Part shown: positions 1 to 35,287 of the stretch, one piece after another | How positions within the stretch are numbered: position 1 is the first letter of the stretch | How the letters are laid out: each line of letters starts with the position of its first letter | Origin: Nitrospirota bacterium | GTDB taxonomy: Bacteria; Nitrospirota; Nitrospiria; JACQBW01 | Direction: 5' to 3' | Length of the DNA stretch: 35,287 nt | Assembly (NCBI GenBank): GCA_016194305.1 | Contig: JACQBW010000004.1 | Coordinates: forward strand, 1 to 35,287 | The notes under the pieces: model-generated | The model's input: only the letters and a program-made list of their open reading frames with translations | Told to the model about the DNA's origin: nothing | The model's database searches: none | Program-made: the position numbers and the translations under genes

Positions 1-3
1 ATT

Positions 4-513
4 ATGAGAGTTTTGGGGATTGATCCCGGCACCCAACACACCGGCTGGGGTATCGTCGATGAAATTTCCAACCGCCTGAACTTTGAAGGAATGGGGGTGA
101 TTACCACCTCTTCCCGAATCACATTATCCAAGAAACTTAAAAGCATTCATGACGGCCTGGTGGAAGTCGTCATCCGTTTTTCTCCCGACGTGATTGTCGT
201 AGAAGATACTTTCCTTTCAAAAAATATCCAGATTGCCTTTAAATTAGGCCAGGCGAGAGGTGTGGCACTACTCATCGGTGAACTTTATGCGCTTCAGGTT
301 GCTGAATATACACCCACGCAGATTAAGCTCGCGGTAACCGGGTACGGGGCAGCCCACAAAACGCAGATTCAAATGATGGTGACCCACCTCCTGAAATTGG
401 GAAGCCCGCCGGAATCGGACCATGCGGCCGATGCTTTGGCTGCAGCAATCTGTCATCATCATTCCGCCAAGATGATTGCGCGCCGACTTGGAGCCGAGGT
501 TCAGAAAACATGA
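4..513 (+). CDS. ruvC: Crossover junction endodeoxyribonuclease RuvC
   Basis: RuvC resolves Holliday junctions by paired symmetric nicks, acting with RuvAB in recombinational repair. The 169-residue protein has the family's usual length and opens with the RNase H-like strand MRVLGIDPGT. The acidic active site is visible as D7, E67 (VVEDTF), H140 and D143 (SDHAADALA). The third position is His, as in Thermus RuvC, rather than the Asp of E. coli RuvC. The ATG lies three bases from the window edge, so its ribosome binding site cannot be judged, but the N-terminus matches the normal family start. The stop codon overlaps the ruvA start (ATGA), which implies translational coupling in a ruvC-ruvA-ruvB operon. 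Confidence 0.97.
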   Translation: MRVLGIDPGTQHTGWGIVDEISNRLNFEGMGVITTSSRITLSKKLKSIHDGLVEVVIRFSPDVIVVEDTFLSKNIQIAFKLGQARGVALLIGELYALQVAEYTPTQIKLAVTGYGAAHKTQIQMMVTHLLKLGSPPESDHAADALAAAICHHHSAKMIARRLGAEVQKT

Positions 514-1127
514 TCGCATTCCTCAAGGGGGTATTAATTCACAAATCGCCGCAGATGGTCATTCTCGACGTCAACGGAGTCGGTTATCACGTCCAGACCC
601 CCTTAACGACCTATTATTCCCTTCCGGACCTCCATGCGCCGCTTTCTTTTTTTATTTATACCCATGTCCGGGAAGATACGATAGGGCTTTATGGATTTCT
701 GACCCAGGGCGAGCGAGAGCTATTTACCCTTCTGCTGGGCGTTTCCGGCATTGGACCCAAATTGGCGATGACGATCCTCTCAGGCCTATCTCCACGAGAT
801 TTGATACTTTCTGTTCAAAACGAGGACATGGCGAGACTCAGTTCGATTCAGGGGATTGGAAAAAAGACAGCGGGGAGAATGTTGTTAGAACTCAAAGAGA
901 AAGTGTCGGTGCTGGCTGGAGGGTTTCAGCCATCGAATGAGCCCCATGAATTAAAAGAACCGGAATGGAAAAATTCGAAACTGGATGAAGTGCTCTCAGC
1001 CCTCGTGAATTTGGGATATAACCGGGTGGTCATCAAGCCAAGAATTGAATCGGTTTGCAAGGAAAGTCCGCAGCTTCCGCTTGAGGGATTGATCAAGGAA
1101 TCTCTAAAGCTACTGGTAAGGAGCTAG
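510..1127 (+). CDS. ruvA: Holliday junction branch migration protein RuvA
   Basis: RuvA is the tetrameric junction-binding subunit that loads the RuvB motor. The 205-residue protein has the standard three-domain form. An OB-fold domain begins MIAFLKGVL. Two helix-hairpin-helix motifs follow at about residues 77-90 (GVSGIGPKLA) and 112-125 (SIQGIGKKTA). A flexible linker leads to the C-terminal RuvB-binding domain (about 158-203, with LDEVLSALVNLGY). It starts inside the ruvC stop codon, so the two are probably translated together, and ruvB follows after 24 bases. Confidence 0.97.
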   Translation: MIAFLKGVLIHKSPQMVILDVNGVGYHVQTPLTTYYSLPDLHAPLSFFIYTHVREDTIGLYGFLTQGERELFTLLLGVSGIGPKLAMTILSGLSPRDLILSVQNEDMARLSSIQGIGKKTAGRMLLELKEKVSVLAGGFQPSNEPHELKEPEWKNSKLDEVLSALVNLGYNRVVIKPRIESVCKESPQLPLEGLIKESLKLLVRS

Positions 1128-1151
1128 CAGCAACGGGTAAGGGTATCATTT

Positions 1152-2180
1152 ATGGATGAAAGAGTTCTGCAGCGGGAACCGATAGACGACGAAATCAGAT
1201 TGGAACAAAACCTTCGTCCGCAAACCTTGTCGCAATATGTCGGACAGCAGAAGGTGAAAGAAAACCTTTCTATCTATATCGAGGCGGCCAAAAAGAGAGG
1301 AGAGGTTCTCGACCATGTCATATTTTATGGGCCTCCCGGGTTGGGGAAAACGACGTTGGCCCATATTATCGCAAGAGAAATGGGGGTCAATATAAAGGCC
1401 ACTTCCGGACCGGCCATCGAACACCAGGGGGATCTGGCTGCGATTTTAAGCAATCTTTCAGACAACGACATCTTCTTTATCGATGAGATTCATCGCCTGA
1501 CTCCGACGGTTGAAGAAATACTCTATCCGGCAATGGAGGATTTTCAACTAGACCTGATTATCGGGCAAGGGCCTTCCGCGAGAACTATTAAACTCGATCT
1601 ACCGAAATTTACCCTGGTGGGCGCAACAACTCGTGCAGGGTTAATCACTTCGCCTCTGAGAGACCGGTTTGGCGTCGTTCAGCGCCTGGAATTTTATACT
1701 TCAGCAGAACTGGCCACGATTATCAGACGTTCTGCATCGATATTAAATGTCGACATAGACGAGGCAGGGTCGTTGGAAATTGCGGCCCGCTCCAGAGGAA
1801 CGCCGAGAATTGCCAATCGCATTTTGCGTCGGGTGAGAGATTACGCCGAGGTCAAGGCAAAAGGGGTGATTACACTTGAAGTGGCGAAAGAGGGTCTCGA
1901 GCTACTTGAAATCGATGACAGGGGCTTGGATGCCATGGACCGCAAGCTGCTTCGAATGATAGTGGAAAAGTTTGGTGGCGGCCCCGTTGGGGTGGAAACA
2001 CTGGCGGCGGCTATGAATGAAGAAAAGGAAACTCTGGAAGATGTTTATGAGCCTTACCTGATTCAAAACGGATTTATTGACCGGACGCCGCGAGGAAGAA
2101 TGGCGGCTGATGCGACCTACCAACTTTTTGACCTAAAAAAGGGCTCGCCTCCGTTCGAGGGCCAGCCCAAACTCCTGTAA
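1152..2180 (+). CDS. ruvB: Holliday junction branch migration ATPase RuvB
   Basis: RuvB is the hexameric AAA+ motor that drives branch migration with RuvA. The 342 residues match the normal family length. The Walker A motif GPPGLGKTT includes K66 and T67, Walker B is DEIHR with D111 and E112, and sensor 1 is GATTRAG near residue 160. The RuvB winged-helix C-terminus holds the typical [11 protein letters not shown] and [12 protein letters not shown] stretches. It is the third gene of the ruvCAB operon and converges on the CopD-like gene, with a hairpin-rich 108-base spacer between them. Confidence 0.98.
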
Positions 2181-2192
2181 GTCACCCCGGAT

Positions 2193-2291
2193 CGACGCAA
2201 GCCCCTCTAGACAAATTCAGCGAACGATGTGAGCGAGAGGGGGAGGCTCCGTCCGGCTTTGCCGGTGGAGGGGGCGACGCAAGCCCCTCTA
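2193..2291. repeat. Small repeat element between convergent genes: 17-bp direct repeats and hairpins
   Basis: A perfect 17-base direct repeat (CGACGCAAGCCCCTCTA) occurs at 2193-2209 and 2275-2291, 82 bases apart. Between the copies lies a GC-rich hairpin at 2247-2270 (CTCC plus CCGGC paired with GCCGG plus GGAG). The CCCCTCT of the first copy is complementary to AGAGGGG near 2235-2242. The last three bases of the second copy form the TAG stop of the minus-strand CopD-like gene. It looks like a REP/MITE-like intergenic element that may double as a bidirectional terminator, although no U-tract follows the hairpin. This is inference from structure alone. Confidence 0.5.
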
Positions 2292-2798
2292 ATAGATTGC
2301 CATTTCAATAACCAGTATCACCACCAGTCCCACAACCAGGTTGGCAATGGTCAAATTTCGCATCGAAGGAAGGAGATCTTCGATTGCTTGAAAATGTTCC
2401 CTGGCCTTTCCTGGTTCCGGATTTTTTAGGAGGGCCCGGTAGTGAATCCGCAGGTCGAAAAAAAAGCCGAAAAACAGGACTCCGAACAAAATGAGCATCA
2501 ATCCAACAAGCATAAACTTAACCAGGAGAATCATGCCGAGCCGCGAACCCAGGGAGACTTTCTGATCCACTAATACTCGGATCAGCATATCTGACCCGGA
2601 AATTATGAGAAGGGTGATGGATGACCAGGTCATCATCAGAAATCTTCGGATGACGGGAAAAAGGAGAGGGAGCCGTGCGGGAAGGTCATGGACCTTTAAA
2701 AAAGGCTGGAGCGCGATCAATTGAAACATCATCCCGCCGACCCAGGTGATCACTCCCAAAAAATGAAGCCATCTCATGACGGCGTCGAGACTCAGCAT
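2289..2798 (-). CDS. CopD-like four-helix membrane protein
   Basis: A 169-residue integral membrane protein with four hydrophobic segments (about 8-28, 48-72, 84-112 and 148-168). The N-terminal helix, RWLHFLGVITWVGGMMF, matches the CopD/DUF2269-type pattern of a His followed by WxGG. Family members are inner-membrane proteins, some linked to copper handling; the substrate here cannot be told. It is the last gene of a minus-strand cluster (ferredoxin, PTPS fusion, folE, this gene), 19 bases downstream of folE. Its TAG stop lies inside a direct repeat shared with the neighbouring spacer, so its last codons may have been altered by that element. Confidence 0.7.
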   Translation of the reverse strand: MLSLDAVMRWLHFLGVITWVGGMMFQLIALQPFLKVHDLPARLPLLFPVIRRFLMMTWSSITLLIISGSDMLIRVLVDQKVSLGSRLGMILLVKFMLVGLMLILFGVLFFGFFFDLRIHYRALLKNPEPGKAREHFQAIEDLLPSMRNLTIANLVVGLVVILVIEMAIY

Positions 2799-2817
2799 GT
2801 TGCCCCCATTTGAAAGA

Positions 2818-3408
2818 TTAGTGATGAGAGGAATTGATCAGGTTAAGAAATTCTTCCCGGGTCTTATGATCCGATCTGAAGGAGCCGAGCATTGCGCTGG
2901 AAACCGCAACCGTGTTTTGTTTTTCAACACCCCGCATCATCATACAAAGGTGTTGGGCCTTCATCACGACTCCCACGCCGACGGGGGAGATGGTTTTCTG
3001 AATTGCATCGGCAATCTGTTTGGTTAACCGCTCTTGCACCTGGAGCCGCCGGCTGAATACTTCGACAATTCGAGGGAGCTTGCTCAAACCGATTACCTTT
3101 TGCGTTGGGATATAGGCGACATGGCATTTGCCAAAGAAAGGAAGAAGGTGGTGTTCACAGAGAGAGTAAAAGTCAATATCCTTGACAATCAGCATCTCTT
3201 CATAGTCAATATCAAAAAGCGCATCATTGAGTATCTCGTTTAAATCCTGTTTGTACCCCTTGGTTAGAAAATCGAGTGATTTCTGAACCCGGTCGGGCGT
3301 TTTCAACAAACCATCCCTTTTCGGATTTTCTCCTATCAGCTCTAATTGTCTCCGAATGAGTCTCTGCATTTCGATTTCGGGTGAAGTGTTTTTTATCTTT
3401 TTCGGCAT
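2818..3408 (-). CDS. folE: GTP cyclohydrolase I
   Basis: FolE converts GTP to 7,8-dihydroneopterin triphosphate, the entry step for folate, tetrahydropterins and queuosine. The 196-residue protein carries the family signatures [20 protein letters not shown] and [13 protein letters not shown]. Zinc ligands are C84, H87 and C155, and catalytic histidines are H86 and H153. It lies 30 bases downstream of a tandem PTPS-domain gene whose expected substrate is the FolE product, so the pair probably forms one pterin module. Its N-terminus ([13 protein letters not shown]) is slightly longer and more basic than the core domain needs. Confidence 0.96.
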
Positions 3409-3438
3409 GAAAAAGTGGACCTCGTTATGAATTAGATC

Positions 3439-4269
3439 TTATCCGAAATATTCAAAATAGTTGTCACGGGTTTCAATCAGTTTAAGCTTATAGAGGCGGT
3501 TGGAAAGCGAAGGAAAAAGACGGTTCCAAACAATGACCAATATATTTTCAGCTGTAGAAACATTTTCTTTAAATTCATCAAAATCCTGATCAAGATAGTG
3601 ATGATCATACCGGTCTGAAATATCTCGTCGGATAAACTGATGGGATTTTTCGATCCCTAGCAGGCTTCCGGTTTGGGGATCGGGAGGTCCTTCCAAAGTG
3701 ACGTAAAGGACATAGTTATGGCCGTGACTATTTGGATTGTTGCATTTTCCGTAGATTCTTCTATTTTCGGCGTCAGAAAGCTGTTTGGAATGAAGTCGAT
3801 GCGCAGAGGAAAAGCGAAAGACCTGAGTATGATAGACCAGAGAAGGGGCGACGGGTTTTATTTTTGACGAGAGATGATAATCGGCGAAACTCTCTTCATT
3901 TTCGTAAAGCCGTACTCGGGAAAGGCTTAGATCCCGGTTTCTTTCCTGAAAAAGATCGCCCAAGGTGTGAGCAATGTGATCCACAGTCGGAAGTTTTTCT
4001 TTAAAGTAGGGGAGATCAAGATTCAAATGCCGATGGTCAAATTCCTCCAGAAGGTGGAGCATTCTTTCTTTCAGTTCAACCGTGTTGATGACCATTCCTG
4101 TTACCGGATCGATCGCACCTTCCAACGTGAGCTCGAGCAGATAGTTATGTCCATGGGTATTCATCTCTTTACCAAATTGGGACAAATTCATTTCCTTCTC
4201 TTGCCTGGGGTCCGCCAAAAAATGAGAGGAAGAGAACTCGATTCTCTTTGTAATATAGAGTAATCCCAT
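3439..4269 (-). CDS. Tandem PTPS-domain fusion: PTPS-III-like plus PTPS-II-like
   Basis: The 276-residue protein holds two consecutive 6-pyruvoyl-tetrahydropterin synthase (COG0720) domains, about 1-135 and 145-276. Both keep the three zinc histidines: H16, H39, H41 in the first and H157, H182, H184 in the second. In the first, the usual catalytic Cys before HGH is a Glu (KEMNTHGH, E35). That substitution marks PTPS-III enzymes, which cleave dihydroneopterin triphosphate to 6-hydroxymethyl-dihydropterin and bypass FolB. The second keeps Cys (GKCNNPNSHGHNY, C176) with the long C-x5-HGH spacing of tetrahydrobiopterin-type PTPS-II. It sits between a ferredoxin gene (14-base gap) and folE, which would supply the substrate. 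A dual-output pterin enzyme is inferred; a structural N-terminal half is possible. Confidence 0.85.
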   Translation of the reverse strand: MGLLYITKRIEFSSSHFLADPRQEKEMNLSQFGKEMNTHGHNYLLELTLEGAIDPVTGMVINTVELKERMLHLLEEFDHRHLNLDLPYFKEKLPTVDHIAHTLGDLFQERNRDLSLSRVRLYENEESFADYHLSSKIKPVAPSLVYHTQVFRFSSAHRLHSKQLSDAENRRIYGKCNNPNSHGHNYVLYVTLEGPPDPQTGSLLGIEKSHQFIRRDISDRYDHHYLDQDFDEFKENVSTAENILVIVWNRLFPSLSNRLYKLKLIETRDNYFEYFG

Positions 4270-4283
4270 CGGCTTCGACCCTC

Positions 4284-4613
4284 TTAGCCCCAGATTCCGT
4301 CGGGGACTTTCAGCCTTTCGACCGGTTTTCCCTGTTGAATATGTTCTTTCACAATCGTTGCGACATCCTCTGCAGAGGTGACCTTTTGATACCAGGTAGC
4401 GTCGGGATAGACAATGACGAGCGGACCGAGAGGACAGGGACCGATGCAGGTCGAACCGGTGACAATCACTTCACCAAAAAGGCTATTATTTTCAATTTCT
4501 GACATAAAATGGGTTAAAAGCTGATTGGACCCTTTTTCTCCACATGACCCTCGGGGGTGCCCCGGGGGACGGTTATTGGTGCAGACCAGTACGTGGTGTT
4601 TTGGTTTAGGCAT
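4284..4613 (-). CDS. Thioredoxin-like [2Fe-2S] ferredoxin
   Basis: A 109-residue protein of the thioredoxin-like ferredoxin family (NuoE/Shethna-type fold). Four cysteines are placed as in that family: C11 (VLVCTNNR), C24 (RGSCGEKG), C56 and C60 (GSTCIGPCPLGP). It probably binds one 2Fe-2S cluster and carries electrons in the cytoplasm; the partner is unknown. A strong Shine-Dalgarno (AGAGGAG) lies seven bases before the ATG. It is the first gene of the minus-strand set leading into the PTPS fusion and folE, so it may be co-transcribed with pterin genes. Confidence 0.88.
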   Translation of the reverse strand: MPKPKHHVLVCTNNRPPGHPRGSCGEKGSNQLLTHFMSEIENNSLFGEVIVTGSTCIGPCPLGPLVIVYPDATWYQKVTSAEDVATIVKEHIQQGKPVERLKVPDGIWG

Positions 4614-4707
4614 AACAAAACTCCTCTTATTTGAAATTCATCGTGTCAAAAGTCAGTAAACATCCATCATATCTTGATCAATGAAATGAAGTCAATTTCA
4701 AAACCGG

Positions 4708-5172
4708 CTACTTCAGGCTTTCAAGTACTTCTTGAATATGATCATCGACCTTCACTTTCCTAAAGATTGCCCTCAATTTTCCGTCGCCGTCAATGACAAA
4801 CGTCGATCGCTCGATTCCCCAATATTTCCTGCCATACATATTTTTCTCTTTATATACGCCATATTTTTCTGATACGGAGTGATCCTCATCCGAGAGGAGA
4901 GGAAAGGTCAGGTTGTATTTCTTGATAAACTTCTGATGGGAATCGAGAGAATCATTGCTGACGCCTAAAATGATTGCCATATTCTTCTTAAATTTGGGAA
5001 GTTTATCTCTGAAACTGCAGGCTTCCTTGGTACAACCGGGTGTATCGTCTTTCGGATAAAAATAAAGGATGACGTTCTTTCCTTTTAGCGAATTGAGACT
5101 GATCTTCTCGCCAGAGGTGGATGGGAGGTTAAATTCGGGGGCTTTGCTTCCAACCTGAAGTTCGTTTTCCAT
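4708..5172 (-). CDS. bcp: Peroxiredoxin, Bcp/PrxQ type
   Basis: A thiol peroxidase that reduces hydrogen peroxide and organic hydroperoxides. With the start used here it has 154 residues, normal for Bcp. The active site is DDTPGCTKEACSFRD: peroxidatic C47 and resolving C52 five residues on, the PrxQ arrangement. An in-frame GTG at 5199 would add nine residues. I chose the ATG at 5172 because AGGAG sits eight bases upstream of it and the family N-terminus (LQVGSKAPEFNLPS) follows directly. It is on the same strand as the ferredoxin gene, but the 94-base gap suggests a separate unit. Confidence 0.93.
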   Translation of the reverse strand: MENELQVGSKAPEFNLPSTSGEKISLNSLKGKNVILYFYPKDDTPGCTKEACSFRDKLPKFKKNMAIILGVSNDSLDSHQKFIKKYNLTFPLLSDEDHSVSEKYGVYKEKNMYGRKYWGIERSTFVIDGDGKLRAIFRKVKVDDHIQEVLESLK

Positions 5173-5229
5173 GGACAATTCTCCTGGGGTGACGATCAAA
5201 TGATCAATGAACTGATTAAGTAAATCGGA

Positions 5230-5628
5230 CTAAATGAGGAGGTGATTTCTGATTCTTTTTAAAAAATGTTCTCCTGCCTGAACAAGTCTAAGAACTTCGT
5301 CTTTAGAGGGCAAAATTCCATTTTCATTTTTATTTTTCACATTAAAAATAGATTCAATCTCTTTTTCCCAGTCAATGGGTTCTTTTTCGTCAGCCTTTCT
5401 AAATAGTCCTCTTCTTAGAATGTGGGTCATGAAGGCATTTTTTAGTTCAATATGACTGCGGCAATGAATGTCCTGGCCCAATAGAATCGCTTCTATGCCA
5501 TAATAGTATAAATTATAAAGACTGTTTAAAAGACTTCTCGTTTTCCCATCTTTAGAGAGGAGTTGAACCTCTTGAAAAGATTCTTCCGCCATCTGAAGTG
5601 AAAAAAGGACTTTTTCGGTCGCAACCAT
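5230..5628 (-). CDS. HEPN-like small protein (UPF0332-type)
   Basis: A 132-residue mostly helical protein. The segment RSLLNSLYNLYYYGIEAILL followed by RSHIELKNAFMTHIL and GLFRK resembles the HEPN/UPF0332 pattern, in which a Tyr-rich helix precedes an sH..l...F motif. A possible Rx-H element is seen near the C-terminus (RIRNH). HEPN proteins are often RNases or toxins paired with a MNT nucleotidyltransferase. No such partner is adjacent here: deformylase is on one side and peroxiredoxin on the other. The start is the ATG at 5628 with TTAGGGAT just upstream. The function is unassigned. Confidence 0.55.
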   Translation of the reverse strand: MVATEKVLFSLQMAEESFQEVQLLSKDGKTRSLLNSLYNLYYYGIEAILLGQDIHCRSHIELKNAFMTHILRRGLFRKADEKEPIDWEKEIESIFNVKNKNENGILPSKDEVLRLVQAGEHFLKRIRNHLLI

Positions 5629-5689
5629 ATCCCTAAGCTAACATAGACATTAAATCGGGTTCCAGACAAATGAAAAATAGAAGCTATTT

Positions 5690-6238
5690 TCAGGAAACAG
5701 GCGTCTTGTCTCCCAGAACAAATTGGTTAAACTCTTCCAATTGAGAGAGGCTGGTGACATCACTAATCTGGTCGACAAAGAGGCGTCCGTGAAGATGGTC
5801 AATTTCATGCTGAAGGATGACCGCGAGAAAAGTATCGGTCAGAATTTCTACAGGTTCGCTGTGTCGATCCAGCGCCTTGAGAGCCACTTTTTTTGAACGG
5901 TTGACCTTTCCTCTGAGATTATCAACACTTAAGCAACCTTCCCATCCTTCTATTTTTTCAGACGAGAGATAGGTGAACAGGGGATTGACCAGGACCAGAA
6001 GAGAGATTTCGGGGGCATCGGTGTAGCGGGGATTGAAGTGAGATTCTATAACGACCAGCTGTTTGGAGACCGAAACCTGAGGTGCAGCAAGTCCCACGCC
6101 ATCCTTTAACCGCATGGTTTCAATCATATCGTCGATAAAGAGTTGAAACGATTCGGACAAAAGCTCTTCTTTTGACACCGGTTCAGAAATTTTTCGCAGA
6201 ACCGGGTTTCCTAATTTAGCAATAGGTAATACCGCCAT
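5690..6238 (-). CDS. def: Peptide deformylase
   Basis: Removes the N-formyl group from nascent proteins. The 182-residue protein carries all three signature motifs: GVGLAAPQ (48-55), EGCLS (100-104) and QHEIDHLHG (143-151). Metal ligands are C102, H144 and H148, and the catalytic base is E145. It is transcribed away from tRNA-Phe. The usual partner fmt is not adjacent. A promoter candidate with good -35 and -10 boxes lies 28-57 bases upstream of the start. Confidence 0.97.
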   Translation of the reverse strand: MAVLPIAKLGNPVLRKISEPVSKEELLSESFQLFIDDMIETMRLKDGVGLAAPQVSVSKQLVVIESHFNPRYTDAPEISLLVLVNPLFTYLSSEKIEGWEGCLSVDNLRGKVNRSKKVALKALDRHSEPVEILTDTFLAVILQHEIDHLHGRLFVDQISDVTSLSQLEEFNQFVLGDKTPVS

Positions 6239-6265
6239 GATCCCCTTATTTAGGTCACAATTTCA

Positions 6266-6295
6266 ATTTTATCATAATCTGAATTGTATTGACAA
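6266..6295 (-). promoter_or_regulatory. Sigma70-like promoter for def
   Basis: On the minus strand, TTGTCA (6295-6290) is followed after 18 bases by TAAAAT (6271-6266), each matching five of six consensus bases. The predicted start of transcription is about 20 bases upstream of the def ATG. Confidence 0.55.
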
Positions 6296-6317
6296 GGAGG
6301 GACAGCTTTGATACTTT
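6289..6317 (+). promoter_or_regulatory. Possible promoter for tRNA-Phe
   Basis: A perfect -35 box TTGACA (6289-6294) lies about 75 bases before the tRNA. The best-placed -10 after 17 bases is TACTTT, a weak match; GATACT after 15 is an alternative. The -35 box overlaps, on the opposite strand, the -35 box proposed for def. Confidence 0.35.
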
Positions 6318-6369
6318 TTACCGCTTAACCAGTTAAGCGCCCTGGCCGTTTTCAAACGATCAGGGTCAT

Positions 6370-6442
6370 GCCGAGATAGCTCAGTAGGTAGAGCAGAGGC
6401 CTGAAAAGCCTTGTGTCGGGTGTTCGATTCACCCTCTCGGCA
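6370..6442 (+). tRNA. tRNA-Phe (GAA)
   Basis: A complete 73-base cloverleaf without encoded CCA. The acceptor stem GCCGAGA pairs with TCTCGGC. The anticodon stem GAGGC/GCCTT encloses the loop CTGAAAA, giving anticodon GAA. The T arm is GGGTG-TTCGATT-CACCC. A run of eight T follows almost directly and may end transcription. Confidence 0.97.
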
Positions 6443-6462
6443 TCTTTTTTTCCGGGTGAATC
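6426..6462 (+). repeat. 9-bp inverted repeat joining the tRNA-Phe T arm to its 3' flank
   Basis: GATTCACCC in the T arm (6426-6434) is matched by its exact complement GGGTGAATC at 6454-6462, with the T-run in the loop. Either strand of the tRNA T stem could pair with the flank, so this may affect 3' processing, or it may be chance. The rest of 6443-6577 shows no gene. Confidence 0.4.
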
Positions 6463-6577
6463 CAACCTGTTCGACTCTCCGGGGAGCTTACCGACTCGCG
6501 TCCGCGCACAAAACTGTTGTGCACTTATTCGTGCCAACGTCCGCCCTTCTTGCTTTAGAAACACGACCCCGTGTCAT

Positions 6578-7756
6578 TTAGAAAGCTGTAGTAAACCCTA
6601 ATTCAATATGGTCTGTATTTTCAGGATGAATGATTGAAGTATCTTGTATGTCCCGGGTAAATTCTAGAAATAATTTTAAATTTCGGAGAAAATAGTAAGT
6701 CGCGTTAGCTGTTAGGGTATGAATGGTTAGCTCCGGTTTTTCAGTCACTTGCACCCGGTTATACAACAAAACCCCTTTCCAATCATTGCTGAAGTGGTAA
6801 ATTCCTTCCACAAATCCCCCTGTAATACTCAAGACATTCGTAGGATTAGGCAAAAAATCAGGATTGTCATCATTTCCAAACAGCCATTGGGCCTTAAGGT
6901 CCAGCGGAATTCTCCATTGGCTAATACGAATATCAGGGCCCAATCGGTAAAAGTGATTTTTAATTTTGGATGTTAAATCTTCATCTTCACCGTAAAAACC
7001 ATAAAATCCAACTGAAAAGGGATCATATTTGACTTTAAACCTGACATACGGGTCTTTAATACTATTGTTATCAAATTTTCCATTGGTATCGGGTTCGATC
7101 CCATTCCCGTTCACCAGACCGAGGCCCAACTCAAACCATCTTGGAGCGTAAGTAATCTGTACCCCGCGCTGATAGGTTAAATCAAACAGGCTTGCACTGA
7201 CTTGCGTCGTATAAATCGCAATATCTTCGATCGTGAGTCGTAGTTCTCGCGAAAAAACTGGATCTGCAACCTGATATTGTCCAAACATCAAGTCAAGAGG
7301 ATGGCCTCCTATATCGTTAAAGAAAAGGAAAGCGTCTTCAAGTCCCACGACTCTTCCATTTTCATTAGCCAGGAAATAAGAATAAAAAGTAATATCCTTA
7401 CTCAAATAACCGTCCATAAATAGTTTTAAAACGTTTGGGGCCTCAAAATCAGACCGGGTAGTGCCGGAGTTTTGAAGAGAGAAGACACCGTCCGCTCTGA
7501 CGGCAAAATTGACGTTCGGATCGAGAAAAAGTTTCTTATCCCCTGTATCTAATGCCCCTTCTTCAACATTTTTTCCCGGCATTTGGTAACCATTATCCCT
7601 AAAGCGTTCCCCAAAATCATTTAAATTGGGGAATCCTTCATGGCACATGCCACAACCTACCCCAAATTTTCTTGCAAAACCTGGATTCGCAGAAGCTGCC
7701 GAAACAAGAACCAGCAACAAAAAGAGAAAAATAAGAAGGGAAGATACTTTTTTCAT
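6578..7756 (-). CDS. Monoheme cytochrome c-porin fusion, Cyc2-like outer-membrane protein
   Basis: With the start used here the protein has 392 residues. A signal peptide (MKKVSSLLIFLFLLLVLV, cleavage near ASA) is followed by a short heme domain with one CGMCH site (C35, C38, H39). Its surroundings, PGFARKFGVGCGMCH and then NLNDFGERFRDNGYQMPG, resemble the N-terminus of Cyc2-type cytochrome-porins. The remaining 330 residues alternate polar and aromatic residues and end in Phe (GFTTAF), as outer-membrane barrels do. Such fusions move electrons across the outer membrane; the donor here is unknown. An upstream in-frame start at 7819 would put about 21 hydrophilic residues before the signal peptide, so I chose the ATG at 7756, with AAGG nearby. 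It is divergent from the lipoprotein gene at 8063. Confidence 0.72.
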   Translation of the reverse strand: MKKVSSLLIFLFLLLVLVSAASANPGFARKFGVGCGMCHEGFPNLNDFGERFRDNGYQMPGKNVEEGALDTGDKKLFLDPNVNFAVRADGVFSLQNSGTTRSDFEAPNVLKLFMDGYLSKDITFYSYFLANENGRVVGLEDAFLFFNDIGGHPLDLMFGQYQVADPVFSRELRLTIEDIAIYTTQVSASLFDLTYQRGVQITYAPRWFELGLGLVNGNGIEPDTNGKFDNNSIKDPYVRFKVKYDPFSVGFYGFYGEDEDLTSKIKNHFYRLGPDIRISQWRIPLDLKAQWLFGNDDNPDFLPNPTNVLSITGGFVEGIYHFSNDWKGVLLYNRVQVTEKPELTIHTLTANATYYFLRNLKLFLEFTRDIQDTSIIHPENTDHIELGFTTAF

Positions 7757-8062
7757 AAATATGACCTTGCCATTGATCCAATCATCCTGTTTGCCTTTAT
7801 TATGGTTTATTGTTAACACAACTGGCTACTCGATATCCACTTGCATTCATTCTTAATTTGGCCCTGATTCCAAAAAACCGCACGCTTGTCATGACCAGCT
7901 CCCTACAGATTTGTACCTGGACCGGGCCGTCCAGGATCTTGTAAAAATCTTCCCAAAATAAAGAAACTTTAGGAAATTATCTGTGTTTAAACCACAAGTA
8001 TATCTTATGGAAAGATATTGATCTTGCAATTTACCGATTAAATCATTGGAGAGTGGATAAAA
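7757..8062. other. Divergent intergenic region with a 20-base palindrome
   Basis: This 306-base spacer separates the divergent cytochrome-porin and lipoprotein genes. Its clearest element is a perfect palindrome at 7916-7935: CCTGGAC and GTCCAGG arms around CGGGCC. It is not followed by a T-run on either strand, so an operator is more likely than a terminator. I see no ORF and no convincing promoter pair. GGAGAG at 8049-8054 serves the lipoprotein gene. Confidence 0.45.
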
Positions 8063-9988
8063 ATGACCCCAAAAATGTCTTGGACTAAATGGATTGCGAT
8101 TTTCTTAATCATGACGCCGCTTCTGGCGCTTGCAGGTTGTGGCAAGTCAGACGACGGTACTGGCAGCGTTAGCGGCGTCATCACCGACTCCAGCGGAGCA
8201 CCAATTGGAGGAGCCACTGTTGTCGCTGGAACCAGTTCTCCTACCGCGATCACCGATAAAGATGGAAATTTTACTCTCTCGGGAATTCCGGACGGCACCA
8301 CGACGATCAATGTGATCTCTCCCGGATATAACACGAATAACGTTACGGTGGTGGTTTCGGAAAATAGAACCACGACATTCGCCCATCCTATCCAATTGCC
8401 GGATGTGGATGACTTTGGAAATGCTCCGGTCATTACCAATGCCAGCGCATCGTTCAGCGGCGGCGTATTTGCAGTTACGGCGACCATCAATCCGACGAAC
8501 AATTGTCCTATCAATGCTTGTATCATCAGTGATGCAAGGGCGGAACTGGTCGGTTATGGTGTCGGGACCAAATTGAGTCATGGCGGCAGCGGATCTATTT
8601 ACACAGGGAATATTACCTTGCCTGCCGGATTTTCCGGACCCTCTGCGTTAATTAAAATATTTGCGATTGATAACGCTGGAAGGGTTGGCGCGTCGCTCGT
8701 CATCGTATCAGTCCCGGGTGCATCCGGTGCGGGAAATTTCACTTCCTCAACGATTAACGGGAACTGGGGGGGGAGTGCGGAGTACCACCGGGAGGCATTC
8801 GGAGGTGATGATCGAATGGGAGATAGAAGGAGAGCGAACCTGAGTTTTACAATTTCTTCGGGTACAAATTTTACCGGAAAATCAGCGATTATTGATATGG
8901 AAAGATTTTTTGCAGGTGCCCAGTGGGGCATTGTGACCAGCAGTTTCAACGGGACTTCAACTCTGATTGATTCGAATCTTGGAATCTACCAACTGACCTC
9001 CTCTTATGCCTTGAGTACGAATCGAACGCTTGACATGACGATGACAGGCAAACTTGATTCTGCAACGAATCCAGCCTATTTTGTCGGTTATTTCCAGGCG
9101 ACGATAACGGATGCGACTCCGCATCCGGTCATTCATATCTTCGGACATTTCGAACTGGATAAAGGTCTGAACTGGGGCACATCAGATCTTGGTGGCGATT
9201 GGGTCTGGTCATCGTTTATCAGGACCAGTTCATTCAATCTAACTTATGCCAGTCCCTTTCAGTATAACAGTGCCTTCGCGTTAGACGGCACTTCAGGAGA
9301 TATCACTCCGGTAGATTCCGGGAATGAGACTCTCTACGCGACCACCTATACCCTGGGCACTTCAACTCCTGTTACGGTTACCGATACCAGCCTAGGAGAA
9401 TTTCACGGTGTGATGTTTTCGTCGACCGATGGCGTGAATCGATCCATAACAGGCTTGCTGGGTCCGGCAAAAAGACATGTTTTAGGGTTTGAAGTGACCT
9501 CAAGAGCCAACCAGACAGCGCGTGGGACATTCTGGGGAAGCAAGATTGCCACGCCCCCTCACTATGCCACTTCAGATTTCGCGGAAAAACGGCAGGATGG
9601 TGTTTTAATAGGTTCTATCTGGAGAGGATTCTATTATGTCTCAGGGTCTGCCACAAACAATCACATTGGAGCAATCTGTTATCTGAGTTTGAGGGCCGAT
9701 TCCACCGGAAATATCGTGGGCGGAAAAATATTGCCCCTACTTTTAGGTTCTTGTCCCACGGTCACCCATTTTACCGGCGGAACTTTGGCTTTCACCGATA
9801 TGACGGATGGCCGGATAAGCGGGACAGCGAACGACGTCGCCACCACCTTTCACATTGCGCCGGCAAGTCCGAGAAATGCATCCATGGGGGTATACAAAGA
9901 AAGGCTAAGCGGTGATTTCTCGGTCAATAACGGCGGAACCGATACCGGTTTCTTTTTCTTGCAAAGGGCATTAATTGAAATTGAGTAG
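8063..9988 (+). CDS. Large lipoprotein with N-terminal carboxypeptidase-regulatory-like domain
   Basis: A 641-residue exported lipoprotein. The signal peptide ends in the lipobox LAGC, with C26 as the lipidated residue. Residues about 33-112 form a carboxypeptidase regulatory-like (Ig-fold) domain: VSGVITDSSGAPIGGATVV, then TDKDGNFTLSGIPDGTTTI and ISPGY. The rest is rich in Ser, Thr, Gly and aromatic residues and looks like beta-sandwich or beta-barrel repeats (several WGGS, WGTS, WRGFYY stretches), but I do not recognise it. GGAGAG ten bases before the ATG supports the start. It sits among cytochrome-porin and cupredoxin-like genes, so a role at the outer membrane is plausible, but no function can be given. 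Confidence 0.8.
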   Translation: MTPKMSWTKWIAIFLIMTPLLALAGCGKSDDGTGSVSGVITDSSGAPIGGATVVAGTSSPTAITDKDGNFTLSGIPDGTTTINVISPGYNTNNVTVVVSENRTTTFAHPIQLPDVDDFGNAPVITNASASFSGGVFAVTATINPTNNCPINACIISDARAELVGYGVGTKLSHGGSGSIYTGNITLPAGFSGPSALIKIFAIDNAGRVGASLVIVSVPGASGAGNFTSSTINGNWGGSAEYHREAFGGDDRMGDRRRANLSFTISSGTNFTGKSAIIDMERFFAGAQWGIVTSSFNGTSTLIDSNLGIYQLTSSYALSTNRTLDMTMTGKLDSATNPAYFVGYFQATITDATPHPVIHIFGHFELDKGLNWGTSDLGGDWVWSSFIRTSSFNLTYASPFQYNSAFALDGTSGDITPVDSGNETLYATTYTLGTSTPVTVTDTSLGEFHGVMFSSTDGVNRSITGLLGPAKRHVLGFEVTSRANQTARGTFWGSKIATPPHYATSDFAEKRQDGVLIGSIWRGFYYVSGSATNNHIGAICYLSLRADSTGNIVGGKILPLLLGSCPTVTHFTGGTLAFTDMTDGRISGTANDVATTFHIAPASPRNASMGVYKERLSGDFSVNNGGTDTGFFFLQRALIEIE

Positions 9989-10016
9989 CGGTTCTATTTA
10001 CGATAGATCAATCGCT

Positions 10017-10049
10017 GATCGGGGCCCTCTGGAAGAGGTCCCCGTGATC
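10017..10049. terminator. Hairpin between convergent lipoprotein and cupredoxin-like genes
   Basis: GATC-GGGG-CCCTC (10017-10029) pairs with GAGG-TCCCC-GTGATC (10035-10049) across a five-base loop. It lies just after the lipoprotein stop and before the end of the convergent gene. A short TTTT follows only 10 bases downstream on the plus strand, so termination is likely but not of textbook form. Confidence 0.5.
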
Positions 10050-10086
10050 GGAACGCGTTTTGCCAAGAGGGATATTCTTTCAAAGA

Positions 10087-10824
10087 TTATTTTTTTAAAC
10101 TTAGAGAAAGTGAGAATGTTGTTTTCTGATTGGATACGACAGTTACTTCCCTTTCCTGATCGGAAAAGGCCTCGTGCCAGATTTTGATTTTATATTTGCC
10201 AGGCGGAATATTGGAAATATCGAAATTGCCATTTTCATCCGTCATGGCAAAGTAGGGATGCGAAAAGACGAGGATATTGGCTCTCATAAAGGAATGGGCA
10301 TTGCATTTGACATTGATCACTCCCTCGTTTTTGATAAGCGGTCTTTTGATAGAATTGACCGAAGGAGGAAGGGCCACGCTTAAGAGTGTGAATCCGTCCT
10401 GGTTCAGATGAAACATCGTATTATGGATGATCGGATCTGAATTCTTCAGTTCATAAGCGTCTCCGACCATTGCGATCTGAATGCGGGGAACAAAGCGGCA
10501 TTTCGAATTATCAACGACGATCGTTGCCGGATCATGTCTTTTGCCAAAAGCGACATTTTCAAGACTGACAACGACATTCTTGATTCCATGGGATTCGGGA
10601 TTGACTATTAAAGATTCATCCTCGACGGTTGCCCCACAATATTCCATATTCCGGTTGACTTTGAGTCGTGAATTGGAGGATAGCTCTCCTTTGAATTGAA
10701 TGACTCCGGTTAATTCTCCGCTGACGTCGCTGATATTTACTTCGTAGCCCCACGCGGCAGGAGCTGAAATACAGGCCAGAATTAACCCTGTTCCTAATAT
10801 CCACAAACCTGATTTTTTCACCAT
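10087..10824 (-). CDS. Periplasmic cupredoxin-like protein with C-terminal Ig-like domain
   Basis: With the start used here the protein has 245 residues. A signal peptide (MVKKSGLWILGTGLILACIS) precedes a cupredoxin-like domain. Candidate copper ligands are H134 (SDPIIHNTMFH), C174, H177 and M180 (VKCNAHSFM). Two further Cys (C63, C109) could form a disulfide. The C-terminus (about 195-235) is a carboxypeptidase-regulatory-like fold: TDENGNFDISNIPPGKYKI then WHEAF. The ATG at 10824 has GGAG nine bases upstream; one 15 bases earlier has poor spacing. It follows the Cyc2-like gene by 33 bases in one operon, so a periplasmic electron shuttle for that porin is a reasonable guess. A paralogue lies at 34247-34966. 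Confidence 0.75.
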   Translation of the reverse strand: MVKKSGLWILGTGLILACISAPAAWGYEVNISDVSGELTGVIQFKGELSSNSRLKVNRNMEYCGATVEDESLIVNPESHGIKNVVVSLENVAFGKRHDPATIVVDNSKCRFVPRIQIAMVGDAYELKNSDPIIHNTMFHLNQDGFTLLSVALPPSVNSIKRPLIKNEGVINVKCNAHSFMRANILVFSHPYFAMTDENGNFDISNIPPGKYKIKIWHEAFSDQEREVTVVSNQKTTFSLSLSLKK

Positions 10825-10857
10825 GGGGACTTTCTCCATTCACCTATCATCGAAGCC

Positions 10858-12276
10858 TTACCATCCGGCATCCATCCCGAACACAATTTTCTGATTCCCT
10901 TTCCCCCCCACGGTTTCAGCAAATGAGGAGGCGTTATAATAACTTCCATAACTGTCCGAAAAAGAAAGTGTGACCTTCACATTCTGCATCAGCTCATAGG
11001 TTGCTCCAACCATCAGGTCGTTATCTGTTGCGTTCGTTCCTGACACAGGCGTTCCCAGAACTCCGGGCGCTGTAGAAGGCCCGGTTTCATTGACGCCGCT
11101 GTTGGCAAAGCGAACACCCAATTGAACGGTCGCCTTGCCGGGGAGAACACCCAGTTCGGCACCGAAATTGATCGAGGAGCGGTCCATCGACCCTCCGACA
11201 TTTGCTGACTGGTCATTGAATACATTTTGGACCGGATCGAGCGGGTCGCTTCCTCTGGCTTTGGCAAATGAAATGACAAGAGTCAGGGGGAATCTTTCGA
11301 CATCGTGAAGAAACTGGGCGTCCAGGGCGAAGGCCTCTGTGAGAATCGAAGGGGCGCCAAGCGTTGTGACTGCGCTTGATCCAAACCAGATCTGGGTGCC
11401 AAACCCGATGTCCCAGTTTGAAACGAGACCAGGAGGTGTCGCCGCGAGTCGGATGTAATTGGAGGTCGGGTTTCCGTTAGTCCCTCCGGCCAGATGAGAC
11501 GGCTGCCATTTCGTAAAATTAATAAAGCCGTATTCGTGGCTTGCAATGAGTGCAATGCCGCTTGCAGCGATATTCACACCGGATAATGCGTTAGTGGCAC
11601 GGGCGCTCTTTGGGGAATTGACTGCGACATATTGCTGAGCTGAAAAAGAGGGGAGATCTGACTGGTTAAAGGTATGGGTGGCCACCGCGCCGGTATTCAG
11701 CAATTCAAATCCGTATCCCACCCCGGCATATCCTTGAGCATACGAAAATGGAACGGCTCCGGCATTAAAATCTCCTAGATTCAAAATGATCGGAAGCTTA
11801 AATCCGCTCAAAGCGCCATTTCCGGATGTACAGGCGGCATCCAGACAGGCGCCTGCCAGAAATCCGATATTGGAACTGACGCGTCCTCCCAGGTTGAGGC
11901 GAATGGACTGCGGAATGGATAGGAGACCGTCATTGGTACTGTCTGCGGGAACTTTGCCGGCTGCCGGAGCCGCGTTGGTTCCGTTCGTTCTTTGATAGTT
12001 TACGGATGCCGAAACCGATGCGTTTAAGACCATGGGGATTGAAAGATGGTTTTCACCTTCTATCGTCTGGGAATTCTCCCCGACCATAGTAAACCCCTGA
12101 GACTTGAAATCGCGGCCATATTTGTTTAATACAGGATAGTGTTGAAAATGGCAGGTTTTACATTCCAGATTGGTCTGTCGGGCAAATGCCGGAATCGCAT
12201 TTGCTTCCTCTGGCCAAAGCGGGACCGTGATTAAGAGCGCCAATGAAAGAAAGACCCATTTTATCATAGTAACCAT
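10858..12276 (-). CDS. Cyc2-like fused cytochrome c-porin
   Basis: With the start used here the protein has 472 residues. A signal peptide (MVTMIKWVFLSLALLI, ending EEANA) is followed by the mature start IPAFARQTNLECKTCHFQHY. The single heme site CKTCH has C39, C42 and H43, and NKYGRDFKSQGFTMVG follows. This FARQT-CxxCH-FGR pattern fits the outer-membrane Fe(II)-oxidising cytochrome Cyc2 family better than the cytochrome-porin at 6578-7756. The remainder is a barrel-like sequence ending in an aromatic residue (GMDAGW). The ATG at 12276 has AAAGGG just upstream; a longer in-frame start would put basic residues before the signal peptide. It is the first gene of an operon with the cupredoxin-like gene. 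Electron donor and direction are not known. Confidence 0.78.
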   Translation of the reverse strand: MVTMIKWVFLSLALLITVPLWPEEANAIPAFARQTNLECKTCHFQHYPVLNKYGRDFKSQGFTMVGENSQTIEGENHLSIPMVLNASVSASVNYQRTNGTNAAPAAGKVPADSTNDGLLSIPQSIRLNLGGRVSSNIGFLAGACLDAACTSGNGALSGFKLPIILNLGDFNAGAVPFSYAQGYAGVGYGFELLNTGAVATHTFNQSDLPSFSAQQYVAVNSPKSARATNALSGVNIAASGIALIASHEYGFINFTKWQPSHLAGGTNGNPTSNYIRLAATPPGLVSNWDIGFGTQIWFGSSAVTTLGAPSILTEAFALDAQFLHDVERFPLTLVISFAKARGSDPLDPVQNVFNDQSANVGGSMDRSSINFGAELGVLPGKATVQLGVRFANSGVNETGPSTAPGVLGTPVSGTNATDNDLMVGATYELMQNVKVTLSFSDSYGSYYNASSFAETVGGKGNQKIVFGMDAGW

Positions 12277-12376
12277 AAAACCCTTTCTTAAATAAGAAAA
12301 TCGCCTAGTTAAATTAAATGTAAACAATTTTTCTGATTTGTCAAATGACCAACCTTAGAAAAAGTGGCCGAACAGA

Positions 12377-12568
12377 CTAATTATCCGCATAATAACCAAA
12401 GATTCTTCCCTCATCGAATGTAATCTGGTCGAATTCACCGTCGGGCCCAATGGGTAAATTCGGGATATGACATTCCTCTTCGGTTTCAGAGACGACTCCT
12501 CCTTCCCTAATGACCGTGATTTCTACCCATTCGTCATCAAATAACTCGAATATTCTCATCCTGACCAT
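12377..12568 (-). CDS. Small acidic hypothetical protein
   Basis: With the start used here this is a 63-residue acidic cytoplasmic protein: MVRMRIFELFDDEWVEITVI at the N-terminus and FGYYADN at the end. I do not recognise a family. The start at 12568 is supported by AGGGGG seven bases upstream; the longer frame start at 12598 is not. It stands alone between the Cyc2-like operon, on the same strand and 100 bases downstream, and the riboswitch-controlled signalling operon. Confidence 0.65.
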   Translation of the reverse strand: MVRMRIFELFDDEWVEITVIREGGVVSETEEECHIPNLPIGPDGEFDQITFDEGRIFGYYADN

Positions 12569-12743
12569 TTCTGACCCCCTGAATTGGGGGAAACCCAAAT
12601 TTTGCCCTCAATGTTAGATCCTGAATATGTAGAAAACCTGGCGCAGAATAGCATATTTAAAGGTACATTTCTACAGAGTAACGATGAATGACATTTTGCC
12701 GTAACACCTTAATTTTTAAGCAAAATCCACCTTCTGGCTCGAC

Positions 12744-12771
12744 TTGACAGAAATCAAATTCCTGCTACCTT
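12744..12771 (+). promoter_or_regulatory. Promoter of the riboswitch transcript
   Basis: A perfect -35 box TTGACA (12744-12749) is followed after 16 bases by a weak -10, TACCTT. The predicted start near 12778 falls about a dozen bases before the aptamer's P1 helix, as expected for a riboswitch leader. Confidence 0.5.
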
Positions 12772-12790
12772 TTAAGATAAGCAGAACGGA

Positions 12791-12886
12791 ATCTAGAAAA
12801 GAGTAAACCAATCGAAAGATTGGGGCACAAAGCTTCAAGGCTTCCCTCCCCGGAAAAGGAGAGGATGCCAGTTGGGCTGCCTAGAT
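12791..12886 (+). ncRNA. Cyclic-di-GMP class I (GEMM-I) riboswitch aptamer
   Basis: The segment matches the GEMM-I aptamer. P1 is ATCTAG (12791-12796) with CTAGAT (12881-12886). P2 is CCAATC-GAAA-GATTGG (12808-12823), with the GNRA tetraloop that docks in P3. The conserved block GGGGCACAAAGC (12822-12833) aligns without gaps to the Vc2 aptamer. The positions equivalent to Vc2 G20, A47 and C92, which contact the ligand, appear as G12803, A12830 and C12880. G rather than A at position 20 predicts c-di-GMP and not 3',3'-cGAMP. The aptamer precedes a FIST gene and a GGDEF-EAL gene, an apt regulon for this ligand. Confidence 0.88.
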
Positions 12887-12925
12887 CATCGACCCATGAC
12901 ATTTTCCAATCAATGGATCAGGCGG

Positions 12926-12961
12926 CCCATCTCCTAGGTTTCAGGAAATGGGTTTTTTTTT
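12926..12961 (+). terminator. Riboswitch expression platform: intrinsic terminator
   Basis: CCCATCTCCT (12926-12935) pairs with AGGAAATGGG (12943-12952), with one C-A mismatch and a seven-base loop, and nine T follow (12953-12961). The 5' arm overlaps AGGCGGCCCA (12920-12929), which can instead pair with TGGGCTGCCT of the aptamer 3' strand (12873-12882, one G-U). The two folds exclude each other. Ligand binding should therefore free the terminator, an OFF switch. Confidence 0.85.
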
Positions 12962-13006
12962 GGCATTCATTAACGAGATGAGTTTATTAATCAAAGGAGA
13001 TTGAAT

Positions 13007-14146
13007 ATGAAGATTGAACAGAATCGATGGAAGCCGGATAAGGGCTGGCAATCAGGAGAACCTGGAACGCTGGGAAATTCAGCCCACATGGTCTTAGTCT
13101 TTGGGTCAAGAATGGCATTAAGAAACCGGGATCTCGTCGAAAAAATCCAGAAATCTTATCCCAGGGCCCAGATACTCGGCTGTTCCACAGCAGGAGAAAT
13201 TTGTGGTACGGAAGTCTCAGATGACTCTTTGGTTATGACCGCTGTTCGATTCGACCACACCGAGATAAGAGGGGCAAAAGTAAATATTGACGGAAGTGGA
13301 AACAGTTTTCAATACGGGGAAAGACTTGCCCAGTCTCTCCAAAAAAAGGGATTGAGACACGTATTTGTCATTTCGGAAGGATTGAATATCAGTGGAAGCG
13401 AACTTGTGGACGGCTTGTCAAAACATCTGCCTCCCCATGTCACCGTGACCGGCGGACTTTCGGGAGACGGTGCGCTTTTCAAAGAAACGATTGTCCTCTG
13501 GAATGATTCTCCAAAACAAGATGTTGTCGCCGTCCTGGGCTTTTATGGCGACCGATTAAAGGTGGGGTACGGAGCGATGGGAGGATGGGATCCATTTGGT
13601 CCTGAGAGGCTTATCACCCGGTCGAAAGGGAATGTTTTATATGAAATCGATGGAAAATCAGCTCTCGATCTTTATAAGAATTATCTTGGAGAACATGCCA
13701 AGGGACTTCCGGGAACGGCACTCCATTTTCCGTTGAGTCTTCGAAAAACGGAAGGGAGCAACAGTGTCGTCAGAACGATTTTGTCCGTCGACGAACAGGA
13801 CAGGAGCATGATCTTTGCGGGTGATGTCCCACAGGGAGTCAATGCACGGCTCATGCGAGCAAATTTCGAACGGCTGATCGATGGTTCGGCCGATGCCGCA
13901 AGAACCAGTTACGAAGCGATGGGGGCATCGGTTCCTGAATTGGCACTTCTCATCAGTTGTGTCGGTCGAAAACTGGTACTCAAGCAGAGAACTGAAGAAG
14001 AGGTGGAAGGGGTGCGGGAAGTAATGGGTGATCAGACCGTACTGGCCGGGTTCTATTCCTACGGTGGCATTTCGCCTTTTGCACCGGAGACAAAATGTGA
14101 ATTTCATAACCAATCGATGACCATCACAACTTTTTCAGAAAATTAA
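13007..14146 (+). CDS. FIST-domain sensory protein
   Basis: A 379-residue cytoplasmic protein made of a FIST N domain (about 25-215, including LVFGSRMALRNRDLV and LGCSTAGEICGTEVSDDSLV) and a FIST C domain (about 220-370, including LALLISCVGRKLVL and LAGFYSYGGISPFA). FIST modules bind small ligands, probably amino-acid-like, and feed signal transduction. Here no output domain is attached. The ATG at 13007 has AAGGAGA seven bases upstream; the in-frame TTG at 13001 is not needed. The stop codon shares one base with the next gene's ATG (TAATG), so sensor and GGDEF-EAL enzyme are probably made together and may interact. Expression is under the c-di-GMP riboswitch. Confidence 0.88.
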   Translation: MKIEQNRWKPDKGWQSGEPGTLGNSAHMVLVFGSRMALRNRDLVEKIQKSYPRAQILGCSTAGEICGTEVSDDSLVMTAVRFDHTEIRGAKVNIDGSGNSFQYGERLAQSLQKKGLRHVFVISEGLNISGSELVDGLSKHLPPHVTVTGGLSGDGALFKETIVLWNDSPKQDVVAVLGFYGDRLKVGYGAMGGWDPFGPERLITRSKGNVLYEIDGKSALDLYKNYLGEHAKGLPGTALHFPLSLRKTEGSNSVVRTILSVDEQDRSMIFAGDVPQGVNARLMRANFERLIDGSADAARTSYEAMGASVPELALLISCVGRKLVLKQRTEEEVEGVREVMGDQTVLAGFYSYGGISPFAPETKCEFHNQSMTITTFSEN

Positions 14147-16404
14147 TGATGGAAAATGTACATAGTCTACTCAGGCGACAGTTAAAGAGGTATTTTCGCG
14201 GGACCTCGTCTGTACCCCAGGAACTATCGCAATTTACGCAGGCGATTAATGAAGCCTATAAACAGTTTGACGAAGACCGGATTCTGTTTGAGCGATCGCT
14301 TGAAATCAGTTCGAGAGAGCTGTTTCAAGTTAATTCCTATCTGCAAGGGATTATTACCAGCAGCGTCGATGGCATATTTGCATTCGACCAAAAATTTCAC
14401 ATTACCGTATGGAATCCAGGCATGGCCACGATTACCGGCATGAGTACGGTTGAAGCGCTCGGTCAATATGCCCCCGATCTGCTCCCTTTTTTCAAAGACT
14501 CCATCGGGCTGGATTTCTTTCTGGTTCGCGAGAGAAATCGAAACGTCATCCCGAACGACAAACAGTATATTCTTTCGAAGTCGGGAGAAAAAATATTTAT
14601 TGAAAGCCGGCATTCTTTTCTAAAAAACCAGTCCGGCGATGTTCTGGGCGGAATTTCAATCATCAGGGATGTCACCGATCGGCGCCACTCCGAAGAGGAA
14701 CAAAAACAGACTCTTTCTTTGCTGAATGCCACGCTGGAATCGACAACTGACGGGATCTTGGTGGTCGATAAAGAAGGGAAAAAAATATTAAAATATAATG
14801 AACAGTTTTTGAAATTGTGGAATATTCCGGAGTGCGTCCTTCAAAAAATTCGAGAAACTTTCGACGACCGGCCGTTATTGGCCCATGTCTCGTCCCAGAT
14901 TAAAGATCCCGTCTCATTCTTCAAAAAAGTCATGGATTTATACAGCCATCCGGAAGAAGAGAGTTTTGATACCCTGGAATTGGCTGATGGAAGAATCTTC
15001 GAACGATATTCAAAACCTCAAAGGGTCGGAGAAAAGAATATCGGACGGGTCTGGAGTTTTCGAGACGTAACCCGGAGGAGAAAAGATGAAGAAAGACTCA
15101 ATTATCTCGCAAACTTTGACTCCTTGACGGCCCTTCCTAACCGGACACTGTTTCATGACCGGCTTGGGCAGGCGATTTCAAGGGCTTCATGGAACAAACG
15201 TGCAGTGGCCGTTCTCTTTCTTGATCTGGACCGATTTAAAAACATCAACGACACCTTTGGGCACACTTTCGGTGACCTGTTGTTGAAAGCCGTGGCGGAA
15301 CGATTGCGAAAATGCATCCGGGATGGCGACACCGTGGCCCGATTGGGAGGAGACGAATTTGTGATCATTCTTGATGATCTTGCCACGCCGAATCACACCC
15401 TTTTTATCGCCGAGAAAATTCTCTCCGGCCTGTCAAAACCCTTTGTCTTACAGGACCGGGAACTCTACATTACCACAAGTATCGGAATTGCGATTTATCC
15501 GAATGACGGCGATCATTACGAAATGTTGATTCGAAATGCCGATACTGCCATGTACCGGGCCAAAGAGCAGGGTAAAAACAACTACCAGATCTATTCTCCT
15601 GAACTCAATGAAAAAGTCTCCGAACGACTGGCTCTTGAAAATAGTCTTCGCCATGCAATGGAAAGGGATGAGTTTCTGCTTTATTATCAACCTAAAATAG
15701 ACCTGATTTCCGGAAAGATTATCGGTGTTGAGGCGCTCATCCGCTGGTTAAGTCCGGTGAATAAACAAATTGTACTGCCCGGGGAATTTATCTCGCTTGC
15801 GGAGGAGATAGGGTTAATCTTGCCGATGGGAGAGTGGGTCTTACAGGCGGCTTGTGCTCAGAACAAGGCCTGGCAAATGACTGGACTCACTCCGATCGGC
15901 ATGGCCATAAATATTTCAGCAACGCAGTTTCAACAACAGAATCTTTCGGAAATGATTTCCAATACCCTGAAGGAGAGCGGATTGGATCCAAAATATCTCG
16001 AACTTGAAATTACCGAAAGTACGATTATGAAAAGCGCGGAAAACGCTGAAATGACACTGAAGAGACTTGACGAATTGGGAATCGATATCTCAATCGACGA
16101 TTTCGGAACCGGTTATTCCTCGCTCGGTTATCTGAAGCGATTCCCTGTTTCGACTCTAAAAATAGATCGAACTTTTGTTCGGGATATTTCTACCAATTCC
16201 GATGATAAAAGATTGGTCGGAGCCATTATCACCCTTGCTCACAGTCTAAAGTTAAAAGTCGTGGCTGAAGGGGTGGAAACAAGAGAACAACTCCATTATT
16301 TGCAATCTGTAGGTTGTGATCAAATCCAGGGCTTTCTCTTCAGCAAACCACTCTCCGGGAAAGAAATGACCCAGCTGCTCATTCAGAACAGACCTTTGAG
16401 ATAA
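14146..16404 (+). CDS. PAS-PAS-GGDEF-EAL cyclic-di-GMP turnover protein
   Basis: A 752-residue cytoplasmic protein. A helical N-terminus (1-60) is followed by two PAS domains (about 62-185 and 185-322), GGDEF (about 326-490) and EAL (about 500-745). The cyclase motif GGDEF (401-405) is intact, and an inhibitory I-site RxxD (RDGD) sits five residues before it. The phosphodiesterase half keeps EAL (529-531), DDFGTGYSS, KIDRTFV, EGVET and the terminal QGFLFSKP. Both activities could be real, with PAS input or the coupled FIST protein setting the balance. No membrane segment is present. Riboswitch control from upstream would make its expression respond to its own product or substrate. Confidence 0.95.
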   Translation: MMENVHSLLRRQLKRYFRGTSSVPQELSQFTQAINEAYKQFDEDRILFERSLEISSRELFQVNSYLQGIITSSVDGIFAFDQKFHITVWNPGMATITGMSTVEALGQYAPDLLPFFKDSIGLDFFLVRERNRNVIPNDKQYILSKSGEKIFIESRHSFLKNQSGDVLGGISIIRDVTDRRHSEEEQKQTLSLLNATLESTTDGILVVDKEGKKILKYNEQFLKLWNIPECVLQKIRETFDDRPLLAHVSSQIKDPVSFFKKVMDLYSHPEEESFDTLELADGRIFERYSKPQRVGEKNIGRVWSFRDVTRRRKDEERLNYLANFDSLTALPNRTLFHDRLGQAISRASWNKRAVAVLFLDLDRFKNINDTFGHTFGDLLLKAVAERLRKCIRDGDTVARLGGDEFVIILDDLATPNHTLFIAEKILSGLSKPFVLQDRELYITTSIGIAIYPNDGDHYEMLIRNADTAMYRAKEQGKNNYQIYSPELNEKVSERLALENSLRHAMERDEFLLYYQPKIDLISGKIIGVEALIRWLSPVNKQIVLPGEFISLAEEIGLILPMGEWVLQAACAQNKAWQMTGLTPIGMAINISATQFQQQNLSEMISNTLKESGLDPKYLELEITESTIMKSAENAEMTLKRLDELGIDISIDDFGTGYSSLGYLKRFPVSTLKIDRTFVRDISTNSDDKRLVGAIITLAHSLKLKVVAEGVETREQLHYLQSVGCDQIQGFLFSKPLSGKEMTQLLIQNRPLR

Positions 16405-16591
16405 ATTCCATTTTATCGCCGATTTTCCCCATTTTTTGGTATAATAAATCATTTTTTATATTAATGATAATGATCCAGGCATATTTTTATTGTCTCGGTT
16501 ATTTCAACAGGATGTGAATGGATCCATATCAAAATAAGCTCTGATGTAATAGGGTTTGTCAATTTCGCAAATTAAAAGGGAAAGAGCCAAA

Positions 16592-18187
16592 ATGTCTCCC
16601 CGTTCAAAAGGGCTCAAAAAGGATAAGAAAATTCGAAAATTCAAAGAACGTAAAGATGACGAACGGCTTCGTCAGATTTTTCGTATCTCGGGAATCGGAA
16701 TATTTGATCACGATCATCTGAGCGACTCATTCCACTTTTCTGAGGAACTTCGGGCGATTTTCGGTTGGGACACCCAAGAAAAAGCGACGCTGGAAAAGAT
16801 GATGGATCAGATTCATCCCTCAGACCGAAAACGGGTGGCAGCGGCGGTAAAAAGAGCAGAGGATCCGTCAGGCGATGGAAAATTGGAACTCGATCACCGG
16901 ATCTTGATAGATAAAAGGGTCGTCCGTTGGATAACGAGGCGTTCACAAACGTCTTTTAAAGAAAAGAGGGGCACTCGTTTTCCTGCTCGAACCGTGGGCG
17001 CTTTTCTGGATGTCACCGAACGGAAAAGAATGGAGGAGGAATTATTAAAGATTCAAAAGCTTGAATCGCTGGAGGTGATGGCAGGAGGCATTGCTCATGA
17101 TTTTAATAATGTCTTAACGGGTATTATGGGCAATCTTTCGTTAGCCCTCTCGTGGGGTTCTCTGAATGACGAGACTCTTACCCGGTTAAAATCGGCTGAA
17201 AAAGCCTCTCTCCGGGCCAAAGAGCTGGCTAACCAGCTTTTGAGTTTTTCTAAAGGAGATCCTCCCTCTAAGAAACCGACTTCAATGAGAGAAATGTTGG
17301 AGAATTCCGTTCGTTTTGCGCTAACAGGAACCCGGATCGTCACCCGGTTTTCTATTGATAAGAATCTCTGGACAGTCGAAATCGACGATGGACAGATCCA
17401 CCAGGTCATTCAGAACCTGGTCATAAATGCCTTGCAGGCAATGCCGCAAGGGGGAACCCTTCAGGTTTCGGGAAAAAACATCCAGGTCATGAAAGATCGG
17501 GACGAAACGAAAGCTTTAAAGGAAGGGAAATATGTCAGAATATCTTTTAAAGATTCCGGAATAGGCATCAAGAAGAGTCATCTTTCAAAAATATTTGATC
17601 CTTATTTCACAACCAAACTCAAAGGAAGCGGTCTGGGTCTCTGGATATCTTATTCAGTGATCAGGAGACATACAGGTTTAATTACAGTCGAGTCAAGTCC
17701 AGGAAAGGGAACCACCTTTCACATTTATCTCCCTGCGTCGACCAAAAAGCCATTGGCAAAAAAGGAGATTGAAGAGCTCAAGAAAGGGAAGGGAAGAATC
17801 CTTGTTATTGATGATGAAGAGAGCGTTCTCGACGTTGCGGGAGAGATGATTCGAAACCTCAAATACAGCGCGGATAGGGCCATAACCGGAACGGAAGGAC
17901 TACAGAAGTATGTAGAAGCACGGGAGGGGGGAGAACCGTTTGACCTGGTCATGACTGACCTGACGCTTCCCGGGGGGCTATCAGGCCTTGAAATACTTAA
18001 GCAATTAAAGGGGCTGAATCCGAATGTCAAAGTAATCGTATCAAGCGGTTACTCGAATGACCCGGTGATAGAAGGTTTTCAGCAGTTCGGATTCGACGGT
18101 TATATTGCCAAACCCTACCGGATTTATGAACTGAGCAGGACGCTGGACCTGGTGCTCAATTCTGAATTACCCAACCCTTTGATCTAG
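16592..18187 (+). CDS. PAS hybrid histidine kinase with C-terminal receiver
   Basis: With the start used here the protein has 531 residues. A very basic N-terminus (MSPRSKGLKKDKKIRKFKER) precedes one PAS domain (about 25-145). A HisKA-type helix pair carries the phospho-acceptor H169 (GGIAHDFNN). A HATPase domain (about 265-390) has the N box NLVINALQAM and the G boxes DSGIGI and GSGLGLWI. A receiver domain (about 405-520) has acceptor D456 (LVMTDLTLPGG) and the KPY lysine. No transmembrane segment is seen, so sensing is cytoplasmic. The ATG at 16592 has AGGGAAAG upstream; a TTG 36 bases earlier lacks a binding site. It lies 187 bases after the GGDEF-EAL gene. The spacer has an isolated TATAAT (16440-16445), so a separate promoter is possible. 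Confidence 0.92.
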   Translation: MSPRSKGLKKDKKIRKFKERKDDERLRQIFRISGIGIFDHDHLSDSFHFSEELRAIFGWDTQEKATLEKMMDQIHPSDRKRVAAAVKRAEDPSGDGKLELDHRILIDKRVVRWITRRSQTSFKEKRGTRFPARTVGAFLDVTERKRMEEELLKIQKLESLEVMAGGIAHDFNNVLTGIMGNLSLALSWGSLNDETLTRLKSAEKASLRAKELANQLLSFSKGDPPSKKPTSMREMLENSVRFALTGTRIVTRFSIDKNLWTVEIDDGQIHQVIQNLVINALQAMPQGGTLQVSGKNIQVMKDRDETKALKEGKYVRISFKDSGIGIKKSHLSKIFDPYFTTKLKGSGLGLWISYSVIRRHTGLITVESSPGKGTTFHIYLPASTKKPLAKKEIEELKKGKGRILVIDDEESVLDVAGEMIRNLKYSADRAITGTEGLQKYVEAREGGEPFDLVMTDLTLPGGLSGLEILKQLKGLNPNVKVIVSSGYSNDPVIEGFQQFGFDGYIAKPYRIYELSRTLDLVLNSELPNPLI

Positions 18188-18990
18188 ACCGGGTCAACAT
18201 CTTCTTTTTGAAGTTTATCCAGAACGGAATAAAGGTCGGAAAATTGAATTGAGTAGTTGAATGTTTCAATCATTTTAAGATTGGAGACTTTTTGACCAGC
18301 GGAAAACTCTTTCGAGAGGGGAGGAACTGGAATATGCCAACGGGTCCGAGCCGTTTCGACGAGGTCTGAAACTTTAACCGGGTTTCCATCGCTGACATTA
18401 TAGACGTCCCCCGGTTTTCCCCGGCTCAATGCGAGGAGCGAGAGTGCGGAAAGATCTTCCACATGAATTAAATTGATGAATCTCGGAGAATGTTTCAGAC
18501 GACCTTTTCGTATCCAGTCGACCGGGTTCCGGCCAGGTCCATAAATCCCTGCAGAGCGAAGAATGATTCCATTTAATTTTTCCCGGAGAAGTCCTTCTCC
18601 GATAATACGGGAGTCTTTCGGATTCACCGGAGAATTTTCATCAACCGTAATGGATTCCTTGGAAGAGCCTTTCCGGTAGGCAGAGGTACTCCCAATAACG
18701 ACCAATCGATTAAACCGGTCCCCTTTTTCTACGATGAATTGTTCGATCCTTTCGGGTGAATTTGCAGGAAAAGTCCAAATGACATCCCCTTTTTCAGGCA
18801 GACTATCCCAGCTCTTGGGATTTTCAAGATCAAACCAGATCCGGTTTCTTGCGTGGAATGATTGTAGATGAAATGCGGGATTCCGGCTGGTGATTAAAAG
18901 AGGTCTGGAGAATGGGACGGCCTGATGAAAAATCACCTTTCCGGTAAATCCGCCCCCCAGGATCACTAAAGGCAGAGACGAAGTCTTCAT
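18184..18990 (-). CDS. Atypical SDR, YeeZ-like NAD(P)-binding epimerase/dehydratase family
   Basis: With the start used here the protein has 268 residues and a Rossmann fold. The nucleotide-binding turn is GGGFTGK near the N-terminus, followed by VVIGSTSAY, LRSAGIYGPGR and YNVSDG. The usual catalytic YxxxK is replaced (SRIIGEGLL), as in E. coli YeeZ and other atypical SDRs, so classical dehydrogenase chemistry is doubtful. The start is uncertain: an in-frame GTG at 19008 adds six residues, and neither codon has a strong ribosome site. The stop codon overlaps that of the convergent kinase gene in a shared CTAG. Confidence 0.75.
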   Translation of the reverse strand: MKTSSLPLVILGGGFTGKVIFHQAVPFSRPLLITSRNPAFHLQSFHARNRIWFDLENPKSWDSLPEKGDVIWTFPANSPERIEQFIVEKGDRFNRLVVIGSTSAYRKGSSKESITVDENSPVNPKDSRIIGEGLLREKLNGIILRSAGIYGPGRNPVDWIRKGRLKHSPRFINLIHVEDLSALSLLALSRGKPGDVYNVSDGNPVKVSDLVETARTRWHIPVPPLSKEFSAGQKVSNLKMIETFNYSIQFSDLYSVLDKLQKEDVDPV

Positions 18991-19027
18991 GTGAATCAAG
19001 CCTATCACATTTCAATTGCCATGCAGT

Positions 19028-19062
19028 AAAAAAAAGGCACCTCAAGGGAAGGTCGAGGTGCC
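19028..19062 (-). terminator. Intrinsic terminator of the charged-repeat protein gene
   Basis: Read on the minus strand, GGCACCTC (19062-19055) pairs with GAGGTGCC (19043-19036) across an 11-base loop, and eight T follow (19035-19028). It lies 28 bases after the stop codon of the gene at 19090-19458. Confidence 0.92.
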
Positions 19063-19089
19063 GATCACTCTATCGTTATAGAGCTGAAT

Positions 19090-19458
19090 TTACTTCTTGG
19101 CGTGAACAGTTCTCCTGTCGTGTCGCAGATCCCTTCTGTCAGTACGGCGATCATGACGATCGTGACGAAGATTTTTTCGATCGGCATGAAGATCTCTCTT
19201 ATCAGTCCGAACTTGAGCCCGGGCTTTTTCCGCGCCCGCCTTGTCTCCTTCTCTGTTTTCAGCGGCAAGTTGACGACGATCTTGTCTCAAGGCCTGTTTG
19301 TCCTGAACAATCTCCTTCTTATCCTGCCGGATATTCTCCCTATCTTTTCTTACTTCCTGACGATCTTGTTTGACCTCGCCCTCCGCACCCATGGCAGGCA
19401 GAACACCCAATCCGAGAATAGCACCTAAAGCGACTGTTATGGTGAAGTTTCTAATCAT
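19090..19458 (-). CDS. Secreted charged-repeat coiled-coil protein, unknown function
   Basis: The 122-residue protein has a signal peptide (MIRNFTITVALGAILGLGVL, cleavage after AMGA). The mature part consists almost wholly of Lys, Arg, Asp, Glu, Gln and His in a seven-residue-like rhythm: RQDKKEI, VQDKQAL, RQDRRQL, then RTDKRDL, HADRKNL, RHDRHDR. This predicts one long charged helix or coiled coil in the periplasm. Similar repeat proteins occur in other Gram-negatives, but I know of no assigned role. The start has AGGAG ten bases upstream, and a strong terminator follows the gene, so it is a well-defined single-gene unit. Confidence 0.8.
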   Translation of the reverse strand: MIRNFTITVALGAILGLGVLPAMGAEGEVKQDRQEVRKDRENIRQDKKEIVQDKQALRQDRRQLAAENREGDKAGAEKARAQVRTDKRDLHADRKNLRHDRHDRRTDRRDLRHDRRTVHAKK

Positions 19459-19630
19459 AGAACTGCTCCTTACAAAAAGGTTATCCTAAATGTCAAAGTG
19501 CTTATTTTGTTCTTAAATTATACCCCGGAAATTCAGGTCGTCAAACCTCCTTGAAGTTCTTTTCGAAATCATTGTAAAGTGATATTCTGGTTTTCCATTC
19601 ATTCAGACCCTTAACCATTCCGAGCGATAA

Positions 19631-22600
19631 ATGTCCTCAATACCACCTAAGGATAATTCTCTTCAGTTTCCTCATTTTATAGTACTTAAGGCCTCTGCGG
19701 GTTCCGGAAAGACCTATGCCCTGACCCGAAGAATAATTCAATTTCTTCTCTTTGAGAAAATTCCGCGAAATCAGCTGAAAAATATACTTGCTGTAACCTT
19801 TTCGAATAATGCCGCAAAGGAGATGAAAGAAAGGACGCTGAGTTGGCTTAAAGAAATCTATTTCGGAAATAAAAAGAAGCTGGCCGAGTTGTCAGATGGA
19901 ACTCCCGCTCGGTGCGAGGTAATGCAAGAGCGGGCCGGCAGATTAATCGAGGAAATCCTGGGCAATTTTGCAGATTTTCAGATCAAAACGATCGATAGCT
20001 TTATGACCACTGTCTTTAAATCTTCCGCGATTGATTTTGGATACAACGTTGATTTTGAAATTCTGATGGACAATCGTTCTCTCATGGAATATGCATTCGA
20101 GCTTTTCCTGAGAAACGTCAGGGAAGGGAGTCCGGAAGCAGCCGCGCTGGAGGAGATTGTGGACTCACTTCTTGATTTCCAGAAAGAAGACGGAGCCTTT
20201 CTTTGGATTCCTTCGAAACGCCTGCTGGAAGAAAGCCGAAAAGTTTATCGTAAACTTTCTTCGGAGAGTAAAGAGGTGGAAATTGAAGAATTTGAATACG
20301 AACTGAAGAAATTACGAATCGATATCTCCCATTGCGTCGAAGAAATCGAGCGTGAAATTGAACAGTCTGGATTGAAGAGACACGGACAATCGGGCTACCT
20401 GGCCGTATTAAAGCAGGTTCGGCAACGAAGATTCCAGGATCTGGGCGGAAAGCCCTATCGGGTTCCTCCTGTTTCGAAACCTTCCAACGCGGAAGAAGAG
20501 AAGAATCGCAAGTCCCATGAAAAGATTTTAGGGCAATGGAATCAATTTCGAGATCTGGCAAACAGATTAACCGTCATTTCATGCCGCTCAAAATACAATC
20601 CTTATATCAAAACCTATCTTGCTTTTACCCGCCATCTCGACAACGCCAAAAAGCGGCAAGGCAAAATATTTATTGAAGATATCAATCATGATCTTTCGAA
20701 ATATCTCAATGAACAGATCGTTCCGGATATCTATTTTCGCATGGGGGAGAGGATATATCACTTTCTGATCGACGAATTTCAAGACACTTCACCCGTTCAA
20801 TGGAAAAATCTCTTTCCTTTAATAGAAAACTCTCTTTCGCAGGGCGGGAGTCTGTTTCTGGTGGGAGATACGAAACAGTCCATCTATGGTTTTCGGAACG
20901 CCGACTACACCATAATGAAAGATTTGGAACTTGTTAATCCTTTTCCGTCCGCGGCACACGAGGTCCGGGAACTCAATATCAATTACAGAAGTAAGAAGAA
21001 GATTCTTGAATTTAATGAAAATATATTTAAGACCCGTCTTTTGCTGAATTCTGATTACTATCAGGCAGGCAAAAGAAGCGGTTTAACGGATTATGTGCAA
21101 GAAGCAGAACAGAATATTGACAACGACGGATATGTGGAAGTGTCTCTTTTCGAGGTGAGCGAAGAGGTTGAAGCCGAAAAGGAGAAAATACAGGAAAAGA
21201 TCGTCGATTTGCGTTTGAGAGGCTACGGTTACAGAGACCTGGCGATTCTGACTCAAACCAACGAGCATGCGGTTAGAGTCACCTCGTGGCTGAATGAAAA
21301 GGGAATTCCTTTTATTTCGTACAGCAGTCTCGATATCCGAAGAAGAAAAGTCATTGGGGAATTGATTGCCCTGCTCACATTTTTTGACTCTCCCACGGAT
21401 CATTTCTCCTTTGCAAATTTTTTACTCGGAGAGATATTCGCGACCCTGCTCCGGCGCGATTTTCCGGACTTCGATCCGGCGCAGCTCAGGAATTTCTGTT
21501 TTGAATACAAAATGCGCTCTCCTCTTTATAAGGGATTTCAGGAAAGATATCCCTTTCTCTGGAAAAAGTATTTTGAGACCCTTTTAAAGGTTTCGGGATT
21601 TCTTCCGCTCTATGACCTGGTCACGGAGATTTATTCCATTTTTGAACTTTTTCAAAACAAGCCGGGAGAAGAGGCTGCGCTCATCAAATTTCTTGAGGTG
21701 GCCAACGAATTTGAAAAAAAAGGGACAAACCACCTTTCCGATTTTCTGGCCACCACCGATGAGAACGACAATGGAAATGACAGTTGGGAGCTTTCCGTAC
21801 CTAAGAATTTTGAAGCAGTGAATGTGATGACCATCCATAAGGCGAAGGGACTTGGTTTTCCGGTAGTGATACTTCTCCTTTATGAAGTTAAGAATAGAGG
21901 ATTTGAATTTATTCTGGAAGAAGTGCCAGGGGCTATTCATCTTCTCAAAATCAACAAAGGAGAGGCTCTCTGCGATGAGACGCTTCATGCACTCTACGAA
22001 AAGGAGCAGGTTCGGGAATGGGTGAACCGTCTCAATACGCTTTATGTGGGACTGACTCGGCCAGAACGGGAACTTCATATTATGGGCATGTTCAAAAAAA
22101 AGGAGAATTTCCCTTTTTTTCTCTTTCCGTCAGGAGAACGTCCGCCTGCTCCAAACCCGGTTTATCTTTCCGAAACGGTCGGGGAAATGTCACCGGTGGA
22201 AATTCGATCGATTCAATACGGGGAAAGGAAGCGGGAGTTTCCGCTAAGCCACGCACGGTTCGTCGCTCCCGAGGAGAGAAAACGTGGCGAATGGATACAC
22301 AGGATCCTCTTTGACATCCATGACCTCGAAACGGATATTCGGGCACAGGTGCGAAATATCATCGATAGAATAAAAGAGGAGACCCATGAGGCTTATTATG
22401 ATCCGGAAATCGAACGACTGATCGAAACGCTTATGATGAATCGGCACATAAATCCGTTTTTTACATATCTTCCCGGGAGAGTGATCAAAAATGAGCAGGA
22501 ATTTGTGGATGCGTCAGGACGGCTTTTGAGAATGGACAGGGTTGTGGTGGATCTGGACCGGGTAACGGTAATGGAATACAAGACCGGAAGAGAAAAACGG

Positions 22601-22726
22601 GCTTACGAAAACGATAAAGACCAGTTAAAAAAGTATTTGAGGATTGCTCAAGAAATCTATCCCGATAAGGCGGCTGCCGGTCTGCTGATTTATGTCGACC
22701 GGAACGAAGTCGAAAAATTCGTATGA
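19631..22726 (+). CDS. addA: AddA-like UvrD-family helicase with RecB-type nuclease domain
   Basis: A 1031-residue superfamily 1A helicase-nuclease, the motor of an AddAB-type double-strand-break resection complex. Helicase motifs in order: Walker A KASAGSGKT (K27), Walker B LIDEFQDTSP (D381, E382), GDTKQSIYGFRNAD, NYRSKKKI, MTIHKAKGLGFPVVIL and LYVGLTRPEREL. A C-terminal PD-(D/E)xK nuclease is seen at about residues 930-1031, with D969 (RMDRVVVD) and E982-Y-K984 (MEYKTG). The catalytic set looks complete. The TGA overlaps the ATG of the next gene (ATGA), so the two subunits are translationally coupled. No convincing ribosome site precedes the start. Confidence 0.9.
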   Translation: MSSIPPKDNSLQFPHFIVLKASAGSGKTYALTRRIIQFLLFEKIPRNQLKNILAVTFSNNAAKEMKERTLSWLKEIYFGNKKKLAELSDGTPARCEVMQERAGRLIEEILGNFADFQIKTIDSFMTTVFKSSAIDFGYNVDFEILMDNRSLMEYAFELFLRNVREGSPEAAALEEIVDSLLDFQKEDGAFLWIPSKRLLEESRKVYRKLSSESKEVEIEEFEYELKKLRIDISHCVEEIEREIEQSGLKRHGQSGYLAVLKQVRQRRFQDLGGKPYRVPPVSKPSNAEEEKNRKSHEKILGQWNQFRDLANRLTVISCRSKYNPYIKTYLAFTRHLDNAKKRQGKIFIEDINHDLSKYLNEQIVPDIYFRMGERIYHFLIDEFQDTSPVQWKNLFPLIENSLSQGGSLFLVGDTKQSIYGFRNADYTIMKDLELVNPFPSAAHEVRELNINYRSKKKILEFNENIFKTRLLLNSDYYQAGKRSGLTDYVQEAEQNIDNDGYVEVSLFEVSEEVEAEKEKIQEKIVDLRLRGYGYRDLAILTQTNEHAVRVTSWLNEKGIPFISYSSLDIRRRKVIGELIALLTFFDSPTDHFSFANFLLGEIFATLLRRDFPDFDPAQLRNFCFEYKMRSPLYKGFQERYPFLWKKYFETLLKVSGFLPLYDLVTEIYSIFELFQNKPGEEAALIKFLEVANEFEKKGTNHLSDFLATTDENDNGNDSWELSVPKNFEAVNVMTIHKAKGLGFPVVILLLYEVKNRGFEFILEEVPGAIHLLKINKGEALCDETLHALYEKEQVREWVNRLNTLYVGLTRPERELHIMGMFKKKENFPFFLFPSGERPPAPNPVYLSETVGEMSPVEIRSIQYGERKREFPLSHARFVAPEERKRGEWIHRILFDIHDLETDIRAQVRNIIDRIKEETHEAYYDPEIERLIETLMMNRHINPFFTYLPGRVIKNEQEFVDASGRLLRMDRVVVDLDRVTVMEYKTGREKRAYENDKDQLKKYLRIAQEIYPDKAAAGLLIYVDRNEVEKFV

Positions 22727-25560
22727 ATATGAATCTGATCGTGACTCCCCGGGGAGCTGACCTGATTGAAACACTCTCCTCCCGGCTTGAAGGAATCGAG
22801 AAGGATTATTCCGAAACCCTTGTTGTTTTTCCAGGGAAGCGGCCGGCGCATTTTCTAAGGCGGGAGCTGGCCAGAAAATCCGGATCAAGCGTGATCCCGC
22901 CGCGTATCCTGTCAATTGATGAATTTATTGATTTCCTATGTGAAAAGGGGCGTCCGGTTAGGAAGCTGGAAATCCTGGATGCAGTCGCTCTTTTATATGA
23001 AATTCACAGGCATTCTGAAAATCAGATGGGGGGAGATAGTTTCGAAACGCTGGACCGTTTTTTTCCTTTGGGAATCAGAATTTACCATGATCTTGAAGAG
23101 CTCAGGATCGAAGACGTGCCGGCCGATAAGCTCAAGCACATCGAGGCCTTCCTGGAAGAAGGGGTCCCGAAGTTGACAGGAAAGCGACTCCGGTCGTTAA
23201 CCTGGTTTTATGAAATTTTTTACAGAAGGGTCGAGTCAATCGGACTCATGACCCGGTCCGACAGGTACCGGTATGCCTTGGACACTTTCAGTCAGACCGC
23301 ACTGAATCCATGGAGACAAATCGTGTTTGCTGGATTCTTTGCTCTGACTGACTCCGAAAAAAAACTCTTTCATGCACTTTTAAAACTCGACAATACCCTT
23401 TTCATTTTTCAGCAGGGTGCCGGATTATCAGAAAAACTAAAAGATCTCGGCATGAGTAACCCTCCCGATCAGGAGTCCGTTCCGGAAACGGAACTGTTTT
23501 TTTATAGTGCGCCTGATTCCCACGGCGAAGTGTTGACGTTGGGAAATGAACTTGACAACAGGATCAAGAACGGCTTCGCAGTTCCTGAAAGCACTGTTAT
23601 CCTCCTCCCGTCCTCGGAATCTCTTTTTCCGCTCCTGCGGCAGGGCCTCTCACATTTGCCTGAAGATTCATTCAATATTTCTCTCGGCTATCCCCTGTTC
23701 CGGACACCGGTTTTTGGATTTCTCAATTCTCTCTTTGAACTCATCGTATCGATGGAAGGGGGAAAAATATATATTCCCGATTATTTGAAATTTGTCCTGC
23801 ATCCCTATACAAAGAATGTCTTCTTTCACAGAAATTCTGAAATAACCCGCGTTTTTTTTCACACGGTAGAGGATCGGCTTTTAAAGAACAGATCTCAACT
23901 TTTTATTTCCCTTTCCGATATTGAGAACGACACGGTGGTTTTTTCAGAAAGTCTAAAAAAAATGACAGGCATCGAATTTCAGTTGACCGAGAAACAACTG
24001 AGGGATCATATCCGATGGATTCACCGGTCGACCATTGAAAAGTTTTTCTCGATTGAAAACATGTCGGATTTTGCGAATAAGGGGATAGAACTCCTTCTGT
24101 TTGTCTTTCAGCAGAGCCCTGCCAAACTTCACCCGCTCTTTCTTCCGTTTTCAGATTCATTGATCGACGCATTTGAAGCGATTTCGAAGTCGATGATGAG
24201 GAATTTCTCTTTTAGTGAGAGGACAAGTTATTTTGTTTTTCTTAGGAGGTATATTGCTTCCTGTCATACGCCATTTCCGGGAACCCCGCTTAAAGGTGTT
24301 CAGGTTTTGGGGGCGCTCGAGACCCGAAATCTCAAGTTCAAATCCGTTTTTGTACTGGATGCCAATGAAGAAGTGTTTCCCGAAACTAAAAAGGATGAGA
24401 GTCTGATCCCCTTTCGGGCGAGAGAGATTTTGTCCCTTCCGACTTATATTGATCGTGACAAGCTGACAGCCTATTATTTTGATGTTCTCCTGGGTGGAGC
24501 AAGTGACGTCCATCTGTTTTTTGTGGAGAATCAGAAAAAAGAGAAATCCCGATTTGTGGAAAAACTTCTTTGGGAAAAGCAAAAAAAAGAGAAAACCACA
24601 CATCAAAATAAATTAGTCAAAGCGGTTCAATACCGCGTTGATCTGGAAAACAAAGAACCGGGTCCTATTCCGAAGAACAAGGAAGTGATCCAATATCTCA
24701 GATCATATGCCTATAGTGCAACCGCGCTTGATCGGTATCTGAAATGTCCTCTTAGGTTCTATTACGCGTCAGTGCTTGGATTGCGTCCCAAAGAAGAAAT
24801 GTCTGTTGAACTTGAAAGGAACGAATTAGGAAGTTTTATTCATCTCTTGTTAGCCGATTATTTTCAAGGAAAAATAGGGAGAAAATTGGACGAGAAGGAT
24901 CTGAATCGGGGAGAGATGGAAAGACTCATTAAAGACCGTTTCTCTAGTCAATATGGAAATGACATTTCAGGAGCCCGCTATCTTTTGAATCGACAGGTCA
25001 AAAAACATCTCATTGATTTTCTTGAGAATTACACACTTCCTCTCATCAAACGCAAGAGTGTTACCATTCTGGCATGCGAGGAGAACCTGAACGTGGAGTT
25101 TTCCTCGTATCGGTTGACCGGAAGAATCGACCGGATTGAACGGAGAAATGAGAAAACCGTGATCATCGACTATAAGACCGGATCCCAATCCGATCATTTA
25201 AAAATCGATCTAACACGCTTCGATTTGAATAGACGGGAGGATTGGAGCTACGCTATAGGGAGTCTGCAACTCCCGTTCTATATCCTTCTTTACAGTGAGA
25301 AGGAAAATAGAACAATTGAAAATCTTGAAGCGATGTATCTTCTCCTGGGTCGTTCCAAAATTGGATCGGAGATTGAACTCCCGTTGTTTAATGAAATTCC
25401 GGCGGCGGAGGTATTTAGGCTGCTTAAAACGGTGATCCTCGGGTTACTCCATGAAATTACCGATTCTTCTCTCCCTTTTTTCCCCACAACAGACAATAAA
25501 AAAAACTGCCCGGGTTGTGACTATCAAGCCCTCTGCGGTACGCAATGGATCGGGCGGTAG
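22723..25560 (+). CDS. addB: AddB-like nuclease subunit with iron-sulfur staple
   Basis: The 945-residue partner of the AddA-like protein. An inactivated helicase-like N-terminus includes VVFPGKRPAHFLRREL and SIDEFIDFL, with no Walker A motif seen. The C-terminal RecB-type nuclease begins near ATALDRYLKCPLRFYY and has D803 (GRIDRIE) and D816-Y-K818 (IIDYKTG). Four cysteines placed as in AddB would hold a 4Fe-4S cluster clamping the domain: C675 in LKCPLRF, and C929, C932 and C938 in NCPGCDYQALCG. Both subunits have apparently active nucleases, so each DNA strand could be cut. It converges on a small unknown gene, with only 21 bases between. Confidence 0.88.
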   Translation: MNMNLIVTPRGADLIETLSSRLEGIEKDYSETLVVFPGKRPAHFLRRELARKSGSSVIPPRILSIDEFIDFLCEKGRPVRKLEILDAVALLYEIHRHSENQMGGDSFETLDRFFPLGIRIYHDLEELRIEDVPADKLKHIEAFLEEGVPKLTGKRLRSLTWFYEIFYRRVESIGLMTRSDRYRYALDTFSQTALNPWRQIVFAGFFALTDSEKKLFHALLKLDNTLFIFQQGAGLSEKLKDLGMSNPPDQESVPETELFFYSAPDSHGEVLTLGNELDNRIKNGFAVPESTVILLPSSESLFPLLRQGLSHLPEDSFNISLGYPLFRTPVFGFLNSLFELIVSMEGGKIYIPDYLKFVLHPYTKNVFFHRNSEITRVFFHTVEDRLLKNRSQLFISLSDIENDTVVFSESLKKMTGIEFQLTEKQLRDHIRWIHRSTIEKFFSIENMSDFANKGIELLLFVFQQSPAKLHPLFLPFSDSLIDAFEAISKSMMRNFSFSERTSYFVFLRRYIASCHTPFPGTPLKGVQVLGALETRNLKFKSVFVLDANEEVFPETKKDESLIPFRAREILSLPTYIDRDKLTAYYFDVLLGGASDVHLFFVENQKKEKSRFVEKLLWEKQKKEKTTHQNKLVKAVQYRVDLENKEPGPIPKNKEVIQYLRSYAYSATALDRYLKCPLRFYYASVLGLRPKEEMSVELERNELGSFIHLLLADYFQGKIGRKLDEKDLNRGEMERLIKDRFSSQYGNDISGARYLLNRQVKKHLIDFLENYTLPLIKRKSVTILACEENLNVEFSSYRLTGRIDRIERRNEKTVIIDYKTGSQSDHLKIDLTRFDLNRREDWSYAIGSLQLPFYILLYSEKENRTIENLEAMYLLLGRSKIGSEIELPLFNEIPAAEVFRLLKTVILGLLHEITDSSLPFFPTTDNKKNCPGCDYQALCGTQWIGR

Positions 25561-25581
25561 TCTGAATTAATCTTTTTCACT

Positions 25582-25950
25582 TTAATAATCTTCCATCGTG
25601 TCTTCACGAAGGAGTGCATCCATTTCATCAATCTCATTTTCCATCTGAAGGAGTTGGGTTACTTTTTTCTTGAGGGTTTCTCCCGTTTCCTGATTTTCCG
25701 CAAAAAGGAGGGCTTCCGTAAAAGAAGAGGCTGGCCCTAACGCGGCGTCAGGATAGACGCCCTGAATCCGTTCCAGCTGTTCGATCTGGGAGAATTGAAT
25801 CCAAACCGCCGGCCGGATTTTCTTCTGCAGTGAAAATTCAAAATTTTCACGTTTTTGCTCAAAACGGTACCAGGACAAGCCTAGTTCATGCAGGGTTTCA
25901 TTTTCATCCTTCGGGGCCACCTTTAAGGTCCAGACCAATTGAATGTCCAT
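25582..25950 (-). CDS. Hypothetical protein
   Basis: A 122-residue, acidic, soluble protein that I do not recognise. The N-terminal half looks like an alpha/beta fold (MDIQLVWTLKVAPKDENE, then LSWYRFEQKRE). The C-terminal half is helical and acidic (QMENEIDEMDALLREDTMED). It starts four bases after the stop of a short upstream reading frame (25954-26070) and converges on addB. No known motif points to a function. Confidence 0.6.
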   Translation of the reverse strand: MDIQLVWTLKVAPKDENETLHELGLSWYRFEQKRENFEFSLQKKIRPAVWIQFSQIEQLERIQGVYPDAALGPASSFTEALLFAENQETGETLKKKVTQLLQMENEIDEMDALLREDTMEDY

Positions 25951-26121
25951 TGCCTATTCCTGATGTTCCAAAGTTTTGCGATGCTTCCTTTTGTCCTGAA
26001 AAGTTCCGCTCTCCAGCCCGTGAATATTCAGCTTATCGTCAATGGATCTAATATAAAGATTCGGCTGCACCTTGTGCGTAACGGGGACCGGTACAGATCA
26101 GCATAGGATACCGGCGAAGTA

Positions 26122-26835
26122 TTACCAGGCGATTATTTGTCCATCTCGCAGGAATTTCCCAGTGGGAACTTTTTTGTCAAGAAGGGCCAGTTGCACGATG
26201 CCGGTTGCCCCTTGTTCTACGGATCGTGCGGCGTTCCTGCCACCCATATCGGTTTTGACCCATCCCGGACAGATCGAGTTGACAGCGATATTCAATCCGA
26301 CCATTTCGCTTGAGAGAATCAAGGTTACCGCATTTAATGCTGCTTTGGATATGCGATACGCCGGGTACCCGCCGGCCATTTCATTGAGAGAGCCCATTCC
26401 ACTAGAAATATTGATGATTTTGCCAGCCCGGCTTTTTTTAAGGAGCGGTAAAAAGAGCTGACTCAGCCGTAATGGCCCCAAAGTATTAGTTTTGAATACC
26501 TGAAGTATGGTTTCGGATTCCACATTGAGACCGCTCTTGTCCCCGTCTGGAAGTATGCCGGCGTTATTAATCAGAATATCCAGCACCCCGTATCTTTTGG
26601 AAATAAAATTGAAAGTGGAATTCAAGGTTGAAATGTCAGTCACATCCAGTCTCTGAAAGTCGACAGAGAACCCGCTGCGGGACAAATTCGACTGGGCCTG
26701 AAGGCCCAGCTCTTCGCTACGAGCGGTTAGAATGACCTGAACTTCGGATGAGGCGAGTTGACGACAGACTTCCAGTCCTATTCCTCTATTTCCACCCGTA
26801 ACGAGCGCTATTTTTTTATTTTTCATCATCGTCAT
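26122..26835 (-). CDS. Classical short-chain dehydrogenase, carbonyl-reductase-like
   Basis: A 237-residue NAD(P)-dependent SDR. The cofactor motif TGGNRGIG is at 13-20, NNAG at 90-93, catalytic serine in INISSGMG (S144/S145), and YxxxK as Y160 and K164 (YRISK). The SICPGWVKTDMGG stretch after the active site and the end PTGKFLRDGQIIAW resemble carbonyl-reductase-type SDRs. An Arg after the TGG (TGGNRG) hints at NADP preference. The substrate cannot be told. GGGAG about nine bases upstream supports the start. It stands alone, divergent from the CPXCG gene. Confidence 0.88.
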   Translation of the reverse strand: MTMMKNKKIALVTGGNRGIGLEVCRQLASSEVQVILTARSEELGLQAQSNLSRSGFSVDFQRLDVTDISTLNSTFNFISKRYGVLDILINNAGILPDGDKSGLNVESETILQVFKTNTLGPLRLSQLFLPLLKKSRAGKIINISSGMGSLNEMAGGYPAYRISKAALNAVTLILSSEMVGLNIAVNSICPGWVKTDMGGRNAARSVEQGATGIVQLALLDKKVPTGKFLRDGQIIAW

Positions 26836-26887
26836 ATTACAGGACTCCCTGTTGCGAAATCGAGAAAATAACAGAGACCGGCCTTCG

Positions 26888-26917
26888 TTTATTCTTCCTT
26901 CCGTCTTATGTTATAAT
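26888..26917 (+). promoter_or_regulatory. Promoter candidate for the CPXCG protein gene
   Basis: A perfect -10 box TATAAT (26912-26917) lies 29 bases before the ATG. The -35 region 18 bases upstream, TTTATT, is weak. Confidence 0.45.
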
Positions 26918-26946
26918 CGGTTTCTTCGAATCGAAAGCGTTATTTG

Positions 26947-27192
26947 ATGAATGAGAAGGTCATCCCGGGATTGAACTGGCAAATGGACGAAGATGAAGAG
27001 GAGGCGGAGGAAGGTTTCGCCAATTATCCCTGCGGATATTGCGGCGAACTGAATGAAATTTTCATTGAGGAAACAATAGGCCGTTCCTATGAAATTGTTG
27101 AAGATTGCACGGTGTGCTGCAAAGCCAACGTCATTCATTTGGAAAAAAGAGATGGAAAATGGGCCTGCCGGGCCTCTCCTGAGAACGAATGA
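26947..27192 (+). CDS. CPXCG-type cysteine-rich small protein
   Basis: An 81-residue protein of the CPXCG family (Cys_rich_CPXG). An acidic N-terminus (MDEDEEEAEEG) is followed by CGYCGE (C29, C32) and EDCTVCC (C54, C57, C58), the spacing expected for a small zinc-ribbon-like fold. Family members have no firm function. The first Pro of CPxCG is Gly here. I start at the ATG 26947, since the TTG three bases earlier is unneeded. It converges on the SelO-like gene 15 bases away. Confidence 0.82.
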   Translation: MNEKVIPGLNWQMDEDEEEAEEGFANYPCGYCGELNEIFIEETIGRSYEIVEDCTVCCKANVIHLEKRDGKWACRASPENE

Positions 27193-27207
27193 TTCGGCCA
27201 CCGCCGA

Positions 27208-29058
27208 TCAGATGCTTTCTCGACAAGCCTTGAGAGTATCAAACATGGCGCGTAAGGTTCTTCGCGTTTCGCTCATCCTGGCACTTTGAGCGGAAGAGCC
27301 GGGGGCCGAGCGGGCCTCTGGCCGCAGAATTTGATCTTCCACAAAATCCTGTAGCATACGATTCAATGCGTTTGCCGGGAGCCGTTTCGAATCCCGTGCA
27401 ATCCGCTGGGAGATGAGAATTGCGGCACGTCCGGTGAGTCTGCTGTAACGATTTATGAGAGTCGACCGTTCTACAATCGTCCTTAAGATATCCCTGAAAT
27501 CGCCTCCTTTGAGCGCCGCGGCCCTTCGGACCAGATTCCAGTAGGCTTGTTGAAAATGTTGAATCTTTTTGCGACGGTTCGGACTAATTTTAACATCCGC
27601 CTTTGAAGCGTAATTAGATCGAAGAATGCCGATAAATTCTTTTTCAGAAACAGTTTTAACCCCGGAAAGATAAACTTTCGGAAGTTCCCGAAGAACGTCC
27701 CGGACGCAAAAAATGGCATCCCATGTTATGCCATCTGCCACTGCATGACGTCCGCGCCTTGTCTTGACCCGTTCAAAATATCTTAATAGATATCTGAATT
27801 TTCGGACTAAAGCTCCGTCGCGTTTCTTTTTCAGGAGGAGTTCCTGAGCCTCCTGATCAAAACCGATCCGGTAGAGAACCGCCCGGTCTTTCTCCTTTTC
27901 AAAAATCCGGTTGAATTGTTTTAAGGCGGGATGCGTTTTGAACAGCGAAAGCTTTTTCTTTTTTCCCGTAATTAAAAAATCGGTCAATTGAGCGAAGGTC
28001 TGAACAATATACTTTGCCTTGTTCTTTTGTTCCGTAATGGTGGTGGAGAAACGGTCGACGTCGTCGTAGCGATAGTCATGATGGAAAAGGCCAAATTGAC
28101 GGACCGATCCGTAGTCGATAATTCCGCCGTCGGCCAGAATGTTGTCACCGTCCCATTCCATCCAGCAGAAAATGTACTCACTTTCAAACTGGGCTGCCGC
28201 ACTGGCAAAGGAGAACGTGGCTCTTTTAAGGAACTCCTCATATTTTTCCTGAGGTTCTTTCAGTACAGGCCACTCTCCGTTTTCAATTTCCCTTTCAATA
28301 TAGTAGTCGACGATACGCCGCAGATCATCGTAATCACCCTGCTTGAGATGCATAAAAAAATGGGCGGGACGCAGGAGATTCTTGCCGGCGCGAACCGTAA
28401 CACAGGTTTGGTCCTCATAGCCGATTACGGCCAGAATGCGTTCGGTTCTAATGCCATTGCGATGAAAAATGTCGCTCATGAGTGCAGCATCAAATCCATC
28501 CGTCAGATCTTGTCGGCCGCTGCCATAAGAAGCATTCTTGTCGCCAGTCTTGAAAAATCGATGTTCAATGGCTGTTGCGGGACTCAGACGGGTGACTCCT
28601 GCGCCGCAGCTGGAGAAATCCCAACGCCCGTTGGAGCCTTTAAAAGTACCATTCCAGATGCTCCGTCCGTCTCCTGACGAAAGTCCCTTTTTGTCAGGAT
28701 GTTGCAGTTGCAAATATCGGGTCGCCATATAACGGTGGGGCCGTATGTCCCGATCCGGGATCTTGAGATGGTGGGCGATGTCGTATTCGTTTATGATCTG
28801 AAGGCTGAAAGTATCGAGTACGGCCCGAATCAGTTCCGGTGTCATGGTACGGGTATGGTTTGTGGGAATCAGGCCAATTTCTTTCGCGAGGTCAAAATTG
28901 AAATAGAATAGTTTCCCTCCGCGCCGGGTCCTGACGGCATATTCCACGTATCCGTCTTGCACGGCTCCTTTATAGGGATGGTCTCCATTGATTTGGGAAA
29001 AAAGGGAATAGAGTTTGGAAATATCTTTTCTAATTTTATTTTGGAGATTTCGTTTCAT
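27208..29058 (-). CDS. Divergent SelO-like (UPF0061) protein
   Basis: About 616 residues. The middle of the protein follows the order of SelO, a protein AMPylase with a kinase-like fold. With numbers from a TTG five codons upstream, these are GDGRSIW (134-140), CGAGVTR (157-162), NGIRTERILAVI like SelO's LGIPTTRAL, VRAG...AHF, WDGDNI (307-312) and IDYG (319-322), matching SelO's NTDNM and DYGPF. The Lys of the SelO QLKGAG motif is missing (SSCGAG), and GPF after DY is GSV, so activity is uncertain. The C-terminal 250 residues are basic and unfamiliar. Start choice (ATG 29058 or TTG 29073) is unsettled, as neither has a clear ribosome site. It could be a distinct SelO-related family. Confidence 0.6.
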   Translation of the reverse strand: MKRNLQNKIRKDISKLYSLFSQINGDHPYKGAVQDGYVEYAVRTRRGGKLFYFNFDLAKEIGLIPTNHTRTMTPELIRAVLDTFSLQIINEYDIAHHLKIPDRDIRPHRYMATRYLQLQHPDKKGLSSGDGRSIWNGTFKGSNGRWDFSSCGAGVTRLSPATAIEHRFFKTGDKNASYGSGRQDLTDGFDAALMSDIFHRNGIRTERILAVIGYEDQTCVTVRAGKNLLRPAHFFMHLKQGDYDDLRRIVDYYIEREIENGEWPVLKEPQEKYEEFLKRATFSFASAAAQFESEYIFCWMEWDGDNILADGGIIDYGSVRQFGLFHHDYRYDDVDRFSTTITEQKNKAKYIVQTFAQLTDFLITGKKKKLSLFKTHPALKQFNRIFEKEKDRAVLYRIGFDQEAQELLLKKKRDGALVRKFRYLLRYFERVKTRRGRHAVADGITWDAIFCVRDVLRELPKVYLSGVKTVSEKEFIGILRSNYASKADVKISPNRRKKIQHFQQAYWNLVRRAAALKGGDFRDILRTIVERSTLINRYSRLTGRAAILISQRIARDSKRLPANALNRMLQDFVEDQILRPEARSAPGSSAQSARMSETRRTLRAMFDTLKACRESI

Positions 29059-29168
29059 TCTTGGGTCTGTCAAATCGGGAAGTTCCGCAGTCTGACAGGT
29101 TCAGTTAATATCTTTTAAAGTATAACAAAAGGTTGCGCATTTGTAAGGTCGGGAATACATCATTCAAT

Positions 29169-29197
29169 TTGACCCTGTGACCACTTTCCTCTATACT
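29169..29197 (+). promoter_or_regulatory. Strong sigma70-like promoter for the micro-ORF transcript
   Basis: TTGACC (29169-29174), 17 bases, then TATACT (29192-29197): each box matches five of six consensus bases with ideal spacing. Transcription would start near 29204, about 57 bases before the micro-ORF. Confidence 0.65.
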
Positions 29198-29260
29198 ACG
29201 CCAAGTCAGGACATTTCAGCGGGGCACATCAATTTAATTAATAAAAAAAGGAGGTCAATA

Positions 29261-29314
29261 GTGGGCGAGAAAACGATTCGCAAAGAAAAAAAGAAACCGA
29301 AAAAGAAAAAATAG
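29261..29314 (+). CDS. 17-residue lysine-rich micro-protein
   Basis: A GTG-started frame of 17 codons, MGEKTIRKEKKKPKKKK, ending in TAG. It is preceded by a near-perfect Shine-Dalgarno AAGGAGGT with six bases to the GTG, and by a strong promoter. Eleven of 17 residues are Lys or Arg, which suggests nucleic acid or membrane contact, but no function is known to me. There is no other gene on the plus strand nearby. A hairpin at 29323-29348 follows. The promoter and ribosome site together make chance unlikely, though a leader or sRNA reading remains possible. Confidence 0.55.
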   Translation: MGEKTIRKEKKKPKKKK

Positions 29315-29322
29315 GAAAGCGG

Positions 29323-29348
29323 CGGGATCCCTCCGGATGGAAGTCCCG
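29323..29348 (+). terminator. Weak hairpin after the micro-ORF
   Basis: CGGGA-TCC (29323-29330) pairs with GGA-(AG)-TCCCG (29339-29348). The nearest T-run, four bases, lies about 13 bases on, so termination here is only possible. Confidence 0.35.
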
Positions 29349-29398
29349 GGAACGGAACAGTTTTCTGATAATAAGGGTCAATGAGCATCGCTATGTTG

Positions 29399-29776
29399 TT
29401 ATAAATCTTCCATGACTTCTTTAATCTTTTTTTCATCAAATGGTTTCAGAATATAATTCTTGGCCCCTTCCCTGATACATTGCAGGACTGTTTTTTGGTC
29501 GGAAACAGACGTGACCATGATGGCGGTCAGGTCTGGGTCGAGCTTTTTTAAAATTCTTAGGCAATCCAGTCCTTTTAAGTAAGAGGGCATGACCATATCT
29601 ATCGTAACGATATCTGGCCTCAATTCCCGATACTGATTAATTCCCTTTAAACCATCTTCAGCCACGCCAACCACTTCAAAATTCATTCCTTCGAGAATAT
29701 TTTTCAATTTGTTCCGAACAAATTCGGAATCATCGATAATCAAGACCTTTTTTTTGACACCTGCTTTTTCAGACAA
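29399..29776 (-). CDS. Single-domain CheY-like response regulator
   Basis: A 125-residue receiver domain without an output domain. The acidic pair is in LIIDDSE, the phospho-acceptor Asp in IVTIDMVMP, the switch Thr/Ser region is MVTSVSD, and the conserved Lys is in LKPFD. It could pass phosphate within a relay or act on a motor or kinase; no cognate kinase is adjacent. The start codon appears to be TTG at 29776, with AAGGAT placed correctly upstream. A 30-base inverted repeat lies 17 bases before the start. Confidence 0.9.
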   Translation of the reverse strand: MSEKAGVKKKVLIIDDSEFVRNKLKNILEGMNFEVVGVAEDGLKGINQYRELRPDIVTIDMVMPSYLKGLDCLRILKKLDPDLTAIMVTSVSDQKTVLQCIREGAKNYILKPFDEKKIKEVMEDL

Positions 29777-29792
29777 TAGGATCCTTTCGCGC

Positions 29793-29822
29793 TGGCAATC
29801 AGGATTTCGAAACTGATTGCCA
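29793..29822. repeat. Perfect 10-bp inverted repeat upstream of the response regulator
   Basis: TGGCAATCAG (29793-29802) and CTGATTGCCA (29813-29822) are exact complements around a ten-base spacer, 17 bases upstream of the cheY-like start. The size and symmetry suit an operator or a 5' UTR hairpin. The rest of 29823-30066 holds only a shorter repeat (CAAGAT/ATCTTG at 29850-29867) and no gene that I can support. Confidence 0.6.
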
Positions 29823-30066
29823 TCAGATCAATCCTGTTCAAAAAGGGAACAAGATACGTCGATCTTGATCCGTATTCTTTTCATAAATATTTCCAACAGG
29901 TTATATCTTAATCACTCGGTATTAAGTGTAGATCAAACGAGGTATTCGTCAAGGAGGGAAGGCAAAAAAGAATGGAAATTCCGGCTAGGCGGGCTACCTC
30001 CTCCACGGTGCCGTCTTGTTTTATCTTATAACGGACACCGCGGGACGTCAGGAAGAGGTATTCATA

Positions 30067-30942
30067 TCAGGTGGTTAAATAACCGAATTTTCCCGCGTTG
30101 TAGTCTTCAATCGCCTGATTTATTTCGTCTACCGTGTTCATCACAAAGGGCCCATAGTGGACGATCGGCTCTTCAATGGGTTCTCCGCTGAGAAACAGAA
30201 CCGTCGAATCTGTGACCGCGCTGAGGAGCACGTCGTCACCGTCATTCTTGAAAAGGACAGCATCTCTTTGCGAAATGGATGCTTCCTGATTAATTGTGAG
30301 ATCGCCTTGAAGAACAATGAGTGCGGTGTTAAAGCTCTTGGGCGTTGGGAGGTGAACTTCGTTGTTTGCTTTCAGCCGAATATCAAGCATATGAACCGGA
30401 GCAAATGTGGTACCCGGTCCTTTCGTCCCCTGAAATTCACCTGATATGACCCGGACAATTCCACCCTGGGACGGCAATTCAGCTTTCGGAATTTCCTGAT
30501 TCGTCAGGGCCTGGTATTTGGGAGCGGTTAATTTATGTTTTTTAGGTAAATTAACCCAAATCTGCATCATATGCATAATCCCCCCGGATCGGGCAAATTT
30601 CTTCTCGTGATATTCACTGTGAAGAATCCCTCCTCCTGCTGTCATCCACTGGACATCGCCCGGGTAAATAATTCCGCTGTTGCCGACGCTGTCGTGATGG
30701 GCGACCGCGCCTTCAAAAGCGATCGTCACGGTCTCAATCCCCCGGTGGGGATGCGGACCGACGCCGCGTCGTTCATTTGGAGTGGGCGAGTACTTGAAGG
30801 GCGGATGATAATCGAGCAGAAAAAATGGACTCATCCGCTTGTTGATTTCCGTTGCGGAAGGAAAATAATTGCTGACTTTAAATCCGTCTCCAACCATATG
30901 GAACGGGGAGCCTTTAAAAATCTTTTCTATTTTTCGATACAT
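30067..30942 (-). CDS. Pirin family protein
   Basis: A 291-residue bicupin of the pirin family. Metal ligands match human pirin: H64 and H66 (GPHPHRGIETV), H108 and E110 (GGGILHSEYH). The PGDVQWMTAGGG stretch is also typical. Bacterial pirins include quercetin dioxygenases and stress-linked regulators, so the exact role is open. It is 19 bases downstream of a marR gene, and the two surely form an operon controlled by that regulator. Confidence 0.93.
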   Translation of the reverse strand: MYRKIEKIFKGSPFHMVGDGFKVSNYFPSATEINKRMSPFFLLDYHPPFKYSPTPNERRGVGPHPHRGIETVTIAFEGAVAHHDSVGNSGIIYPGDVQWMTAGGGILHSEYHEKKFARSGGIMHMMQIWVNLPKKHKLTAPKYQALTNQEIPKAELPSQGGIVRVISGEFQGTKGPGTTFAPVHMLDIRLKANNEVHLPTPKSFNTALIVLQGDLTINQEASISQRDAVLFKNDGDDVLLSAVTDSTVLFLSGEPIEEPIVHYGPFVMNTVDEINQAIEDYNAGKFGYLTT

Positions 30943-30961
30943 CTCTTCTCCTTTCTTTCTA

Positions 30962-31411
30962 TTATCCGTTTTTTCTTCCCAGTTTTTTGCAGAGTCTCCG
31001 AAGTTCCACCTGTTCGGATGGCGTTAATGCACTCAACTCCTTCGTGATGACTCGTGCATGGTGAGGAAAAATTCTTTGAATGAGCACTTCTCCTTTTTTT
31101 GTTAAGCAGACCGTAATAAAACGACGGTCATCTTTCGAGCGCTCTCGCTCGACCAGACCACTTTTTTCCAGATGATCAATAACGGAAGTAATAGTTGCTC
31201 CAGTTCTTAATAATTTCTCCCCGAGGTCGGTCTGGCACATCGGTCCGCCGTGGAGAAGGACTTCCAACACGCCGAATTGGCTTGGTGTGAGTTGTTCCGT
31301 CTGGATATGATTGAAAGCCCGGGACCCCACCGAATCGGATGCTCGCATCAGATTGATAAAGGCGCTTAACGCCCGAACTTCGTCGTGGTTTCCTTTGTAT
31401 TTACTTCCCAT
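30962..31411 (-). CDS. MarR family transcriptional regulator
   Basis: About 149 residues. The winged helix includes LTPSQFGVLEVLLHGGPMCQ, the recognition helix region TGATITSVIDHLEKSGLVER and the wing SKDDRRFITVCLTKKG, flanked by dimerisation helices. It is the first gene of a marR-pirin operon. A perfect 14-bp palindrome lies just upstream, overlapping the promoter, so it probably represses its own operon and responds to a phenolic or oxidising signal, as MarR proteins commonly do. The ATG at 31411 is preferred, although a TTG at 31426 is in frame; neither has a clear ribosome site. Confidence 0.9.
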   Translation of the reverse strand: MGSKYKGNHDEVRALSAFINLMRASDSVGSRAFNHIQTEQLTPSQFGVLEVLLHGGPMCQTDLGEKLLRTGATITSVIDHLEKSGLVERERSKDDRRFITVCLTKKGEVLIQRIFPHHARVITKELSALTPSEQVELRRLCKKLGRKNG

Positions 31412-31429
31412 ATAATTAGATTTCAAATG

Positions 31430-31443
31430 ATTAGATATCTAAT
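31430..31443. promoter_or_regulatory. Palindromic operator of the marR-pirin operon
   Basis: ATTAGATATCTAAT is a perfect 14-base palindrome, and extra half-sites (TTAGAT, ATCTAA) flank it on both sides. It overlaps the -10 box of the promoter that reads into marR, so binding there would block transcription. Confidence 0.75.
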
Positions 31444-31471
31444 TATCTAACCATCGTTCGAATGAAGTCAA
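31442..31471 (-). promoter_or_regulatory. Promoter of the marR-pirin operon
   Basis: On the minus strand, TTGACT (31471-31466) is followed after 18 bases by GATAAT (31447-31442), each matching five of six consensus bases. The -10 box touches the palindromic operator. Confidence 0.6.
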
Positions 31472-31479
31472 GGTCTGGT

Positions 31480-31589
31480 GAAATAAGAGTCGGTGCGCAA
31501 GGTTTGTTCCTTGAAATATGGAAAAAATTAATAATATCCCCAGGTTATGTTTGTGGTCCGTCAGAGTATTTTAGGCAGACTCTTATTTC
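31480..31589. repeat. 12-bp perfect inverted repeat flanking an 86-base spacer
   Basis: GAAATAAGAGTC (31480-31491) and GACTCTTATTTC (31578-31589) are exact complements; allowing a two-base bulge, CTG/CAG extends the pairing. They lie in the roughly 300-base gap between marR and the HD-GYP gene, which otherwise holds no gene that I can support. A small remnant element or a structured 3' UTR are both possible. Confidence 0.5.
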
Positions 31590-31720
31590 CAGTGGAAAAT
31601 GACGGATTTAAATCAGATCTTTGATCCTATGGATGTTTAAGACCGGGAAAGGACGGACCCAGACGGGAGATGAAGGAATAGAAAATTGTGGCACAACGCA
31701 ACGATAAATTGGGAATTAAC

Positions 31721-34030
31721 TTAAGCAAGTATTTTAAGGAAAGCGGTGACCACGGCTGGATCAAACTGTGATCCGGAACACCGTTGAAGTTCGTCAAAGG
31801 CAAATTCTTTTCCGGGCGCCTTCCGATAGGGGCGATCTGCGGTCATAGAGTCATAAGCATCTGCAGTGGCCAAAACACGAGATAGAAACGGGATGCTTTC
31901 TCCTTTTAGTCCATTCGGATATCCGGACCCGTTGAAGTTCTCATGATGGTGGGCAATCACAGGAAGAATTGCTTCTAATCCCCGGATCGGTTTAAGGATT
32001 TCGACCCCTTTCATGCAGTGCTGTTTAACGAGATTCGTTTCTTCCGGTGTCAGACGGCTCGGTTTGTCCAGGATCGATTCATAGATGCCTATTTTACCGA
32101 TGTCGTGAAGAAGACCGGCTAGATGCAATGTCTTTTTGTCCTCTTCTGAAATGTGCATTTCGGTAGCTATCTTCACCGCATATTCGGCGACCCGTTCGGA
32201 GTGCTTTTGGGTCCAGGGGGATTTGGCTTCAACCGCCAGGGCTAGTGACACCGTCGTTGAAATAAGGAGGTTTTTAAGATCTTTAACGAGCGCTGCATTT
32301 TCCAGAGCGACTGAAATCTGGCTTGAGATCTTTTCTAATATTGAAAGATCCCCTTTGGTAAAGGCCGCAATCCGGCGGCTTGCCAGAACGAGAATGGCGG
32401 AAACTTCTCCCTTAACAAAGAGAGGAAATTTCATGTCTGAACGAAACCCCTCCTGGTAGAGAGTCCTGTCAATCAAAGGCAGATCTGATTCTTTAGAAAA
32501 ATCCTGTCTGACAACGGGTTTTCGCATTGTAAATACTTCCGATGCGTGGGATCCATATAAAGGGACTTTGATCTTTCTCAAGGGATCCCCTTTTACTCCC
32601 GCTTCGTACTGGAAAAAGGCGTTTTGATCGTCCGTGGTAAGAATTGAGATCTGATCGGCCGCGACCAGACCAGAAATTCTTTGGCTTATTTCATTTAATA
32701 TTTCCTTCCGATCCAGTCTGGAGAGAATACTCATATCGATTTCATGCATGGTGCTTATGGTCTCCAGATGACGGGAAAGGTCCAGATTTTTTTCCATCTC
32801 TTTGTGGTAATACCCGGCATTTTCAATCGTTGCAGCAGTTTGATGTGCGATTCCAAGGATTAAATTGATTTCTTTAAGGTTCCACGAACGGGGATTTGTT
32901 GTTTGGCCCACGTGCAAAGTGCCAATGACCTTACCCTGTCTGAGAATAGGCGTTATATGAAGAGAACGGGTTCCAAATACGGAAACTACCTCCCGTGCAA
33001 TAAGAGGGCTTTGGAGACAGTCTGGAATACTGACCGGCTTCTTGGTTTTTAAAATCTCCGTAAAGAAGGCAAAATGCGGAGGGGCAAATTTTTGTGCCCG
33101 GAATTTGGGCAATAGATTTTCTGGAAATCCTAAACATGCTTGTGGAATAAACACTTCGCTCTCTTCATCCCACAAAAAGATACAGGAGCGATCACAGTGA
33201 ACCAACTTTGTGGTAACCTCGATGACTTTTAATAGAAGCGTATTCAAATCAAGCGAATCTGAAAGAACCTCAGAAACCTGCAAGAGCGCAGCGGAAATCT
33301 CGGCTTCCTCTCGGAACCGAATGTCCAATTGTTTCTGTTCCGTAATATCCCGGGCAATGTGGACTGTTCCGGAAATGCTTTCCTCTTGAATCTCCAAGGG
33401 AAAAGTTGAAACGTGAAAAATTCCTCCGAGGTTTGTAAGATTCATTTCCCTCGATTCGGAACAGCCACTTACGATCGACCGGTCGTGCGGGCAACCTGAT
33501 TCTGGATTTATTCGGCAAGCAAATACTTCGAAACATTTTCTCCCAATCAGTTCTTTTGGCGCAAGCCCGAGACGCCTGGCCAGGCCACGATTTGCCCGAA
33601 TAATATGATAATTTTGATCAATGATTGAAATCGGATCTGAGATGGCATCAAAAGTGGATTCCCATTCCTGCTTTCCGCGTTGTAAAAATCCGGTAAGTTT
33701 TACCAGATCCTTTTTGGTTTCAACAAGTTCTTTTGTCTGTTTTCTGACCTGGCTTTCAAAAGTCTTCATCGTGGTTCCGAAGCTGGCCTGGACCTCTTCG
33801 AATCCCGAGGTGACTGCTTCTATTTCATCACCCATATTACTTTCGTTTGTATCAGGGTCCGCGAAATTTGTTGGCAAAGAGGAGTCGATCGTTTTCTTAC
33901 GTAAGAATCTGGGAAAAGTGAACTTTTGCCTGAAAAGTGCGCCGAAAATAAAAATATAACCTCCTCCAAAAACAGTCAATGAAGACAATAAAATCCTGTA
34001 CTTGTTTAAATGGATAGGTAAGAATTCCAT
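31721..34030 (-). CDS. PAS-GAF-GAF-HD-GYP cyclic-di-GMP phosphodiesterase
   Basis: A 769-residue membrane-anchored signalling protein. One hydrophobic segment (about 13-32) and a linker coil (about 65-115) are followed by a PAS domain (about 120-232), two GAF domains (about 245-400 and 425-580) and a C-terminal HD-GYP domain (about 590-765). The PAS domain is unusually Cys-rich (KCFEVFACRINPESGCPHD). The catalytic motifs are complete: HD as H642-D643 (LLHDIGKIGI), HHENFNGSG and GYP as G703-Y704-P705. It should hydrolyse c-di-GMP, opposing the GGDEF protein at 14.1 kb. AGGA just upstream supports the start. No riboswitch is seen at this gene. Confidence 0.94.
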   Translation of the reverse strand: MEFLPIHLNKYRILLSSLTVFGGGYIFIFGALFRQKFTFPRFLRKKTIDSSLPTNFADPDTNESNMGDEIEAVTSGFEEVQASFGTTMKTFESQVRKQTKELVETKKDLVKLTGFLQRGKQEWESTFDAISDPISIIDQNYHIIRANRGLARRLGLAPKELIGRKCFEVFACRINPESGCPHDRSIVSGCSESREMNLTNLGGIFHVSTFPLEIQEESISGTVHIARDITEQKQLDIRFREEAEISAALLQVSEVLSDSLDLNTLLLKVIEVTTKLVHCDRSCIFLWDEESEVFIPQACLGFPENLLPKFRAQKFAPPHFAFFTEILKTKKPVSIPDCLQSPLIAREVVSVFGTRSLHITPILRQGKVIGTLHVGQTTNPRSWNLKEINLILGIAHQTAATIENAGYYHKEMEKNLDLSRHLETISTMHEIDMSILSRLDRKEILNEISQRISGLVAADQISILTTDDQNAFFQYEAGVKGDPLRKIKVPLYGSHASEVFTMRKPVVRQDFSKESDLPLIDRTLYQEGFRSDMKFPLFVKGEVSAILVLASRRIAAFTKGDLSILEKISSQISVALENAALVKDLKNLLISTTVSLALAVEAKSPWTQKHSERVAEYAVKIATEMHISEEDKKTLHLAGLLHDIGKIGIYESILDKPSRLTPEETNLVKQHCMKGVEILKPIRGLEAILPVIAHHHENFNGSGYPNGLKGESIPFLSRVLATADAYDSMTADRPYRKAPGKEFAFDELQRCSGSQFDPAVVTAFLKILA

Positions 34031-34246
34031 ATATCCTGATGCCCGATCTGAATTGACGAAGTTCTATTTCATTTGGGTGCCAGGAGAATTAGCCGGGTAG
34101 AGGAGGAGAAGGAAGAAAATCTTCAATCAGAACTGGGTTAGCTCGCTGGCGGATAGCTTTGACTGAAGTTTACCATTCATTATCATCTTGTCAAATTTGA
34201 GATATAGCTGATTTAACGTACAAATGGTATAGCAATTCAGAGATGT

Positions 34247-34966
34247 TCAGGGTTTTATCCCCAGAGAGAGGTAGGGATGTTCTCCGATTTTGAGATGAAG
34301 CGATTTTTCCAATTTTCCGAAGACCTCATGCCAGACCGAGAGGGTGTAATCTCCCGAAACAAGATGATCAAATTCAAATAAACCGTCCTCCCGGGTGGCG
34401 GCAAAAAGCGGAGAGGAACTGACCAGAATGAAACCTTCCATAAATTCGTGAATATCACATTTGACATGGACGATTCGTTCTTGGGAAAACTCTTTTTGAA
34501 TAATGGTTGGGCCGCCGGGCAGAGCCAGATTAAAAAGGGATTTGTTGTTCATATATAAGTGGAAACTGTGCAAGATCGGATCGCCGTTCTTAATATAGAG
34601 AGGAGCTCCTTTTTGAATTACCATCACGTGCGGCGCGAAATGGCATCTAAAGCTGAGCAGGGCACTGATAGAAGGTTTTGATTTCGACGGAATCTTCAAT
34701 TCCGGATCATTGGGAGTCAAAAAAACGATCGCGTTTTTTATTGTTTTTGTCTGAGGGTTGACGATGATCCGTTCTGACAGTACTGAATCGCCACAGAATT
34801 CGGAATCGGAATTGGTTCGCAGTGCCTGGGAAATGGGGACCTTCTCGCCTTTGAAGACGACTTCACCTGAAACACCCGCCGTTTCCGGCAATCTCTCTTG
34901 GCCAAAGACGGGGGAACCTTGAATCAGAATCAACAAAATTGAAAGGCAAATGATCGGAAAAGTCAC
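34247..34966 (-). CDS. Cupredoxin-like periplasmic protein, paralogue of 10087-10824
   Basis: A 239-residue exported protein with a signal peptide (TFPIICLSILLILIQGS, cleavage near VFG). The architecture and motifs match the other copy: C58 and C108 for a disulfide, candidate copper ligands H133 (GDPILHSFH), C170, H173 and M176 (VKCDIHEFM), and a C-terminal Ig-like fold with WHEVFGKLEKS. The start codon is a GTG at 34966, with CGGAA just upstream. Unlike the other copy, it is not next to a cytochrome-porin gene; tRNA-Glu lies 180 bases upstream on the same strand. The role is probably copper-dependent electron transfer or copper handling, by inference. Confidence 0.75.
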   Translation of the reverse strand: MTFPIICLSILLILIQGSPVFGQERLPETAGVSGEVVFKGEKVPISQALRTNSDSEFCGDSVLSERIIVNPQTKTIKNAIVFLTPNDPELKIPSKSKPSISALLSFRCHFAPHVMVIQKGAPLYIKNGDPILHSFHLYMNNKSLFNLALPGGPTIIQKEFSQERIVHVKCDIHEFMEGFILVSSSPLFAATREDGLFEFDHLVSGDYTLSVWHEVFGKLEKSLHLKIGEHPYLSLGIKP

Positions 34967-34989
34967 GGATTCCGGTTTAAATCAGGTTG

Positions 34990-35064
34990 CAAGTGGACGC
35001 AAGCACTTGACTTGCCAGTACTGAGCTGGCTTGGGACATTGTGCCGATTCGGCGATGGCCCAAG
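34990..35064 (-). other. Three consecutive hairpins between tRNA-Glu and the cupredoxin-like gene
   Basis: In minus-strand order: CTTGGG/CCCAAG (35064-35059 with 35035-35030) enclosing GCCG/CGGC (35053-35050 with 35046-35043); then GCCAG/CTGGC (35030-35026 with 35018-35014); then CAAGTG/CACTTG (35009-35004 with 34995-34990). The last ends 24 bases before the GTG start. Together they make a structured leader, with no T-run that would mark a terminator. It does not match a riboswitch class that I recognise. Confidence 0.45.
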
Positions 35065-35146
35065 AGAAAAAGATAGTAATTATTCTTAATTTAAAGAAGA
35101 TAGCTCCGCTGGCACGAGAGTAACGCTCCGCCCCGCAAGCGAGGAG

Positions 35147-35219
35147 TGGTCCCAACGGGTTTCGAACCCGTGTTTCCGGCGTGAGAGGCCAGCGTCCTGG
35201 GCCGCTAGACGATGGGACC
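35147..35219 (-). tRNA. tRNA-Glu (CTC)
   Basis: A complete 73-base cloverleaf, without encoded CCA. The acceptor stem GGTCCCA pairs with TGGGACC, the D arm is GTCT/GGAC, and the anticodon stem CTGGC/GCCGG encloses CTCTCAC, giving anticodon CTC. The T arm is ACGGG-TTCGAAA-CCCGT. A perfect 12-base palindrome TGCTCGCGAGCA lies just upstream, near 35229-35240. Confidence 0.96.
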
Positions 35220-35287
35220 TACTAAGCTTGCTCGCGAGCAGTTCCGCAGCAGAGTAATTTTTTCTGATTTTTCTTTTAAAGTGGGCC

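Follow-up and report, generated by a model that had tools for sequence, protein, structure and literature searches.

Class I cyclic-dinucleotide riboswitches (GEMM-I; Rfam c-di-GMP-I, RF01051) include Vc2 and Cd1, and the cGAMP-binding GEMM-Ib subclass of Geobacter is marked by an A at position 20 of the Vc2 numbering (PMC6456294, PMC6274999). A G20A mutant of Vc2 can bind cGAMP (PMC7288161). The G20A change alone can leave c-di-GMP binding intact, and literature cited in PMC9262584 describes position 20 as a selectivity factor, not a hard filter. On the enzyme side, Ser348 and Tyr304 of GacA are residues tied to cGAMP production, and replacing Tyr304 with Arg pushes the products toward c-di-GMP (PMC6456294); GSU1937 is the second Geobacter synthase (PMC8835794). 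NosP is a FIST-FIST_C heme/NO sensor that is encoded with c-di-GMP enzymes (PMC12570481, PMC8846402, PMC11237717).

We analysed a 35,287-nucleotide stretch of Nitrospirota DNA (the window), in which a class I riboswitch precedes a FIST gene. The aptamer including P1 spans 12791..12886 (+), with a fold z-score of -2.2. RF01051 matches 12792–12884 (+) with 63.4 bits (E 2.6e-10), above the gathering score of 35 by which membership is decided on the covariance-model score. The first-pass annotation had placed a GEMM-I riboswitch at 12791–12886, proposed the Rfam model as a check, and listed P1, a GAAA-capped P2 and the CACAAAGC core; all three elements are present, and P1 consists of AUCUAG (12791–12796) paired with CUAGAU (12881–12886). 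Judged by its model score and these elements, the RNA is a genuine class I cyclic-dinucleotide riboswitch, and it is like Vc2 and Cd1 in aptamer fold, P1, capped P2 and core.

It is unlike Vc2 and Cd1 in the specificity base and in its targets, a FIST gene and a GGDEF-EAL gene. For the numbering we used what we take to be the Vc2 sequence. Its letters 14–21 and 46–50 match the contacts given in PMC7288161, while the numbering is shifted by one base at the 3' end. The J1/2-P2 ligand-contact segment is A18 G19 A20 G21 U22 (12800..12804, +), and position 20 is an A at 12802 in both the Rfam alignment and the Vc2-numbered alignment, not the G that had been reported. The register is set by the pairs G21-C46 (12803–12828) and U22-A45 (12804–12827); a one-base shift that would give G at position 20 is ruled out by these pairs and by the related copies L001 and L046. 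The window aptamer therefore lacks the G20 of the c-di-GMP-preferring type and has the A20 of GEMM-Ib, equivalent to A14 of 4YAZ in the Geobacter switches (Gs1761/pgcA, pilM), although it keeps the Vc2-like G21-C46 pair adjoining J1/2 where the Geobacter switch has C15-G40. The earlier call of a c-di-GMP riboswitch before FIST thus holds as to class and position and loses its ground as to ligand, since that part rested on G at position 20. The genome has five class I copies; only the window copy has A20, and the four G20 copies precede genes that we read as encoding a lipoprotein, two large secreted proteins and a PilZ protein.

The first regulated gene (13007..14146, +; start codon ATG at 13007, RBS AGGAG at 12995–12999) encodes a NosP-like FIST-FIST_C protein of 379 aa, which passes the Pfam cut-offs of FIST (PF08495, 172.8 bits) and FIST_C (PF10442, 128.1 bits). 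Against the NCBIfam NosP model (NF041558) it scores only 57.7 bits, below the equivalog cut-off of 450, so that NO sensing is assigned by analogy; by that analogy the protein is probably a heme/NO sensor. A PDB sequence search with it gave nothing useful. Its stop codon is overlapped by the start of a gene for a 752-aa PAS-PAS-GGDEF-EAL protein (14146..16404, +; Pfam and sequence) with a canonical GGDEF domain (GD, GGDEF, RxxD I-site) and an EAL domain with DDFG, and the catalytic motifs appear intact. The remark in the first-pass annotation that the FIST sensor lacks an output domain holds for the protein itself; an output is, however, provided by the gene that follows in the operon. A hybrid histidine kinase (PAS-HisKA-HATPase-REC; 16556..18187, +; Pfam) is possibly on the same transcript; we looked for a terminator-like site between 16404 and 16556 and found none, and the kinase gene is not kept beside FIST at two other loci (L080, L081). 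The arrangement resembles NosP/NahK/NarR operons and V. cholerae CdpA (FIST-EAL) in that a stand-alone FIST-FIST_C protein is encoded with GGDEF-EAL and followed by a hybrid histidine kinase. It differs from NosP/NahK/NarR operons in its GGDEF-EAL protein, which carries PAS domains but lacks a receiver, and for none of these systems is riboswitch control reported in the literature found. Taken together, we infer from the sequence that the locus would place a gas-sensor-like c-di-GMP turnover module under cyclic-dinucleotide control. Elsewhere in the window, 6578–7819 and 10858–12327 (-) encode two exported proteins, each with one CxxCH near the N-terminus; the larger had no match in a Pfam search.

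Within the class, FIST orthologues occur in 60 of 167 genomes. The gene after FIST is, at most loci read there, related to the GGDEF-EAL gene of the window. We rejected the FIST-GGDEF pair as a novelty, as it is widespread in the class; the genome itself has a second FIST and GGDEF pair (G000:C35:35663-37852), without a riboswitch. A class I riboswitch was found at none of 20 other FIST loci, including this 61%-identical FIST paralogue, nor at the only two FIST loci, both with named records, that a FIST scan of genome contigs gave, in keeping with the first-pass view of FIST as an unusual GEMM target. From the 20 loci we conclude that the riboswitch-FIST wiring is lineage-specific.

As to the source of a ligand, 27 GGDEF matches were found in the genome, and one with an intact GGDEF motif bears the Hypr serine (GHQAGSQVL...GGDEF). 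The best PDB match of this protein (L017) is 6d9m, G. metallireducens GacA, with 157 bits (119 bits for the next entry), and both have Ser348 and Tyr304, as well as the GGDEF motif and a GAF domain. Unlike GacA, it is 377 aa long and begins at the GAF domain, with no receiver domain seen; its gene lies beside secA, unlinked to the window riboswitch. We predict from these residues that it is a GacA-like enzyme making cGAMP, which gives the genome a candidate cGAMP synthase (Hypr GGDEF with Ser348), as expected alongside a GEMM-Ib switch. A second Hypr-serine protein (G000:C8:168446-168751; HAMP-GGDDF) is likened to Geobacter GSU1937 by its description. Both of the family's other genomes have orthologues of the Hypr protein, with 85% identity in G001 and 80% in G002, the latter a fragment stopping short of the serine.

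The A20 aptamer has an orthologue (L046) in G002, which belongs to another genus of the family (clade support 95/94). Its J1/2 is identical to that of the window, A20 included, and it has diverged elsewhere; its contig ends 90 bases beyond the riboswitch, and no FIST gene above threshold was found in that genome. The two copies fall in a mostly G20 subfamily, whose members usually lie ahead of a gene for a conserved lipoprotein; A20 arose there more than once. Copies ahead of this lipoprotein (~740–890 aa) are found in several families (L048, L085, L089, L196–L214 across the class, and G000:C25:74234-74321), with A20 in three genomes. In one of them (G298), near-identical A20 (L089, contig C18) and G20 (L198, contig C62) aptamers precede two different lipoproteins. 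Elsewhere, the gene immediately behind an A20 riboswitch (G323:C90:136910-136942) is multiheme cytochrome-like (CMGCH, CLSCH), as are Geobacter cGAMP targets.

In a phylum sample of 396 genomes, RF01051 was found in 174, an A20-type core in 35 and a Hypr-type GGDEF pattern in 157. Among GEMM-bearing genomes, the Hypr pattern is present in 29/35 with A20 versus 84/139 without (Fisher p 0.017, phylogeny ignored); within the class the figures are 8/12 for A20 genomes and 7/35 for G20-only genomes (Fisher p 0.009, phylogeny likewise ignored). The Hypr pattern search gave no match in six A20 genomes, G127, G232, G254 and G320 of family f3, and G235 and G301; conversely, G001 has Hypr and no A20 copy. 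Because of A20 without Hypr in f3 and Hypr without A20 in G001, the association supports a cGAMP ligand and does not prove it. The chief evidence against that ligand is that some relatives have A20 and no Hypr enzyme. A20 alone as proof of cGAMP was rejected, given the counter-examples in f3.

With A20 and a GacA-like enzyme in the same genome, the RNA probably senses cGAMP and perhaps c-di-GMP too, and on these sequence features 3',3'-cGAMP would be at least as likely a ligand as c-di-GMP. Overall we lean toward a GEMM-Ib-like (A20) class I riboswitch of cGAMP type, with c-di-GMP binding possible, acting as an OFF switch on the FIST and PAS-GGDEF-EAL operon. Less probable, though a serious competitor, is an ordinary c-di-GMP riboswitch that tolerates A20, perhaps with relaxed specificity, in plain feedback on an operon that metabolises c-di-GMP. 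The partner gene is predicted to make and degrade c-di-GMP, and the genome encodes many ordinary GGDEF proteins. A20 copies also occur in genomes without a Hypr pattern match, some of them beside near-identical G20 paralogues (G254 has A20 at C1:1139953 and G20 at C1:1143029). Since the G-to-A change arose repeatedly in one subfamily, it may reflect drift or dual specificity. Against this, the A20 orthologue is kept in another genus, A20 is known to shift selectivity toward cGAMP, and the same genome has a gene for the GacA-like Hypr enzyme.

Downstream of the aptamer, the leader carries an expression platform. A candidate sigma-70-like promoter was read at 12744..12771 (+), with TTGACA (12744–12749), 16 nt ending in TGC, and TACCTT (12766–12771). 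A consensus promoter scan did not list it because its -10 box is weak; elements with equal spacing recur upstream of L046 (TTGACA-16-TATCAT) and L048 (TTGACA-16-TACCTT). The terminator with nine T that had been noted after the aptamer was found at 12924..12961 (+; -13.1 kcal/mol), formed by 12924–12930/12948–12954 and 12932–12935/12943–12946, with the T tract at 12953–12961. A predicted antiterminator (12874..12928, +; hairpin -22.2 kcal/mol, z -2.8) pairs 12874–12882 with 12920–12928 (9 bp) and 12884–12887 with 12916–12919 (4 bp). These 13 bp take up the aptamer 3' strand (12874–12887), excluding P1/P3, and exclude the terminator, whose 5' arm (12924–12935) overlaps the segment 12916–12928. 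The duplex has -24.1 kcal/mol, and none of 5000 shuffles was as good. The analogous duplex of L046, changed in sequence and still complementary, has -19.3 kcal/mol (55/5000 shuffles as good), and its terminator is also present (-14.6 kcal/mol).

Computed folds of the window leader give -59.9 kcal/mol with the antiterminator and -51.0 kcal/mol with aptamer plus terminator. Because the unliganded leader favours the antiterminator, which uses the aptamer 3' strand, ligand should cause termination, and we predict ligand-OFF transcriptional control of the operon. Binding would lock P1/P3 and bar GGGCUGCCUAGAUC from pairing with GAUCAGGCGGCCC, so that the terminator would form and the operon would be off; with no ligand, the antiterminator would form and the operon would be transcribed. 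Were the ligand cGAMP, it would repress a gas-sensing c-di-GMP turnover module, unlike the cytochromes and pili targeted in Geobacter. A ligand-ON switch, in which binding blocks the terminator, is unlikely here. The Geobacter GEMM-Ib switches, pilM included, are ON (PMC9262584, PMC6456294), which is typical of characterised members and not strictly defining. In the window, however, the aptamer can form together with the terminator, and the terminator-destroying helix takes the aptamer 3' strand, a layout like that described for the c-di-GMP OFF switch Cd1 (PMC9262584). That the RNA is a decayed, non-functional GEMM-I relic is very improbable: it is the single GEMM-I copy upstream of FIST among all genomes sampled, but it has a high Rfam score and contacts intact except for the G-to-A change, and L046 keeps promoter, antiterminator and terminator with complementary changes.

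Pairs of near-identical A20 and G20 copies occur naturally within single genomes, in G298 and, in the genome studied here, as L001 and the window copy; they make the long-standing question of single-base re-specification of GEMM-I directly testable. We tentatively propose, as a possibility somewhat short of an even chance, that this lineage uses cGAMP signalling through a GacA-like Hypr GGDEF enzyme and A20 riboswitches, beyond the described groups, and has wired it in the OFF sense to a FIST/NosP-like and GGDEF-EAL operon. If the ligand is cGAMP, Hypr/cGAMP signalling would reach a phylum for which the literature found does not name it, and one cyclic-dinucleotide pathway would govern the enzymes of another by RNA. 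If the proposal is true, one cyclic dinucleotide would directly repress the gas-responsive turnover of another.
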